Positions 1 to 64,000 of a DNA stretch of 64,000 bases are shown here, in pieces. The notes beneath the pieces are model-generated. The model was not told the origin of the DNA, did not search any database, and was given only the letters and a program-made list of their open reading frames with translations. Within the stretch, counting starts at the first letter, position 1; every line of letters begins with the position of its first letter. A program made the translations under genes and the position numbers. Source of the DNA: Longibaculum muris (GTDB lineage: Bacteria > Bacillota_I > Bacilli_A > Erysipelotrichales > Coprobacillaceae); the NCBI RefSeq assembly GCF_004343035.1, contig NZ_SMCQ01000003.1, positions 62,001 through 126,000 on the forward strand. Direction: 5' to 3'.

Positions 1-1106
1 GTGGCAACAATAGTTTGAAAACGTTCTAATTTTAATTGTTTTAATTGACTATAAAAATCATTTTGAATAGCTGTTTTGGACATACCTTTAGGTAAGTATC
101 CCATTGTTGTTCCAATATCATTAGCTATAAAAGCTTCCATTAATTGACTTTCGCTTCCTTGTCCCATACAAGCAATTGCTGCATCTTTTAAATCTTGTAA
201 AGATGGTAATGTTTCTTGATGCATAGCTGCTAGCATTTGTGCTAATTGCAGGGCTTCAATCACCTGCGCAGTTGAACAGTTATAACCATGTTCTCTTTGA
301 TATAAAGAGATTCTTGAAAGATAATCATAGGCAGCTTGTTTAGGTTGATTTTCTAACATATGTTGCCACAACAACTCATAATAAGCAGGTGCTTTATTTC
401 CAGCTCCATAACCAGAGAGTGATGATAAACGAAAATATGAATAAGGCATCAATGTACGATTGACTAATTTTTGATTGATTTTTTGATACTCATTATCACT
501 TAAACATGTTGCTTGTTGAATTCCTTCAATATGAAAAGCTCCACAAACCACAACAATATCATCTTCTAATAAACCTGTTTCCTTGATTTTTTCTATCGTG
601 GTTTTCATATAAGCTTCACGTAAACAAGTTTGCCCATCAGGTGGATTAAGCTCACGCAAGTGATGAGCAAACAAAGTTATTGCTTCTTTAAACTGAAATG
701 TATCATCTACATGCTCAAAAATACGTTCCCATTGATCATTAACATCCATATCCAAATCAATAACTTTATCTTGTTGTAATTGAGATTCTTCCATTGTTAA
801 AAAAGCTGATGAAGGTAAATCCATAAAAGCACAAGGAATATGATGTTGATAAGCCCATTTCATAGCAACATATTCTGGTGAATAATTAGCAAATGGATAT
901 AACAAAGATTGAATCGGTGTATCTATTGTATATGACATCATTGCAAAAGGTGGTATTAAATCATCTTGTACAATATCTTCTATCATATCATTACAATCAC
1001 TAGGTCCTTCAATTAAAACAAAGCGAGGCTTTTTTTGCTCAAGAAAATGCTTTAAGTGATAAGCCGATGCTGGTGATAAATGACGGATTCCAAAAATATT
1101 TTCCAT
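1..1106 (-). CDS. DUF5682 family protein, C-terminus beyond left edge
   Basis: The reading frame is open from an ATG at 1106 to the window edge, giving about 368 N-terminal residues. The start overlaps the stop of the MoxR ATPase gene (ATGA), so translation is probably coupled. The N-terminus (MENIFGIRHLSPASA, then VLIEGPSD) matches the opening of DUF5682 proteins as I know them, the family of E. coli YehM. No catalytic motif is recognised. It follows SWIM, HEAT-like and MoxR genes, the usual neighbourhood of this family; a VWA-domain partner would be expected further left, outside the window. The biochemical function is unknown. The family call is from memory and was not searched. Confidence 0.75.
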   Translation of the reverse strand, partial: MENIFGIRHLSPASAYHLKHFLEQKKPRFVLIEGPSDCNDMIEDIVQDDLIPPFAMMSYTIDTPIQSLLYPFANYSPEYVAMKWAYQHHIPCAFMDLPSSAFLTMEESQLQQDKVIDLDMDVNDQWERIFEHVDDTFQFKEAITLFAHHLRELNPPDGQTCLREAYMKTTIEKIKETGLLEDDIVVVCGAFHIEGIQQATCLSDNEYQKINQKLVNRTLMPYSYFRLSSLSGYGAGNKAPAYYELLWQHMLENQPKQAAYDYLSRISLYQREHGYNCSTAQVIEALQLAQMLAAMHQETLPSLQDLKDAAIACMGQGSESQLMEAFIANDIGTTMGYLPKGMSKTAIQNDFYSQLKQLKLERFQTIVA

Positions 1107-2194
1107 CACTGATTAAGCTCCATGCAAGCATGGTAAAGATCATAATAAGACATGCCTTTTTTCTTTAAAATATTTTCTAAATATTCCTTCCAAGCCAATG
1201 CATCTTTTGATTCATCCTTTACAATTGCTCCCTGTAATCCTGCAGCAACATCTTGAACACGGATTTTCCCATCACCAAAGCTAGCTGCTAATGCCATACT
1301 ATTAGCTAATAAAGAAATCGCTTCAGCCGAAGATAAAACCCCCGTTGTTGTTTTGACTTTTTGTTTACCATCTATTGTTATTCCATTTCTTAACTCTCTA
1401 AAAATAGTTACAACGCGTTCAATAACATCTACACTAGGAACTTTAGCTTGTAAACCAAGTGAAGCAGATAATTGTCCAACACGTTGTTCAACAATCTCCA
1501 TTTCTGTCTTTAAATCTTTAGGGGCTGGTAAAACAACAATATTAAAACGACGTTTTAACGCTGCTGACATATCATTAACACCTTTATCTCTTGTATTGGC
1601 TGTTGCAATTAAAGAGAAACCTCTTTTTGCAGGAATTTCCATATTTAACTCAGGAATAGAAACACGTTTTTCTGATAGAATAGAAATTAAGGCATCTTGC
1701 ACTTCACTAGCACAACGACTTATTTCTTCAAAACGAACAATGCTACCTGTTTCCATAGCGTTTAACAATGGACTTTTCACTAAGGCTTCTTCACTTGGAC
1801 CTTTAGCAATCAACATCGCATAATTCCATGAATAACGAATTGCTTCTTCACTTGTTCCTGCTGTTCCTTGAATCACTTTTGTAGAATCACCATTGATGGC
1901 AGCACATAGATGTTCACTTAACCAAGATTTTGCTGTTCCTGGTTCACCAATTAAAAGCAAGGCGCGGTCAGTTACAAGTGTGGCAATCGCAATTTCAACC
2001 AAACGCTCATTTCCAATATATTTAGGAGTAATGTCCATATTCCCACTTTTACCTCCACAAATATAAGTTAAAACTGAACGTGGTGACATCTTCCATCCTT
2101 CAGGGATAGGATATTTTTCATTTTTAATTAAGGTCTCTATTTCTAATTGAAATAGGATTTCAGCAGGTAAACGTTGATATTCTTGTTGATTCAT
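1106..2194 (-). CDS. MoxR-family AAA+ ATPase (YehL-like)
   Basis: This 362-residue AAA+ ATPase has Walker A GEPGTAKS at residues 83-90, a Walker B-like VRFEEI at about 153-158, a sensor-1 asparagine in IATANTRD at about 197-204, and an arginine-finger region LKRRFN. The layout is that of MoxR ATPases, which usually act as chaperone-like remodelling machines with a VWA-domain partner. ATG 2194 directly follows the TAA of the HEAT-like gene and its stop overlaps the DUF5682 start, so the genes form one operon. The SWIM and DUF5682 neighbours place it nearest E. coli YehL. The substrate is unknown. Confidence 0.9.
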   Translation of the reverse strand: MNQQEYQRLPAEILFQLEIETLIKNEKYPIPEGWKMSPRSVLTYICGGKSGNMDITPKYIGNERLVEIAIATLVTDRALLLIGEPGTAKSWLSEHLCAAINGDSTKVIQGTAGTSEEAIRYSWNYAMLIAKGPSEEALVKSPLLNAMETGSIVRFEEISRCASEVQDALISILSEKRVSIPELNMEIPAKRGFSLIATANTRDKGVNDMSAALKRRFNIVVLPAPKDLKTEMEIVEQRVGQLSASLGLQAKVPSVDVIERVVTIFRELRNGITIDGKQKVKTTTGVLSSAEAISLLANSMALAASFGDGKIRVQDVAAGLQGAIVKDESKDALAWKEYLENILKKKGMSYYDLYHACMELNQ

Positions 2195-4141
2195 TTAGAT
2201 TATTTCCTCACTTTCTTCATAACGATTAATAGCATTTTCAATTTCATAAAATTGCCATGCATAATCACTTTTTGTTTTCTTCTTTAAATAAGTTAAGATT
2301 TCTTTTAAAACATATAAACCATCATTTTTATTACAGAATGTTTCACACATTGAAACCATTTGATGATAAGATATACGATTACCGCTTAAAAATGTATTTT
2401 GTTTTTTAAAATAAGCGAGTAAATCATCTCTTAATGGTAATTGATATAATTTTTCAATATACAAATGACAAGCTGTAGATTTATGTTGTTCAAAATATGC
2501 AATCAAAGTATCTTTAAGTTCTAAATTATCCTTTGAAGCCAAATGAACCATAATACAGCTACATAATGGAATTTCATTACCATAGACTATCATTTCTTCT
2601 TTTTTAAACAATCCTTTTGTTATTTGTTGTTTTCCTAATAACAAATCAATCCAACGATGATCTAATTCATCACCTAAAACAATAGTTATAACTTCTGTTT
2701 TTAATGGATATGATATCAGTTTTGAACGATAGACATATTGTTTTGTTTCTTGGTCATATTCAACATATTGGAAGATACGTGAATAAAAATCTCTTGGTTT
2801 TTGACAGTCAATGAGCGTTGTTAATGTTTCATAAGCATGTTTATAATCTTTAATCAATAACATTCGTGCATAAGCTGATGTCATGAATTGTGGATAACGT
2901 TCATAAAGTGTCTTTATTAAAGTTTCACTTTCTTCATTTTGATAAACCAAATAGGTATTCAAGATAACTTCTGCAACATATTCTGCGATTGTGTAACGAT
3001 TATTTTCAAGTTCCATATAGCTCAATGGAGTTACATTGCTATAATTATCCAATTGAACAAATAAATGTTGTTGACTATCCTTGACCATACATAACTTATC
3101 ATCATGATCAAATATCCAAGCAACAATATCAATAATTTGTGGACCTGTTTTATATGCTAATAAAGATAATTTTTTTATGATTTCAACTGCTTCTTTATCT
3201 GTTTCAATTTGCTGATATTTCATTATTTTAGATAATTGTTGTTGAATATCTTCACATATTATTTGCTTAATATCCTCATTGTTAGAATAGAGTGTATAAA
3301 ACAAAGTCTTTTGACTTTTCTTCATTTTCTTCAATAAATACTTATCTACTTCATCATCTTGGATATGACTCAATGCATAAAGTGCATATTCCTTTAATTT
3401 TCCTCTTTCTACATCAGCTATATTCATTAAAAAATCTCGATTTGTAGAGTTGTAAGATAATCCTATAATGATTTGCTTTTGAATATCTGTTTGAGATAAA
3501 GGATACATATCTAAATAAAATTGGTTTTCATCTTTACCAGCTAATTCTACAATCAAACTAATTCTTCTTAACATTTCTTTTTTACCACTAGGATTAAAGT
3601 TTTCTTTTAAAAGAGGTACAACTTTCTTACCACAGCTTTTTAAAATATCCACACATAAATTAGCGATTTCAGAATAAGAATCACCTAATCCGGCAATGAC
3701 ATAAGGTAAAACACGATAATCTTGAAATAAATCAGGATATTTATTCCAAGTTGATAAAATGATTTCATAGCGACCACTTCCTGGTTGACTTAATGCTTGA
3801 ATCAATGGTTTTAATTGTGAATACTTGATATTGGTATAAGGTTTTTCCGTAAGAATTGTAATATCATAGGTATCTTCTTCATATTTCCATTGTGCCTGTG
3901 TCATAATTAAAGCATCTAAAAAAGACATAGCTTCCATAATATTGTTTTCTAAATGGTCTTGATCATTAAATATTGCTAGACAAAGATTATAGAGCTTTTG
4001 AAATACAGGTGATTTTTGAGCCAATGCCTCAACCTTTTTTAAAAGGATCGGAAGGCGTTCATCACTCAACAAAATATGACTACCTGCAATCAAGCCTGTT
4101 TGAAAGCGTGATTGTAATTCTAATAAAATTTGTTGTAACAT
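2195..4141 (-). CDS. HEAT-repeat-like protein of the MoxR/SWIM operon
   Basis: A 648-residue cytoplasmic protein with no signal peptide or transmembrane segment. It is rich in amphipathic helix pairs typical of HEAT/ARM solenoids, clearest in the first half (for example LPYVIAGLGDSYSEIANLC and EYALYALSHIQDDEVDKYL). No enzymatic motif is visible. The frame could start at GTG 4150, but ATG 4141 lies 8 bases after AGGAGG and is preferred. It sits between the SWIM gene (12 bases away) and the MoxR gene (adjacent), so it probably scaffolds or delivers substrate in the same complex; that role is inferred from position. A DUF5691-type relationship is possible but unverified. Confidence 0.75.
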   Translation of the reverse strand: MLQQILLELQSRFQTGLIAGSHILLSDERLPILLKKVEALAQKSPVFQKLYNLCLAIFNDQDHLENNIMEAMSFLDALIMTQAQWKYEEDTYDITILTEKPYTNIKYSQLKPLIQALSQPGSGRYEIILSTWNKYPDLFQDYRVLPYVIAGLGDSYSEIANLCVDILKSCGKKVVPLLKENFNPSGKKEMLRRISLIVELAGKDENQFYLDMYPLSQTDIQKQIIIGLSYNSTNRDFLMNIADVERGKLKEYALYALSHIQDDEVDKYLLKKMKKSQKTLFYTLYSNNEDIKQIICEDIQQQLSKIMKYQQIETDKEAVEIIKKLSLLAYKTGPQIIDIVAWIFDHDDKLCMVKDSQQHLFVQLDNYSNVTPLSYMELENNRYTIAEYVAEVILNTYLVYQNEESETLIKTLYERYPQFMTSAYARMLLIKDYKHAYETLTTLIDCQKPRDFYSRIFQYVEYDQETKQYVYRSKLISYPLKTEVITIVLGDELDHRWIDLLLGKQQITKGLFKKEEMIVYGNEIPLCSCIMVHLASKDNLELKDTLIAYFEQHKSTACHLYIEKLYQLPLRDDLLAYFKKQNTFLSGNRISYHQMVSMCETFCNKNDGLYVLKEILTYLKKKTKSDYAWQFYEIENAINRYEESEEII

Positions 4142-4153
4142 TTTCAACACCTC

Positions 4154-5554
4154 CTAATAAAGTAGACGAACAATCTGTTCGTTACTAATAAGACTCATCG
4201 GTTTTGCTAATAAATGATGTGTATGATAATCATAAGAAAAAATAACTAAAGCACACTGTTTTGATAGTAGATTTTGTGAAGGGAGTGTTGTCAATGCATG
4301 TAATGATGTTCTTTCCATCGCTGTAAGTTTTAATTGATGATTGAATTCATCCACCATAACAAAATCATCTTGGTTTTGTTTGATTTGATCATAAGCCAAT
4401 ATAATTGCTATTTCTTGATCACATAAAGGATTTTTCAATTGATTTTTGACTTCCTTTATAACTTGTTCAAAATCTATTTTGGCAATTTCTCGTATATGTA
4501 CATAATCTTGTGCTTCAATATCACAAGTTGTAAAGTTTTCATCATAACGCATACGACGATTGTTAACTCCAGGATAGAGATATAAACAGGATGTTCTCAC
4601 TTTTTCTAAAACACTGTCATCTTCTTTTATGTATTTAGCAACTTTTAAAGGGCGCATATTGACTGTTTTATGTATCTCTTGGAGAGGGTGAACATACCAA
4701 TAACCAATTTGTAATGTATCTTCATTTTTACTACAAAATCCTAATTGTATGAATTCTTGGTTTTCTTCATAAAAACCAGCTTCTTTTAATTCTTTTAAAT
4801 TCCAAACATGTCCTAGTAATTCATCCATGATTTGATCATCCTGCGTAATTTCTTCTTCATTTATTTTCTTATCTAAATATTGTTTTCCTTTTTTAACAAT
4901 TTGATAAAGACGAAGCATGTTTGCAATTACACCATCATAAACAGCATCACTAGTCAATGCATTTTTCGCTTCAATAACAAGTTCTAAGATGAGACGTTGG
5001 ATTCCAGGTAAAAAATAATCATTCATTTGTTTTGCTATATTTTCATAATCTTTTAGTTGACTATTCACAAAAGCAGCAACTCCCATTCGTGTGATATCCT
5101 GCAACATTGTTTCACAGACAAACAACCCTTCTTTTTGTTTCATCCAACGTTTCTTTTGTCCTGTTTTATTAACTTTTTTAGGCTTTTTCTCTGTATTATC
5201 TTTAGGTTGAGCACGTTTTATAAGGCGTTCTCTTTTTTTTACAATATCTTCAGGAATTTCACAAATCTCAAAATTTGCTTTATCTTCAATAGCAAATAAT
5301 AATCCAATGCTATGTTTACAAGGAAATTGTCTACTAGGACAATTACAACGAAAGATTGGATGAGATTGATCCTGAAAATCAACAGAAGTGATATAATTTT
5401 TACTTCCGCTACCAAGACATTCTCCCATATAAAAAGTCTCATCTGCTGAACGATATAATTTTATAAATTTACCACTTTGATAAATAGCTCTCCCATTTTT
5501 TAATGCATTTGCATTCACTGCTTGTTCTTCTATCCAAGCAACATTTATGCTCAT
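4154..5554 (-). CDS. SWIM zinc-finger protein (YehQ-like)
   Basis: A 466-residue protein with a SWIM zinc finger near the N-terminus: C70-x-C72 followed by C79-x-H81 (FRCNCPSRQFPCKHSIG), the CxC...CxH signature. A lysine-rich linker lies at about 115-140; the remainder is unassigned. An in-frame ATG exists at 5569, but GGGAGG lies between it and ATG 5554, so 5554 is chosen. It is first in the operon with the HEAT-like, MoxR and DUF5682 genes. SWIM domains bind DNA or protein, but which applies here is unknown. The gene order parallels the E. coli yeh group, with the extra HEAT-like gene as the main difference. Confidence 0.88.
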   Translation of the reverse strand: MSINVAWIEEQAVNANALKNGRAIYQSGKFIKLYRSADETFYMGECLGSGSKNYITSVDFQDQSHPIFRCNCPSRQFPCKHSIGLLFAIEDKANFEICEIPEDIVKKRERLIKRAQPKDNTEKKPKKVNKTGQKKRWMKQKEGLFVCETMLQDITRMGVAAFVNSQLKDYENIAKQMNDYFLPGIQRLILELVIEAKNALTSDAVYDGVIANMLRLYQIVKKGKQYLDKKINEEEITQDDQIMDELLGHVWNLKELKEAGFYEENQEFIQLGFCSKNEDTLQIGYWYVHPLQEIHKTVNMRPLKVAKYIKEDDSVLEKVRTSCLYLYPGVNNRRMRYDENFTTCDIEAQDYVHIREIAKIDFEQVIKEVKNQLKNPLCDQEIAIILAYDQIKQNQDDFVMVDEFNHQLKLTAMERTSLHALTTLPSQNLLSKQCALVIFSYDYHTHHLLAKPMSLISNEQIVRLLY

Positions 5555-6002
5555 TTGTTTTCCTCCCATCTTATCCTATATTTTATATATCATAAATCTA
5601 TTTTAACATATATAGAGAATAAATAGTATAAGAGTTAAATTTGTAAAAAACTTACCAATTAAAAAGTATTTTTTCCATCTACTTTACGCATCAAAAGATA
5701 AATTTTAATTAAAAAATCTAGCGATATGTAACAATAACATTTAAAGCTTAAAAATACTGACATTTACTATTTATTACCTATAAAAAATATCATCCAAGAA
5801 AAAAATCATAAAAACGATATAATTGAAATAAAAAATCTATTATCAGTTGTAGATTAAAAAAACAATTCCTATAGCAAATGGATGTTATCGTGAAATAGAT
5901 ATTAGAAATCATAAATACAGAGATTTACTAGCCAAAGAATATGCCTTCTGTCAAAAAATATGATTTTTAGTAAAACAACTATAAAAAAAGTTTAACTAAC
6001 GT
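5555..6002. other. AT-rich gap with a possible gene remnant
   Basis: No intact gene is present. On the plus strand, about 5866-5962 reads open as KTIPIANGCYREIDIRNHKY followed by a further dozen codons before TGA. This looks protein-like but has no start and no recognisable family, so it may be a relic. The part next to 5570 should hold the promoter of the SWIM operon, but I found no convincing -35/-10 pair. Confidence 0.3.
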
Positions 6003-6031
6003 AAAAAAACAACCAACACAAATGTTAGTTG
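6003..6031 (-). terminator. Terminator downstream of the split tRNA-Arg
   Basis: On the minus strand CAACTAACA-TTTG-TGTTGGTTG forms a 9-pair stem (one G-T) followed by seven T. It lies about 90 bases past the 3' half of the tRNA-Arg, where the terminator of the original tRNA transcript would be. Confidence 0.65.
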
Positions 6032-6118
6032 CTAATGAAATGAATAGAATGTTTTCTATAAATTGAAAGCAAATCAGTCTGCTAAAAATTCAATAAACAC
6101 TCTATTTATCAGTAAAAT

Positions 6119-6163
6119 TGGCGTCCTTGAGCGGATTCGAACCGCTGACCTTTCGCTTAGGAG
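6119..6163 (-). tRNA. 3' half of a split tRNA-Arg(CCU)
   Basis: The minus strand reads from the anticodon loop (CTCCTAA) through the anticodon-stem 3' strand GCGAA, the variable loop, a perfect T arm (AGCGG-TTCGAAT-CCGCT), acceptor strand CAAGGAC, discriminator G and CCA. The 5' half is missing here; sequence upstream of CTCCTAAG does not fold. The missing half is at 12234-12273: its GTCTTTG pairs with CAAGGAC (one G-T), and its TTCGC pairs with GCGAA. An insertion in the anticodon loop therefore separated the halves. No functional tRNA can come from this piece alone. Confidence 0.88.
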
Positions 6164-6415
6164 ATTAGAAAATTCATGTTTCTTAAATCACTTAAAATGC
6201 TCTAAAAGCCCTTGTTTTATCACGCTTTTTCTTTGTTTTATGTTCCTTTAATACCCTCATGTTTTCTAAGTGTTTCTATGGTATTTTGGGGTGTTTGTTG
6301 AAAGAATATTGAAATATTCAAGTTGCACCCTATTGTTGATAAGTTGTGCCCTTTTGTTGAAATATATTTATATGTTAGTGAACATTATCCTATTTTTAAT
6401 CAAAAAAGCATAAAA
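6164..6415. other. Left-end island DNA with GTTGA-type repeats
   Basis: No gene is seen. Around 6330-6375 two related motifs occur, GCACCCTATTGTTGAT and GCCCTTTTGTTGAAA. A third version, GCACCCCTGTGTTGAAA, lies near the other island end at about 11973-11990. Such repeats at both ends would fit arm-type integrase-binding sites, but this is an inference from resemblance only. Confidence 0.35.
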
Positions 6416-6447
6416 AGCCCACACAAAATATAAATTTTGTATGAGCT
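6416..6447 (-). terminator. Terminator at the end of the island surface-gene transcript
   Basis: Minus strand AGCTCATACAAAAT-TTAT-ATTTTGTGTGGGCT pairs with a few mismatches and is followed by TTTTTATG. It lies downstream of the surface-protein gene and the small remnant reading frame. Confidence 0.5.
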
Positions 6448-6626
6448 AATGAAATAACATATTCTGTTGTGAATGATAGGCTATAAAGGAGAGTTTTCTG
6501 ATGTCGATCTGTGCTTAAAGCGTTCCATATGGCTAGCCTCCTCTACGATGCCATATCGTCTTAAATCTTTAGTTTTGTTCGATCGGAAATCGTGCAGATG
6601 TATTCTTCTGGTGTTGGCACACGATT

Positions 6627-6764
6627 TCAAAAATAACTTTTGTAGTTTTCCTGTACTGCTGGATCTTGACTATTCATCTGTTCGTCGGTTATCGTCTGCA
6701 ATTCCACATGAAATTTCAACAGGGAAATTCCTCTGGCTTTTGCACCAACTCTCAATATGGACAT
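6627..6764 (-). pseudogene. Short reading frame, probable remnant of an element gene
   Basis: A 45-codon frame starts at ATG 6764 (MSILRVGAKARGISLLKFHV) and ends TGA. Composition looks protein-like, but no ribosome-binding site or family is recognised. It lies just downstream of the surface-protein gene on the same strand and is probably the start of a longer gene lost by deletion. It could also be chance coding. Confidence 0.3.
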
Positions 6765-6807
6765 TATATCACTTCTATATAATCTCATAGTCAGTCTCTG
6801 CTTTCTA

Positions 6808-9800
6808 TTAATTTTTTCTCATTTTACGTTTTCTGCTTGTGATAATGATAATGCCAAGAACTGATAGTACAGCAGTCATGTTCCACAAGAAGATGTTCGT
6901 TGCATCGCCAGTTTCAATAATAATCTGTTCATTGTCGCCTTTTTCTGGCTTATTAACAGTATCTTGTGAACCAGCTTTTTCCTTGACAGTTACTGTGATT
7001 GCTTTCGTTGCAGTTGCCTTCTGGCTGTCCACAACTTGATATATAATCTTATATGTTCCAGCCTTTGTCATATCCACTGTATTCTTAATCACCTTGATAT
7101 CTTTTGTTAAATTACCGTCCTCTTTATCAAATGCACTCACATCTTTCAACGGATCAAATTTATCTCCAACTGTAACAGTCTTATCTTTCGCTTGAATCGT
7201 TGGTATGCTGTTAAGTGGTATTATAGGTGCAACGACTTCAACAATGATATCAACCTCTACACTCTGATAATTATTTGTATCTTCTGGTGTGAAAATAGCT
7301 TTCAATGTATGTTTGCCTGATTCATCAAGCACCTTTGTATCATCTACCCATGCAAAGCCCTCTGGAAGTTTTACAGTAGATAATGTTTCGTTTTGCTTCA
7401 TCATTAAGCCTTGTGGAACGTCATAGACAGGCACAGCCTTTGTGATTTCAAATACTACAGTTTGTGTCAAGCCAGTATAATTTACATTACTAGCAACACT
7501 TGCCTTGACATAATATATACCAGCATTTGTTGGTACTTTATCATTATATGTTCCGTTTTTTTCATTACTGTAAGTAAATTCAACTGTTCCAAATTTTGCG
7601 CTTGCAGTTGGATTATTGGCATTATTTCCATATATCCAGTCAGTGATAGATAAATTTTCTTTCCACTCATTGTCGGCTTTGGAAATCACAAATTCTTTTT
7701 CCGTAGAAGCAGTGTTGCAATTATCATCAGCTTCTACACTGATAACAACCTTATAGCTCCCGACAACCTTAGGAGCAGATTTAAGTTTTGTATAAGTTCC
7801 ATCTGCTTCTTTCTGATACCACTTAAAATCAGGTGTTTTGCTACTTCCGGTTACTTTTATCTCTGGTTTAGCCATTTCTTGTCCGTCATAGACTTTATCC
7901 ATATTCTTTGTAGTAATCGTCACTTGACTATCTATCTTAGCAATCTCGAATGATGTCTTAGCTTCCAATCCTGTATAGTTTTCTGTTCCGGCAATACTTG
8001 CCTTAACATACCATATGCCAGCATTTGATGGTACATCACTTGTATATGTTCCGTTTTCTTTGTTACTGTAAGTAAATTCAACTGTTCCGAATTTCGCGCT
8101 TGCAGTTGGATTGTTAGCATTATTTCCATATGCCCAGTCAGCGATAGATAAATTTTCTGTCCACTCATTGTTGGCTTTGGAAATCACAAATTCTTTTTCC
8201 GTAGAAGTAGCGCTGTAGTTGTCATCAGCTTCAACACTGACAACAACCTTGTAGCTTCCGACAACCTTAGGAGCAGATTTAAGTTCTGTATAGCTTCCAT
8301 CTGCTTCTTTCTGATACCACTTAAAATCAGGTGTTTTGCTACTTCCGGTAACTTCTATCTCTGGTTTAGCCATTTCTTGTCCGTCATAGACTTTATCTAT
8401 GTTATTCACTTTCATTTCGACTAATGTATCTGCTTTTGATACTTCAACACTCAACTTACGTTCTACATATTGTTTTTGTGCATTATAGCCGGTTATACCT
8501 GTAAAATCATAATCTGTTTCGAGTTCTTTTGTATCAAAATGAGCCTTAAAACTCTTTGTACCTACCAATAGTGGTGTACCTTTATTTTCCCAAGTCCAGC
8601 CAGTAAGTAGGGTTACATCTTTTAATGTCTGTCCATAGATACCTGTTAAATTCGTTGGTTCATCGATTACATCTTTCCCATCTTTCTTTGTAGAAACAGT
8701 TGCTGTTATTTCAGCAGATTGTAAGTAAATACCTTTTCCTTGATAGCGGACAGATACTGTATGTTTTGAACCAGCTTCTAAATCAGATAATACAGGACTT
8801 GTTCCCCAAGTTCCACTATCCCATTGATACTCTATATCGCCATAGGTTACCACATCAAACGTGCCATTGACTGTCAGTGAGCTCTTTGTTCTTTTAATAT
8901 CATTTTCTGTAAAGTTTGGAGTTGGTGCTTGTGGCATAGGTGTTGCTTCTGTAAGTGTGATATTCACATCAGCGGTAGGAGTGCCAGAAATCTTAAAACC
9001 TGTATCTGTTGCCGTTGCAGTCAACCCATTCAAACCTTTAATACCGTCAATATATCCCTCAGGAAGATAATATTTATCAACTACTTCTACTGTTATATCT
9101 CTAATCGCACTACCTTGTACAACACCTTGTGTACCATTTGTAACAGTTAAATTATTGCCTGCTGTAATATTTACATCAAATCTTTGTTCTTCTGTCGCCA
9201 ACGTTGCATAGGTCATTCTATTTGTTGTATCTGTTGTTTCCAGCCATACTTTACAATTCGCAAAGCTGTCTAAACTCATATCCCTTGCAGAAACTTCTGT
9301 TTCATTTGTGATTTGTTTCGTCCATGCTCCATTACTGTTTTGTACTACTAAATATGTACCATTTGGAACACCTTTTAATTCTACTTTTGATTTATCATAA
9401 GAAACCAAGGCAGAGCCGAGTTTATCTGTTTTGTATCGCAAAGTGAATGCCCCTTGCCCATCGGTATCCTGCAATGCCAAATTTCCCTCAGATGATGCTG
9501 CTTGCGCAGCCGATGCAAAGATGACAGATGACAGATTTAATTCAAAGGCGGGCACCAGCATGTAAGACTCGCTAATTTGCCCAAAGGTCACACTATTATG
9601 CGGATCCGCGACCAACCCACTAAAACTATTATTAATGAACGGCGTACGAATCCAAAAAGCAACACTGTTTCCCCAATATTCCGAATCTATAAAAAGCCCA
9701 GTATTTAGAGCATTCGGTATATTGGTACCGACTGTAAGTTTGGAGTCAGAATCAGTTCCATAGGCAAGATATAGCTTATCGGTTGTAGAATACACAGTAT

Positions 9801-10302
9801 TGTTTTTCGTATCATTAGTATAGATTGTTGTATCTTTCATCAGATTTTGCTCTAATGTTGTAAAATAAGAACTTTCTAATTCTTTTAATGTATCTCTTAA
9901 AGGACTTGCTCCATAGTGATTTGGATAGACTTCATCTGGATCACTTGCATAATCACATTCCCAAGTTTCACTATATGTTTTATTAATATCCCAAGCAGGT
10001 TCAAACAACTGATCTGTTGCTAGTGGACTTGTCGCAAATAAAGTCAAACTATTCATTGTTTGACTTCCTGCAATCCACCATTGCTGAGCGTTATTACCGA
10101 AATAGACCTTGGCTGGATTTTTATTTCCGTCATTATTGTTTGTATTAAAGAGCATTAATTCATCTTTTATTGCAAATTGTGTATTGTCTGGCAGTTCTGC
10201 CGCATGAACCGGTGTACTTAGTTGTGGCAGCATGGTTAGGGTCATTGTCACCGCCAGCAGCAGAGCACTGGCTTTTTTCTTTAAATTCTGTAGTTTTTCC
10301 AT
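6808..10302 (-). CDS. Large cell-surface protein with Ig-like/MBG repeats and a sorting-type C-terminus
   Basis: A 1164-residue secreted protein. It begins with a classical signal peptide (MEKLQNLKKKASALLLAVTM, then a VHAAE cleavage region). A globular domain of about 350 residues follows, then Ig-like segments and two nearly identical MBG-type units containing KVYDGQEMAKPEI, and finally a DUF5011-like module (FDKEDGNLTKDIKV). The C-terminus has ETGD, a hydrophobic segment and RKRKMRKN, like sortase substrates with a degenerate motif in place of LPXTG. ATG 10302 has AAGGAG 8 bases upstream; ATG 10356 in frame is not preferred. It is the main intact cargo of the island and probably a wall-attached adhesin; the ligand is unknown. 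Confidence 0.85.
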   Translation of the reverse strand: MEKLQNLKKKASALLLAVTMTLTMLPQLSTPVHAAELPDNTQFAIKDELMLFNTNNNDGNKNPAKVYFGNNAQQWWIAGSQTMNSLTLFATSPLATDQLFEPAWDINKTYSETWECDYASDPDEVYPNHYGASPLRDTLKELESSYFTTLEQNLMKDTTIYTNDTKNNTVYSTTDKLYLAYGTDSDSKLTVGTNIPNALNTGLFIDSEYWGNSVAFWIRTPFINNSFSGLVADPHNSVTFGQISESYMLVPAFELNLSSVIFASAAQAASSEGNLALQDTDGQGAFTLRYKTDKLGSALVSYDKSKVELKGVPNGTYLVVQNSNGAWTKQITNETEVSARDMSLDSFANCKVWLETTDTTNRMTYATLATEEQRFDVNITAGNNLTVTNGTQGVVQGSAIRDITVEVVDKYYLPEGYIDGIKGLNGLTATATDTGFKISGTPTADVNITLTEATPMPQAPTPNFTENDIKRTKSSLTVNGTFDVVTYGDIEYQWDSGTWGTSPVLSDLEAGSKHTVSVRYQGKGIYLQSAEITATVSTKKDGKDVIDEPTNLTGIYGQTLKDVTLLTGWTWENKGTPLLVGTKSFKAHFDTKELETDYDFTGITGYNAQKQYVERKLSVEVSKADTLVEMKVNNIDKVYDGQEMAKPEIEVTGSSKTPDFKWYQKEADGSYTELKSAPKVVGSYKVVVSVEADDNYSATSTEKEFVISKANNEWTENLSIADWAYGNNANNPTASAKFGTVEFTYSNKENGTYTSDVPSNAGIWYVKASIAGTENYTGLEAKTSFEIAKIDSQVTITTKNMDKVYDGQEMAKPEIKVTGSSKTPDFKWYQKEADGTYTKLKSAPKVVGSYKVVISVEADDNCNTASTEKEFVISKADNEWKENLSITDWIYGNNANNPTASAKFGTVEFTYSNEKNGTYNDKVPTNAGIYYVKASVASNVNYTGLTQTVVFEITKAVPVYDVPQGLMMKQNETLSTVKLPEGFAWVDDTKVLDESGKHTLKAIFTPEDTNNYQSVEVDIIVEVVAPIIPLNSIPTIQAKDKTVTVGDKFDPLKDVSAFDKEDGNLTKDIKVIKNTVDMTKAGTYKIIYQVVDSQKATATKAITVTVKEKAGSQDTVNKPEKGDNEQIIIETGDATNIFLWNMTAVLSVLGIIIITSRKRKMRKN
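7440..8410 (-). repeat. Two tandem ~498-bp units inside the surface-protein gene
   Basis: Long stretches recur with a 498-bp (166-codon) offset, for example GGCTTTGGAAATCACAAATT at 7675 and again at 8173. The MBG-type unit with its flanking linker is therefore duplicated in frame. Edges are approximate. Near-identity at DNA level suggests recent duplication or gene conversion. Confidence 0.8.
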
Positions 10303-10425
10303 TTCATTCTTCTCCTTTTCTCGTATGTTCCTTTCCTGTTTTTTCACTATCCTCAATGTCTGTTATGGTTTCTATTTGGTTGTATGCCAAAAGAACAGAT
10401 TTTGTCTGTCAGTCTATCTGTCGCA

Positions 10426-10455
10426 AGCGTAGCAGTTTGTAAACATGGCTGTCAA
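10426..10455 (-). promoter_or_regulatory. Promoter candidate of the surface-protein gene
   Basis: Minus strand TTGACA (10455-10450), an 18-base spacer and TACGCT (10431-10426). The -35 is perfect and the -10 is weak. It lies about 125 bases before ATG 10302. Repeated CTGTC/GACAG words between 10401 and 10422 could be an operator. Confidence 0.5.
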
Positions 10456-10752
10456 CCACTTATTATAAATATTTATAGTGTTGTATAAGGCTTGATAGGC
10501 TTTAAATAAGTATATCATTTCCATTATCACATCACAATCGAAATAGACTAACAAGGCAAAATATCTAATAAAAGACAGCCTCAACAAAAAACAGATTATT
10601 CATGAGCAGGAAAAAGCAAGACAATACTGCTTGTTTATGTTCTTATACTATAATCTTTCCGTAGGATTCTTATGTAGCACAAGCTCAAACTGCGAAACTA
10701 AAGTTAGTTGCCTTTGTTTGAGTGTCTATGAATTTCGCGGCAACTTTGACTT
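10456..10752. other. Gene-free island DNA with coding debris
   Basis: No intact gene. Immediately after the parB remnant on the minus strand a short open stretch reads KVKVAAKFIDTQTKATNFSF and then stops. It is probably debris from a recombination or deletion that removed the rest of parB. Confidence 0.35.
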
Positions 10753-10989
10753 TCACATTGTTCCTTCAGCCGTAAACACAGGATTGGAATAAGAATCGCT
10801 TAATTCCATCATATCCTTATCTTCTCGCACTTTAAATGGATGATGAGGAAAGGCACTAATCGTATCAAGAGGAATATCAATAATTTTTATTGCATTATCC
10901 TCTCTTATTGACTGATCTGATTTAAACAGTATATCCTCATCGAGATTGAAATCGGGTATTTATACTGCGCTTAAAGGTTTTCTCGGCAT
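10753..10989 (-). pseudogene. parB: parB remnant (N-terminal part, interrupted)
   Basis: ATG 10989 follows a strong GGGAGGTGG site and overlaps the parA end. Translation gives MPRKPLSAV, an in-frame TAA, then IPDFNLDEDILFKSD, IIDIPLDTISAFPHHPFKV and MMELSDS, which resembles the N-terminal part of plasmid/ICE ParB nuclease-domain proteins. The homology ends abruptly after about 65 residues and the frame closes at 10753. The nonsense codon and the missing C-terminus mean no working ParB can be made. It originally formed a parAB partition operon. Confidence 0.7.
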
Positions 10990-11763
10990 TTTGTTCCACC
11001 TCCCTTGCTAAAGATAAATAGGCAAAAGCACCATCATTCTTCGGATCGTATGAGAAAATACTTTGACCAACACTAGATGCTTTGCTGATAGCAACACGTC
11101 GAGGAATACACTTTTTAAATACCGAAAAATGTTGCCCTACTTTTCGACAATCTGTCTTTGAATATTTCTTGACTGTGTTGTTCGATCATCAGTCATTGTA
11201 ATAAGAATACCTTCAACAGATAAATCCGGATTTATATCACGTTTTGTTTTTAAAATTGATGATATTAAATTCGTTGTACTTGAAGATGATAGATATTCTG
11301 ATTGTGTTGGGATAATCACACTATTAGCACAGGCAAACGCATTGATTGTTAGTTCACCCAAAGATGGACTGCAATCAATTAAAATATAATCGTAGTTATC
11401 TTTGAGTGGCGCAATAATATCTTTTAAAACAGTATCTTTGTTTTCAAGATTAGTAAGCGTTGTTTCAATTGCTGCTAAACGAGTGTTTGCAGGAATAAAA
11501 TCAAATCCTTCATCATTATGGAAGATACTTCCATAATCACATTGATCATTCACAATTACTTCAAGCATCATATTGCCTATATTTTTCTTGATTGTATCAA
11601 CATCATAACCTAATGCTTTACCTGAATCACCTTGAGGATCAAAATCAATCAGCAATACATTTTTCTTTTTCAAACTCAAGGCACTTGCTAAGTTAATACT
11701 TGTAGTTGTTTTACCAACACCGCCTTTTTGATTGGCAATTGCTATTATTTTTCCATATGTCAT
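10937..11763 (-). pseudogene. parA: parA ATPase, frameshifted near the C-terminus
   Basis: The N-terminal 208 residues are a good ParA/Soj ATPase: deviant Walker A KGGVGKTTT at residues 13-21, DFDPQGDSG at about 41-49 and ILIDCSPSLGEL. It stops after RQIVEK at 11137. The conserved remainder (FKKCIPRRVAISKASS, GQSIFSYDPKNDGAF, LAREVEQNAEKT) continues at once in another frame to 10937. Restoring one A in the run GAAAAG at about 11140 would join the frames. Either the gene is inactivated by a 1-base deletion or there is a homopolymer sequencing error. It begins with ATG 11763 after AAAGGAGG. Confidence 0.8.
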
Positions 11764-12092
11764 GTTTCACGACCTCCTTTCTTTTAAGACAACTTGAAAA
11801 GTTGGCTATGTAAATAAAAAACTATTCATCTAATGACAAATAGAATAAAATATGTTATGAATTTGTGTATTTAGTTCAAATATGTTCTCAAGTGCTCTTT
11901 AGGTGTATTGAATGTTCTAACGTATCTGTTGAAAACATTCAAAATTTGTTGAATTTTAATGTATAAAAAGGGCACCCCTGTGTTGAAAGAAAAAGGAGCA
12001 GTACAATCAATTTGTACAACTCCCTAATCTTAGGATAAATCCATTATCCTCTCTTAGTTAAATGGGCATAAAGCCCATAAAATAAGCTTAAT
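11764..12092. other. Island right-end non-coding DNA
   Basis: No gene. It holds the parA leader with the inverted repeat CAACTT-GAA-AAGTTG (about 11789-11804) and an integrase-arm-like repeat near 11973-11990. Three short hairpins follow: GTACAA...TTGTAC at about 12010, AGGATAA...TTATCCT at about 12032, and GGGC...GCCC at about 12064. The last could weakly terminate the tRNA transcript. Confidence 0.35.
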
Positions 12093-12169
12093 TGGTACTC
12101 CGGATGCGATTTGAACGCACGACCTATCGCTTAGGAGGCGATTGCTCTATCCACTGAGCTACCGAAGTA
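12093..12169 (-). tRNA. tRNA-Arg (anticodon CCU), intact, inside the island
   Basis: A complete 77-base cloverleaf with encoded CCA: acceptor TACTTCG/CGGAGTA (one G-T), D arm GCTC...GAGC, anticodon stem ATCGC/GCGAT around CTCCTAA, and T arm GTGCG-TTCAAAT-CGCAT. Anticodon CCU reads AGG. It lies about 65 bases inside the right core. With the chromosomal tRNA-Arg(CCU) split, this may be the functional supplier of that isoacceptor, unless further copies exist elsewhere. Confidence 0.95.
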
Positions 12170-12233
12170 TATGTGTGATAATTTGCCCTAAAACAGCTCA
12201 TAGGCAGGGAAATGGGGTGCGATTCGCTCTTTT

Positions 12234-12273
12234 CTTAGGAGGCGAATGCTCTATCCTACTGAGCTACAAAGAC
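12234..12273 (-). tRNA. 5' half of the split tRNA-Arg(CCU)
   Basis: The minus strand reads GTCTTTG, D arm GCTC-AGTAGGATA-GAGC, then anticodon-stem 5' strand TTCGC and loop CTCCTAA, after which tRNA homology breaks. The following bases (AAAAGAGCGAATCGCACCCC) cannot complete the anticodon stem next to the loop and contain only a rudimentary T-arm-like piece. The matching 3' half is at 6119-6163. The chimeric RNA made here should not fold into a tRNA. Confidence 0.88.
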
Positions 12274-12338
12274 ATTAAGCATGTTAAAATAACAACATGT
12301 TTATTCTAACATGGCTTAATAAAAAATTCAATTATGAT

Positions 12339-12518
12339 TCATTGATATTGGGATATTCTTATTTGATTCCATTGACTTAATAATTTCTCAATATAATAAA
12401 TTGTCATTTTTTCATACCATTCCCCAGTTTGTAAATCAACCAAACAATAAAGATGATTTTCTCTTTTTAACAATCCCAAACCATAATAATAAAGTCCTGC
12501 TTGAAGATCAATTGGCAT
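12339..12518 (-). CDS. Small conserved-looking protein, 59 aa, unknown
   Basis: ATG 12518 follows a strong AAGGAGG site, which argues for real translation. The product (MPIDLQAGLYYYGLGLLKRE at the start) is aromatic-rich and predicted soluble, with no family recognised. A segment like YCLVDLQTGEWYEKM suggests a small beta-sheet fold. It lies 21 bases after the PAP2 gene on the same strand and probably shares its transcript. No function can be given. Confidence 0.6.
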   Translation of the reverse strand: MPIDLQAGLYYYGLGLLKRENHLYCLVDLQTGEWYEKMTIYYIEKLLSQWNQIRISQYQ

Positions 12519-12539
12519 AAAAAAACCTCCTTGTTCATT

Positions 12540-13142
12540 TTATGAAAAAGAAGGCCATTTATGATTCTTCATTAATGAAATCACGATACTTAAATAAGTG
12601 ATAGAAAATAAAAATCCAGCAATAATATCACTTGTATAATGAACACCTAAATAAATGCGTGTCATACCAATGAAAATAGGAATCACCAATATCAATATGG
12701 CAAGATAACGATGACGAGGATAAAGCCAATAAGCAATCAATCCAAAAAGTGTCATTGAAACCATCGCATGAGCTGAAGGAAAGCTATAACTATTTTCTTC
12801 AACCAAATGGATAACAGATGGTCTTGGTCTAGCAACTATAACTTTAATAATTTGATTCATAATAGCAACTATAGCTACATGTACACTTACTAAAAGTCCC
12901 TTTTGAAAATGAAACAAGCAACATATCAAACAAACCATTACAACCCCAACAGTTGAACCAAAGAACGTAATTGTTTTCATCAACATTGTAATATGTTCAC
13001 TTTGAAAGCTGGCTAGAAATTGATAGAAAGTCTCATCTATCTTTTCAAAATATCCTTGATAAAAACATATTAAATCAATCACCAATAACATCAATGATAT
13101 CACAATATATTTTCTATAATTCTTTATCGACTCTAATCCCAT
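12540..13142 (-). CDS. PAP2-family membrane phosphatase
   Basis: A 200-residue membrane protein with about six hydrophobic segments and the three PAP2 signatures: K100...RPRP (about 105-108), PSAH at 122-125, and R162...H168...D172 ([12 protein letters not shown]). This family dephosphorylates lipid phosphates such as undecaprenyl diphosphate or phosphatidylglycerol phosphate at the membrane. Its ATG at 13142 lies 29 bases inside the end of the serine acetyltransferase gene, so the two are cotranscribed. The exact lipid substrate cannot be told from sequence. Confidence 0.88.
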
Positions 13143-13650
13143 TTTCTTTTACAATTCTCCCCGGTACCCCAACAACAGTACAATTTGGTGGTACGTCTTT
13201 TAAAACAACTGAAGATGCCCCCACAATACTGTTATCTCCAATTGTCACATCACCAATAATTCTTGCCCCTGAAGAAATCATTACATTATTTTGTAGAGTT
13301 GGATGTCTTTTAACCTTATGTTCACCAGTTCCAACACCACCTAATGTAACCCCTTGATACAAGGTACAATCATTACCAATAATCGTTGTTTCACCAATCA
13401 CAACCCCCATGCCATGATCAATAAAAAATCTTTTTCCGATAGTCGCTCCTGGATGAATTTCAATTCCTGTTAAGAATCTTGCAAATTGACTTAAAAATCT
13501 TGCGAGTATTTTAAGATGGCAATTCCATAAAAAGTGATTAATACGATAAAAGAACATCGCATGTAATCCAGGATAGTTCAAGATGACATTCACACGATTA
13601 CGAGCCGCTGGATCCATCTCTAAAATTCTTGAAATTAAACTCTTTTCCAT
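13114..13650 (-). CDS. cysE: Serine O-acetyltransferase (short form)
   Basis: A 178-residue left-handed beta-helix acyltransferase that makes O-acetylserine for cysteine synthesis. A helical N-terminus ([19 protein letters not shown]) is followed by hexapeptide repeats with [13 protein letters not shown] and GVTLGGVG, typical of CysE. It is shorter than E. coli CysE, like the Gram-positive forms. A GTG at 13659 overlaps the AGAGGGG site, so ATG 13650 is chosen. It overlaps the PAP2 gene downstream. No cysK or T-box is seen nearby. Confidence 0.88.
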
Positions 13651-13721
13651 TACTTTCACCCCTCTTTGTTTAACTATTTAACCACAAATAAACAAAAGAA
13701 ACAATTTAAGTAATAATTTTT

Positions 13722-15146
13722 TTATTCTTCAATAATATCATCTGGACGCTTTAATGCCTTACGATAAAAGCGAATAAACATTGAAGTTGTGATACACGCT
13801 GCTAAGATATCAGAAACAGGTTCAGCAAATAATACCGCAAAAACTCGTGGTGCATCATAAACCATTGAAGCAATGGAAGTTGACATATGAAAGGCAAAAC
13901 TTGTTTCTCCTAACAAATATGGAAAAATATAAATAAAAGGAATCAGCAATATAATTTTTCTTGTTATGGCCATCCAAACAGAAACTTTAGCTTGTCCTAA
14001 TGCCATAAAGGCTTGTTGACAGGCTGTTTGTGCCCCAAACATACCAGCACCAATTAAAAAGACACGCAATGCCCATGATGAAAAATGAATAGTTGGTGCA
14101 TCTTTTGTAAAAATAGATACAAAGAATGAAGAAAAGATAATCACCAAAATACACGCTCCCATAGCAAAGCCAAGGCAAAGCTTAAACATCAAATGAAAGG
14201 TTTCTCTTACACGCGTATAATTTCTTGCACCATAGTTATAACTTAGAATTGGTTGTGCCCCTTGACATAAACCTAGTAATGGCAAGGTAATAAACTGCCA
14301 AATACTCATCAAGATAGCCATCGTTGCGACTGCCATAGTCCCTCCATACATCAATAATTGATTATTGAATGATATTTGTAACAAACTTTCTGTTGCTGTT
14401 TGTACAAAAGGTGAAATACCTAATGACATAATTGCCAAAACAATCTTTAAACGCGGGATGAGATATTCTTTTTTAATTTTAATAATACTTTTTTGACCAA
14501 ACAGGAAAATAAGCACCCAAATGGCTGAAACTCCTTGAGCAATAATCGTTGCTAAAGCAGCTCCAGCAACTCCCATATTAAAAACAAAAATGAAAAGTGG
14601 ATCTAAAACAATATTAATAATTGCTCCAATCACAACTGTATACATTCCAATCTTAGCAAAACCTTGGGTATTAATATAAGCATTCATACCTAGCGTAATA
14701 TGCACAAAAATTGTTCCTAATGCATATATACTAATATATGAAATAGCTGGTGCCAAGGTCTCCTCATTTGCCCCAAATAACAACAATAATGGACGATTAA
14801 AGAAAAGAATCAATAATGTTAAAACCAAACCACAAATAATTAATAAAACAAAACTATTTGTCATAATTTCTTCAGCTTTATCTTTTCTTTGTTCCCCCAA
14901 ACGAATAGCACAAAGTGGTGCTCCACCCACCCCTACAAGTTGTGTAAAAGCACTCACAAAAGTAACAATGGGTAGAGTTACTGATAAAGCAGCCATCGCA
15001 ATTGTTCCATTTGCCATTTGTCCAATATAAATACGATCAACAATGTTATAGAGAATATTTACAAGTTGAGCAATAATTGATGGAATTGCTAAAGAGAAAA
15101 GTAATTTAATAATTTTTTCATGTGCCAAACGATTATTCGTTGCCAT
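13722..15146 (-). CDS. MATE-family efflux transporter
   Basis: A 474-residue protein with about 12 transmembrane helices in two MatE halves. The opening (IIKLLFSLAIPSIIAQLVNI followed by LYNIVDRIYIGQ) is characteristic of MATE/MepA-type drug:cation antiporters. ATG 15146 follows AGGAGG; the in-frame ATG at 15164 has no such site. Its substrate may be cationic drugs or a metabolite. It is separated from the upstream PAP2 gene by a terminator, so it may have its own promoter in the short gap. Confidence 0.9.
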   Translation of the reverse strand: MATNNRLAHEKIIKLLFSLAIPSIIAQLVNILYNIVDRIYIGQMANGTIAMAALSVTLPIVTFVSAFTQLVGVGGAPLCAIRLGEQRKDKAEEIMTNSFVLLIICGLVLTLLILFFNRPLLLLFGANEETLAPAISYISIYALGTIFVHITLGMNAYINTQGFAKIGMYTVVIGAIINIVLDPLFIFVFNMGVAGAALATIIAQGVSAIWVLIFLFGQKSIIKIKKEYLIPRLKIVLAIMSLGISPFVQTATESLLQISFNNQLLMYGGTMAVATMAILMSIWQFITLPLLGLCQGAQPILSYNYGARNYTRVRETFHLMFKLCLGFAMGACILVIIFSSFFVSIFTKDAPTIHFSSWALRVFLIGAGMFGAQTACQQAFMALGQAKVSVWMAITRKIILLIPFIYIFPYLLGETSFAFHMSTSIASMVYDAPRVFAVLFAEPVSDILAACITTSMFIRFYRKALKRPDDIIEE

Positions 15147-15173
15147 GATATAACCTCCTATCATACATAAAGA

Positions 15174-15197
15174 AAGCAGGCAACATATTACCTGCTT
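15174..15197 (-). terminator. Terminator after the glycan/PAP2 operon
   Basis: Minus strand AAGCAGG-TAATATGTTG-CCTGCTT followed by TCTTTA. The stem overlaps the TAA of the PAP2 gene. Confidence 0.65.
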
Positions 15198-15874
15198 ATT
15201 TTGCTTAGATTTTTGAAAAGACGAGGATTTTGATCATCCACTCTTTCTTCAATTTTAAAGACATCTAATTTATAAATAAGAATATAAAGAATAATTGCTA
15301 AAACGCATGCTGAAATAGCATCTAAAATTGAATGTTGTTTAATAAACATTGTTGAAAGTGTAATCATAATAGCTGATACACTGGCAAATGTTATCATTCC
15401 TTTTGAATGCTTAAAATCATTGCATTTGATTAAAGCAATCGCACAGCCAATTGAATTAAAGACATGAATACTTGGAAAAACATTCTGACTCTTATCAGCT
15501 GTATAAATAAAGTTCACTAAAAATGTTGCAAGGGGACTTCCCTGAATGACTTCAGGACGATGATCAAAGCTTGTTGGATAAACGGTAAAAACAATCAAAC
15601 AAACTGTCATTCCTATAAATAAGAATGCGACACATCTATAGAAATCCTTCTTATGAGTAAAAAACAAATAAGCGATTGTTCCAGCAACAAATAAGAACCA
15701 ATAGACATAAGGATAAATAAACCATGAAACAAAAGGTAAAGCATGATCGATTGATGTATAAACATCATGGAATCCCATATTTCCTCTTTGCTGTAATCCA
15801 AAATACCAAGGTAAATAGATTACAAAATAAAGAAATACCCATGCATGTTTATATTCAGATAACCACTTCTTCAT
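15188..15874 (-). CDS. PAP2-superfamily membrane protein
   Basis: A 228-residue protein with about six transmembrane helices. NVFPSIHVFNS and FIKQHSILDAI match the second and third PAP2 phosphatase motifs, as in inositol-phosphorylceramide-synthase-like members. The first motif is weak (around SFDHRP). Its ATG overlaps the TAA of the glycosyltransferase gene (TAATG), so the genes are coupled. In this setting it may dephosphorylate or recycle a lipid carrier used for surface-glycan synthesis; that is inferred from its neighbours. Confidence 0.8.
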   Translation of the reverse strand: MKKWLSEYKHAWVFLYFVIYLPWYFGLQQRGNMGFHDVYTSIDHALPFVSWFIYPYVYWFLFVAGTIAYLFFTHKKDFYRCVAFLFIGMTVCLIVFTVYPTSFDHRPEVIQGSPLATFLVNFIYTADKSQNVFPSIHVFNSIGCAIALIKCNDFKHSKGMITFASVSAIMITLSTMFIKQHSILDAISACVLAIILYILIYKLDVFKIEERVDDQNPRLFKNLSKISR

Positions 15875-16890
15875 TAATTAAACCCAAATAACTTTTGTGA
15901 AATTGAATAACCTAAAGTAATAATCTTCTTACCAGCAATGCTATCCATTTCCATAAAAGTTCCTAGTGTTGTATGTTTCACTGCTTTATATAATTCAGGA
16001 TTCTTTTGTTTCAAATATGCCCATAATTCATTCTTCTTTTGTAAATGTTCTTCAGTTCCAGACTTAATTAATAAAACGGTAGAAACAGTTGTAATCATAG
16101 TTAAATACTTCACCATATAATTACGTAACTTACGACTTTTTAACTGCATCACATCACAACAATCTATCATCATCTTATTGACTTTAATTTGTTGATCAAT
16201 ACGTGAAATCATTACTTTCTCATTGACTGACTGATCTTCTCTACCAATAAAATAACGATATAAATCAACATTTAAATAATAAAGTGTACTGACAAAAGGT
16301 AATGGTTGATAAACAAATAAATTATCAACATAGAAAGTATGTTGAGGTAATTGTAAATTACAATTTCTTAACAATTGCGTACGATAAATCACACTATGCA
16401 TCAATAAATTTTGTTGTGGATAGAAATGTTTAACATCGTACCATCTAAATGTTCTATTTTGTGGTAATGCATTTGTATATCTAATGACACTCGATTTATT
16501 TTCACTAGGTTTTTCATACACATAGTTTGCAATTAACATATCAACATCATCAGCTTTTTGATGTAGTTGTTTAATTGTTTCAATAACCTTCACTAAAGCT
16601 GATTGATCAAACCAATCATCACTATCCAAAACCTTAAAATAAAGTCCTGTCGCATTTTTTAAACCAGTATTCACAGCTTGACCATGTCCACCATTTTCTT
16701 GATGAATACATTTAATTGTATCTGGATATTGTTTAACATACTCATCACCAATTTGAGCTGTATTATCTTTAAATCCATCATCAACAATAATAATCTCCAC
16801 ATCATCTTTAAGAATTAAACATGATTCAATGGCTTTAGCCATATATTCCTGTGAATTATAACACGGAATCGCAACACTTAAATATTTCAT
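15874..16890 (-). CDS. Family 2 glycosyltransferase
   Basis: A 338-residue GT-A-fold glycosyltransferase. The N-terminus has VAIPCYNSQEYM, IIIVDDG at about 33-39 and LDSDDW at about 88-93; DSDD is the metal/nucleotide-sugar DxD element. The C-terminal half is specific and unassigned, and no membrane segment is clear. It lies 10 bases downstream of glf in the same operon. UDP-galactofuranose is therefore a reasonable donor, but this is an inference from position. Confidence 0.85.
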   Translation of the reverse strand: MKYLSVAIPCYNSQEYMAKAIESCLILKDDVEIIIVDDGFKDNTAQIGDEYVKQYPDTIKCIHQENGGHGQAVNTGLKNATGLYFKVLDSDDWFDQSALVKVIETIKQLHQKADDVDMLIANYVYEKPSENKSSVIRYTNALPQNRTFRWYDVKHFYPQQNLLMHSVIYRTQLLRNCNLQLPQHTFYVDNLFVYQPLPFVSTLYYLNVDLYRYFIGREDQSVNEKVMISRIDQQIKVNKMMIDCCDVMQLKSRKLRNYMVKYLTMITTVSTVLLIKSGTEEHLQKKNELWAYLKQKNPELYKAVKHTTLGTFMEMDSIAGKKIITLGYSISQKLFGFN

Positions 16891-16900
16891 AGTTTTCCTC

Positions 16901-18037
16901 CTAAAACTGTTTTGTTAAATCAATGGCAGCTTTTACAATACCATCTATATTATAATATTTATATTGAGCTAATCTTCCTAATAAATAGAAATTTTCAAAT
17001 GGTTTCATTAAATCTACATACTTTTGATGCATCATAATGTTTTCTGGATTTAAAATCGCATAATAAGGAACTTGACGATTATCCTTATAAACTTCAGGAT
17101 ATTCTTTAATAATTGTCGTTCCTTGACAAAGTTGTCCAGTTAGATATTTAAACTCAGTAATACGCGTATAATCCTCACTCACAGTATAATTAACAACCCC
17201 TTTAGATTGATAATAATCTTGTGGATAATGTTCAAAATCAAAACGTAAAGAACGATATGGCAATTGACCTAAACGATTATCAAAAAACTCATCAATTGCT
17301 CCTGTAAAAATAATCTTTCCTTTAAACTCTTGATTCAGATAATAAATTTTATGATTTTCAAAATCAAAAGTTAAATCTTCCTTCGCATCTTTAGATAATT
17401 CTATATCAATATTTTCATGATCTAACATTCTTTCGAATAACTTTGTATAACCATCCTTAGGCATTCCTTGATACTTATCTTGAAAATAACGATTATCATA
17501 AGAAATTAAGACAGGCACACGAGCTGTGACACTTTGATCAACTTCTTCTGGTTTTTGATTCCATTGTTTCATTGTATATTTCAAGAAAATATTCTCATAA
17601 ACATATTGAGCAACTTCTTGAATTCCTTGTGATGAACTCTTTTGTAACTCTAAAATAGGAACCCTTGCATTTTCACCATATGTATCAATTAATTCTTGTT
17701 TTAATGCTTGTCCTTTTTCTTCACCAAAAACAATCATTAAAGTATTTAAGTTAAACGGAATAGGAATAATCTTTCCATAGACATTTCCAACAACTTCATG
17801 TTGATAATCATACCATGAAGTAAAACGTGATAAAAACTCAAAAACATCTTGATCATTTGTATGAAAAATATGTGGTCCATACTTATGAACTAAAATACCA
17901 TATTCATCATATTCATCATAACAGTTTCCGCCAATATGAGGACGTTTCTCTATGATTTTCACTTTTTCCCCACGTTCAGCTAAAATTCGAGCAACTGTAG
18001 CTCCCGCAAAACCACTTCCAATAATTAAAGTATCCAC
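16901..18037 (-). CDS. glf: UDP-galactopyranose mutase
   Basis: A 378-residue FAD enzyme that converts UDP-galactopyranose to UDP-galactofuranose. The N-terminal dinucleotide-binding motif is IIGSGFAGATVARIL; typical Glf segments include HIGGNCYDEYDE, YGPHIFHTND and FTGAIDEFFD. GTG 18037 stands 7 bases after AGAGGTGAG and gives the usual Glf N-terminus. An upstream ATG at 18061 overlaps the stop of the acetyltransferase gene (ATGA) and remains possible. Its presence implies that the cell makes a galactofuranose-containing surface polymer. Confidence 0.93.
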   Translation of the reverse strand: MDTLIIGSGFAGATVARILAERGEKVKIIEKRPHIGGNCYDEYDEYGILVHKYGPHIFHTNDQDVFEFLSRFTSWYDYQHEVVGNVYGKIIPIPFNLNTLMIVFGEEKGQALKQELIDTYGENARVPILELQKSSSQGIQEVAQYVYENIFLKYTMKQWNQKPEEVDQSVTARVPVLISYDNRYFQDKYQGMPKDGYTKLFERMLDHENIDIELSKDAKEDLTFDFENHKIYYLNQEFKGKIIFTGAIDEFFDNRLGQLPYRSLRFDFEHYPQDYYQSKGVVNYTVSEDYTRITEFKYLTGQLCQGTTIIKEYPEVYKDNRQVPYYAILNPENIMMHQKYVDLMKPFENFYLLGRLAQYKYYNIDGIVKAAIDLTKQF

Positions 18038-18057
18038 ATTCTCACCTCTATCGTCTA

Positions 18058-18651
18058 TCATATCATAATCTTCTTGCTTTGAACATACTCATTTTGTAAA
18101 GTCGATTCAATTTGTATTGATGGAATCTTAGAAAAAGGGATAACTGGTAAAACCATATTTGAATTCCCAATGTGTTTTTCCATCCATACCATATCATGCC
18201 ATTGATTAAACTTATAACCACAGGCATGAAAACATCCAACATATGAAAAACCTTGCAATTCATGAAATCTCTCACTTTTTTCATTAGGATGTGTAATACA
18301 AGCATAAACATTTTGAATATTCATCATTTTTAAAATAGCTATTAAATGTTGATAAAGTATTTGCCCATAACTGCGTCCATGGGTATGACTATCAACATAG
18401 ATAGAAAGCTCACAATCCCAATCATATGCCTGACGACTAGCAAAAGAGCCAGCATAAGCATAACCAACAAGCTTGCCTTGATCTATTAATACCAAATAAG
18501 GATATTTTTCTAAAGTTGTCATGATGCGTCTTTGCATTTGTGCAAGACTAGGAACATCATATTCAAAAGTTATATTTGTTTTTTCAACATAAGGTGCATA
18601 AATCGCTAAAATAGCTTCTGCATCTTGTATTGAGGCCACTCGTACTTCCAT
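18058..18651 (-). CDS. GNAT-family N-acetyltransferase (phosphinothricin-type)
   Basis: A 197-residue GNAT protein. The start EVRVASIQDAEAILAIYAPY and the segment NITFEYD resemble phosphinothricin acetyltransferase-like proteins. The acetyl-CoA loop is degenerate (HTHGRSYGQILYQHL). The C-terminal 40 residues are extra and unassigned. It is the first gene of the operon with glf, the glycosyltransferase and PAP2. It could act on an amino sugar or amino acid; the substrate cannot be named. Confidence 0.8.
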   Translation of the reverse strand: MEVRVASIQDAEAILAIYAPYVEKTNITFEYDVPSLAQMQRRIMTTLEKYPYLVLIDQGKLVGYAYAGSFASRQAYDWDCELSIYVDSHTHGRSYGQILYQHLIAILKMMNIQNVYACITHPNEKSERFHELQGFSYVGCFHACGYKFNQWHDMVWMEKHIGNSNMVLPVIPFSKIPSIQIESTLQNEYVQSKKIMI

Positions 18652-18730
18652 TGATTCCCCTCCTCAAATCTTCTCAATTATACCTCAATTCCTACCGTGG
18701 TGCAATGAAACCATTCAAAAGATTTTCTAA

Positions 18731-18763
18731 AGAAAAAAGAAACAAATTTTATCTTTTTGTTTC
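18731..18763 (-). terminator. Terminator after the exonuclease-BRCT gene
   Basis: Minus strand GAAACAAA...TTTGTTTC followed by TTTTTTC. It overlaps the end of the coding sequence. Confidence 0.6.
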
Positions 18764-19654
18764 TAATAATTTAAGATATTCATTTTCATGAATAATTTTT
18801 AAATCCTGTCCTTGTTTCATTAACTGTAATGCTTTTTTCACTTTTTTATTTTCTTTACCAAAACGAACTTTATGATAACCTTCTTTACCAATCACTAAAT
18901 AATTTGTTTGTGTACTCACCTGATGTGATGGTAAGCCACTCATTTGTTTGGTTTTTTCTTCTAAGATTTCTTTTGGCATCGAAAGCTTTCCAGTAAAACA
19001 AACAGATTGATGATACAATAAAGAATCAGTTCGTTCATTCATTTCTAATAATTGAGGAGCAACTTCTGCAGAAATAATATTACGATAATAGTTTTCTTTC
19101 ATTTCCCCAAATTCTAAACGAAATTTTTGATGTAAAGCGGTTATTGTGGAACAATCTTCATGCTTTAACATTTCAATTAAAATCTGCGCACATGCTTTAG
19201 CATCATCTAAAGCTTGATGAGCTTGAAAATTAAAACCAATCATTAATGATAACTCTTTAACATTATATTTATGTAAATGAGGATAAACCAAATGAGCTAA
19301 AACATTGGTACATGACATATAAAGATGAGGATAAGGAATACGATTTTGTTTAAAAGCCGCTCTTAAATTCATCATATCACCTTGAATATCATGTGAAACA
19401 ACAATTGATTCTTCAAAATAATGATGAATTTCCTGCCAAACTTCACTAAATGTTTTTTCTTTATAAAGTGATTTTGGTTTAATTTGATGAACTTTATAGC
19501 GATAAGCATCATAACTTAAATTTTTAGGTTTAATAAGTGAATAATAAGTGGAAGTAATTTCTCCATCAATGAGTTCAACAATCCCAATTGCACAAATACT
19601 TGCAGGATCTTGATTTAAAACCTCAATATCAAAAACTGTTATTCTTTCTTTCAT
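18749..19654 (-). CDS. DnaQ-like 3'-5' exonuclease fused to a BRCT domain
   Basis: A 301-residue protein. Residues 1-165 form a DEDD exonuclease: D9 and E11 in FDIEVLN, the second motif near SHDIQGDMMNL, and HQALDDA for the third acidic pair. Residues about 215-300 form a BRCT domain (SVCFTGKLSMPKE, TNYLVIG) like the one at the end of bacterial DNA ligases. Such fusions occur in Firmicutes and are assumed to take part in DNA repair or proofreading. It overlaps the RNase H gene by 4 bases (ATGA), so both nucleases are made together. Confidence 0.85.
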   Translation of the reverse strand: MKERITVFDIEVLNQDPASICAIGIVELIDGEITSTYYSLIKPKNLSYDAYRYKVHQIKPKSLYKEKTFSEVWQEIHHYFEESIVVSHDIQGDMMNLRAAFKQNRIPYPHLYMSCTNVLAHLVYPHLHKYNVKELSLMIGFNFQAHQALDDAKACAQILIEMLKHEDCSTITALHQKFRLEFGEMKENYYRNIISAEVAPQLLEMNERTDSLLYHQSVCFTGKLSMPKEILEEKTKQMSGLPSHQVSTQTNYLVIGKEGYHKVRFGKENKKVKKALQLMKQGQDLKIIHENEYLKLLETKR

Positions 19655-20238
19655 TGAATCCCCACTGCCTTCTTAGCTAATCCATCAGCCATTTCATTAT
19701 AGAAATCACCACTATGTGCTAATACTTTGATAAAAACAATATCAATATGTTGACGTGCTTCTTCAATAAACTTTTGATAAGCAATTGTTCCTTCTTTATT
19801 AGCTTTCCACATCTTATTTGCCCACTTTTCAATTCCTTCATAATCATAGTAAATACAAATCATTGGATAGTGATGTTCAATTGCATAATCAATAGCACAT
19901 CTTGCCCCAGCAATCTCACCAGCTACATTACGCATAGAAACATAAGCCAAGTGATGACCTTTACCATTATATTTTGCTATAACATTTTGTCCTTCCAATA
20001 AAACACAGCCATATCCATATTCTTTGGTTTTGATATTATAGCTACCATCTACATAAGCAATTAACCCATCAGCTGATGAAACAACTGGTGATTCATCTAA
20101 AAAAGTTAAAGCTTCTTCTTTTGATGCAAATGATTTATAAATAGCTCCTTTAAATCCTTTGACTTGTGCTTCACATTCCTTCCAGGAAGAAAATATTCCC
20201 GTTTGTCTCCCTTGTTTTACGGCATAAAATTTACTCAT
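19651..20238 (-). CDS. rnhA: Ribonuclease H with N-terminal viroplasmin domain
   Basis: A 195-residue protein that cleaves RNA in RNA-DNA hybrids. Residues 1-50 are a caulimovirus viroplasmin-type hybrid-binding domain (FYAVKQGRQTGIFSSWKECE). The RNase HI domain follows with catalytic residues in AYVDGSY, NVAGEIAGA, IYYDYEG and MADGLAKKA. ATG 20238 follows GGAGG; the in-frame ATG 20253 precedes that site. It is upstream of and overlaps the exonuclease-BRCT gene, and is divergent from pepT. Confidence 0.9.
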   Translation of the reverse strand: MSKFYAVKQGRQTGIFSSWKECEAQVKGFKGAIYKSFASKEEALTFLDESPVVSSADGLIAYVDGSYNIKTKEYGYGCVLLEGQNVIAKYNGKGHHLAYVSMRNVAGEIAGARCAIDYAIEHHYPMICIYYDYEGIEKWANKMWKANKEGTIAYQKFIEEARQHIDIVFIKVLAHSGDFYNEMADGLAKKAVGIQ

Positions 20239-20304
20239 CTTTAAAACCTCCATTGACCATTATAATAAGAAATCGGTCATTTGGCTAGTATAAATACAAT
20301 TATA

Positions 20305-20333
20305 TTGTGATGATTTTGAATTATTGATATAAT
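20305..20333 (+). promoter_or_regulatory. pepT promoter
   Basis: TTGTGA (20305-20310), a 17-base spacer and a perfect TATAAT (20328-20333), 22 bases before the start codon. Confidence 0.65.
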
Positions 20334-20355
20334 AATGTGGAAAGGAAGTTACATT

Positions 20356-21591
20356 ATGAAAATAGAAAATAGATTTTTAAAATATATAAGTTTTAATACC
20401 CAATCTGATTATTATTCCACAACAACACCTTCAACTGCTTGTCAAAAAGAACTCGCTGAATTTTTAGTTGAAGAAATGCGTATTTTAGGGTTGGTCAATG
20501 TACATATGAGTGAATATGGGGTTGTTTATGGTACAATTCCATCTAATAATGATCATCAAGGAGATGTGATTGGTTTTATTGCCCATATGGATACATCACC
20601 TGATGCCAGTGGGGAAAACATTCATCCTCAAGTCATCAGAGATTATGATGGTAAACGGATCACTTTACATGATGATTTTATCTTAGATCCTCAAGAATTT
20701 ACGGATTTACAAAAAGTCATTGGTCATGATCTTATTACAACTGATGGGACAACATTATTAGGTGCTGATGATAAAGCTGGTATTGCGATTATCATGAGTA
20801 TGGCTGAATATATGTTCAAACATCCTGAATTTAAACATAATGATATTCAAATTGCTTTTACCCCAGATGAAGAAGTTGGACGAGGAACAGAACATTTTGA
20901 TATTGAAACATTTCACGCCGATTATGCTTATACAATTGATGGTGGAGATATCAATGAATTTTATTTTGAAAACTTTAATGCTTATCAAGTGCTTGTAGAA
21001 ATTACTGGTAAATCTATTCATCCTGGTAGTGCTAAAAACAAAATGATTAATTCTTTAGAAGTTGCTCAAACTTTTAATCAACTTTTACCAATTCAACAAA
21101 GACCTGAATTTACTGAAGGTTATGAAGGATTTCATCATTTGAATCATATGCAGGGAACTTGTGAAAAAACACGTTTAGAATATATTGTCAGAAATCATGA
21201 TTATTTAAAATTAAAAAATCAAATTAATGATTTTAAACGTATTCAAGCTTATTTAAATAGTCTTTATGGTTATGAACTGGTTGATGTAACCATTCATGAA
21301 CAATATTTAAATATGAAAGATGTCTTAAAAGATTATCCTGAAATTGTTGAACAAGTAGAAATAGCTATGCAAGATGTTGGTCTCCATCCAACAATAGTGC
21401 CAATTCGTGGAGGAACAGATGGTGCTCGACTTTCTTATCAAGGATTACCTTGTCCTAATCTTGGAACGGGTGGTTTCTATTGTCATGGTCCATATGAATT
21501 TGTTTCAATTACGATGATGAAAAAAGGTGTAGAGTTATTATTAAGATTAATTAGAAATAATGTTTACGAAAAACAAGATATTCCTTTCTAA
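20356..21591 (+). CDS. pepT: Tripeptidase PepT (M20 family)
   Basis: A 411-residue cytosolic zinc aminopeptidase that releases the N-terminal residue of tripeptides. Zinc and catalytic motifs are IAHMDTSPDASG (H77, D79), LLGADDKAGIA (D138) and FTPDEEVGRGTEHFD; YTIDGGDINEF is typical of PepT. ATG 20356 follows GGAAAGGAAG; the earlier in-frame ATG is not preferred. It is a single-gene transcript with its own promoter and terminator. Confidence 0.95.
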   Translation: MKIENRFLKYISFNTQSDYYSTTTPSTACQKELAEFLVEEMRILGLVNVHMSEYGVVYGTIPSNNDHQGDVIGFIAHMDTSPDASGENIHPQVIRDYDGKRITLHDDFILDPQEFTDLQKVIGHDLITTDGTTLLGADDKAGIAIIMSMAEYMFKHPEFKHNDIQIAFTPDEEVGRGTEHFDIETFHADYAYTIDGGDINEFYFENFNAYQVLVEITGKSIHPGSAKNKMINSLEVAQTFNQLLPIQQRPEFTEGYEGFHHLNHMQGTCEKTRLEYIVRNHDYLKLKNQINDFKRIQAYLNSLYGYELVDVTIHEQYLNMKDVLKDYPEIVEQVEIAMQDVGLHPTIVPIRGGTDGARLSYQGLPCPNLGTGGFYCHGPYEFVSITMMKKGVELLLRLIRNNVYEKQDIPF

Positions 21592-21592
21592 C

Positions 21593-21617
21593 AAAGAGAT
21601 GGTGACATCTCTTTTTC
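21593..21617 (+). terminator. pepT terminator
   Basis: AAAGAGATG-GTGA-CATCTCTTTTTC directly after the stop codon. Confidence 0.8.
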
Positions 21618-21666
21618 TATGTTTTTTATTCATATTATGATAAAATAAGACAAAGAGGTGAACTGT

Positions 21667-22563
21667 ATGCGATGTTTGTTTATTGTTAATCCAAGTTCAG
21701 GAACAAAGACAATTCAAAAGAGACTTGATAAAATTATTGGTCAAATGGTTCTTCAACAAATTGTTAATCATGTTGATGTGTTCTATACCCAAAAGAAAAA
21801 TGATGCTTATCAGCAATGTCTTACTTTAAATCCTAGTGATTATGATTTTATTGTTAGTGTTGGTGGCGATGGAACGGTTAATGAAATCATTAGTGGAATG
21901 ATTGAAAAAAATTTAGAAATACCGCTTGCGATATTGCCAGGAGGAACGGTTAATGACTTTGCTAATCATCTATCTTTGCCAAGTACATCACGTCAATTTA
22001 TTCAAATGCTCAAAGACTTCCATACAATGAAAGTAGATGTTGGTAAAGTGAATAATGGATATTTTGCGAATGTGATTGCTGGGGGAATGTTTAGCGATAT
22101 TAGCTTTCAAGTTTCTAAAACTGATAAAGAAAGATTTGGTCCATTAGCTTATTATGTCAATGGAATAAGACAGCTCCCGACTCAACTTCATACTTCATTA
22201 CATTTAAAAGTGAAAACTGAAAATGAAGAATTTGAGGAAGATGCTCGTTTATTCATGATTACAAACACATCCCAAGTTGGTGGTTTTAAAGATATAACAC
22301 CACATGCTTCGATTCAAGATGGACAACTAGATTTATTGATTATAAAAAAATGTTCTGCTACAGATATGATATCTCTATTTAAAGATTATAAATTAAATGC
22401 GCATGAAAAAAGTCCATTCATTCGCTATATTCAAGCTAAAGAAATGACGATTGAATGTGATAAGGATATTATTTATGATGTTGATGGAGAAGAAGGAACA
22501 ACTTTTCCTATCCATGTCACAGTGGCAAAGCATGCCTTAAATATTATTATTCCGCATTATTAA
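21667..22563 (+). CDS. Diacylglycerol kinase-type lipid kinase (YegS/BmrU/DgkB family)
   Basis: A 298-residue DAGK-catalytic-domain protein with the nucleotide-binding loop SVGGDGTVNEII (GGDGT at 66-70) and LPGGTVNDFANHL. The family phosphorylates diacylglycerol or related lipids, returning diacylglycerol to phospholipid synthesis. ATG 21667 follows AGAGGTG; the in-frame GTG at 21658 lies within that site. Distinguishing DgkB from YegS/BmrU types would need a phylogeny. Confidence 0.88.
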   Translation: MRCLFIVNPSSGTKTIQKRLDKIIGQMVLQQIVNHVDVFYTQKKNDAYQQCLTLNPSDYDFIVSVGGDGTVNEIISGMIEKNLEIPLAILPGGTVNDFANHLSLPSTSRQFIQMLKDFHTMKVDVGKVNNGYFANVIAGGMFSDISFQVSKTDKERFGPLAYYVNGIRQLPTQLHTSLHLKVKTENEEFEEDARLFMITNTSQVGGFKDITPHASIQDGQLDLLIIKKCSATDMISLFKDYKLNAHEKSPFIRYIQAKEMTIECDKDIIYDVDGEEGTTFPIHVTVAKHALNIIIPHY

Positions 22564-22599
22564 AAGCTGCAACGATTTTAAATCGTTACAGCTTTTTTA
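22562..22599 (+). terminator. Terminator after the lipid kinase gene
   Basis: AAAAGCTG-C-AACGATTT-TA-AAATCGTT-A-CAGCTTTTTT, a long stem followed by T residues. Confidence 0.85.
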
Positions 22600-22695
22600 T
22601 TGATGATCAATTTTACAAACAAGATTTTTGGCTTATATCTCATTTCCTATGATATGTTTTCTTCCAATCTTGATTCCCTTCTTTTCATTTTTAAA

Positions 22696-22722
22696 CAAAA
22701 AAAAGACAGAATCATTTCTGTC
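22696..22722 (-). terminator. Terminator of the PadR envelope operon
   Basis: Minus strand GACAGAA-ATGA-TTCTGTC followed by eight T, directly after the PspC gene. Confidence 0.8.
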
Positions 22723-22731
22723 TCACATATT

Positions 22732-22926
22732 TTATTGATAAGGATTTTTAGGAATAATAATTGCTCCTACAAGATAAGCTAATAATCCAGAACCCCAACC
22801 AAAGATTAATACCACTGCAATTAATCTCACAATCGTTGGATCAATATCAAAATATTCAGCAATACCTCCACAAACACCACAAATCATAACATCTCGTCTA
22901 GATCTATATAATCTTTTACTATTCAT
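22732..22926 (-). CDS. pspC: PspC-domain membrane protein
   Basis: A 64-residue protein made almost only of a PspC domain: RLYRSRRDVMICGVCGGIAE, then YFDIDPTIVRL and a hydrophobic segment ending in IIIPKNP. PspC proteins are inner-membrane components of envelope stress sensing. It is the last gene of a four-gene operon with a PadR regulator, a DUF1700 protein and a DUF4097 protein, three bases after the previous gene. Confidence 0.9.
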   Translation of the reverse strand: MNSKRLYRSRRDVMICGVCGGIAEYFDIDPTIVRLIAVVLIFGWGSGLLAYLVGAIIIPKNPYQ

Positions 22927-22929
22927 TAT

Positions 22930-23718
22930 CTATTCCTCCATTTCTATTTCAACATTGCCAAAACCAACATCAACTTTTATTTCTTTTTGATGAGTTGAAT
23001 GCATTGACTCTCTATCAGCAATTCCTGAAAAACGCTGACTGCCTATTTTCGCATTTCCTAAACCAACATCAACATCATAATGGTAATCTTCTTCTTTACC
23101 ATTTAATACTATTTTAGCATTTCCCATGCCAACGTCAACTTTTAATTTCTCATGAATTGAAAGATTATCAATATATGTCTGTCCCATTCCTGTATCAGTT
23201 TTTAAATCTTGAGCATTAAGACCATGAACTCTTAAATTTCCAGCTGCTGTTGCAAGTTTAATTGAATCAGCACTTAAATTAATAACTTTAACATTACCAG
23301 CATTTGTTTCAACCTTAGCATAATCAAATTGGTGATGCGCAGGAACATAAACATCAATAATAGATTTATCTCGACTTCCCCAATCAAACCAATAATGTGG
23401 CTGTTTAATAACCAGGCGATTCTGATCTTGATAAACTTCAAATCCACTATAAATTTGTTTTGCATCAACAACAACATGATTTAAATCATGACTTTCATGA
23501 AATTCTATTTGCGCTTTATATAATTCTACTTTTAATTCATTCACAGATTCATTTGATTCAAAATGTCTATCTCCAATTTCTTTAGAATGCCATTGCCAAT
23601 GGAAAAAACTTAATCCAGTCATTTCATTCATCTCATTAATTCCATTTAAACTCATTCCACCAATAATAAAACAAATCCCTAAACCCAAACAAATCAAAAC
23701 CTTATATATTGTTTTCAT
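22930..23718 (-). CDS. DUF4097-type membrane-anchored beta-helix protein
   Basis: A 262-residue protein with an N-terminal membrane anchor (YKVLICLGLGICFIIGGM) and an outer part of repeating short strands (VKVINLSADSIKLATAAGN, KVDVGMGNAKIVLNG, VDVGLGNAKIG, VDVGFGNVEIEM), the signature of DUF4097/DUF4098 repeats. ATG 23718 follows AAGGGGTG, and the previous gene ends one base before it. The family typically accompanies PspC, DUF1700 and PadR genes and is presumed to have an envelope-stress role. It resembles LiaG-like proteins. Confidence 0.8.
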   Translation of the reverse strand: MKTIYKVLICLGLGICFIIGGMSLNGINEMNEMTGLSFFHWQWHSKEIGDRHFESNESVNELKVELYKAQIEFHESHDLNHVVVDAKQIYSGFEVYQDQNRLVIKQPHYWFDWGSRDKSIIDVYVPAHHQFDYAKVETNAGNVKVINLSADSIKLATAAGNLRVHGLNAQDLKTDTGMGQTYIDNLSIHEKLKVDVGMGNAKIVLNGKEEDYHYDVDVGLGNAKIGSQRFSGIADRESMHSTHQKEIKVDVGFGNVEIEMEE

Positions 23719-23719
23719 A

Positions 23720-24460
23720 TTAGACACCCCTTGGGTGGAATATTTTTCCAAGCCCATCTGCAATCGCATTGATTATTGTAGGAATACAATCCTTAAAAAA
23801 CCATGCTGCAACTTTCCCAAAAATACTTCCTAATGCCATTAAAACAAATCCAATACCAATACATATAAAACCCGCTCCTGGTAAAACAAAGATATTTGCA
23901 ATTCCTACCACAATCATAACAACGGATGCAATATAGAAAATAAAGGTAATAATCCAAAATCCAAAAATCAAACAAAAGAATAAAGTAATAATCGAAAAAC
24001 CAACACCAAATAATCCCCCAAAAATACCACCAATCACATGAAAAATAGAAAATGAAAATGGTACACATGCAAGCAAAGCTAAAACAATTAAAATCAAACG
24101 ATCTCTTGAATCCATTTCATTCCATCGATTATGCATTTGACTCTCCTGCTTTTTCTCTTTCTTTGATTTTTTCGCTTTCTTATCATCAACATCAATCACT
24201 TCATAATTTTGCGTATATTGATCATTAGAAAATCCTTCATTACCAGCATAAATATGTTCATCAAAATGACCTTTTAAACCATCCTTGATAATCGCTGCAA
24301 CACGTGCTGGACTATCTAATTCTTCAATCACTTGACTTTCATTCATACTTCCTGCTTCATCAAAATAGTTTTCATAAAACGCTAAAGCTTCTTCGCGTTC
24401 TTCATCACTAATATCCTGCAGTAAAAACTCCAATTCCTTCATAAATTCTTTTCTAGTCAT
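23720..24460 (-). CDS. DUF1700 (HAAS-domain) membrane protein
   Basis: A 246-residue protein. The N-terminal helical HAAS/DUF1700 signature is TRKEFMKELEFLLQDI with EEREEALAFYENYFDEAG; a charged linker with KKAKKSKKEKK follows, then four to five glycine-rich transmembrane helices. ATG 24460 overlaps the end of the PadR gene by 8 bases; an earlier ATG at 24478 is less likely. DUF1700 proteins typically form a module with PadR regulators in Firmicutes and are thought to modulate envelope homeostasis. Confidence 0.85.
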   Translation of the reverse strand: MTRKEFMKELEFLLQDISDEEREEALAFYENYFDEAGSMNESQVIEELDSPARVAAIIKDGLKGHFDEHIYAGNEGFSNDQYTQNYEVIDVDDKKAKKSKKEKKQESQMHNRWNEMDSRDRLILIVLALLACVPFSFSIFHVIGGIFGGLFGVGFSIITLFFCLIFGFWIITFIFYIASVVMIVVGIANIFVLPGAGFICIGIGFVLMALGSIFGKVAAWFFKDCIPTIINAIADGLGKIFHPRGV

Positions 24461-24779
24461 TTTGATATCCCCCATCAAATAATTTATTAATCTTCAATGT
24501 ATATTCATACCATTCACGTTTATACATATTCAATTGAACAATACCCGTATTCGTTATCTTATAATAACGACGATTTCTACCTTGAAACTCTTTATCATAA
24601 CTCTCTAAACATCCATCTTTTAATAATCGTCTTAAAACTGGATAGAGCGTTGATTCACTGACACTTATAACAGCTTGAACATCCTGAGTAATTTTATAAC
24701 CATATGTTCCCTCTTTATCTCTTGAGACAACTGATAACACAATTGCATCCAATAATGCTGCCCCTGTATTAAATATCAT
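24453..24779 (-). CDS. PadR-family transcriptional regulator
   Basis: A 108-residue winged-helix protein: AALLDAIVLSVVSRDKEGTY, GYKITQD, VSESTLYPVLRRLLKDGCLE and GRNRRYYKITNTG form the PadR fold. It is the first gene of the operon with DUF1700, DUF4097 and PspC genes. A 16-bp near-palindrome lies in the spacer of its own promoter, so the operon is probably autorepressed. The inducer is unknown; PadR proteins of this subgroup often respond to envelope-active compounds. Confidence 0.9.
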   Translation of the reverse strand: MIFNTGAALLDAIVLSVVSRDKEGTYGYKITQDVQAVISVSESTLYPVLRRLLKDGCLESYDKEFQGRNRRYYKITNTGIVQLNMYKREWYEYTLKINKLFDGGYQND

Positions 24780-24803
24780 TCAATCACCTTCTTTTCATAT
24801 AAT

Positions 24804-24832
24804 ACTATACGTCATATAATATTGTATGTCAA
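24804..24832 (-). promoter_or_regulatory. Promoter of the PadR operon
   Basis: Minus strand TTGACA (24832-24827), a 17-base spacer and TATAGT (24809-24804), 25 bases before the PadR start. Confidence 0.8.
24813..24828. promoter_or_regulatory. Probable PadR operator
   Basis: CATATAATATTGTATG is a 16-bp inverted repeat (14 of 16 positions symmetric) lying in the spacer between -35 and -10. Bound regulator here would block RNA polymerase. Confidence 0.6.
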
Positions 24833-24841
24833 CATATAAAT

Positions 24842-24866
24842 AAAAAAACTTCATGAGAAGTTTTTT
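24842..24866 (-). terminator. Terminator of the XRE gene
   Basis: AAAAAACTTC-ATGA-GAAGTTTTTT, a 10-bp stem overlapping the stop codon; it works in both directions. Confidence 0.75.
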
Positions 24867-25591
24867 CGATGATCTATATAATGTGCAATTGCATAATAAC
24901 AAGGCACAGTTAAAAAGATAATCCAAGCTGGATGCCACAAATACTGGGTAAAGCCATACCAAAGAAAAATCATTAAAGCCAAAACAGGATAAGCAAAATG
25001 TGATAACTTTCTTTTACGAATAGCACTTGCTAGTGAACTAAATAGAGGAATTATAAATAATATAATCCATGTGGGATGCCATTGTCCGGTCATAACGACA
25101 TAAATTAAATATCCTAAAAAGACAATTGTTCCAAAAGGAAACTCATAACGATGTTCATATTTAAAATCATCCCAATCTTTCTTTTCACGTTTTTTTCCAT
25201 TAATATAAACACCATCTTCATCAATATCAACTTTATCTCCACCCTTTTCATGAACATGAATACCTTTCCATGAAACATGAACTTCATCACCAGTATTTTC
25301 TTTAACATGTATTCCATCCATTCCAATATGCACATATTTTTCTGGTTGTTCATCCTCTTGAGATTCCGGCTTTTCTTCTTTTGTTGTTGGTTCATGCAAC
25401 AACAATTCATCTAATGATATATCATAAAGTTTAGCTAATTCTATAAGATTATCTGTATCAGGTGATGCCTCAGCTCTTTCCCATTTACTCACAGCTTGTC
25501 GACTAATTCCTAATTCCTGTGCTAATGCTTCTTGTGATAAACCTTTTTCTTTTCTTAATTGTAATAATTTATTGGCAATTTCTATATTCAT
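24851..25591 (-). CDS. XRE-type helix-turn-helix regulator with membrane C-terminus
   Basis: A 246-residue protein. Residues 1-65 are a Cro/CI-type HTH (LRKEKGLSQEALAQELGISR and QAVSKWERAEASPD). A middle segment repeats short strands (MDGIHVKENTGDEVHV, WKGIHVHEKGGDKVDI, EDGVYING), reminiscent of the DUF4097 repeats of the neighbouring operon. The C-terminus has three or four transmembrane helices. It is probably a membrane-tethered sensor-regulator of envelope genes. Paired GAAACTATTG repeats lie upstream. Confidence 0.85.
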   Translation of the reverse strand: MNIEIANKLLQLRKEKGLSQEALAQELGISRQAVSKWERAEASPDTDNLIELAKLYDISLDELLLHEPTTKEEKPESQEDEQPEKYVHIGMDGIHVKENTGDEVHVSWKGIHVHEKGGDKVDIDEDGVYINGKKREKKDWDDFKYEHRYEFPFGTIVFLGYLIYVVMTGQWHPTWIILFIIPLFSSLASAIRKRKLSHFAYPVLALMIFLWYGFTQYLWHPAWIIFLTVPCYYAIAHYIDHRKNFS

Positions 25592-25613
25592 TTTATGTTC
25601 CTCCTACAAACTT

Positions 25614-25674
25614 ATTATATGAAACTATTGCATGTTTTTACTATATATTTTAGGTTGAAACATGGAAACTATTG
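25614..25674 (-). promoter_or_regulatory. Promoter/operator region of the XRE gene
   Basis: A perfect -10 TATAAT (minus strand, 25619-25614) precedes the start. The 10-bp direct repeat GAAACTATTG occurs at 25621-25630 and 25665-25674. One copy lies just upstream of the -10, suggesting autoregulation. No good -35 was found. Confidence 0.45.
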
Positions 25675-25712
25675 GTTGCATTCTTTAAAAACAGACATTT
25701 TTATCATTCTTT

Positions 25713-25740
25713 TTTTGTTATTTCCTAGGAAATAACAAAA
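25713..25740. repeat. 28-bp perfect palindrome
   Basis: TTTTGTTATTTCCT and its exact complement AGGAAATAACAAAA meet without a loop. It lies between the fructokinase stop and the XRE promoter region. It has no T tract after the stem on either strand, so it reads more like a protein-binding site than a terminator. Confidence 0.7.
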
Positions 25741-25743
25741 TTA

Positions 25744-25770
25744 TAAAAAGAAAAAGGGATTTTCTCCCTT
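25744..25770 (-). terminator. Fructokinase terminator
   Basis: Minus strand AAGGGA-GAAAA-TCCCTT followed by TTTCTTTTT, overlapping the stop codon. Confidence 0.65.
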
Positions 25771-26650
25771 ATCTTTGTTTTGCCATTTTTGCAAGTGCTA
25801 AAGCACCACAAACACCAGCATTATCTCCTAAACCAGGATAAACAACATAGTCTTTAATTTTATCAGTTGTAATTTCTTCTTTTTGAATATATCCATTTAA
25901 TCTTTCTTGAAGATATTTATGAATCATAGGGAATAGTTGTTTTTGATGCATAACACCTCCACCTAAGATAATTTTCTTTGGTGAAATTGTTAAAATATAA
26001 ATAGCTAATGCTTGAGCAATATACCAAGCTTCTAAATCCCATGCTGGATGATCTTCAGCTAATTCACTACCTTTAACTCCCCATCTTGCTTCAATTGCAG
26101 GACCTGCAGCTAAACCTTCAAAGCAAGTTCCATGATATTGACATTTACCAGCATAATGGTCATCTTCTCTTGTGATTAACATCATATGTCCCATTTCTGG
26201 ATGAAGCAATCCATGTACAAGATTTCCTTCTACAATTGCTCCTCCACCAATACCAGTTCCAATTGTTAAATATAATGCACTATCTAAACCTTGAGCTGCT
26301 CCAAAATATGCTTCACCTAAAGCTGCCCCATTAACATCAGTATCAAATCCAATTGGTAAATCTGGATAATGTTCTTGAATAGCACCAACAATATTATAAT
26401 TAGTCCATCCTTGTTTTGGTGTTGTTGTAATATAACCATATGTAGGACTATTTAAATCTGGATCAATTGGTCCAAAACATCCTAATCCTAAAGCTTCAAT
26501 ATCCTTACCATCAAAGAATTTAAAAATATTAGCGACTGTTTCATCAGGTGTTGTTGTTGGAAAAGCATCTCTTTCAATAATATTTCCATTTTCATCCCCA
26601 ATCGCTACAACAAATTTAGTTCCTCCTGCTTCAATAGCTCCTAATCTCAT
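25769..26650 (-). CDS. Fructokinase, ROK family (ScrK/GmuE type)
   Basis: A 293-residue sugar kinase that phosphorylates fructose or a related hexose with ATP. It has the ATP loop IEAGGTKFVVAIG, catalytic DTDVNGAALGE at about 103-113, IGTGIGGGAIVEG and the zinc site H155, C170, H173, C176 (GHMMLI, CQYHGTCFEG). It closely follows the B. subtilis GmuE/YdhR pattern I remember. It stands alone with no sugar-uptake genes beside it and may serve general hexose metabolism. Confidence 0.88.
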   Translation of the reverse strand: MRLGAIEAGGTKFVVAIGDENGNIIERDAFPTTTPDETVANIFKFFDGKDIEALGLGCFGPIDPDLNSPTYGYITTTPKQGWTNYNIVGAIQEHYPDLPIGFDTDVNGAALGEAYFGAAQGLDSALYLTIGTGIGGGAIVEGNLVHGLLHPEMGHMMLITREDDHYAGKCQYHGTCFEGLAAGPAIEARWGVKGSELAEDHPAWDLEAWYIAQALAIYILTISPKKIILGGGVMHQKQLFPMIHKYLQERLNGYIQKEEITTDKIKDYVVYPGLGDNAGVCGALALAKMAKQR

Positions 26651-26763
26651 TTCCTCTTTCTCCTCCTTTATTATCTTGACTCCTATTTTATCATGTCTAT
26701 CTATAAATAAAAAGTCCTTTTCAAAAAATAATAATATACATAGAAATAGAAATTGATTTATTA

Positions 26764-27609
26764 TTAAAACTCTTTCTCCATCATTTTCTTCATATGAGCT
26801 GAATGAACAATATGAAAAATAAATTCTTTAATATCAGTTTGTGATTGATATTGTGGTAGTTGTTCAAACACATTCATTTCATCATCAAATCTCTCCATTG
26901 TTTCTAAATATTCTTCTAATAATGATTCATCTAATTGTTGAAGTGTCAAATATTCTAAATGACTTGGATCTAACCTATGCTGTTTCATTGCATAACAAAG
27001 ACGACGTTCACATTGACAACAGCCACTACCACTTAAACCACAATATTCACTTAAAAATTGACGCATCTTCTTACGTGAGCGTGATAAAATCTGACGATAA
27101 TTTTGAGCACTGATATCTAGGATTTCACTAGCTAATTGACTGTTTATTTTAAACATTGTTCCTAAAATAAAGACACATCGACTCATTGGATCTAAACATT
27201 GTAACATAACATTTGTACATGAAAGTTTCAATTCTTTAGCTAAAACTTCTTTATTGAGACCAATAAGTTCTTCTGGGGAATCAATATATCCCGCCTGAAT
27301 ATCATTAGCATAAAACTCAAAGTTAAGTGGATGCTTAGCAAACATTGATTTTTTATAATCAATTAAATAATGACTTGCAAGACGATATACCCAAGTATGA
27401 AAATGTGATTGATTTTGAAAAGTTGATAATTTCATCATAATCTTCATTAAAATATCTTGGGTCGCATCCTGAGCATCACTTATATTCCCTAACATACGCA
27501 AAGAAAGATTAAAAACAAAATCATTAACCTCCATTAACACCTTCTCTAAAGCTATCTTATCCCCTTCTACTGCTTGTTTAATAAAAATATCTAGTTCTTC
27601 TTTTCTCAT
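26764..27609 (-). CDS. ECF-type RNA polymerase sigma factor
   Basis: A 281-residue sigma factor. Region 2 is at about 20-95 (RMLGNISDAQDATQDILMKI, FHTWVYRLASHYLID); region 4 is at about 130-190 (SEILDISAQNYRQILSRSRK). After region 4 comes a cysteine cluster (C190, C197, C198, C200, C205), which I recall from a Firmicutes ECF subgroup with CGL...CxC tails, and then an acidic 70-residue tail. No anti-sigma gene is adjacent. The cysteines could bind metal or sense redox, which is inference. Confidence 0.82.
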   Translation of the reverse strand: MRKEELDIFIKQAVEGDKIALEKVLMEVNDFVFNLSLRMLGNISDAQDATQDILMKIMMKLSTFQNQSHFHTWVYRLASHYLIDYKKSMFAKHPLNFEFYANDIQAGYIDSPEELIGLNKEVLAKELKLSCTNVMLQCLDPMSRCVFILGTMFKINSQLASEILDISAQNYRQILSRSRKKMRQFLSEYCGLSGSGCCQCERRLCYAMKQHRLDPSHLEYLTLQQLDESLLEEYLETMERFDDEMNVFEQLPQYQSQTDIKEFIFHIVHSAHMKKMMEKEF

Positions 27610-27687
27610 TTATTTTTCCTCCTATTTATTAGACTCTCTTTTATCCATTTTGTGACAACAAAAAGAGGATAATTTAACAATTCGTCC

Positions 27688-28899
27688 TTAAAATTTAATA
27701 GAAAGCTTTTGAGATGTTTTCTTTTCTTCTAATAAACTATTTAAATATTGCTGATGAAATTTCATTTTTTTATTATCTGAATTCATCAATAAACGATATC
27801 CTTTCATTGCTTTTAGTTCATCAATATGTTCACTGATATTCCCAGTAAAATAATAACGATTGGCTTTCACAAGTAAATCTAAAATATCTTTTGATTCGAC
27901 TTCTTCTTCAAAACGATTTCTTGAAACTTGATCAAAATAATCATCAGAAGATACAGATATCTTTAATGACTCAGTATGATATTGCATTGATGCTTGATCT
28001 ATTTCAACAATTCCATATTGAAGTGGTGTATCTAATAAAGATGATGAAGCAATATCATAAAGTCCATTTATTTCTTTAATATTTTGACAATGAATATGTC
28101 CACTCAAAACAAAAGGAACATGATATTGACTAAAGAGTTCAACCAAATGCTCAGAATCTTTAACTGTATAACCATTATTTAATAAAGAATTATGATTCAC
28201 TAAATTATGATGCATTGCAATAATTGGTATCTGATTTGCCTCATTTATATCTTTTAATTGTTCTTCTATCCAAGCATATGTTTCTTTTGTGATTTGACCT
28301 CCAGTATCTAACTTTGTTCCTGTCGTTAACTCATGTGAATTTGAATCAACCATCAATAATGAATATTGCTTATTTAAATCCAAACGATAACTTAATGACT
28401 TCTCATGTTTTGTTATTGCTTGATCATACCCTAACTTCGCATATATTTCACTAAATTCCTTCGCAGTAGTTGCCTCTACTTTAAGATAATCATCTTTTCC
28501 ATACCCCTTAGTAAATATATTATCAACATCATGATTACCAGGTATAACTGCAACTGTAATCCCAGCATCTTTGATTTTCATTAATTTATCTGCTAAACCT
28601 TGATGACTTCCCTTTTCCCCATTAAAAGATAAATCACCAGTTAACAAAACAATATCTGGTTTTTCTTTTTTTACCACATCAATAAATTCATCAATAATCT
28701 CATCCGCATATGTAACCATTTTCCCATCTTCATATAATAAAGATTCTTCAAACCATGAACACTCCTGATAATAATCTTTTAAAAAATAATGTATATCACT
28801 CGCAACAATCATTTTTACCTTATTATTTTTTGTTATTGTTTTATGCACACAACCACATAATAAAACCGCACTCATTAAAATATACGTTAACTTCTTCAT
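27688..28899 (-). CDS. Lipoprotein metallophosphoesterase
   Basis: A 403-residue exported lipoprotein. The N-terminus is a lipoprotein signal with lipobox LLCGC. The calcineurin-type phosphoesterase core has ASDIHYFL, LTGDLSFNGEKGSHQ, IPGNHDVDN, MHHNL and LSGHIHCQ, the full set of metal-binding motifs. ATG 28899 is 6 bases after AGGTG; a GTG at 28908 and an ATG at 28905 are in frame but crowd that site. It is anchored outside the membrane and probably hydrolyses phosphomonoesters or nucleotides. It forms a single-gene unit. Confidence 0.88.
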   Translation of the reverse strand: MKKLTYILMSAVLLCGCVHKTITKNNKVKMIVASDIHYFLKDYYQECSWFEESLLYEDGKMVTYADEIIDEFIDVVKKEKPDIVLLTGDLSFNGEKGSHQGLADKLMKIKDAGITVAVIPGNHDVDNIFTKGYGKDDYLKVEATTAKEFSEIYAKLGYDQAITKHEKSLSYRLDLNKQYSLLMVDSNSHELTTGTKLDTGGQITKETYAWIEEQLKDINEANQIPIIAMHHNLVNHNSLLNNGYTVKDSEHLVELFSQYHVPFVLSGHIHCQNIKEINGLYDIASSSLLDTPLQYGIVEIDQASMQYHTESLKISVSSDDYFDQVSRNRFEEEVESKDILDLLVKANRYYFTGNISEHIDELKAMKGYRLLMNSDNKKMKFHQQYLNSLLEEKKTSQKLSIKF

Positions 28900-28973
28900 T
28901 TTCATCACCTGTTATTATTCTATCATATCTTCTTTTTATTTACTAATCATTCACATATAATCATTTGATATAA

Positions 28974-29000
28974 GAAAAAACATGAACCGTAGTCCATGTT
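28974..29000 (-). terminator. Terminator of the MDR dehydrogenase gene
   Basis: Minus strand AACATGGAC-TACG-GTTCATGTT followed by TTTTC. Confidence 0.7.
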
Positions 29001-30031
29001 TATTTTGTATGATCAATAATAACTTTAATATTCTTATTAACATTAGTAGCATCTTCAAATGCTTCAGATATTTTTGATAATGGATAAGTTGCAGTAATTA
29101 TTGGAGATAAATCTATTCCACTATCAAGCATACGAATAACTTCTTGATTTGCTTGTGATGTATATCCACAAGATCCTTTTATACTTACAGATTTAAATGC
29201 TAATTCAGAAGTAGAAATAGGAACTTGTCCATTACCTAAAGCAATACAAATAAGTTGAGAACCCATTTTGGCATTATCTAAATAATCTCTAATTGAACCA
29301 GTATATCCAGCACAATCAAATACAAGATCAGCATCATTCATATCCATTCCCATACCAGCAGTTAAATTACCCCATAAATCCAAGACAAACTGATTTGTTT
29401 TGGTTTTTGTAATATCACAAGGAATACCACCTAATTTTTTGACTGTTTCCAATCTTAAAGGAACACTATCAGCCACAATAACATCCTCAATACCTAAATG
29501 TTTTAAAGCCACTAAACATCCAAGTCCAATAGTTCCCGCTCCATATATGATTGCTTTTTGCCCTTTTTGAGGTTGAGCTAACATAACTCCATTCATAGAA
29601 ACACTAAGTGGCTCTACTAATACTGCAAAATCCAAACTCACATGATCAGGAATTTTAAATAAATTAACATTCCACTGTGGATTTTCCACTAAAACATATT
29701 CTGAAAAAGCTCCTGCCATATCAGCACTCATAGTTGGCGTATACCCTTCTGGTATACTTCTAAAAGTAACTGGATTAACAAATACTCTTTGTCCAACTTC
29801 AAAACCATCAACACCACTACCAATACTATCAATAATTCCACACATTTCATGTCCAAACTGATTCCCTGGTAAAATTCCCACACTTTCTCCTTCAAGAGTA
29901 TAAGCATGTAAATCCGTTCCACAAATCCCCGCTCTCATATTTTTGATAAGAATAGAGTCTTGTTTTAAGATTGGCTTATCAAATTCTGATAACTCTACAT
30001 TTTTAATACCATTATATTGACCTCCACGCAT
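29000..30031 (-). CDS. Zinc-type medium-chain alcohol/polyol dehydrogenase
   Basis: A 343-residue MDR oxidoreductase. It has catalytic GICGTDLHAY, GHEMCGIIDSIGSGV and the NAD-binding GAGTIGLGCLVAL. The structural zinc cysteines between about 90 and 110 are missing (the region reads FRSIPEGYTPTMS), as in some sorbitol/threonine dehydrogenase relatives. ATG 30031 follows GTGAGG; an earlier ATG at 30058 lacks a good site. It is transcribed divergently from a TetR gene, its likely regulator. The substrate is unknown. Confidence 0.85.
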   Translation of the reverse strand: MRGGQYNGIKNVELSEFDKPILKQDSILIKNMRAGICGTDLHAYTLEGESVGILPGNQFGHEMCGIIDSIGSGVDGFEVGQRVFVNPVTFRSIPEGYTPTMSADMAGAFSEYVLVENPQWNVNLFKIPDHVSLDFAVLVEPLSVSMNGVMLAQPQKGQKAIIYGAGTIGLGCLVALKHLGIEDVIVADSVPLRLETVKKLGGIPCDITKTKTNQFVLDLWGNLTAGMGMDMNDADLVFDCAGYTGSIRDYLDNAKMGSQLICIALGNGQVPISTSELAFKSVSIKGSCGYTSQANQEVIRMLDSGIDLSPIITATYPLSKISEAFEDATNVNKNIKVIIDHTK

Positions 30032-30150
30032 ATGAAATACCTCACTTTCTACATCCAATGATACATAATGACAAAGATTATTTCAATTGACACTTATTTA
30101 TATTTATTTAGTTATCTAACAAAGTGTATAATAAAATTGGAGGTGTTATT

Positions 30151-30744
30151 ATGAATAAAAATGATTTAAGATATCTAAAAACTGAAAAAAACATTATCAA
30201 TTCATTTTTAGAATGTGTTGATGACTTAGGATTTGAAAAAACTCGTATTAGTGATATATGTCATAAAGCCATGATTAGTCGAAATACTTTCTATGCTCAT
30301 TACGAGGATAAATATGCCCTTTTAAATGATATCATTTCACAATTAGAAAAAGAAATGATGGAAAGCTATCAAGATAAAATTATGATTGATATTATGCATA
30401 ATGATGCCAAACAAGCTGTAACTTGGTGTTTTCATGAAGTAAATGAAAATCGTTATTTAATACAAATTTTATTAAAATGTTCAAAAGATAAAATGAAAAC
30501 TGTTCTCTATAATGTATTTATGAATCATCCTATTGATATATTGATGAAGGACTATCATTGTAACTTAGATAATATCAAGATTAAACTTAATCAAACATAT
30601 ATTGCTGATGCATGGATAGGTTATTTAGAAGTTTGGTTAAATCATTATGATGAAATTTCTATGAATGACGCTATAGATTTTATGGTAAAACTTTGTGAAC
30701 ATCCTATTCAAATTTATTTTCAACAACTTGTTCATAGTATTTAA
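30151..30744 (+). CDS. TetR-family transcriptional regulator
   Basis: A 197-residue regulator. The N-terminal HTH reads FEKTRISDICHKAMISRNTF then YAHYEDKYALL; the C-terminal ligand domain is unassigned. ATG 30151 follows TTGGAGGTG; the ATG at 30124 overlaps the promoter region. It is divergent from the MDR dehydrogenase gene. The gap between them holds a TTGAAA-17-TATCAT promoter for the dehydrogenase and the imperfect palindrome TTAGTTATCTAA, a possible operator. Confidence 0.85.
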   Translation: MNKNDLRYLKTEKNIINSFLECVDDLGFEKTRISDICHKAMISRNTFYAHYEDKYALLNDIISQLEKEMMESYQDKIMIDIMHNDAKQAVTWCFHEVNENRYLIQILLKCSKDKMKTVLYNVFMNHPIDILMKDYHCNLDNIKIKLNQTYIADAWIGYLEVWLNHYDEISMNDAIDFMVKLCEHPIQIYFQQLVHSI

Positions 30745-30783
30745 AAAACATGAACTTCATTTGAAGCTCATGTTATTTTTTAA
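30743..30783. terminator. Bidirectional terminator between tetR and pflA
   Basis: AACATGA-A-CTTC-ATTT-GAAG-C-TCATGTT flanked by A and T runs serves both converging genes. Confidence 0.85.
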
Positions 30784-31528
30784 ATTCTTGATAATCTTGT
30801 GTATGTAATAGTTGATTAGCATTTTCAATACGTTCTTTCGTAGGTGGATTAATACCTTCTAATTGATATGGAATTTTTAATTCTTGCCATTTAAAAATTC
30901 CAAGTGTATGATAAGGCAATACTTCTACTCTTTCTACATTCTTTAATGTTTTAATGAATTGATCTAACTCTTTTAAATCTTCATCAAAATCACTTCTTTC
31001 AGGAACCAAAACATGTCTAATCCATACTGGTTTATTAATATCAGATAAATATCTAGCCATATCCAAAATATTATCATTATCTTTACTTGTTAATTGAATA
31101 TGTCTTTCTTTATTGATTTCTTTAATATCAACCAATAATAAATCAGTATATTGCATTAATTCTTCAAACTTAGAAAAGAAAGGTTCTTCTCTTGTAAAAC
31201 ATCCACCACTTGTATCTATACAAGTATGAATCCCTTCTTTTTTTGCAAGTTTAAATAATTCTAATAAAAAGTCAATCTGTAATAATGGTTCTCCACCACT
31301 TATTGTCAATCCACCCTTTTTTCCCCAATAATTGCGATACTTCATCGCTTGGTCAAGAGCTTGTTGTGCAGTCATTTCTTGATATGTCTTTGAACCCCAA
31401 GTATCAGGATTATGACAGAATTGACATCTTAAAGGACAACCATGTAAAAAATAAATATATCTTACTCCAGGTCCATCAACTGAACCAAAGCTTTCAATAG
31501 AATGAATTCTACCAATAACGTTTTCCAC
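30773..31528 (-). CDS. pflA: Pyruvate formate-lyase activating enzyme
   Basis: A 251-residue radical-SAM enzyme that installs the glycyl radical on pyruvate formate-lyase. The cluster motif is C31-x3-C35-x2-C38 (GCPLRCQFCHN); GGLTISGGEPLLQ and the leading SVDGPGVR are typical of PflA. It lies 68 bases downstream of pflB, with a hairpin in between that would lower its expression relative to pflB. Confidence 0.95.
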   Translation of the reverse strand: MENVIGRIHSIESFGSVDGPGVRYIYFLHGCPLRCQFCHNPDTWGSKTYQEMTAQQALDQAMKYRNYWGKKGGLTISGGEPLLQIDFLLELFKLAKKEGIHTCIDTSGGCFTREEPFFSKFEELMQYTDLLLVDIKEINKERHIQLTSKDNDNILDMARYLSDINKPVWIRHVLVPERSDFDEDLKELDQFIKTLKNVERVEVLPYHTLGIFKWQELKIPYQLEGINPPTKERIENANQLLHTQDYQEFKK

Positions 31529-31545
31529 TTTCTTCCTCCTCTTAT

Positions 31546-31582
31546 AAAAACAGCCTCTTGGAAAGAGGCCGTTTCTTTTTTA
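31546..31582. terminator. Hairpin between pflB and pflA
   Basis: AAC-A-GCCTCTT-GGAA-AGAGGC-C-GTT with T residues following on both strands. It probably gives partial termination after pflB. Confidence 0.75.
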
Positions 31583-31596
31583 TAAAGTTCTATTGA

Positions 31597-33849
31597 TTAC
31601 ATATGATCATGACAAGTTCTAGCGATAACATCTAATTGTTGTTCTCTAGTTAAGTCAATGAATTTAACTGCATATCCAGATACACGGATTGTGAAGTTTG
31701 CATATTCTTCTTTTTCTGGATGTTCCATAGCATCAATTAATTTTTCTCTACCAAATACGTTTACGTTTAAGTGATGAGCCCCTTGTTCAAAATATCCATC
31801 TAATACTTGAACTAAGTTGTTAATTCTTTCATCTTCATCATGTCCTAAAGCATCAGGATTGATAGTTTGAGTATTAGAAATACCATCTAATGCCCATTCA
31901 TATGGTAATTTAGCAACAGAGTTTAATGAAGCTAATAAACCATTTTGTTCTGCACCATAAGATGGGTTAGCACCTGGTGATAATGGTTCACCTGCTTTAC
32001 GTCCATCAGGTAATGAACCAGTAGCTTTACCATAAACAACGTTAGAAGTAATTGTTAAGATAGAAGTTGTAGGTTCAGAATTTCTATAAGTATGATGTTT
32101 CTTAATCTTAGCTAAGAATTCACCTAATAACCAAACTGCGATTTCATCAGCACGGTCATCATCGTTACCATAACGAGGGAAATCTCCTTCAGTTTCATAA
32201 TCAACAACGATACCATTTTCATCTCTAATAGTTTTAACTTTAGCATATTTAATTGCACTTAATGAGTCAACAACATGAGAGAAACCAGCAATACCAGTTG
32301 CAAATGTACGTCTTACATCAGTATCAATTAAAGCCATTTCAGCTGCTTCATAATAATATTTATCATGCATGTATTGGATTAAGTTTAATGTATTAACATA
32401 TAAGTCTGCTAACCATTCCATCATTTGATCATATCTTTCCATTACAACATCATAATCTAAATATTCATCTGTAATTGGACGATATTTTGGAGCAACTTGT
32501 TCTTTAGTTTTTTCATCGATACCACCGTTAATAGCGTAAGTTAAACATTTAGCTAAGTTAGCACGAGCACCGAAGAATTGCATTTCTTTACCAGTTTGAG
32601 TTGCAGATACACAACAGCAAATTGAATAGTCATCTCCCCATACAGGTCTCATAACATCATCATTTTCATATTGAACTGAGCTTGTATTGATTGAGATTTT
32701 TGCAGTATATTTTTTGAAGTTTTCAGGTAATGCTTCAGTATATAATACAGTTAAGTTTGGTTCTGGAGCAGGTCCCATATTTTCTAATGTGTGTAAGAAA
32801 CGGAAACAGTTCTTAGTAACCATTGAACGTCCATCAGTACCAAGACCAGCTACTTCAAGTGTTGCCCATACTGGGTCACCAGAGAATAATTGGTTGTATG
32901 AAGGAATACGTGCAAATTTAACCATTCTACATTTCATAACGAAATGGTCAACTAATTCTTGAGCTTCTTCTTCAGTTAAGATTCCAGCTTCTAAATCTCT
33001 TTCGATATAAATATCTAAGAATGTAGAAACACGTCCTACTGACATAGCAGCACCATTTTGTGTTTTAATTGCAGCTAAATATCCAAAATATAACCATTGG
33101 AATGCTTCACGAGCATCTTTAGCTGGTTCAGAAATGTCATAACCATAAATAGCAGCCATTTCTTTCATTTCTTTTAAAGCTTTTACTTGTTCAGCTAATT
33201 CTTCACGTCTACGGATGATATCTTCAGTCATTGATCCACTTCCACAATGAGCGAAATCATCTAATTTTTCTTGAATTAAGAAATCAATACCATATAATGC
33301 AACACGACGATAATCTCCAACGATACGTCCACGTCCATAAGTATCTGGTAAACCAGTAATTACTTTGTTATGACGAGCTTTTTTGATTTCTGGAGTATAA
33401 ACATCAAATACACCTTGGTTATGTGTTTTGTGATATTTTGTGAAGATTTCATGTAATTTTTCACTTGGTTCATATCCATAAGTTTGGCAAGCTTGTTCAG
33501 CCATTTTAATACCACCATATGGCATGAATGCTCTTTTTAATGGTTTGTCAGTTTGTAAACCAACAACTTTTTCTAAATCTTTTAAAGATTCATCAATATA
33601 TCCTGGTCCATATGCAGTTAATCCAGAAACAATTTCAGTTTCCATATCAAGAACTCCACCTTTAGCACGTTCTGCTTTTTGTAGTTCTTGTAATTTTCCC
33701 CATAATTTATTAGTTGCTTCTGTAGGTCCAGCTAAGAAAGATTCATCTCCATCGTAAGGTTTATAGTTTTGTTGAATAAAGTCACGAGTGTTAACTTCTT
33801 CTTTCCAAAGTCTACCTTTGAAACCTTTCCATTGTTCTTTTTCTAACAT
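31597..33849 (-). CDS. pflB: Pyruvate formate-lyase
   Basis: A 750-residue glycyl-radical enzyme converting pyruvate and CoA to acetyl-CoA and formate. The active-site cysteines are in [12 protein letters not shown] (about residue 410) and the radical glycine is G725 in [10 protein letters not shown], at the usual distance from the C-terminus. The length is normal. A strong AAGGAGG site precedes ATG 33849. Codon use looks highly biased, as for an abundant protein. pflA follows in the same direction. Confidence 0.97.
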
Positions 33850-33885
33850 GTTTCTTGTTTCCTCCTTGAATTAAATTCCTCACCC

Positions 33886-33914
33886 ATTATAGCACTCTTG
33901 CTACCTATGCACAA
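33886..33914 (-). promoter_or_regulatory. pflB promoter
   Basis: Minus strand TTGTGC (33914-33909), a 17-base spacer and perfect TATAAT (33891-33886), about 37 bases before ATG. Confidence 0.7.
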
Positions 33915-34172
33915 TGAAAAAAATCACTTTTTTTGATGTTTTTTCAAGGCTTATGAGCTTTTTTTATCCTATAATGACTATCATCTCGATGACAATTACA
34001 CTATACCAAATATCTTTCCTTTCGTCCACCGATTTGCACTCTCAATAAAAGAATTATTTTAATAATGATAAAACTTTTCAGAAGAAAACTTAAATACATC
34101 TCTTTCTTATATATCTATTGAATTATCCTATTTATTTTAATCCAAATTAATCTCTACAAAAACTAAAACTCT
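33915..34172. other. Gene-free gap upstream of pflB
   Basis: AT-rich, no gene seen. A short hairpin GCT-TATG-AGC with six T (plus strand, about 33951) is the only structure noted. The region may contain further control sites for pflB. Confidence 0.4.
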
Positions 34173-35339
34173 TTATAAACACATTTTAAATATTTCTTCT
34201 ATATCTGACTGTTGTAATGGCTTAAATCCTTCTAACACTCCTCCTCCACATGACTTCTTAGCCATAATTTCAAAATCAGTTTCTTTAATACTTATTTTCG
34301 TAAAATTATTATCTAATCCTAAAGTATTAAATAAGAAATCAGATAACTTATGAATTGCTTGTTTTGCAATTTCCATATCATCTAATTTTGAATCTATATT
34401 AAATACATTCATTCCAAATTGCACATACTTAGATACTGTTGTTTCATCTAAACAATATTTTAACCATCTTGGAGTCAAAATCGCTAATCCCAATCCATGG
34501 GTAATATCATAAAGAGCAGATAATTCATGTTCCATTGGATGACAACTCCATGCTAATTGTTTTCCACCATTGATAAAGCCATTGATAGCCCATGATGATG
34601 TCCACATTAAATTGGCACGTGCCTCATAATTATCTGGTTCTTTCATAGCAATAGGTGCATATTTAATGATTGTCTTCATCATACCTTCCATAAACGTATC
34701 TAACATATATAAATCTTGATCCATATTGAAGTAAACTTCTATAATATGGCTCATCATATCCGCAGCCCCACAAGCCGTTTGATATTGACTCACTGTATAA
34801 GTATATGTCGGATCTAGAAAAGATACTTTTGGCAATAAAGGGTCTGCTCCTAATCCAATTTTATCCTTTGTTTCAGGATTACTAATGACACCACCATTAT
34901 CCATTTCTGATCCAGTAGCTGCTAGAGTTAAAACAGTTAAAATAGGTAATGCTTTTTTTACAGAGACTTTCTTGCTTAAAAAATCCCAAGGATCAAAATC
35001 TACACAAGCTCCTGCAGCTATCCATTTTGTAGCATCAATCGTTGATCCACCGCCAACAGCAAGTAAAACATCTATATTTTTATCTTTACATAACTGCGCC
35101 CCTTCTCTTACTGAATTAATTCTGGGATTTGGTTCAATCCCAGATAATTCATAAACTTCAAGGCCTGCCTTTTCTATTTCTTCAATGACTTTATCATAAA
35201 GTCCTATTTTTTTAATAGTACCACCACCATATGTGAGTAAAACTCGTTTTCCATATTTGGATAACTCCTCACCAAGGTGAATTAATTGATTTTCTCCAAA
35301 ATAAACCTTAACTGGGATGTTATACACAAAACTATTCAT
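34173..35339 (-). CDS. Iron-containing alcohol dehydrogenase (butanol-dehydrogenase type)
   Basis: A 388-residue group III alcohol dehydrogenase. Nucleotide binding: TYGGGTIKKIG and LAVGGGSTIDATKW. Iron ligands are expected in CGAADMMSHIIEVYF and later His residues near HPMEHELSALYDITHG. The opening FVYNIPVKVYFGENQ is typical of NADPH-dependent BdhA/YqhD-type enzymes, which reduce aldehydes to alcohols in fermentation. ATG 35339 follows AGGAGG; the ATG at 35369 lies within the previous gene. It is in an operon with an aldo-keto reductase. Confidence 0.92.
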   Translation of the reverse strand: MNSFVYNIPVKVYFGENQLIHLGEELSKYGKRVLLTYGGGTIKKIGLYDKVIEEIEKAGLEVYELSGIEPNPRINSVREGAQLCKDKNIDVLLAVGGGSTIDATKWIAAGACVDFDPWDFLSKKVSVKKALPILTVLTLAATGSEMDNGGVISNPETKDKIGLGADPLLPKVSFLDPTYTYTVSQYQTACGAADMMSHIIEVYFNMDQDLYMLDTFMEGMMKTIIKYAPIAMKEPDNYEARANLMWTSSWAINGFINGGKQLAWSCHPMEHELSALYDITHGLGLAILTPRWLKYCLDETTVSKYVQFGMNVFNIDSKLDDMEIAKQAIHKLSDFLFNTLGLDNNFTKISIKETDFEIMAKKSCGGGVLEGFKPLQQSDIEEIFKMCL

Positions 35340-35352
35340 TTTCTTTTTCCTC

Positions 35353-36153
35353 CTATTCATACCATCCAAATAAACTTTGATTCTTATCTAATAATTCAAT
35401 TTCTTTCATTTCATTATCTGAAAGTCTAAAGTTTAAGATATCTAAATTTTCTTTCATTCTTTCTATATGTATTGATTTAGGAATAATAATTATGCCTTTT
35501 TGATTTAAAAATTTTAAGGCTACTTGAGCTATTGATTTGTGGTGTACCTGTGCTATTCTTTCTAAAGTTGTATTATGAAATATATTGTTCTTTCCACAGG
35601 CTAAAGGTGACCAAGCCTCTAATAGAATACTATATTGTTCCATTTCTTTCTGTAATTCTTTTCTTTGATGGAAAATATGTGCTTCAACTTGATTGATCAT
35701 TGGTATAACAGTACATTTTTGTATAATTTTATTAAAATTATCCCCAAAGAAATTAGAAACTCCAATAGCCTTTAACTTTCCTTGTTTATAATAATCTTCC
35801 ATTGCACGATATGTCTCATTTATATTGCCTGATGGCCAATGAAACAACAATAAATCAATATAATCTGTCTGTAATTTTTCTAATGCTTCATCAATAGATT
35901 GACATGCTTTCTGATAGCTATATGCACCAGCTATCTTTGTCGTTAAGAATATTTTATTTCTTGGTATACCGCTTTTTAAAATAGCACTTCCAACTTCTCT
36001 TTCATTTCCATAGTCTCTGGCAGTATCAATATGCCGATATCCAATCATCAAAGCATTTAAAACACATTGCTCAGTTTCTTTCTCTGGAATCTGATAGACA
36101 CCAAAACCTACTGATGGTATTTTTGTTCCATTATTTAATCGTATCAATTCCAT
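35353..36153 (-). CDS. Aldo-keto reductase
   Basis: A 266-residue TIM-barrel NADPH oxidoreductase. The catalytic tetrad is visible: D and Y in HIDTARDYGNE, K in FLTTKI and H in LLLFHWP. The NADPH-binding end is IIIPKSIHIERMKENL. It reduces aldehydes or ketones. It sits 13 bases upstream of the iron alcohol dehydrogenase and 34 bases after an AEC transporter gene, so carbonyl detoxification or reduction of a transported compound is possible but inferred. Confidence 0.92.
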   Translation of the reverse strand: MELIRLNNGTKIPSVGFGVYQIPEKETEQCVLNALMIGYRHIDTARDYGNEREVGSAILKSGIPRNKIFLTTKIAGAYSYQKACQSIDEALEKLQTDYIDLLLFHWPSGNINETYRAMEDYYKQGKLKAIGVSNFFGDNFNKIIQKCTVIPMINQVEAHIFHQRKELQKEMEQYSILLEAWSPLACGKNNIFHNTTLERIAQVHHKSIAQVALKFLNQKGIIIIPKSIHIERMKENLDILNFRLSDNEMKEIELLDKNQSLFGWYE

Positions 36154-36187
36154 TGTTCAATCATTCCTTTCTTATAAATTGAAATAA

Positions 36188-37117
36188 CTATGCAATAAAT
36201 ATTACGACCATTGTATAAACAAATAATGTGACAATCATGAAGATAGACACAAATGCACTGGTAAATGAGGCATCATCTTCATCTTTATATAATGGAGCAA
36301 TCACCGGCATTAACCCAAATCCAGTTGGACACATAAAATAAATAATAGGTGCCATCATAAATGTCTTATCTGCCATCTGCTCAGGAAACAATACGAAGAA
36401 TCCTGCAATCACTAGAGCATAGTACACGATTTTAATAGTCATAAGTTTTAATATTGGAACGAATGTTTTCTTATCCACATTTAAATCATATCCTAAAATA
36501 AATAGAATAAGCGAAACAATTGGTGTTGTTGCCTGAGTCAATGTTCCAGTGATCATTGGACCAAACTGTGAAACCATTAACATATTGTATATTCCCGTTA
36601 AGTTTAAAAATAACCCAATAATAACTGCAATAACAAATGAGTTTGTAAAAATACTTTTTACCATGTCTTTTACCGATGAACCCGTAGAGGCTTCTTTCGC
36701 AATAAAAACTGGAAAAACAATAAATGCTATAATTGTCCCTGCAATATCAAATAATACTGTATTGCTAGATGTTCCTACAATGGATAAATATAGTGGCAAA
36801 GCGACATTTCCACCTTCTACAACAGTCAATAGATAAGGTGAAAAATGAGCATATTTTTTATTCACTTTACTAGCAAATAATTTCCCTACAATAAGTGCAA
36901 CAAGATAGACTACAAATACATAACCAATAATCTTGATATGTGACATCTCAATTGTTGCTGTACACATCAAATTAAGAACTAAAATTGGAAATAATATTTT
37001 AAAGATAATAGCATTAGCGCCTGCCTTTTGCTCGGGTGTAATCCACCCCTTTATACGTGATACAAATCCTAGTGCCAGCATGAAGAATACTGGAAATAAT
37101 GTTGTTAAAGCTGCCAT
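36188..37117 (-). CDS. AEC-family (auxin efflux carrier-like) transporter
   Basis: A 309-residue membrane protein with about ten transmembrane helices. The opening AALTTLFPVFFMLALGFVSR and VEGGNVALPLYLS fit the AEC/MleP-type organic-acid permease family. ATG 37117 follows GAAAGGAACG; the earlier in-frame ATG 37153 is not preferred. It is the first gene of a probable operon with the aldo-keto reductase and alcohol dehydrogenase. The substrate may be a carboxylate such as malate, which is inference. Confidence 0.82.
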   Translation of the reverse strand: MAALTTLFPVFFMLALGFVSRIKGWITPEQKAGANAIIFKILFPILVLNLMCTATIEMSHIKIIGYVFVVYLVALIVGKLFASKVNKKYAHFSPYLLTVVEGGNVALPLYLSIVGTSSNTVLFDIAGTIIAFIVFPVFIAKEASTGSSVKDMVKSIFTNSFVIAVIIGLFLNLTGIYNMLMVSQFGPMITGTLTQATTPIVSLILFILGYDLNVDKKTFVPILKLMTIKIVYYALVIAGFFVLFPEQMADKTFMMAPIIYFMCPTGFGLMPVIAPLYKDEDDASFTSAFVSIFMIVTLFVYTMVVIFIA

Positions 37118-37194
37118 AATAACGTTCCTTTCGATTTTATTTTCATTATTCATTTACTTTTTCAAAATAATAGTTGAGCCATCTGTTATAAATT

Positions 37195-37530
37195 TTAATT
37201 CATCCCAAGAAGCATCGACAATGGTAATTGATCCCAAAAATCATTAGCTGTTTTGTTATCATATAGATTAAGTGTAAAAGTATGTTCATCAACTGATTCT
37301 TTTATTTTCCGATTTGTCAGTTGCCGAAGGGATGCGTTAACTTTGATTTGAGAAGCGACTTCAATATTAAAATCATCTGTCACAAAGTCATTTTGATTAT
37401 TTATCTTTTCCTGTGATTTATTTTGTTTACTCTCCTGGAAATTTACTGTATTCTTTCTATTTGCTGTTTGGCATCCAGTTAGTAAAATATATAATATTAT
37501 AGTCCTCAATATCATCAATTTATTAATCAA
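37195..37530 (-). pseudogene. Truncated lipoprotein with a cyclophilin-like domain start
   Basis: A 111-residue frame starting at TTG 37530 with GGAGG 8 bases upstream. It has a lipoprotein signal (ILYILLTGCQ), a polar linker, and then FTLNLYDNKTANDFWDQLPL, which is how the cyclophilin-like-fold secreted domain begins in related proteins. The frame ends only five residues later (MLLGMN), so most of that domain is missing. It is probably a truncated gene; a short genuine lipoprotein is less likely. It lies upstream of the AEC transporter gene on the same strand. Confidence 0.55.
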
Positions 37531-37643
37531 CTTTTATTCCTCCCTATTCAATATTATATATATAATCCATTATATTACAAATACTTATATTTTATATATA
37601 TTCATAACTTTTATTTATATATTGAACTCTAAAATAAGAATGT

Positions 37644-37900
37644 TTAATCTTTTTTTAAATTAAATAAGCCTATTCTATCAAGCTCTCTTGTCAAGTAATC
37701 TAAACAGTATAGTTTATCTTGTCCATCGTGAATACGTGATAATAACTCTATTCTTTGTCTCAAGAGTATTTCTTACTTTTTTCATAGTAGCCAGAGTTCA
37801 GACTATTTCTAAACTCGCTTATTATATGCAAATCCATTCCTGCATCTTTTAAAGCAGATATTAACCTATCCTCATCAAACTCTTTTCCATCCAATTTCAT
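37644..37900 (-). pseudogene. Frameshifted small conserved protein gene
   Basis: ATG 37900 after GAGGTG opens MKLDGKEFDEDRLISALKDA and runs to KSKKYS, then a stop. A second frame continues LLRQRIELLSRIHDGQDKLY and CLDYLTRELDRIGLF to TAA at 37644. Joined, they match the pattern of an ~80-residue Firmicutes protein whose C-terminus carries a DCLDYL-like motif. A one-base indel near 37768 separates the halves. Function unknown. Confidence 0.6.
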
Positions 37901-37988
37901 CACCTCTTTAAACATGTTTTCATTTCATCTTCTATTATCTTCTAAATTTCTAATTTTACAAATACTTATAACTCATACGTTATTATGC

Positions 37989-38015
37989 TTTTTATTTATG
38001 GTATAATAAATAAAA
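37989..38015 (+). promoter_or_regulatory. LysR promoter with overlapping inverted repeat
   Basis: TTTTTATTTAT and ATAAATAAAAA form an inverted repeat around TATAAT (about 38001-38006), about 30 bases before the LysR start. LysR regulators often repress themselves through such sites. Confidence 0.5.
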
Positions 38016-38034
38016 ACAAAGTGAGGTTTTAAAT

Positions 38035-38913
38035 ATGGAAATTCGTATCTTAAAATATTTTCTTGCTGTAGCGCAAGAAGAAAGTATTACCAAAGCCGCT
38101 GAAATACTACATACAACACAACCAAATCTATCTAGGCAATTAAACATGCTTGAAGAAGAAATTGGAAAGAAATTATTTATAAGAGGGAGTCGTAAAATCA
38201 CATTGACAGAGGAAGGAATGTTTCTTAGAAAACGTGCTAAAGAGATTATCGACTTGACAGAGCGTACTGAATTTGAATTAAATTCATATGGAGAAATCAC
38301 AACTGGAGATATCTATATTGGTGCACCTGAAACTTATATCATGCATTTTATTGGAGAAGTCTTTAAAAAAATAAACGAAAGATATCCACAAATTAAATAT
38401 CATATTTTTAGTGGAAGTACAATCGAGGTTTCTGAACAGCTTAATAAAGGGTTACTTGATTTTGCAATACTTATTGAACCTATTGATCTGCAAAAATATA
38501 ATTATATAAAACTCCCCTATACTGATACCTGGGGTGTATTAATGAGAAAAGATAGCCCCTTAGCAAAATTAGAAGTTATTAGGCCTGAAGATATTAAAGA
38601 TTATCCACTCTTTCTTGCTCAACAACAATCAGATGCTAATGTATTATCAGGATGGTTTAAAGATTATTATAAAAATCTTAATATTATTGGTTCATTTAAT
38701 CTTATTACAACACCAGCAATGATTGTAGAAAGTGGTTTAGGGTATGTTTTTACTTTTGACAGATTGATTAATACAACTGGTGAAAGTCATCTCTGTTTCA
38801 AACCATTGAAGCCTAATTTTGAGACAGGATTTTATCTAGTATGGAAAAAATATCAAATATTTAATGGTGCTGCAGATTTATTTTTAAAAGAGTTACAAAA
38901 TACACTATTTTAA
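38035..38913 (+). CDS. LysR-family transcriptional regulator
   Basis: A 292-residue regulator. The N-terminal winged HTH is ILKYFLAVAQEESITKAAEI then LHTTQPNLSRQLNMLEEEIG; the C-terminal half is a substrate-binding-like effector domain. It is divergent from the AEC transporter/aldo-keto reductase/alcohol dehydrogenase genes, separated by two decayed small genes, and may control them. The effector is unknown. Confidence 0.9.
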   Translation: MEIRILKYFLAVAQEESITKAAEILHTTQPNLSRQLNMLEEEIGKKLFIRGSRKITLTEEGMFLRKRAKEIIDLTERTEFELNSYGEITTGDIYIGAPETYIMHFIGEVFKKINERYPQIKYHIFSGSTIEVSEQLNKGLLDFAILIEPIDLQKYNYIKLPYTDTWGVLMRKDSPLAKLEVIRPEDIKDYPLFLAQQQSDANVLSGWFKDYYKNLNIIGSFNLITTPAMIVESGLGYVFTFDRLINTTGESHLCFKPLKPNFETGFYLVWKKYQIFNGAADLFLKELQNTLF

Positions 38914-38931
38914 GTAAAACTATTTTTAAAC

Positions 38932-38958
38932 AAAAAAAGCAGAAATTCATTCTGCTTA
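38932..38958 (-). terminator. Terminator of the EIIB-like gene
   Basis: Minus strand AGCAGAA-TGAAT-TTCTGCT followed by seven T. Confidence 0.8.
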
Positions 38959-39300
38959 TAAACTATTCTTTAAATCTTGAGCTATCAGCGAAGACTGTTT
39001 TCCAAAAATCATTGAAAGATTTTCTTTTCCTTCAACAATTCCACTAGCTCCTAATTCTTTAATCTTATCAATATCAATTCCATTATGACTCTTTAATGTC
39101 ACAGTCAATTTTGAAGGGGAACTATCAACATCCAAAATATTGTCTTTTCCACCTAATGCTTTTAAAAGTACATCAATATTAATAGTAGAAACAACCTCTT
39201 GACTTAAATCTTTATTTTTAATGAATCTAGTAAAACCAAAATAAAGAAGTAAGATAGCTAAAATAATTCCAATAATAATTAACACATATTGAAAATCCAT
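38956..39300 (-). CDS. Membrane-anchored PTS EIIB-like protein lacking the active cysteine
   Basis: A 114-residue protein: a transmembrane helix at residues 5-25 (YVLIIIGIILAILLLYFGF), then a glucose-type EIIB domain (DVLLKALGGKDNILDVD, then KLTVTL, GIDIDKIKELGASGIV). The phosphorylated cysteine expected after NI..VD is serine (S61), and the following Thr-Arg is Ser-Lys. It therefore cannot carry phosphate in the normal way. No EIIC or EIIA is adjacent. It is divergent from an FtsW/RodA gene and may be a sensor or structural descendant of EIIB. Confidence 0.82.
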   Translation of the reverse strand: MDFQYVLIIIGIILAILLLYFGFTRFIKNKDLSQEVVSTINIDVLLKALGGKDNILDVDSSPSKLTVTLKSHNGIDIDKIKELGASGIVEGKENLSMIFGKQSSLIAQDLKNSL

Positions 39301-39339
39301 ATATTCACATCCTTTTTTGATTGAAGTATTTCTTTTTTA

Positions 39340-39353
39340 TAGTATACTATAAG
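39340..39353. promoter_or_regulatory. Shared -10 palindrome between the EIIB-like and FtsW/RodA genes
   Basis: TATAGTATACTATA is a perfect 14-bp palindrome supplying a TATAGT/TATACT -10 element in both directions. TTGAAG at about 39322 is a plausible -35 for the plus strand. Confidence 0.5.
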
Positions 39354-39380
39354 AAGATAAAAAAAGAAAGGAGCAACGAT

Positions 39381-40586
39381 GTGGAAAAAATAAAAAATTT
39401 AATTAAACAACAACCTTTAATCTTTATTGTTTGTCTATTAGCAATCATTAGTTGCTTTGCGATATTGAATGCCGCTCCTTTGATTTCAAATAAAGTAGGA
39501 GATCCTGCTACGCTTTGGATAAAGCAAGGTGTTTTTTATATTGCCTCAGCGGTTTTAATCTTTATTATATATAAAATTGGAAATGAGCAAATCTATGATA
39601 AGATATGGCTGATATATGGAATATTACTTGCACTGCTTGTCATTCTTGCGATTGAACACTTTATCTATACACGTATTTGGCCTAATCATCATATTATTCC
39701 ATTTACCCATACATCCGGTGGAGCAACTTCCTGGTTCAATTTTCCTGGTTTTAGTCTCCAGCCTTCTGAATTCATGAAAATTGCGATTGTTATTGCTTTA
39801 GCAAAAATAACAAAAGAATATAATGATTATTATTTGGTCCGTAATTTTGAAACAGAAATAAGATATATTTTAAAATGTATGGCAGTTGTATTACCACCAG
39901 CTTTACTGGTTTATTTACAAAATGATACTGGAGTTGTTTTAATTATATTAATTGGTGTTGTTTTTGTTTTATTTTCTAGTGGGTTAAGAGGACAATGGTT
40001 TACTGTTGGATTCATCCTAGTTGGTATTGTTATTGCTGTTGGTACTTATTTGTTTATTTATCAGCCTGATATTTTTGCTAAAATTATTAGTGGACATAAA
40101 TTAGATCGTTTTTATGGTTGGGTTGATCCGGAGGGAACCTTTGGTAAAGAAGGTTATCAATTATTTAATTCATTATTATCTTATGGAACCGCTGGTTGGT
40201 TTGGACATGGCTTCCAAGCTGTGGTTAAAGTCTTTCCTGAAGCACAAACTGATTTTATTTTTGCTGTGATTTTAACTGATTATGGTTATCTTGGTGGATT
40301 TGTAACAATTTTAGCTATTGTTGCTTTTGATATTATTATTTTGAAAACTGGTTTTGAATCTACGAATGACCGTGATAAGTATATGACAATGGGAATTATT
40401 GGTATGTTATTGTTTCAACAGATTTGGAATATGGGAATGATTTTAGGGTTACTTCCAATTACGGGTATTACCCTTCCACTGATTTCATATGGTGGTTCTT
40501 CACTATTCTCATATATGATAGCAATTGGTATGTTCATTGATATGAACAGTCAAAACAATATCATTAAAAATCGTTCAATGCTTTAA
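39381..40586 (+). CDS. FtsW/RodA/SpoVE-family peptidoglycan polymerase
   Basis: A 401-residue SEDS protein with about ten transmembrane helices that polymerises lipid II glycan strands. Typical segments are WFNFPGFSLQPSEFMKIA, FAVILTDYGYLGGF, and GITLPLISYGGSSLFSYMIA near the C-terminus. GTG 39381 follows AAGGAG by 7 bases; a 20-codon upstream extension from ATG 39321 covers the promoter and is rejected. A shorter loop structure and no adjacent division genes make RodA more likely than FtsW, but this is uncertain. Confidence 0.9.
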   Translation: MEKIKNLIKQQPLIFIVCLLAIISCFAILNAAPLISNKVGDPATLWIKQGVFYIASAVLIFIIYKIGNEQIYDKIWLIYGILLALLVILAIEHFIYTRIWPNHHIIPFTHTSGGATSWFNFPGFSLQPSEFMKIAIVIALAKITKEYNDYYLVRNFETEIRYILKCMAVVLPPALLVYLQNDTGVVLIILIGVVFVLFSSGLRGQWFTVGFILVGIVIAVGTYLFIYQPDIFAKIISGHKLDRFYGWVDPEGTFGKEGYQLFNSLLSYGTAGWFGHGFQAVVKVFPEAQTDFIFAVILTDYGYLGGFVTILAIVAFDIIILKTGFESTNDRDKYMTMGIIGMLLFQQIWNMGMILGLLPITGITLPLISYGGSSLFSYMIAIGMFIDMNSQNNIIKNRSML

Positions 40587-40619
40587 AAGAGGAGTGAATT
40601 TTAAAATTCATTCCTCTTT
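40586..40619. terminator. Bidirectional terminator between RodA and RluA genes
   Basis: AAAGAGGAGTGAATTTTAAA continues into its exact complement; a stem of about 15 bp with A and T flanks. Confidence 0.85.
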
Positions 40620-41416
40620 CTTATGGTTATTATTCTTTTTGTTACCGGATGAATAAAAGCCACCATCACACTCGTCAAATCAAAAGTACCTTGCTGATTT
40701 CCATAAATTTCATCACCTATTAAAGGATGTCCTAAAGCTGACATATGTACTCTAATCTGATGAGTTCTTCCCGTTTCCAAAACAAAACGAACTAAAGAAA
40801 TCCCTTTTTGATAATGTAAACATTGATAGTGAGTACGTGATGGTTTTCCTCTTTCATCAATAATTCTTTTCATATCTTTATTTTCACGATAAATCGGTAA
40901 ATCAACAACCCCTTGTTCAACCTTCCCTTCAACATGAGCTTGATATTCACGATAAATATGCTTTAAATCTTTCATCATCAAATCATGAATCTCACGATAC
41001 TTAGCTACAATCAATAAACCAGCGGTTTCTTTATCCAAACGATTCACTAAATGAATCGTTGAAAGCAAATTAACTTTTTGATAATACGCGGTTAATGCAT
41101 TAGCAAGGGTATGATAAGGATGCGCACGAGTAGGAATGCAGGGCATTCCTTTTTCTTTATCAATAACTAGTAAATATTCATCTTCATATACAATCTTTAA
41201 AGGATATTCATAAGGCAACATATGATTTTCTTCTACAGGATAAACAAAAGTAATAACCTCTCCTGGTTTTAAAAGATATCTTACACTTTGATGAATCCCA
41301 TCAACCAAAATATCCCCTTTCATCTTAATGGCCTTCAACATTTTCTTATTAATACCCTTTTGATAAGCAAAATCATCAATACGACTTAGCTTATCTACAA
41401 TCCACTGTCTTTTCAT
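40601..41416 (-). CDS. RluA-family pseudouridine synthase
   Basis: A 271-residue enzyme that isomerises uridine in rRNA. An N-terminal S4-like segment (MKGDILVDGIHQSVRYLLK then PGEVITF) is followed by the catalytic HLVNRLDKETAGLLIVAK with its invariant aspartate, and LETGRTHQIRVHMSALGHPL. Its ATG overlaps the stop of nadK (ATGA), a pairing common in Firmicutes. Which uridine it modifies cannot be told. Confidence 0.93.
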   Translation of the reverse strand: MKRQWIVDKLSRIDDFAYQKGINKKMLKAIKMKGDILVDGIHQSVRYLLKPGEVITFVYPVEENHMLPYEYPLKIVYEDEYLLVIDKEKGMPCIPTRAHPYHTLANALTAYYQKVNLLSTIHLVNRLDKETAGLLIVAKYREIHDLMMKDLKHIYREYQAHVEGKVEQGVVDLPIYRENKDMKRIIDERGKPSRTHYQCLHYQKGISLVRFVLETGRTHQIRVHMSALGHPLIGDEIYGNQQGTFDLTSVMVAFIHPVTKRIITIRKRNEF

Positions 41417-42189
41417 TCACTTAAATAAGCCCTTTTTAATCTTTCAATATAAGCTACTCTTTTATATTGAACAAATCTTGCTTTTTGTTGAGCCAACGAA
41501 ATATCAATCGAACCTTCTCCCTCTAAATCAAAAACCAAATTATCAATACCTAAAATAGCTCCATCAAAATCCTGTGATTCTAAATGAATTGTATGTGTCC
41601 AATCTAAAATCAATGGTGAGCCCAATGAACGATAAGCATTATGATGAATACCAGCAATCTCAGTCAATTGCATCAATCCTGCTCCTGAATTAATCACCGC
41701 TCCACCCAATGACTTATTATAAGCCGTAGAACCAGAAGCTGTTGATACACACAAACCATTCCCTCTAAATGTTTCTAAAAAATCTCCATTAATATAAACG
41801 CCTAAAACTTGTGAACGACGATTATTTTCTAATCTTACTTCATTGAGTGCCATATAACTCACATCACCCATTTTCACTGATAATAAACAACGATTATAAA
41901 TATGATACTCACCTTGACGAATATCCTCAATCAATTCTAAATATTCATCTTTTTGATAATCCGTTAAAAACCCCAAAGTTCCACTATGAATCCCAATAAA
42001 AGAAACTTCATCTAATTGATGAATATATTTATGAACACTATAAATCATCGTTCCATCCCCACCTACACTAATCACTAACTCCGGATGGGCTTCATCATAT
42101 GTCATAAAAGTATCTAGTTCTATTCTCATCTTATTAGATAATTCTATCGACTTTTCATCTTGCTTACTTACAATTGCATATGTTTTCAT
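41413..42189 (-). CDS. nadK: NAD kinase
   Basis: A 258-residue enzyme that phosphorylates NAD to NADP. The GGDGT motif is at residues 43-47 (VISVGGDGTMIY), with LNEVRLENN and STASGSTAYNKSLGGAV as the other conserved blocks. Translation is coupled to the RluA gene downstream. A divergent CYTH gene starts about 100 bases away. Confidence 0.95.
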   Translation of the reverse strand: MKTYAIVSKQDEKSIELSNKMRIELDTFMTYDEAHPELVISVGGDGTMIYSVHKYIHQLDEVSFIGIHSGTLGFLTDYQKDEYLELIEDIRQGEYHIYNRCLLSVKMGDVSYMALNEVRLENNRRSQVLGVYINGDFLETFRGNGLCVSTASGSTAYNKSLGGAVINSGAGLMQLTEIAGIHHNAYRSLGSPLILDWTHTIHLESQDFDGAILGIDNLVFDLEGEGSIDISLAQQKARFVQYKRVAYIERLKRAYLSE

Positions 42190-42292
42190 TCTCTCACCAC
42201 CTTTTTCTATTATATAGTATTCACTTCTTTTTCACAATCTCTTTCATTTGCATTCTTATCATAAACAAGTTAAAATAAAAATGGTGATAAAT

Positions 42293-42850
42293 ATGCAACA
42301 AATAGAAATAGAATATAAAATTTTACTTACAAAAGATATCTTTACACAAATATTAAACGATTATCAAAATCAAATTCTTCATGATTATATTCAAATTAAT
42401 GAATACTATACCCACCCTCTTTTACAACAAAAAAAATATATGTTAAGAATCCGTACTAAAAACAATCAATATGAATTAACATTAAAAAGACCTATCAATA
42501 ATCATCGTTTAGAAACAAACATTCAATTAACTAAAGAAGAAAAAGATGCTTTTACTCACCATCAACTCAAAAATGAAATTACTCAGATTCTTGAAGATGA
42601 AGGTATTGCTTTAACTGAATTAAAACAACAATTCTCATTAACAACTCATCGCTATGATATTATTCTTCCAGAAGGAACATTATCATTAGATGAAAATACT
42701 TATTTCAATCAAAAAGATTATGAACTAGAATTTGAAGTCAACAATGAAAAAGCAGGCTATAAAAAATTTTTAGAAATCATTAAGCCTTATCAATTGAACT
42801 ATACACATAATTGTCCTAGTAAAATCAAAAGAGTCCTAGATTCCCTCTAG
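42293..42850 (+). CDS. CYTH-domain protein
   Basis: A 185-residue triphosphate tunnel protein. The N-terminal IEIEYKILLT carries the ExExK signature. Basic and acidic strands follow (YMLRIRTKNNQYELTLKRP, SLDENTYF, YELEFEV), forming the usual eight-stranded tunnel. Members are thiamine triphosphatases, tripolyphosphatases or class IV adenylate cyclases. ATG 42293 follows GGTGAT; the upstream in-frame ATG is not preferred. It is divergent from nadK. Confidence 0.85.
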   Translation: MQQIEIEYKILLTKDIFTQILNDYQNQILHDYIQINEYYTHPLLQQKKYMLRIRTKNNQYELTLKRPINNHRLETNIQLTKEEKDAFTHHQLKNEITQILEDEGIALTELKQQFSLTTHRYDIILPEGTLSLDENTYFNQKDYELEFEVNNEKAGYKKFLEIIKPYQLNYTHNCPSKIKRVLDSL

Positions 42851-42862
42851 AACTCTTTTTTA
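42829..42862. terminator. Terminator at the CYTH/YitT junction
   Basis: AAAGAGT-C-CTAGA-TTCCC-TCTAG-A-ACTCTTTTTT overlaps the end of the CYTH gene and serves that strand; the stem could also act for the convergent gene. Confidence 0.75.
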
Positions 42863-43735
42863 ATCAATTGGTGATTGATAAAATCCACCAAAGAAGTTTT
42901 CTGTTTTTACAACATTCACAATAATATTTGAATCAACTTCACGCATTAAATCAACAATATCCTGAACTTCATAACTAGAAACAACCGTATGTAATAAATT
43001 CATTGATTTTTTACTATATCCACCTACCGCATCAACACATGAAATTCCATGACGATAATGAGTTACATAAGCATCTATCACTTCTTTTGCATGCATTGTT
43101 GTCACTTGTAAAGTCACCCGCTCATAACGATGATAGAAGGAATCGATTGTGCGAGTAGAAATGAATTGGAATAGAATTGAATATCCAGCATGTTCCCAGC
43201 CAAACATATATCCAAAGATAACCAATATAACTGTATTAAAGACAAAAACATATTCCCAAATAGACTTTCCTTTTTGATTAGAAACATATAAAGCAATAAA
43301 ATCTGTACCACCCGTAGAAGCATTCCCACGTAATGCGATGACAGTTAATAAACCATAAGCAAAACCACCAAAAGCAATATTCAATAAAATATCATCAAAG
43401 ATAGGTGGAAAGTTAATGACCTTTAAAAAGAAACTGGCTAAAAAGACTTCTAAAAGTGAAAAGAAAGTAAATCGTGGACTGATGCTTTTATAACATAATA
43501 TAGCAACTGGGACATTGAGTAATATCATACCTAATGATGTAGAAAACGAAAAACCAAAAAATCTTGAAGTAATTTTTTCAATCAAAATCGCTACACCAGT
43601 AAATCCACTTGATAATAAATCAGCTGGTTGAATAAAGACTTTAATCACATAAGCTTGCATAAACGCGGCAAAAACAACACATATCAAAGTAATCAATAAT
43701 CTGACTTTTTTATTTTTCCTTAAATTTCTTAACAT
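42860..43735 (-). CDS. YitT-family membrane protein (DUF161 plus DUF2179)
   Basis: A 291-residue protein with about five transmembrane helices (VIKVFIQPADLLSSGFTGVA, GNASTGGTDFIALYVS) and a C-terminal cytosolic DUF2179 domain (RYERVTLQVTTMHAKEV, GGYSKKSMNLLHTVVSSYEV). The family is widespread in Firmicutes and its function is unresolved. It overlaps the end of cutC by 7 bases and is the last gene of that operon. Confidence 0.9.
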   Translation of the reverse strand: MLRNLRKNKKVRLLITLICVVFAAFMQAYVIKVFIQPADLLSSGFTGVAILIEKITSRFFGFSFSTSLGMILLNVPVAILCYKSISPRFTFFSLLEVFLASFFLKVINFPPIFDDILLNIAFGGFAYGLLTVIALRGNASTGGTDFIALYVSNQKGKSIWEYVFVFNTVILVIFGYMFGWEHAGYSILFQFISTRTIDSFYHRYERVTLQVTTMHAKEVIDAYVTHYRHGISCVDAVGGYSKKSMNLLHTVVSSYEVQDIVDLMREVDSNIIVNVVKTENFFGGFYQSPID

Positions 43736-44472
43736 ATTTCTTCAACTATCTTCTCCACTAATTTCATATCAACAACATCATAATCCATTTGATGAGGCTC
43801 ATCACCATAAGCAAAAGAAACTTGATTCATAGCTGTTGTTGGATCACAAATCCAACTTTTACATGAACTATGAACTTGATAAATTCCAGTTTGGTCCATC
43901 ATTGCTTTTGCATTATCTGCATTAATTCCACTTCCAGCTAATATTTCAATTTGATGACCATATTTTCCTTGTAATTTTTGAATCAATTCAATACCATCCA
44001 TTGCTTTTGATTGTAAACCACTTGTTAAAACACGATCAACCCCCATCTCAATTAATTTTTCAATTGCTTGATAAGGATCTTTTACACAATCAAAGGCACG
44101 ATGAAAAACCACTTCTCCACCATATTCTTTTACAATATCAATGATTTGCTGACTTTGTTTAACATTAATACTTCCATCTTCTTTTAAACATCCAAAAGCA
44201 ACACCATCAGCTCCATGTTCCATCATCAATAAAGTATCAGCTTTCATGACTTCAAATTCATCCTCACTATAACAAAAACCAGCACCGCGAGGACGAATCA
44301 TTGTAATAACTTTTAAATCAGTATGCTTCTTTGTTAAAACTAAAGAAGCAAGACTTGGTGTCAGTCCACCTAAATGAAGTGCACTATTTAATTCTATACG
44401 TGATGCGCCACCACGATAGGCATTTAAAGCATCTTCATAACTACCACAACATATTTCTACGATTCTTTCCAT
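43729..44472 (-). CDS. cutC: CutC-family protein
   Basis: A 247-residue TIM-barrel protein. Conserved parts are EICCGSYEDALNAYRGGASR, IELNSALHLGGLTPS, MIRPRGAGFCYS, GVAFGCLKEDG and LTSGLQSKAMDG. It was named for copper homeostasis in E. coli, but a direct metal role is disputed. It lies between an M20 peptidase gene (10 bases) and a YitT gene (overlap). Confidence 0.92.
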   Translation of the reverse strand: MERIVEICCGSYEDALNAYRGGASRIELNSALHLGGLTPSLASLVLTKKHTDLKVITMIRPRGAGFCYSEDEFEVMKADTLLMMEHGADGVAFGCLKEDGSINVKQSQQIIDIVKEYGGEVVFHRAFDCVKDPYQAIEKLIEMGVDRVLTSGLQSKAMDGIELIQKLQGKYGHQIEILAGSGINADNAKAMMDQTGIYQVHSSCKSWICDPTTAMNQVSFAYGDEPHQMDYDVVDMKLVEKIVEEIC

Positions 44473-44482
44473 AATATCCTCC

Positions 44483-45589
44483 TTATAAGTTTGCCAGATA
44501 ATAGATTCCTAATGCATATATTTTTGCATTTTTAATTAAATCATCAACCTTCATCCATTCATTAGGCTGATGTCCAATTCCTTTTTGTCCTGGAAAACTA
44601 GGACCAAAAGGAACAATATGAGGCATCAATTTCGCATACGTTCCACCCGTCGTTGTCACGGGTGTCCCATCTTGATGAGTTATTGTTTCATAGGCTTTTT
44701 GTAAAACTTTAACCATTGGACAATTTGGATCAAAGCGTACTGGTTCAAAATGACTAACACATTCAACCTTGAAATGACCTGCTTTGTCTTGAATTTTTTC
44801 TATTAAATCAGCAAGTTTCATACTTGCTGGATAAGAAAATGTGACTGAAAAAATGATAGACTGATGTTGATGTTTCAATTTATATTGTCGCATTTCATTC
44901 ATACCAAATTCTTCATCATAAAAATCGACACCTAAAGTTTCACCATTCATTTTAGCATTCATAAAATAAGTATTCACAAAACTAAAAAATTCATCCACAT
45001 TCTTTTCATCAGTTGAAATTTCAATTACGGCTCGTCCTCTTTCTCCATAAACAACAGGATACTTACAATCCGGTGTCCATCCCATAATCGGTGGAGAAAC
45101 ATGCTTTAAATAATATTTTAAATCAACAAAACCACTTTCTTCATCACAACCAAAAAGAATACGTACTGGTCTTTTTAATTGAATATGTAATGATTTAATC
45201 GCATACAAGGCATATAAACAAGCCATGATTGGACCTTTATTATCAAGAATCCCTCTTGAATAAATCACGCCATCTTCCTCATAACCACTAAAGGGTGGAT
45301 GTTTCCATCCTTCACCTACTTCCACAACATCAAGATGACCAATAATCCCAATATAATCATCACCTTCACCATATTGTGCCCAACCTATATAATAATCTAG
45401 ATTATGTGTTTCAAACCCTAATTTTTCAGCAATCTTTAATGTTTCATCCAATGTCATAGCAATATCTTTTCCAAATGGTGCCATTGGTAATGCTTCACCT
45501 TCAACGCTAGGACAACGAACAATCTTTTTAATATCATCAATCATTTGTGATGATAAGGCTTCTACCTGTAAAATAATATCTTCTTCCAT
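44483..45589 (-). CDS. M20-family dipeptidase (PepV/Sapep-like)
   Basis: A 368-residue zinc peptidase. Metal and catalytic motifs: GIIGHLDVVEVGEGW, SRGILDNKGPIMA, FGCDEESGF and FTTGG-like PVTTTGGTYAKLMP. A GHQPNEWM histidine lies near the C-terminus. It is shorter than the usual ~470 residues of PepV, with a reduced lid domain. It lies directly after the asparaginase-family gene (one base between stop and start), so the pair may release and use amino acids from peptides. Confidence 0.88.
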   Translation of the reverse strand: MEEDIILQVEALSSQMIDDIKKIVRCPSVEGEALPMAPFGKDIAMTLDETLKIAEKLGFETHNLDYYIGWAQYGEGDDYIGIIGHLDVVEVGEGWKHPPFSGYEEDGVIYSRGILDNKGPIMACLYALYAIKSLHIQLKRPVRILFGCDEESGFVDLKYYLKHVSPPIMGWTPDCKYPVVYGERGRAVIEISTDEKNVDEFFSFVNTYFMNAKMNGETLGVDFYDEEFGMNEMRQYKLKHQHQSIIFSVTFSYPASMKLADLIEKIQDKAGHFKVECVSHFEPVRFDPNCPMVKVLQKAYETITHQDGTPVTTTGGTYAKLMPHIVPFGPSFPGQKGIGHQPNEWMKVDDLIKNAKIYALGIYYLANL

Positions 45590-45590
45590 C

Positions 45591-46547
45591 TTATTTTTCT
45601 TCTAATGGGGCCATTCTTGTTTTCATATATTGATCTAACCATTCTTGGCTAGCCACTTCATGAATACAACGTCCATCAACAACTTTTGTCAAATAGACAA
45701 TTGGTGGTTGACTCGCTGTTGCTACAGCAAAAGAAAACCCTTCAATATTCGTCGCAACACCCCATTCTCCTTTATTATTCATCGCAATCAATGAAAGATC
45801 TCCAGCTTTTCCTCGTCTTGCTTTTAATTTTTTATCCAATTCATTCACGGCTTTTTCACATGCCTCTTGTGGATGCATTCCTTCTTTCATAAGTCTTACA
45901 ATCTCATAAGAAATACAACCCTTCATTAAATCTTCACCAAGTCCTGTTGCACTTGCTCCTCCAACTTGAGAATCCACATAAAAACCCGAACCACAGATTG
46001 GTGAATCACCAACACGACCTTTTTTCTTCATAAACAAACCACTTGTAGATGTTGCCGAAGTCATTTTTCCTTTGGTATCTAAACAAACCATACCAACTGT
46101 ATCATGACCAGAATAAGGTTTAATATCTTGTTGTTGAACTTCTTTGAGACGATTTTTATAATGAATCTTTGCTCGACTTGTCAGCATATTTTTTCTTTCA
46201 AAACCTTCCTTATGGGCGAACTTTTCAGCCCCTTCACCTACTAACATACAATTCACACGCTCACGTGATAAACGACGTGCAATTGATACTGGATTCGCAA
46301 AATCTTTAATCGCTGCGACTGCTCCAATATCTAATGTATCACCATCCATATAAGCGGCATCTAATTCAACTTCCATTTCTTCATTAGGAAGTCCCCCATA
46401 ACCTACTGATTTATAATATTCAAAATCTTCAACTGCCTGAATAGCCGTTTCAATTGCATCACCTGCATCCCCATTATTTTCTAAGATATGACTGGCTTCA
46501 CTAATTCCTTCTACAGCCATACGCCAAGTTGCAATAATACCCCACAT
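45591..46547 (-). CDS. N4-(beta-N-acetylglucosaminyl)-L-asparaginase-type amidohydrolase
   Basis: A 318-residue Ntn-hydrolase of the asparaginase_2 family. The self-cleavage/nucleophile threonine is T150 in SGHDTVGMV; other conserved parts are RVGDSPICGSGFYVD and GGASATGLGEDLMKG. It cleaves aspartylglucosamine or a related amide. ATG 46547 is 9 bases after AAGGAG; an upstream TTG is rejected. The absence of a signal peptide places it in the cytosol. First gene of the operon with the M20 peptidase, cutC and yitT genes. Confidence 0.9.
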   Translation of the reverse strand: MWGIIATWRMAVEGISEASHILENNGDAGDAIETAIQAVEDFEYYKSVGYGGLPNEEMEVELDAAYMDGDTLDIGAVAAIKDFANPVSIARRLSRERVNCMLVGEGAEKFAHKEGFERKNMLTSRAKIHYKNRLKEVQQQDIKPYSGHDTVGMVCLDTKGKMTSATSTSGLFMKKKGRVGDSPICGSGFYVDSQVGGASATGLGEDLMKGCISYEIVRLMKEGMHPQEACEKAVNELDKKLKARRGKAGDLSLIAMNNKGEWGVATNIEGFSFAVATASQPPIVYLTKVVDGRCIHEVASQEWLDQYMKTRMAPLEEK

Positions 46548-46592
46548 ACTCAAATTCTCCTTTCATGCTACTATTATTATACTATGAAATAG

Positions 46593-46630
46593 AAAAAGAA
46601 AACAGACGAAGATTCATCTGTTTTCTTTTT
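46593..46630. terminator. Hairpin with 14-bp stem
   Basis: AAAAAGAAAACAGA and TCTGTTTTCTTTTT pair around a 10-base loop. It lies upstream of the asparaginase operon and downstream of the Spx-like gene region, so it may work in either direction. Confidence 0.6.
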
Positions 46631-46720
46631 CATCAAGACACCATCTCAAATTCTACATGACATTAGCCCATTTTTTTAAGTCACTTTATTTATCAATTTA
46701 TAAAAATATTCAGTCAATTA

Positions 46721-46750
46721 AAAACAGATTAAGCCTTCGCTTAATCTGCT
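46721..46750 (-). terminator. Terminator of the Spx-like gene
   Basis: Minus strand CAGATTAAG-CGAAGG-CTTAATCTG followed by TTTTTAATT. Confidence 0.85.
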
Positions 46751-47210
46751 ATTCACATCCTTCTGGACATTCTTTCGTTTTATCTTTATAGTATTCTTTT
46801 TTAATATCAGTAAATTGTGGACAGAAGTCACTGTTATCACATTCTTGAAGCCTTCTTAATTCACGAGGAATAAAAGCTCTAATTTCTTCAGCATTATATC
46901 CCACTTGAAAACGTCTTTCATCAATAATAATTGGTCTTTTTAAAATAGAAGGGTTTTCTTGAATAAAATGAATCAATTCATTCACTGACATCTCATCAAT
47001 ATCAACTTTATTTTCTTTAATAATTTTTGAACGTTTAGAAATAATATCATCAGTTCCATTTTCACTTCGTTCAAGCAACTCTCTTAATTCTGCTTCTCTC
47101 AATAATGTTGAAAAAATATTTTTTTCAACATAAGGAATCTGATGCTCCTTCAACCATGCTTTTACCTTTCGACATGACGCACAACTTGGTGCTGTATAAA
47201 TTCTTATCAT
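46749..47210 (-). CDS. Spx/ArsC-family protein with a cysteine-rich tail
   Basis: A 153-residue ArsC/Spx-fold protein. The redox CxxC is C10-x-x-C13 (APSCASCRKVKAWLKEH), with LKRPIIIDERRFQVGYN as the second conserved part, both as in Spx regulators. The last 25 residues add four cysteines (CDNSDFC, ECPEGCE) not usual in Spx, so it may bind metal or form extra disulfides. Spx binds RNA polymerase and controls the thiol stress response. No ClpXP adaptor gene is nearby. Confidence 0.85.
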   Translation of the reverse strand: MIRIYTAPSCASCRKVKAWLKEHQIPYVEKNIFSTLLREAELRELLERSENGTDDIISKRSKIIKENKVDIDEMSVNELIHFIQENPSILKRPIIIDERRFQVGYNAEEIRAFIPRELRRLQECDNSDFCPQFTDIKKEYYKDKTKECPEGCE

Positions 47211-47280
47211 AACATCATCTCCTTATCTATCTCATTATACAACATTTTTATTATTTATGAAATTCTTTTTTTATTATCTA

Positions 47281-47309
47281 TTGATTTTTCATTCTAACAA
47301 TCTTATAAT
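47281..47309 (+). promoter_or_regulatory. trpS promoter
   Basis: TTGATT (47281-47286), a 17-base spacer and perfect TATAAT (47304-47309). Confidence 0.75.
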
Positions 47310-47316
47310 GTCATTA

Positions 47317-47530
47317 TGACGAAGAAGGAATGAAGTAGTTTATAATCTTTGTAATAGAAAGCTTGTGGGTGATGGAAACAAGTCATGGTTATAGATGAAA
47401 TTGGGATTCTGGAGTTATTGGTAGCAACAGTTATCAATCGTTAATCGCGTTAAGATAAGAGTGCATATCATTAGATATGAACAAAGGTGGTACCACGTAT
47501 ATTTACGTCCTTTTATAAGGACGTTTTTTT
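47317..47530 (+). promoter_or_regulatory. T-box riboswitch of trpS
   Basis: A leader of about 215 bases. It contains the stem I element GGGTGATGGAAAC (about 47367), a candidate specifier TGG within TTCTGGAG (about 47414), the T-box proper AAGGTGGTACCACG (47484-47497) and the terminator ACGTCCTT-TTAT-AAGGACGT with seven T (47505-47530). Uncharged tRNA-Trp would pair with the T-box and prevent termination. The downstream gene and the TGG codon agree. Confidence 0.92.
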
Positions 47531-47549
47531 ATTTCAAGGAGGAAAGTAT

Positions 47550-48539
47550 ATGAAAAGAATGTTAAGTGGAATTAAACCAACAGGGAGAGTCACTTTAGGA
47601 AACTATATTGGTGCTATTAAGCCATTTGTTTCTTACCAAGATGAGTATGAAATGTTTATATTTATTGCCAATCTTCACTCAATGACAATTTATCAAGAAC
47701 CTAAAGAATTAAGACAAAATACAAGAGATTTAATTGCTTTGTATATTGCTGCAGGATTAGATCCAGAAAAAGTAACTTTATTTTTACAATCTGATGTCTT
47801 AGAACATGCTCAACTTGGATGGTATTTAGGATGTATGGTTTCAATGGGTGAACTTTCTCGTATGACTCAATATAAAGATAAAGCTTCTAAAAATGAAGTC
47901 ATTGGTGCTGGAATCTTCAATTATCCTTCATTAATGAATGCTGATATTTTAATGTATGATCCTGATTATGTTCCCGTTGGTGAAGATCAAAAGCAACATG
48001 TTGAATTATGCCGTGATGTTGCCGAAAGATTTAATTCACGTTATAGTGAGACTTTTAAAATTCCTGAACCATTGATTGCTAAGGTGGGAGGAAGAATCAT
48101 GGATTTACAAAATCCAACAAAGAAGATGTCTAAATCAGATGAAAATGGCAAAGGAACAATTTATATTTTAGATGATATTAATGTTTCTAAGAAAAAAATC
48201 AAATCAGCAGTAACTGATAGTGATGGTCATATTCATTATGATCCAGAAAATAAACCTGGTATTTCTAACTTATTAGAAATCTATTCTATTTTATCTAATC
48301 GTTCTATTGAAGATATTGAAAAACAATATGATGGTAAAGGTTATGGTGAATTTAAAACGGATTTAGCTGAAGTTGTTGGAAATGAATTAGAAAAGATTCA
48401 AGCACGTTATAAAGAAATTACAACCGGAAGTTATTTAGATGATGTCTTAGAAGCTGGTGCTGCTAAAGCAAGACCAATTGCTAGAAAGAAACTTTCTAAA
48501 GTGGAAAGAAAAATTGGTATTACAATTAAAAAAAGATAG
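47550..48539 (+). CDS. trpS: Tryptophanyl-tRNA synthetase
   Basis: A 329-residue class I synthetase that charges tRNA-Trp. The nucleotide-binding motif is GIKPTGRVTLGNYIGAI (HIGH-type, TLGNYIG); KMSKSD is in NPTKKMSKSDENG. GEDQKQHVELCRDVAERFN is typical of TrpRS. ATG 47550 follows AAGGAGG; the frame upstream runs through the T-box terminator and is not translated. Controlled by the T-box leader. Confidence 0.97.
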   Translation: MKRMLSGIKPTGRVTLGNYIGAIKPFVSYQDEYEMFIFIANLHSMTIYQEPKELRQNTRDLIALYIAAGLDPEKVTLFLQSDVLEHAQLGWYLGCMVSMGELSRMTQYKDKASKNEVIGAGIFNYPSLMNADILMYDPDYVPVGEDQKQHVELCRDVAERFNSRYSETFKIPEPLIAKVGGRIMDLQNPTKKMSKSDENGKGTIYILDDINVSKKKIKSAVTDSDGHIHYDPENKPGISNLLEIYSILSNRSIEDIEKQYDGKGYGEFKTDLAEVVGNELEKIQARYKEITTGSYLDDVLEAGAAKARPIARKKLSKVERKIGITIKKR

Positions 48540-48545
48540 TGAATG

Positions 48546-48568
48546 AAGCATGGATTTCCATGCTTTTT
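48546..48568 (+). terminator. trpS terminator
   Basis: GCATGG-ATTT-CCATGC followed by TTTTTC. Confidence 0.8.
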
Positions 48569-48570
48569 CA

Positions 48571-49137
48571 TTACCCTTTTTGCACCAATTCTTGATATAA
48601 CAATTCATGTAAAGAAGAATATCCCTTTTCAATCTTATGTTTTAAAGCAAGATATTTTTCACTTGGTCCTTCTTCCTTAATATTTAACTGTTCACATATT
48701 TCTAAAAACAATTCATAATGAACAACAAAAATTTCATCAATGACTTCTTCTAAACAAATCTTCTTTAATCTTTCATCACGGGTTAAGCCAAACTCTTTTT
48801 CATAAGCTTCTTCTATGATTCTATATTCAAAATAAGTCATTCCTAAAGTCTTTGTAATATCATTAATCACATCTCTTTGTAATAAATTCACAGTTCCTCT
48901 ACGATAAATATGTCCATCTCTCATTTCAATAACAACACTATAATGACCATCACAGACAATGAAAATAGAATCCTCTAAATCATCAATACATAATTGAGCA
49001 TAAATAAAATCATGTAATTGTTCTAATGACACATAATAAATTGGCAGATAATAAAATTCTTCAAAACAATCATCATCCTGCCATTCATAGGGTTCTAATA
49101 ATTCTTCATCATCATAAACAAAATTAACTAAAAACAT
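48571..49137 (-). CDS. DUF3603 (UPF0736, YjbA-like) protein
   Basis: A 188-residue acidic cytosolic protein. It resembles B. subtilis YjbA as I recall it: an acidic aromatic N-terminus (DDDCFEEFYYLPIYYVSLEQ), a central SIFIVCDGHYSVVIEMRDGH where YjbA has a comparable VVTDGYG element, and GLTRDERLKKICLEEVIDEI near the C-terminus. YjbA lies beside trpS in Bacillus as well, which supports the assignment. The function is unknown. Confidence 0.7.
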   Translation of the reverse strand: MFLVNFVYDDEELLEPYEWQDDDCFEEFYYLPIYYVSLEQLHDFIYAQLCIDDLEDSIFIVCDGHYSVVIEMRDGHIYRRGTVNLLQRDVINDITKTLGMTYFEYRIIEEAYEKEFGLTRDERLKKICLEEVIDEIFVVHYELFLEICEQLNIKEEGPSEKYLALKHKIEKGYSSLHELLYQELVQKG

Positions 49138-49263
49138 ATGTTACCCCCTATACCTCATCATATGTTTAGTATTCCTCAAAAATGATTAAATATAATTCTT
49201 TCTATATTTTTCTCCTTATTTTCGTTATAATAAAGATATATCTAAAGAATAAGGGGAAATCAT

Positions 49264-50103
49264 ATGGAATTATTACAAAATATACTTGTTTATGGAATAC
49301 TTGGAGCTATTCAAGGATTTAGTGAACCTATACCTATTTCTAGTAGTGGTCATCTTGTTATTTTCAAAACTATATTTGAACATTTAGGTTGGAAGTTTCC
49401 AACGACTGATATTACTTTTGAAGTTTTAGTGAATACTGGTTCACTGCTTGCGATTATGTTTTATTATCGTAAAGATATTGCCCGTCTCTTTGTTTCTTTT
49501 TTTAGTTATATCTTTAAAGCTGATTCAAGGGATGAGAAATTACCAGATTTTCGTTATTGCATGTTGTTGATTGTTGCGACTATTCCAGCAGCAATTGGTG
49601 GAGTTTTATTTAATGATTATATTGAAACAGCTTTTTCTAATGTTAAATTAGTCGGTTGTACACTTTTAATAACAGCTGTCTTTTTAATGTTAATTCATAA
49701 ATATGGATATAAAGGAAAGCGTACGAAAAGAAAATTAAATTTATGGGATGCTTTACGTATGGGATGTTTTCAGCTGGTTGCTTTATTACCGGGTATTTCC
49801 CGTAGTGGTTCAACAATCACTGGTGGAATGTTAGGCGGATTAGAACAAAAAACTGCCCGTGACTTTTCTTTCTTTATGTTTATGCCTGTCAGTTTGGGTG
49901 CTATTGTCTTAAAATTAAAAGACTTTATTTCTAGTCCTACACTTTCTACTTTATGGTTACCTTATTTTATTGCTTTTATCATTAGTGGGGTTGTTACTTA
50001 TTTAGCTTTACAATTATTATTTAATATTTTAAATAAACGTAAAATGAATTATTTTTCTTTCTATTGCCTTGCAATGGGATTATTTGCCTTAATCGTACTT
50101 TAA
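49264..50103 (+). CDS. uppP: Undecaprenyl-diphosphatase
   Basis: A 279-residue BacA-type membrane enzyme with about eight transmembrane helices; it recycles the C55 lipid carrier for peptidoglycan synthesis. The catalytic regions are QGFSEPIPISSSGHLV (E21, S27, H30) and LLPGISRSGSTITGGML at about 170-186. The first glutamate of the EGxxE motif is Q, as in many Firmicutes. ATG 49264 follows AAGGGGAA. Confidence 0.94.
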   Translation: MELLQNILVYGILGAIQGFSEPIPISSSGHLVIFKTIFEHLGWKFPTTDITFEVLVNTGSLLAIMFYYRKDIARLFVSFFSYIFKADSRDEKLPDFRYCMLLIVATIPAAIGGVLFNDYIETAFSNVKLVGCTLLITAVFLMLIHKYGYKGKRTKRKLNLWDALRMGCFQLVALLPGISRSGSTITGGMLGGLEQKTARDFSFFMFMPVSLGAIVLKLKDFISSPTLSTLWLPYFIAFIISGVVTYLALQLLFNILNKRKMNYFSFYCLAMGLFALIVL

Positions 50104-50128
50104 AAGATAGCCTCAACAGCTATCTTTT
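50102..50128. terminator. Bidirectional terminator after uppP
   Basis: AAAAGATAGC-CTCAACA-GCTATCTTTT, a 10-bp stem shared with the converging gene. Confidence 0.8.
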
Positions 50129-50457
50129 ACTAATTCCTTTAATTTAAAATTAACATACATTTTAACTGCTTTGTCATATAAACCTCGTGATTGTAAAACC
50201 CATATATAAAATGGATTTTTTTCTTCAATATATCCAAGATTAATCCAACAACAAAGATTTTCCTTTTGATCAATTGTTGGATACAAATTTTGATTTTCTA
50301 TTAAAATAGGATGTTTATATCCACTTTTCCCTCTATTTTGCTTAATATAATCCTGAATATTTTCATCTCGAAGTTCATAATGACCATCCGCATAATAAAC
50401 CCTTATATAACAGTGAAACCTTTCTGCTAAAAGAACTTTGTTATGATTTAACCGCAA
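50113..50457 (-). CDS. Uncharacterised 114-aa protein
   Basis: A soluble, aromatic-rich protein with no recognised domain; LLAERFHCYIRVYYADGHYE and YIWVLQSRGLYDKAVKMYVN are notable. Its start overlaps the end of the RidA gene by 17 bases, which supports translation. The stop lies within the terminator stem shared with uppP. No function can be proposed from the sequence. Confidence 0.6.
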   Translation of the reverse strand: MRLNHNKVLLAERFHCYIRVYYADGHYELRDENIQDYIKQNRGKSGYKHPILIENQNLYPTIDQKENLCCWINLGYIEEKNPFYIWVLQSRGLYDKAVKMYVNFKLKELVKDSC

Positions 50458-50818
50458 TAACCTCTACCTCAATCAATGCTCCTTTAGGAAGTTTTGCAAC
50501 TTCTACAGCACTTCTTGCTGGATAAGGTTCTACAAAATACTGTGCATAAATTCCATTAACAGTATTAAAATCATCCATGTTATCTAAGAATACTGTTGTT
50601 TTCACAACATGAGAAAAATCTAACCCTTGACTTTCTAATAAACCTTTTACATTTTCTAAAGCTTGTTTTGCTTGTGCTTCAATGCCTTCTGGCATTTCTC
50701 CTGTTTGTGGATTTAATGGAATTTGACCAGAAAAGAAAATCATATTCCCTAAATCGATTCCTTGACTATAAGGTCCAATAGCTCCAGGAGCTTTATCTGT
50801 TTTTACAACTGTTTTCAT
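50441..50818 (-). CDS. ridA: RidA-family enamine/imine deaminase
   Basis: A 125-residue YjgF/RidA protein that hydrolyses reactive enamines and imines, for instance those released by PLP enzymes. Conserved: KAPGAIGPYSQGIDLGNMIF, FSGQIPLNPQTGEM, VKTTVFLDNMDDF, and the arginine in YPARSAVEVAKLPKGALIEV. The length is normal. It is cotranscribed with the 114-residue protein downstream. Confidence 0.94.
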   Translation of the reverse strand: MKTVVKTDKAPGAIGPYSQGIDLGNMIFFSGQIPLNPQTGEMPEGIEAQAKQALENVKGLLESQGLDFSHVVKTTVFLDNMDDFNTVNGIYAQYFVEPYPARSAVEVAKLPKGALIEVEVIAVKS

Positions 50819-50858
50819 TTTATCTTACCTCCAAACACCATTATTATATCAAATTATT

Positions 50859-51635
50859 TTAACTGAAACTACCATTACTTTCCTTTAATGAGCAATATTC
50901 TAAATATCTTAAAAACAACATATTAACAATCAAGAAAAAATGTCCTGTACAACAATAACTCTTATCTTGAAAACCAGTATGAAAATCACTTGTTTCAAAA
51001 CCAATATAATCATCAACATATTGTGATAACAAATTACGTTTATGTCTCGCAATTCCTAATGTTTGAATATTCATCTTATGTAAGTATTTTGCTAAAGTCA
51101 CAACACGTTCATTATCCCCTGAAAGCGAAATAAGAATAAAGAAATCATCAGGTAAAATATTATTCAAAACTGTATCTAATTCTGTATTCCCCTCAATAAC
51201 ATGCATAATCTTATGACGATAAGCAAATTCCCTTTTAAATTCCAAGGCTGCATGATTTTGAACTTCACCTGTTCCAAACAAGAAGATTCTTCCAGCAGTA
51301 TCAATATTGTGAAAAATATGATCTAAATCTCTATTTTCCATAACATCTAAAGTTCTTTTCAATTCATCTGAAGAATGACGCATACTGTAACTATCAAAGT
51401 CAAATTGTTTATTTAAACTCCATTTTAAATAAACTTTTAATTCACTATAACCATCTAACCCAATCTTTTTTGTAAAACGGATAATACTTGTATGAGAAAC
51501 ATTGCAGGCATGAGCCAATTGTTGAATGGACATTTTTTGACATTCTGTTTTATGATGAAAAATATATTGCCAGATATATAAATCATTTTCATTTAACTCA
51601 TCATAATGAGATTCTACTAACTCATCTAATGTCAC
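50859..51635 (-). CDS. RpiR/MurR-family regulator (copy 2)
   Basis: A 258-residue regulator with an N-terminal RpiR HTH (MSIQQLAHACNVSHTSIIRF TKKIG) and a SIS sugar-phosphate domain (IFLFGTGEVQNHAALEFKRE, FILISLSGDNERVV). GTG 51635 overlaps the end of the first RpiR gene by 14 bases. The two proteins share NENDLYIWQYI and are tandem paralogues. They probably sense a sugar phosphate made by the adjacent PTS/GH1 operon; that link is positional. Confidence 0.9.
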   Translation of the reverse strand: MTLDELVESHYDELNENDLYIWQYIFHHKTECQKMSIQQLAHACNVSHTSIIRFTKKIGLDGYSELKVYLKWSLNKQFDFDSYSMRHSSDELKRTLDVMENRDLDHIFHNIDTAGRIFLFGTGEVQNHAALEFKREFAYRHKIMHVIEGNTELDTVLNNILPDDFFILISLSGDNERVVTLAKYLHKMNIQTLGIARHKRNLLSQYVDDYIGFETSDFHTGFQDKSYCCTGHFFLIVNMLFLRYLEYCSLKESNGSFS

Positions 51636-52389
51636 TATTCATCTTCCTTTCATAATAATCCATATATTTTACAAGAATAAAATCAATTAAGATAAAATAA
51701 TTCACCAATCCTTCATAACGTGGTCCTAAAGGATTAACAATATTAGGAACATCCACATATAAAGCTTCATCTGCAAGATGTGATAGAGTATTGTTTTGGG
51801 TTGCAGTGATACTAATAATAGGAACACCTTTCATCTTTAATTTTTTAGCAAATTGAACGGCTTGTTCATTTTCTCCTGAATAAGAAATAATAACAATTAA
51901 ATCTTGATCAGTAATAATTTCTTCAAAAGCATTTGTTTCATTCGTTGATTGAATGGTAAAAAACATTTTATTAACAATCAAAAAAGAACGTTTTAATTCA
52001 GCAGCTACATTATTTTGAATACTACCAGTTCCATAAGCATAAGTATTTTTAGCATTTGCTATCACTTCAATGACACGCGTCATATCGCGTTTTTTTATAT
52101 CTTTGATATATGCTTGATATCTTTCATAAACCAATTCTACACCTGTTTGTTTATATTGATAATTTTGATTATCAATACGTAAATAAACTTTTAATTCTGC
52201 ATATCCTTTTAACCCTAAACGTTTAGAAAAACGTAAAACAGTTGTTCTTGAAACATGACAACGTGATGCCAATTCATCAATTGATAACTTTTCACATTCT
52301 TTACGATGGGCTGAAATATATTGCCAAATATAAAGATCATTTTCATTTAATTGGTTATAGTTCTTACTAATCAATTCTTCTAGGCGCAC
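51622..52389 (-). CDS. RpiR/MurR-family regulator (copy 1)
   Basis: A 255-residue regulator. HTH: LSIDELASRCHVSRTTVLRF SKRLG. SIS domain: TYAYGTGSIQNNVAAELKRS and LIVIISYSGENEQAV. The chosen GTG 52389 follows GGAGG by 8 bases and makes the protein begin like its paralogue (VRLEELISK versus MTLDELVES); the longer ATG start at 52437 is rejected. It lies directly after the terminator of the PTS/GH1 operon on the same strand. Confidence 0.9.
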   Translation of the reverse strand: MRLEELISKNYNQLNENDLYIWQYISAHRKECEKLSIDELASRCHVSRTTVLRFSKRLGLKGYAELKVYLRIDNQNYQYKQTGVELVYERYQAYIKDIKKRDMTRVIEVIANAKNTYAYGTGSIQNNVAAELKRSFLIVNKMFFTIQSTNETNAFEEIITDQDLIVIISYSGENEQAVQFAKKLKMKGVPIISITATQNNTLSHLADEALYVDVPNIVNPLGPRYEGLVNYFILIDFILVKYMDYYERKMNSDIR

Positions 52390-52457
52390 AAGCTTTCCCT
52401 CCTGATTTTCCATTTTTTTACAAAGAACTATGCACAAAATACTTTATATTTTTTTAT

Positions 52458-52476
52458 CAAAAAAAGCAAGAAATTT

Positions 52477-52489
<13 letters not shown>
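52458..52489 (-). terminator. Terminator of the PTS/GH1/ROK operon
   Basis: Minus strand AGCAAGAAA-ATAAAAA-TTTCTTGCT followed by seven T; overlaps the ROK stop region. Confidence 0.85.
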
Positions 52490-55725
<3,236 letters not shown>

Positions 55726-55741
<16 letters not shown>

Positions 55742-56811
55742 TTTTCTATCTCCTTAGCCATTTTCTTTCCACCAAGTAAATTAGGATGTAAACCATCTTC
55801 GTTCATATCTTCTTTGGTTAAATTATCAAAACATACTGTTTGGTTCATTGTTTGATTTAACCATAAATTGATTTGTTGACGTCTTTCTTCTTTTTCTTTT
55901 GTACAATGCGGATTATTGATAAATGGAGTAATTTCACACCATAAAGTTGGTATATCTTGAATCATTTCGCTTAAAGACATATATCCTTTTTGCATATCTT
56001 CAAGGGTTGGTAATTCACTCATTAAAGCACAGAATGTTCCTGGTTGATACAAATCATTAACTCCTATCGCAATGATATACTGATAAACTCGATGACATTC
56101 TTTTGCTTCTTTGATAAAACGTGATAACCCAGATATTCCAAAACATTGCTTATCAATGGAAATATTTTGATAGACTTTTTGTGTCAAAACCTGTGTGATT
56201 TCTGGATTATCTGTATCTTGTAAATCAGCACACTCAATTTGACGTAACAGACGATTACCACTTAATCCTAGATTAATCAAACTATACCCTTTCTCCATTG
56301 CTTTTTCTTGAAGAATACGAGTATAGTTCCCTTGTTCAACAATTGAATCACCAAAAACACATAGACATCCTTTTAATGATCCTTGTAATTCAATACTATT
56401 TAAAGCATAAATTTGTTGAGGGGCTTCTTTAAAAACATCATAATCCATTCTTTCAAAACCAGAAACAAAGTGATAATCTGGCGATACAACGATATCATAA
56501 TCAAGTCTTAATTCTGATTGATCCATCTCATGAATATCTATTCCATCACTCCAGCATGCATCTTGTGGCTTGAGTGTGACTTTTTCTTGTCCTTGAAAGA
56601 AAAGGCGATAGTGATTATGAGAATCAGAAAGATAAGCATTGGTAATTTCGATGGGTTGTGTTTCATAAAAGGCTGCAAATCTTAATCTTAACATATGACT
56701 TTGAGGAATCGCCTTCAAAGTCATATGTTGATGTTTTAAACAAGGTGTTGGAATCAAGCCAAGTCCTCTTTGAGCACGACTCCAATAAGTTGTCCATTGA
56801 TTATTTGACAT
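55726..56811 (-). CDS. SGNH/GDSL-family hydrolase
   Basis: A 361-residue protein. An N-terminal beta-rich domain (about 1-160) precedes the SGNH domain: block I FGDSIVEQGN, glycine block GLSGNRLLR, asparagine block IAIGVNDLYQ, and histidine block EDGLHPNLLG. Such two-domain proteins are commonly carbohydrate esterases. No signal peptide is seen, so it acts in the cytosol, probably removing acyl groups from imported glycosides. It overlaps EIIC and the alpha/beta hydrolase genes. Confidence 0.88.
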
Positions 56812-58114
56812 TTTGTAAACTTTCTTCGTTAGCTTGTTCTAATTCATATTCATGACGATCTGCAACTTTGATAAATGGATACCACATCATAAAAGTAATC
56901 GCAAAACAAATAATCATAATAATTGTATAGTTAATTCCCCCTGCTAAAGGCATTTTTATAAAGATTGGTGTTGTCCAAGGTAATAATGACATTGTTGGAT
57001 TTAAGCTCACAGGTAAAATTGTAACGGCTAATCCCCAAGTCACAAAACCACTAATAATTTGAGTAAAACATTGAGGAATCATAAACATTGGGTTCATAAT
57101 AATTGGCATCCCAAACATAATTGGTTCTGTAATATTGAAAACAGATGGGATAAATGATAATTTTGCAAGTTGTTTAAATTTTGCTGATTTGGCTTTAAAC
57201 ATATAACCAATCACAATACTCATGAATCCAGAAGCCATCATCCCTCCATAAATGACTGAAGGTAATAAATAAGGAAGTTCTTTTCCAGCTTGGAAAGCTT
57301 GAATATTTCCCATTACCATAGTTAAACTAATGACTCCTAAAGGTCCTTGTAAAACAGCATTATGAATACCAAAGAACCATAAAATAGCAAGCAATCCCAT
57401 AATGATAATAATTGAAATTGGACTAGCAACCATTGAATTTAATGGAGCATTAATTGTTTGAATAAAGAAATTAATAATATCTCCAGCTGGAGTGAAACTA
57501 AATCCGACTCTGATCACAAATGCTAAGACAAAGATAATTGTCACAACAAAAACTGGTGATAATGATTGTGAAACCATTGGAGGAACACTATCAGGTAATT
57601 TAAATGTTAAATTCTTACTAGATAAATAAGCATATAATTTTGTGACAACCAAAGCCACAATCATTCCAATAAATAAACCTTGACCACCTAAATAATCAAG
57701 TTTTAAAGCATTAATAACACTTTCTACTGCTTTTCCATCTTGCATCACTGTTGTCGTAATGGTTTGTGGAATAATCATAATAAAGAAAGCAAGAGAAATA
57801 ATGGCAGCATTCTTTTCATTTGTTTCTAAACGTTTGGCATAAGCCATGGCAAGAGAATAAATGACATAAAGAGTTAAGACTCCTGTTGCCCCATTGGTAA
57901 TCGCATCAACATGAGCCATTAAACCAATTTCTTTTAAATAATTTGTCCACCCAGGTATTGGGAAGTTTCCAACGATTGTAATAAAAGCAATTCCAAGTGT
58001 AATTGGACTTGTTCTAATAAAACCTTCCATTAATGCCCCTAAGATTTTATTCTTAGTCATCTTCTCAGCTAATGGCATTATTTTCGCATTAATTAATTGT
58101 TCTAACTTTTGCAT
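56801..58114 (-). CDS. PTS EIIC permease, lactose/cellobiose family
   Basis: A 437-residue membrane protein with about ten helices. MQKLEQLINAKIMPLAEKMT and GFIRTSPITLGIAF begin the Lac-family EIIC; IHNAVLQGPLG and FNITEPIMFGMPIIMNPMF contain the conserved sugar-binding NEP-type (here TEP) loop. ATG 58114 follows AAAGGATTG. No EIIB or EIIA lies in the operon, so these must come from elsewhere. First gene of the operon; two operator-like palindromes lie upstream. Confidence 0.92.
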   Translation of the reverse strand: MQKLEQLINAKIMPLAEKMTKNKILGALMEGFIRTSPITLGIAFITIVGNFPIPGWTNYLKEIGLMAHVDAITNGATGVLTLYVIYSLAMAYAKRLETNEKNAAIISLAFFIMIIPQTITTTVMQDGKAVESVINALKLDYLGGQGLFIGMIVALVVTKLYAYLSSKNLTFKLPDSVPPMVSQSLSPVFVVTIIFVLAFVIRVGFSFTPAGDIINFFIQTINAPLNSMVASPISIIIIMGLLAILWFFGIHNAVLQGPLGVISLTMVMGNIQAFQAGKELPYLLPSVIYGGMMASGFMSIVIGYMFKAKSAKFKQLAKLSFIPSVFNITEPIMFGMPIIMNPMFMIPQCFTQIISGFVTWGLAVTILPVSLNPTMSLLPWTTPIFIKMPLAGGINYTIIMIICFAITFMMWYPFIKVADRHEYELEQANEESLQNVK

Positions 58115-58158
58115 AAAGTTCAATCCTTTCTACATATATCCTGCTATCAAAGTGAAAG

Positions 58159-58174
58159 AGATATGGCCATATCT
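58159..58174. promoter_or_regulatory. 16-bp perfect palindrome AGATATGGCCATATCT
   Basis: It lies in the divergent gap between the EIIC operon and the AraC gene, directly before the GTAAACGCTTTAC site. It is a likely operator for a local regulator (AraC or one of the RpiR proteins). Confidence 0.6.
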
Positions 58175-58187
58175 GTAAACGCTTTAC
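58175..58187. promoter_or_regulatory. cre-like operator GTAAACGCTTTAC
   Basis: GTAAA-CGC-TTTAC is an exact inverted repeat with the CG centre typical of LacI/CcpA-family sites; TGTAAACGCTTTAC fits most of the cre consensus. It overlaps the -35 of the AraC promoter (TTTACT 58183-58188). Confidence 0.65.
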
Positions 58188-58211
58188 TTTGTTGCAAGGC
58201 TATTATATAAT
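58183..58211 (+). promoter_or_regulatory. Promoter of the AraC-family gene
   Basis: TTTACT (58183-58188), a 17-base spacer and perfect TATAAT (58206-58211). The -35 lies inside the cre-like site, implying repression. The sequence ATTATATAAT can serve as a -10 on the minus strand too. Confidence 0.6.
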
Positions 58212-58273
58212 AGTCCTAGTTGTATATATATCATATTTTTAATATTTTTATAATAATTTTAAGGAGAATGACT

Positions 58274-59419
58274 ATGAAACTAGAAATATTGACAAAACTC
58301 TTTGATACCTTTTATCAACGTACTTATATCCCTATTTGTATCATTGATAAGTCACATCAACTCCTCTTTCCTTCATACTCTCCATTATATCTTCATATCC
58401 AAGATTTCCCTTATCTACTCAAACAAGATAAATATCCTGTTCATGTCATCAATACCTATCAATCCTTACTAGCATCATTTTCTTATGAGGACTTTATTAT
58501 TCTCATTGGTCCTTGTTTATTACTTGGTGCATCACAAGAAAAACCTGATTATTTTAGTCAATTTCAAACTTATATTTCTACTGAATCATTAGATAATTTC
58601 ATTAAAGCCATTAGCATGTTATATACTTTTTTAACTCATCAGGATATTGATGATAAACAAATTCCCATTGAATATTTAAGAATCAATCCACAAGCCATGA
58701 GTTCACAGGAAATCTTTGAAAAGAACGTATATGATCGTCGCATAGAAGATACAACACGTGATTCTTATCAATTTGAACTGCGTTTTTTGGATTATGTGAA
58801 AAGAGGTCGTAAAGATAAGATTGATTGGATTTTTACTCAATTTAATAAAACTTATATTGTTTCTTTAGCAGAAAGTTCCTTAGACACAGTCAAGATTAAA
58901 TTCATTTCTATTGTGACCCTCATGACACGTATGGTTATCAATGAAGGTGTTCCTTTAGAAAGCGCCTTTGGTCTCTCTGATGCACTGATTCAAAATCTTC
59001 CTCATATTCGTAATGTTCAAGAATGTATTCAATACATCAAGTATGCTAGTTATGAATATATCAAACTGATTCAATCCAATGCTAAAAAATGTTCTACTTT
59101 AATCAATCAATGCGTTAGTTATATTGATACACATCTCTATGAAAAAGTAACCTTACAAGACTTAGAAGATTTAACCAATCATAGTTCTGTCTATATTTCA
59201 TCACGTTTTAAAAAGGAATTAGGAATTTCTTTTACTCAATATTTATTAGAAAGAAAAATCGAAGAAGCTAAACATCTTCTTCTCTTTACTGATCATTCTT
59301 TTCAAGAAATCAGTACATTATTAAACTTTACAAGTCAAAGTCACTTTACTCAAAGATTTAAACAAGTCACAAACCAAACACCAAAAGAATTCAGACAAAA
59401 GAATTTTCAGTATTTATAA
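58274..59419 (+). CDS. AraC-family transcriptional regulator
   Basis: A 381-residue regulator. The C-terminal 100 residues hold two HTH motifs (VTLQDLEDLTNHSSVYISSR and FQEISTLLNFTSQSHFTQRF, with NQTPKEFRQ at the end). The N-terminal 270 residues resemble the ligand-sensing part of YesN-like regulators seen near PTS loci. ATG 58274 follows AAGGAG; the upstream in-frame ATG covers the promoter. It is divergent from the PTS/GH1 operon, which it probably activates. Confidence 0.9.
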   Translation: MKLEILTKLFDTFYQRTYIPICIIDKSHQLLFPSYSPLYLHIQDFPYLLKQDKYPVHVINTYQSLLASFSYEDFIILIGPCLLLGASQEKPDYFSQFQTYISTESLDNFIKAISMLYTFLTHQDIDDKQIPIEYLRINPQAMSSQEIFEKNVYDRRIEDTTRDSYQFELRFLDYVKRGRKDKIDWIFTQFNKTYIVSLAESSLDTVKIKFISIVTLMTRMVINEGVPLESAFGLSDALIQNLPHIRNVQECIQYIKYASYEYIKLIQSNAKKCSTLINQCVSYIDTHLYEKVTLQDLEDLTNHSSVYISSRFKKELGISFTQYLLERKIEEAKHLLLFTDHSFQEISTLLNFTSQSHFTQRFKQVTNQTPKEFRQKNFQYL

Positions 59420-59449
59420 AACGAAATGGCAATTCACCATTTCGTTTTT
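59419..59449 (+). terminator. Terminator of the AraC gene
   Basis: AAACGAAATGG-CAATTCA-CCATTTCGTTTTT. Confidence 0.85.
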
Positions 59450-59461
59450 GATTATCTTCAT

Positions 59462-59870
59462 CTATAATATACGATATTTATTATATCTTCAGCTAAATAT
59501 TGATTTTTTAAACCACTGTTTTCTAAAGATAGCTTTTCTCCTATTTGTTTAACTACATCTGATGTTATCACAATATGACCCTTCTTTCATCTAAGAGAAA
59601 ACTTTATACTGAAGTCGTATATATGAATTTTCTAAAATAGTTGTTTCTCATTGAAGTATGCCAACTTTATTCAGTTCTTCTAGCTTCATCAATAATGGAC
59701 CTCCAACTCAAGATGACGTATCCTTCTCACCTGTGCCACAACAATATCAACATAATTAATACATTTTTCACGTAGAAATATTACATTGAGTGTTGAACCT
59801 ATTTGAATCACGATTCTTTTATATAAATTTCCTAGCATTGTTTTAAAATTCAATAATCATCATACAATAT
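59462..59870 (-). pseudogene. Decayed gene of unknown family
   Basis: The minus strand has consecutive protein-like pieces in shifting frames: MLGNLYKRIVIQIGSTLNVI and NVIFLREKCINYVDIVVAQV ending in a stop, MKLEELNKVGILQ, then ETTILENSYIRLQYKVFSLR, and VITSDVVKQIGEKLSLENSG followed by LKNQYLAEDIINIVYYR and TAG at 59462. No piece has a clear family. Several frameshifts and stops suggest an old pseudogene. Limits are approximate. Confidence 0.35.
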
Positions 59871-59994
59871 TGATAAATTATCTCTTTTATTGAAAATGCA
59901 AACGATTTTATTTGAACTCACAAGTCTAAATTATTTAGATAATACACAAAAATATTCAATTCCATAACTATCCACTTTTCACACCCATAAATTA

Positions 59995-60399
59995 TCATAA
60001 AAGTCTTTTTTGTATAGAACGTTTATCCTCTCTCCACGATGAATAAAGTTCTTCATTTTCTTCCCACAATTCCTTTAATTCTGACTTATCACTTATAATA
60101 ACATCAATTGCTTTGATAGCCTTTGATTGAAGTGAAGTCAAATCGATTTTCTTTAATGACTTGATCCATTCAAAATAATCTTCATCATCGCATCTATACT
60201 GAGTATCATTCACGACACTATCAAGCACTGCAGCTGAAACCAAAGCATAATAACCTTCTTCATATTCCACATAGTCTGCCTCTATAACATCATCAAAATA
60301 CTTTTCCATATCCTTAATAATATCTGATGATTCCTTAAGATCATCTAAAACATCATAAGCTGTATCATCATCAAATACAGCAAAATCCCATGCACCCAT
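59995..60399 (-). CDS. DUF4259-domain protein
   Basis: A 134-residue very acidic cytosolic protein. MGAWDFAVFDDDTAYDVLDD followed by LKESSDIIKDMEKYFDD is the characteristic DUF4259 start (MGAWG...F.nD.A.D...dl). ATG 60399 follows AAAGGAG. Members often occur as immunity-like or accessory proteins in toxin and mobile contexts, but the function is not established. It stands alone beside decayed DNA and the toxin-antitoxin locus. Confidence 0.82.
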   Translation of the reverse strand: MGAWDFAVFDDDTAYDVLDDLKESSDIIKDMEKYFDDVIEADYVEYEEGYYALVSAAVLDSVVNDTQYRCDDEDYFEWIKSLKKIDLTSLQSKAIKAIDVIISDKSELKELWEENEELYSSWREDKRSIQKRLL

Positions 60400-60654
60400 T
60401 TTTATCTTCTCCTTTACAATTTATGACTTATTTTTATTATGACACCATCCCACAGTTAAGACAATATAAATAAAAAAACGAATATTTCAATTCTTTATTA
60501 TTGGTAAAAGTATTCACTTCTCATTATATTCTCATCTATTTTTCAAAAACGTCTCATAAAGATATTGATTTTTAAACATTTTTATTATTTTTCATGAGAA
60601 AAACATGGAACAAATTTGTCATCAAGTTGAGACTCACACCTGTTTATTCCATGT
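60400..60654. other. Gene-free gap upstream of the toxin locus
   Basis: AT-rich, no gene seen. AACATGGAA (60602-60610) and TTCCATGTT (60647-60655) form a 9-bp inverted repeat whose right arm touches the toxin -10, a possible control site. Confidence 0.4.
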
Positions 60655-60660
60655 TATAAT
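60655..60660 (+). promoter_or_regulatory. -10 element of the toxin mRNA
   Basis: Perfect TATAAT 46 bases before the toxin start codon. The best -35 (TTGAGA 60627-60632) has a 22-base spacer, which is too long, so the -35 is uncertain. Confidence 0.5.
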
Positions 60661-60705
60661 CTGCTTATCACCCAGCCACTAGCAATGTGGAGGAGGTGAA
60701 TACGC

Positions 60706-60819
60706 ATGATAGAGGTTATTATAAACTTCTTGGCTGCCGTTACGGCTGGTGTCATTGTCAATCTTTGTATTGAACTGATCGGCAAATGGTTAGACGGATG
60801 CAAGAAGCATGGTGAATAA
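60706..60819 (+). CDS. Fst/Ldr-like type I toxin peptide, 37 aa
   Basis: ATG 60706 follows a very strong GGAGGAGGTGA site. The product is a 37-residue peptide with one transmembrane helix (IIAF-like: INFLAAVTAGVIVNLCIELI), then KWLDGCKKHGE, matching the small hydrophobic helix plus WL and charged tail of Fst-type toxins. Such peptides damage the membrane when not repressed by antisense RNA. The locus geometry supports this: convergent promoter, repeats and a shared terminator. Its GC content is higher than that of its surroundings, suggesting transfer. Confidence 0.75.
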   Translation: MIEVIINFLAAVTAGVIVNLCIELIGKWLDGCKKHGE

Positions 60820-60821
60820 CC

Positions 60822-60850
60822 AAAAACCAGGAGTGGCAGCTCCTGGTTTT
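60822..60850. terminator. Bidirectional terminator shared by toxin mRNA and antisense RNA
   Basis: AAAACCAGGAG-TGGCA-GCTCCTGGTTTT has T-rich tails in both directions and lies between the converging transcripts. Confidence 0.85.
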
Positions 60851-60898
60851 CTTTTGGGTGTGAATACACACTCTTTCAATAGGTTATTATAAACTTAC
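60824..60898 (-). ncRNA. Antisense antitoxin RNA (RNA II-like)
   Basis: A predicted RNA of about 75 bases from near 60898 to the shared terminator. Its 5' part is complementary to the toxin translation-start region through both repeat pairs, and its 3' part is the complement of the toxin mRNA terminator. RNA II of pAD1 par is about the same length. No transcript data support it yet. Confidence 0.6.
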
Positions 60899-60904
60899 AA
60901 AACT

Positions 60905-60933
60905 ATAATAGCATATTCACTATGCCTTTTCAA
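60905..60933 (-). promoter_or_regulatory. Promoter of the antisense RNA
   Basis: Minus strand TTGAAA (60933-60928), a 17-base spacer and TATTAT (60910-60905). It points toward the toxin gene. Confidence 0.75.
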
Positions 60934-60967
60934 GTATTCCCAACTCACAAAATAATTATCTCGTGAC

Positions 60968-61222
60968 ATGCTTCCATTTACAGGATTTGACGAAAAGGAA
61001 GTCAAAGAATATATTCAGACAAGATTGAAATCTATTAATTGCAGAGTAGACATATTTACAGAAGAAAGCTACCATACATTTTATACGCTAATAAATAATA
61101 CATCAGTAAGAATATTTAATCATCTCATTAATAAGAATCTGATACTAGTGATGAGTCGAAATAAATCAGTCATAGATAGTGAGATTATTATAGATGCAAA
61201 CAAAGAATTAATGTTAGGATAA
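60968..61222 (+). pseudogene. C-terminal fragment of an ExeA/TnsC-type transposition-helper ATPase
   Basis: An 84-residue frame: LPFTGFDEKEVKEYIQTRL, VDIFTEESYHTFYTLINNTS, a degenerate RIFNHL in place of PRxIN, and VIDSEIIIDANKEL. This order is that of the C-terminal lid region of ExeA/TniB/TnsC-like AAA ATPases used by transposons. The Walker motifs are absent, so it is a fragment. It shows that a transposon was once inserted between the toxin locus and the injection-system genes. Confidence 0.55.
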
Positions 61223-61320
61223 TGAATATGGATTATATATAAAGATTCTAAAGGAGAAAAATGTGTAAACAGTATAAGTGGTCTAACAGTAATACCTTTA
61301 TCTGATTATATGTTTAAAAA
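61223..61320. other. Short debris between the ATPase fragment and DUF6760
   Basis: On the plus strand WIIYKDSKGEKCVNSISGLT followed by VIPLSDYMFKNQ and TAA reads like the end of a lost gene; no start and no family are seen. Confidence 0.3.
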
Positions 61321-61491
61321 TCAATAATTCTTTGGTTCATGATTAATTTCTCGATGAATCTGATTAATTTGGGTACAGAACTGTTCTTTGGAAAGATGAG
61401 AAAGATCAAGAATGTCATCCAAAGACTAATGAAAATAATAACTCAGAAATGAAATTTGTTTCATGAGTTCATTGTATGTATACAAACTCAT
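61321..61491 (-). pseudogene. DUF6760 protein of a contractile injection system, interrupted by a stop
   Basis: MSLYTYNELMKQISFLSYYFH, then in-frame TAG, then SLDDILDLSHLSKEQF and INQIHREINHEPKNY. Short DUF6760 proteins carry a YYFHW...D element at this point, so the TAG probably replaces a TGG tryptophan codon. Its start overlaps the stop of the tail-assembly gene (ATGA), keeping the original operon layout. Family assigned from memory of these loci. Confidence 0.6.
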
Positions 61492-61756
61492 TTTTGATTT
61501 GTAAAATTTAGTGTATCACTAAACCCCTTACCACAATGTGGACAGACAACATGGATAGTTGGTATTTCATGTAATGACACTAGAAATCTCAACAAAACTT
61601 ACATAATCTAGATTTTGTCTTACTTTGTGATGCTACATAGCATATATTTCCTCTCCAGCTATTACAAGTCTCATTGTTCCTTGACGATGGAGCAATTCCT
61701 GTTTCATCTACATAACCTTTGGGTAATGTAAAATCATATGCTATTTGAAAATTCAT
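61488..61756 (-). pseudogene. Phage-tail-assembly-type protein of the injection system, frameshifted
   Basis: The minus strand encodes MNFQIAYDFTLPKGYVDETG, then by frame change HRQGTMRLVIAGEEIYAM, an in-frame TAG, HHKVRQNLDYVSFVEISSVI, and after another frame change EIPTIHVVCPHCGKGFSD to TGA. LPKGYVDE with a following RxGxMRLA-type motif is typical of tail-assembly proteins in eCIS loci; a CPHCG zinc-ribbon end is present. At least two frameshifts and one stop inactivate it. Confidence 0.65.
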
Positions 61757-61779
61757 TTTTCTTTGTCTTCTTTACCTTA

Positions 61780-62211
61780 TCATTTAATACGTTCAACACC
61801 TTCATGTGCCAACTCTATACTTTCAATAGCAATTTCATTACTTGTTGCATTAAAATCAGTTGGTGTATACTTTATTGGCCATGCATTAATAAATTTCCAT
61901 TCAGCAACCACTATATGCAAGTCATCACAAAGTTGAATGGTAACCGTTTTTCTTTCACAGGTTCCATCTACTGTGCTTTGTAGCCATGTTATCAATTCAG
62001 TTCCGGTAACGAGGCCCCATTTTAAAGTCACATTGCCATATTTTACAAGTCCTTGCTGCTTAAAAACAGTATTTACAGGATGAAGTCCCTCACGGTACTC
62101 AATAGGATCTGTTATGATTTCTCCAGCGTTGACTTCAGAGAACCCACCAACTTCTTTTGAATCAATTAAAACAATATAATTGTATTTTTTATATGGATAT
62201 ACATATGCCAT
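61780..62211 (-). CDS. Tail tube protein (gp19 family) of a contractile injection system
   Basis: A 143-residue protein, intact. FNYIV-like KKYNYIVLIDSKEVGGFSEV, then IEYREGLHPVNTVFKQQGLV, NVTLKWGLVTGTELITWLQ and WKFINAWPIKYTPTDFNATS match the T4 gp19-like inner-tube proteins of eCIS particles. It would stack as hexameric rings within the sheath. ATG 62211 follows AAAGGAG. It lies directly after the broken sheath gene in the same orientation and is the only intact gene of the cluster in view. Confidence 0.88.
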   Translation of the reverse strand: MAYVYPYKKYNYIVLIDSKEVGGFSEVNAGEIITDPIEYREGLHPVNTVFKQQGLVKYGNVTLKWGLVTGTELITWLQSTVDGTCERKTVTIQLCDDLHIVVAEWKFINAWPIKYTPTDFNATSNEIAIESIELAHEGVERIK

Positions 62212-62226
62212 TGTCTATTCACTCCT

Positions 62227-63867
62227 TTACCTTGCATCTTCCATTTTTGTGTAATTCTAAAAATAACAAATTTTGCTGGTCTAACTGGTGCAACGCCAAT
62301 CACACAAATCAAACGACCATTTAAAATATCATTTTGTGTCATCGTTGACTTTCCAACATTTATGAAGAAAGCTTCATCAGATGTTGAACCAATTAATGCC
62401 CCATCACGCCATAAAGTTGTTAAGAAAATGCGAATAATCCCAGAAACTCTTGACCATAGATTTTCATCATTAGGTTCAAAAACAGCCCAACTTGTATCTG
62501 CTTTAATAGATTCATTTAAATAAATAGTCTACGTACATTGATATATTTCCAATTTCCATCACTCGAACATGTTCTTGCACCCCAAACATGAATTTCCATA
62601 CCAGGTAAAGACCGAATTAAGTTTATACCTTTAGGATGATTTAACTTTTCTTGTTCTGCTTCATTATAATGAACTGATAATCTAGTTGCATTTCTCACAA
62701 CTTCATTTGCCGGAGCTTTCCAGACACCACGTGTATTATCTACTCGTGCATAAATTCCAGCTATTGTCCCACTTAGTGGTGTGTATGAATTTTTCTTTAA
62801 TAAAGGATCAAAAATACTTAACCATGGATGATACATTGCCGCATAAGTTGTATCAAACTGTTTACGATGTTCACTTAACTTATCTACTGCACTTACATCT
62901 AATATAGCAAAACGACTTACCGTACTCTCACAATGTGTAATTAAAGCACTTTGAACTAGCCTAAATTCCAGATTGCTGAGATGGTCCATCATCTTTTCCA
63001 ATATACATATCTTCATATCTAGCAGCAGGCATAATCGTAGTTCCTCCAGCTAACAAATAAGACTTAAAATCTGTTGTGTATTTTGCATAAAATGCTTCAG
63101 TATCTAACTTTTTCTCAGCGGTTTCTATAAGACTAACATTAATGAAATCTGATTTTTCTAAGACATCGACAACAAATGATAGTGAACCAGGATTAAGAGA
63201 ACATTTCTCATAAACCTCACCAAAATCTTCACATATAATTTGCATATCGATGACAACAGTTTGTAAAAAAACATTAGGGTGTAAAACATCTTTAAAATAA
63301 TCACCCTCTAAAGGTTTATTCAATTCTAAAATGTTATCAAAAACATTTGTAACTGTGTAAAGCTTTTCATTAAGTTCAACAACATCGCCAGAATAAAAAT
63401 CCAGCTGACGAATTCACTGTGTATTGATTTTTTTTAACTTCATCTTCAGTTGCTTGATGAGTTACATATGTTTTTGTCTGATAAGCTTTACGAATCTGCA
63501 CTTTAATAGTATTACCCCAAGTTCCCGAACTCATTGCAGTCACTTTTAATGTATCTTCAATATCTGCAAATGCACTGATTTGCTCGAAGGAAGCCACTCG
63601 CATAACATAACAACTACTTCCACCATTCGCAAAGAATTGATCAACTGCATAACTTAAAAAACGATGTTCACCAAATTTTTCACCTAGGTAATCTCCAAAA
63701 TATTTGCGGAATTCCGCAACGCTAGTGATCAGTCTTGGTTTTCCAATTGTTTGTCCACGACTTGCCATCCCAACAAATCATGCTGTACTAGTCCCAATCC
63801 CTTCTATTGCCTTAACTCCTGATTCAAACGCTTCAATATAAACTCCTGGTGTTAAATATTCAGCCAT
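62227..63867 (-). pseudogene. Contractile tail sheath protein, multiply broken
   Basis: ATG 63867 (after GAAGGA) begins MAEYLTPGVYIEAFESGVKA, the usual sheath start. TGA at 63778-63780 stops it (GTSTA*FVGMA). Frames then shift near 63395 (extra T), near 62963 (extra T), near 62518 (about 4 bases lost in a TTTA repeat) and near 62246 (one A lost). Between these lie typical sheath parts: KYFGDYLGE, SSCYVMRV, AARYEDMY, IAGIYARVDNTRGVWKAPAN, GMEIHVWGARTCSSDGNWKY, INVRRLF, WAVFEPNDENLW, NGRLICVIGVAPVRPAKFVI. About 540 residues originally. The sheath cannot be made as it stands. Confidence 0.85.
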
Positions 63868-64000
63868 AATATTTTCCTTCTCCCTACCTTTATATTATTT
63901 AAACCCCTATTAATACCTCTTGCGACATGCTCCCACCACCTAGCTTCCTAATCAACAGCTTCTATAAGTTGAGCATCCACAGGATATCCCTTATTGATTG
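63868..64000 (-). pseudogene. Partial coding remnant at the right edge
   Basis: The minus strand enters with INKGYPVDAQLIEAVD, a TAG, then EARWWEHVARGINRGLNNIK and runs toward the sheath start. It looks like the end of an upstream gene with an in-frame stop, in keeping with the decay of this cluster. No family is recognised, and too little is visible to name it. Confidence 0.3.

Follow-up and report, generated by a model that had tools for sequence, protein, structure and literature searches.

A divided tRNA-Arg(CCU) gene and the island between its halves

The locus described here lies in Longibaculum muris, in a 64-kb window (the whole stretch of DNA analysed, G000:C3:62001-126000) within a 3.17-Mb assembly. 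On the minus strand of this window, the anticodon loop of a native tRNA-Arg(CCU) gene is interrupted, with the 5′ half of the gene at 12273-12234 and its 3′ half at 6163-6119, and a 6-kb island occupies the space between them (Table 1). The two halves have in common an 8-bp core, CTTAGGAG (6156-6163 = 12234-12241), and joining 6119-6155 to 12234-12273 through this core generates a 77-nt sequence that ARAGORN calls as tRNA-Arg(CCT) and in which all 12 of 12 acceptor-stem and anticodon-stem pairs form. A preliminary description of this DNA had proposed that the two halves rebuild one tRNA and that the same sequence is present at both junctions, and both proposals hold, with the coordinates given there exact.

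Neither junction restores the gene. ARAGORN and Rfam detect no tRNA at either one, and the island sequence that follows the 5′ half (AAAAGAGCGAATCGC...) fails to complete the tRNA, as had been noted earlier for the right junction, so that the target is left without restoration by an identical 3′ part. It had also been reasoned that an intact copy of the same sequence elsewhere would mark the halves as old debris. The only 100% matches to the native sequence in the assembly are the two halves themselves; the intact CCU tRNA of this genome differs in sequence and sits within the island.

Reading from the island tRNA, the order of features is ParA, an out-of-frame ParA C-terminus, a ParB N-terminus, a surface protein of 1182 aa, a small-gene pseudogene and, finally, the tRNA 3′ half. 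No integrase, relaxase, coupling protein, type IV secretion ATPase or other transfer gene was recognised among the ORFs of the 6-kb island, and these ORFs include no phage structural gene. The remnant at ~6481-6818 was considered as the end of a tyrosine integrase, an assignment that we dropped: Pfam and PHROGs gave it no support, and its homologues are a small protein of ICE regions. Used as a probe of genome contigs and viral contigs, the island ParA found distant matches only, and comparison of the island tRNA with phage and plasmid DNA returned ordinary tRNA similarity, apart from the Monoglobus record discussed below.

Table 1 Features of the island and the flanking tRNA halves in window coordinates.
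Feature	Coordinates	Strand	Evidence
Native tRNA-Arg(CCU) 3′ half, starting with the crossover core CTCCTAAG (6156-6163)	6119..6163	-	Joined-halves fold
Pseudogene of a small (~75 aa) protein of ICE-like regions	6481..6818	-	Over 51 aa, 53% identical to L158; a stop follows
Large surface protein bearing Ig-like/MBG domains, with the tail TGD-TM-RKRK at its C terminus (cargo)	6808..10356	-	Domain search; in the Monoglobus ICE, a SpaA-like surface protein follows ParB and one small ORF
ParB N-terminus, truncated	10753..10959	-	Over 50 aa, 40% identical to the ParB of L179
C-terminal part of ParA, out of frame	10937..11185	-	PHROG ParA-like, 8e-5, profile positions 424-475 of 500
ParA partition ATPase, broken off before its C-terminal part	11137..11763	-	Pfam AAA_31, 2.2e-52; C-terminal segment continues in another frame
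Complete island tRNA-Arg(CCU), sole intact CCU tRNA gene in the assembly	12093..12168	-	ARAGORN; Rfam tRNA, 66.8 bits; genome tRNA survey
Right end of the island, from 5′ half to island tRNA (~65 nt)	12169..12233	-	Sequence; gaps at homologous loci (see text)
Native tRNA-Arg(CCU) 5′ half, its 3′-terminal part being the crossover core CTCCTAAG (12234-12241)	12234..12273	-	Joined-halves fold; gene order shared with the tRNA-Arg(CCT) locus of the family
Native tRNA gene promoter-like site, TTGAAT-17-TAGAAT, -10 preceded by TG	12303..12331	-	Scan; consensus match only

The island carries a complete tRNA, a probable replacement

Just inside the right junction, on the same strand as the native gene, the island carries a complete tRNA-Arg(CCU) that differs from the native gene in sequence. 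The preliminary description overlooked this gene; it held that integrative elements normally restore the tRNA they enter, that this one had not and that the target gene appeared truly disrupted. The lack of restoration stands, and the native gene is indeed broken and rebuilt at neither junction. Loss of tRNA-Arg(CCU) function, on the other hand, is unlikely, because the island brings its own complete copy, which probably replaces the broken gene.

Our survey of the assembly, an Rfam search together with ARAGORN on selected stretches, gave 51 tRNAs in the Rfam scan; the other arginine tRNAs have the anticodons ACG (in L047) and UCU (in L060), and no second intact CCU gene appeared besides the island copy. 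Because the survey contains no second CCU gene and the native gene is present only as halves, the island tRNA is the only intact CCU gene in this assembly. A promoter-like site lies 29 nt ahead of the native 5′ half, and a consensus scan of the gap before the island tRNA detects no comparable site. Together, these two features suggest that the island tRNA is expressed, probably by read-through from the native promoter-like site.

An alternative is that tRNA-Arg(CCU) has been truly inactivated, with the island tRNA as silent cargo and AGG codons read by tRNA-Arg(UCU). A tRNA-Arg(UCU) is present and might read AGG, so that the replacement tRNA would perhaps be non-essential, and the gap before the island tRNA offers no promoter-like site of its own. 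Against this, the island tRNA is structurally intact while ParA, ParB and the small ORF near it have decayed, the native promoter-like site is upstream of this tRNA, and its placement and orientation are conserved at homologous loci. We therefore regard silent carriage as improbable.

In the Monoglobus-type element, a near-consensus promoter-like site (TTGACA-17-TAAAAT) lies in the gap just before the element's own tRNA (L183:18372-18455, L293). As judged by consensus matches, most other elements, including the one in the window, have no such near-consensus site before their tRNAs. Given its own promoter-like site, the Monoglobus-type element may be independent of the host promoter.

An intact relative in Monoglobus is a conjugative element

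An intact homologous ICE of ~50 kb is present in Monoglobus pectinilyticus (NZ_OY725736.1). There, the host 5′ half GCCCTCTTAGTTAAGTGGATATAACAAGCCC runs into the core CTCCTAAG and is followed by a complete element tRNA-Arg(CCT). After this tRNA come ParA, ParB, a SpaA-like surface protein, SNF2, MobC, a relaxase and VirD4 (CD1115 family), and then VirB4 (CD1110 family), a sortase, tet(O/32/O), tet(40) and a tyrosine integrase (Phage_integrase, 5.7e-15), beyond which lies the host 3′ half CTCCTAAGGGCTAGTCACG...GGGTGCCA. The break in the Monoglobus host tRNA falls at the same 8 bp as in the window, and joining its halves gives a sequence that folds as tRNA-Arg(CCT). G057 (46 kb) and G215 (62 kb) also have, on one contig each, both halves together with a spare tRNA, ParA and an integrase; in G215, the integrase end and the ParA end have changed places, and the spare tRNA is still on the 5′-half side and points in the same direction. 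The two tetracycline-resistance genes of the Monoglobus element are cargo, at L188:13882-17069. A genome of the window's own family, G038, encodes an integrase 100% identical to that of the Monoglobus element.

The window island shares with the Monoglobus ICE the core, the spare tRNA and the order of ParA, ParB and surface protein. It differs from this intact element in having neither integrase nor transfer genes, and is thus at most a decayed derivative. The ParA proteins of the two are only ~47% identical, so kinship with the intact ICE rests on gene order and site; because the window island has no integrase, its membership in the family likewise rests on the site, the placement of the tRNA and gene order. 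The window contains a split gene, a foreign intact tRNA that is the sole CCU tRNA, and element remnants, and its intact homologues have the same layout. We are highly confident that the island is the decayed remnant of an ICE, that integration at CTCCTAAG split the host tRNA gene and that the element's own complete tRNA-Arg(CCU) replaces the broken one.

A decayed prophage or phage satellite could in principle leave a similar trace, as phages have been described whose integration depends on a tRNA of their own (PMC10865867), and phages can also encode ParA. This origin is very unlikely: the island has no phage structural gene, its tRNA, ParA, ParB and surface protein stand in the same order in an ICE with a relaxase, VirD4 and VirB4, and no relative of the Monoglobus ICE integrase was found in viral contigs.

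The host locus across the family

The genes to the right of the island (PAP2, cysE, MATE, phosphatase, glycosyltransferase and exonuclease) adjoin tRNA-Arg(CCT) in at least six other genera, and the syntenic tRNA gene is uninterrupted in several of them (for example, G026, G027, G029, G010 and G019). Gene order thus places the native 5′ half at the family's tRNA-Arg(CCT) locus. In the relative with the closest gene order, G033, the decayed relic of a 5′ half lies 50-90 nt before an intact tRNA (L178:8421-8465); 32 of its 40 bases match a typical 5′ half, and there is no element in between. This relic is likely to be the fossil of an earlier replacement, possibly one that has run to completion.

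Left of the island, positions 1106-5569 of the window encode a MoxR-like AAA ATPase and two proteins without assignment. A search of 42 other genomes of the family found no match to the protein encoded at 4154-5569, and the left flank may have been acquired separately, as a block of its own. At three loci (L221, L228 and L237), tRNA-Arg(CCT) is preceded at a distance of ~800-1000 nt by an intact tRNA-Arg(CCG), and at L224 tRNA-Arg(CCG) adjoins an integrase and a CCU 3′ half.

Element tRNAs travel with their elements and insertions stack

The Monoglobus integrase has 24 matches in 21 of the 316 genomes of the order (E ≤ 1e-50), and 22 of these matches adjoin a tRNA-Arg(CCT), a half or a relic. 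A systematic scan recovered a 5′ half followed by a complete tRNA from ~25 of the order's genomes and from two Clostridia records. Across homologous loci, the spare tRNA is conserved in placement and orientation and is separated from the 5′ half by gaps of mostly 31-87 nt.

One element, with the end GGCTAGGTGGAACAAACGCC and a single tRNA sequence, adjoins a different host half in each of G043, G054 and G040; another, with the end AATATGTTATAACGACCGCC, does so in each of Monoglobus, G002 and G038. Because identical element ends and tRNAs stand beside different host halves, the tRNA travels with the element. The matching of halves was controlled by exchange: nine cognate pairs from nine genomes each form 12 of 12 stem pairs, as against a mean of 8.9 of 12 for non-cognate pairings, and none of 20,000 permutations reaches the observed mean stem pairing, so that the matching of halves is not a product of chance. 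In five of the genomes with split genes (G013, G213, G038, G002 and G017), the halves lie on different contigs, and their pairing rests on the stem match.

Another reading is an old tandem pair of host tRNA genes, one of them split later by an unrelated insertion and the second not borne by the island; tandem tRNA genes are common, and only ~65 nt separate the second tRNA from the right junction. This reading has scant probability. The second tRNA is situated between the two halves and hence inside the insertion; in relatives, the same tRNA stays coupled to the same element end next to host halves that differ; and where relatives have the syntenic locus, it contains one tRNA-Arg(CCT) only.

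Four genomes (G218, G002, G205 and G232) have two halves before one complete tRNA, and the split ‘host’ gene of G038 is the element tRNA seen in G035. Double halves and this identity together indicate that later elements insert into the tRNAs of earlier elements. At the stacked loci L220, L261, L312 and L319, two successive 5′ halves, of host or element origin, precede a single complete tRNA-Arg(CCT).

Discussion

We propose that a tyrosine integrase recombines attP and attB at the 8-bp CTCCTAAG in the anticodon loop of tRNA-Arg(CCU). This reaction would split the host gene and restore neither end. As the loop sequence is common to most tRNA-Arg(CCU) genes, the remaining sequence of the host tRNA would not have to match the element. 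The complete tRNA of the element, positioned just inside the 5′-half end and in the same direction, would then lie downstream of the host promoter and could replace the broken gene. In the window, the integrase and transfer genes would have been lost after insertion, and selection would have kept the tRNA while neighbouring element genes decayed. More broadly, there is good reason to think that conjugative elements of one widespread family in gut Firmicutes break the single tRNA-Arg(CCU) gene and swap in a foreign one, repeatedly and by horizontal transfer. Insertions would stack, and decay of the element, of which the window is an example, would make the replacement permanent.

According to textbooks, an element that enters a tRNA gene restores it. 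In classical tRNA-targeting elements (genomic islands, ICEs and prophages, under the Islander rule), the target is restored by an identical 3′ part (PMC4383910). The elements described here resemble these in having a tRNA gene as target, a tyrosine integrase and direct repeats at their ends. By contrast, they restore neither junction and supply a whole foreign tRNA gene.

A closer parallel is tRNA-dependent lysogeny in mycobacteriophages such as Fionnbharth and those of Cluster L (Guerrero-Bustamante and Hatfull 2024, PMC10865867), which is characterized by a tyrosine integrase, a core of ~10 bp in a host tRNA gene, failure to rebuild either junction and an element tRNA of the same isotype that then serves in its place. 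The window island likewise has a short core (8 bp), two unrestored junctions and a complete tRNA of the same isotype; unlike the phages, it has no tyrosine integrase that we could find, and this gene is present in its intact relatives. There are further differences. The mycobacteriophages are temperate, infect Actinobacteria and use tRNA-Lys(UUU) and other loci, whereas we find ICEs of gut Firmicutes at tRNA-Arg(CCU). Moreover, the spare tRNA is found here within ~30-90 nt of the 5′ half of the host gene and is aligned with the host promoter, and the inserted elements both stack and decay. The authors of that study asked how common tRNA-dependent integration is outside actinobacterial phages, and the word ‘conjugative’ does not occur in their paper (PMC10865867). 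As cited there, prophage Lj965 of Lactobacillus johnsonii fails to rebuild its tRNA target and encodes the cognate tRNA. On that description, Lj965 is like the window island a Firmicute element with a cognate tRNA and is unlike it in being a prophage. Literature searches of partial coverage, and hence weak evidence of absence, found no ICE carrying a replacement tRNA.

Our comparisons suggest that tRNA-dependent integration extends to conjugative elements of gut bacteria, some with tetracycline-resistance genes. There are several implications. First, these elements target little beyond the anticodon loop, a sequence that most tRNA-Arg(CCU) genes have in common; because the remainder of the host tRNA need not match, host range may widen. 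Second, such integration would be a route by which a foreign gene replaces a host tRNA gene, and in the decayed case in the window the foreign tRNA would have become the host's gene. Finally, half-tRNA relics, which annotation ignores, would thereby be explained.

On one viral contig with a matching stretch of tRNA sequence (L155:2241-3553), a tyrosine integrase adjoins an intact tRNA-Arg(CCT) of the ordinary kind, possibly as part of a conventional prophage at the same tRNA.
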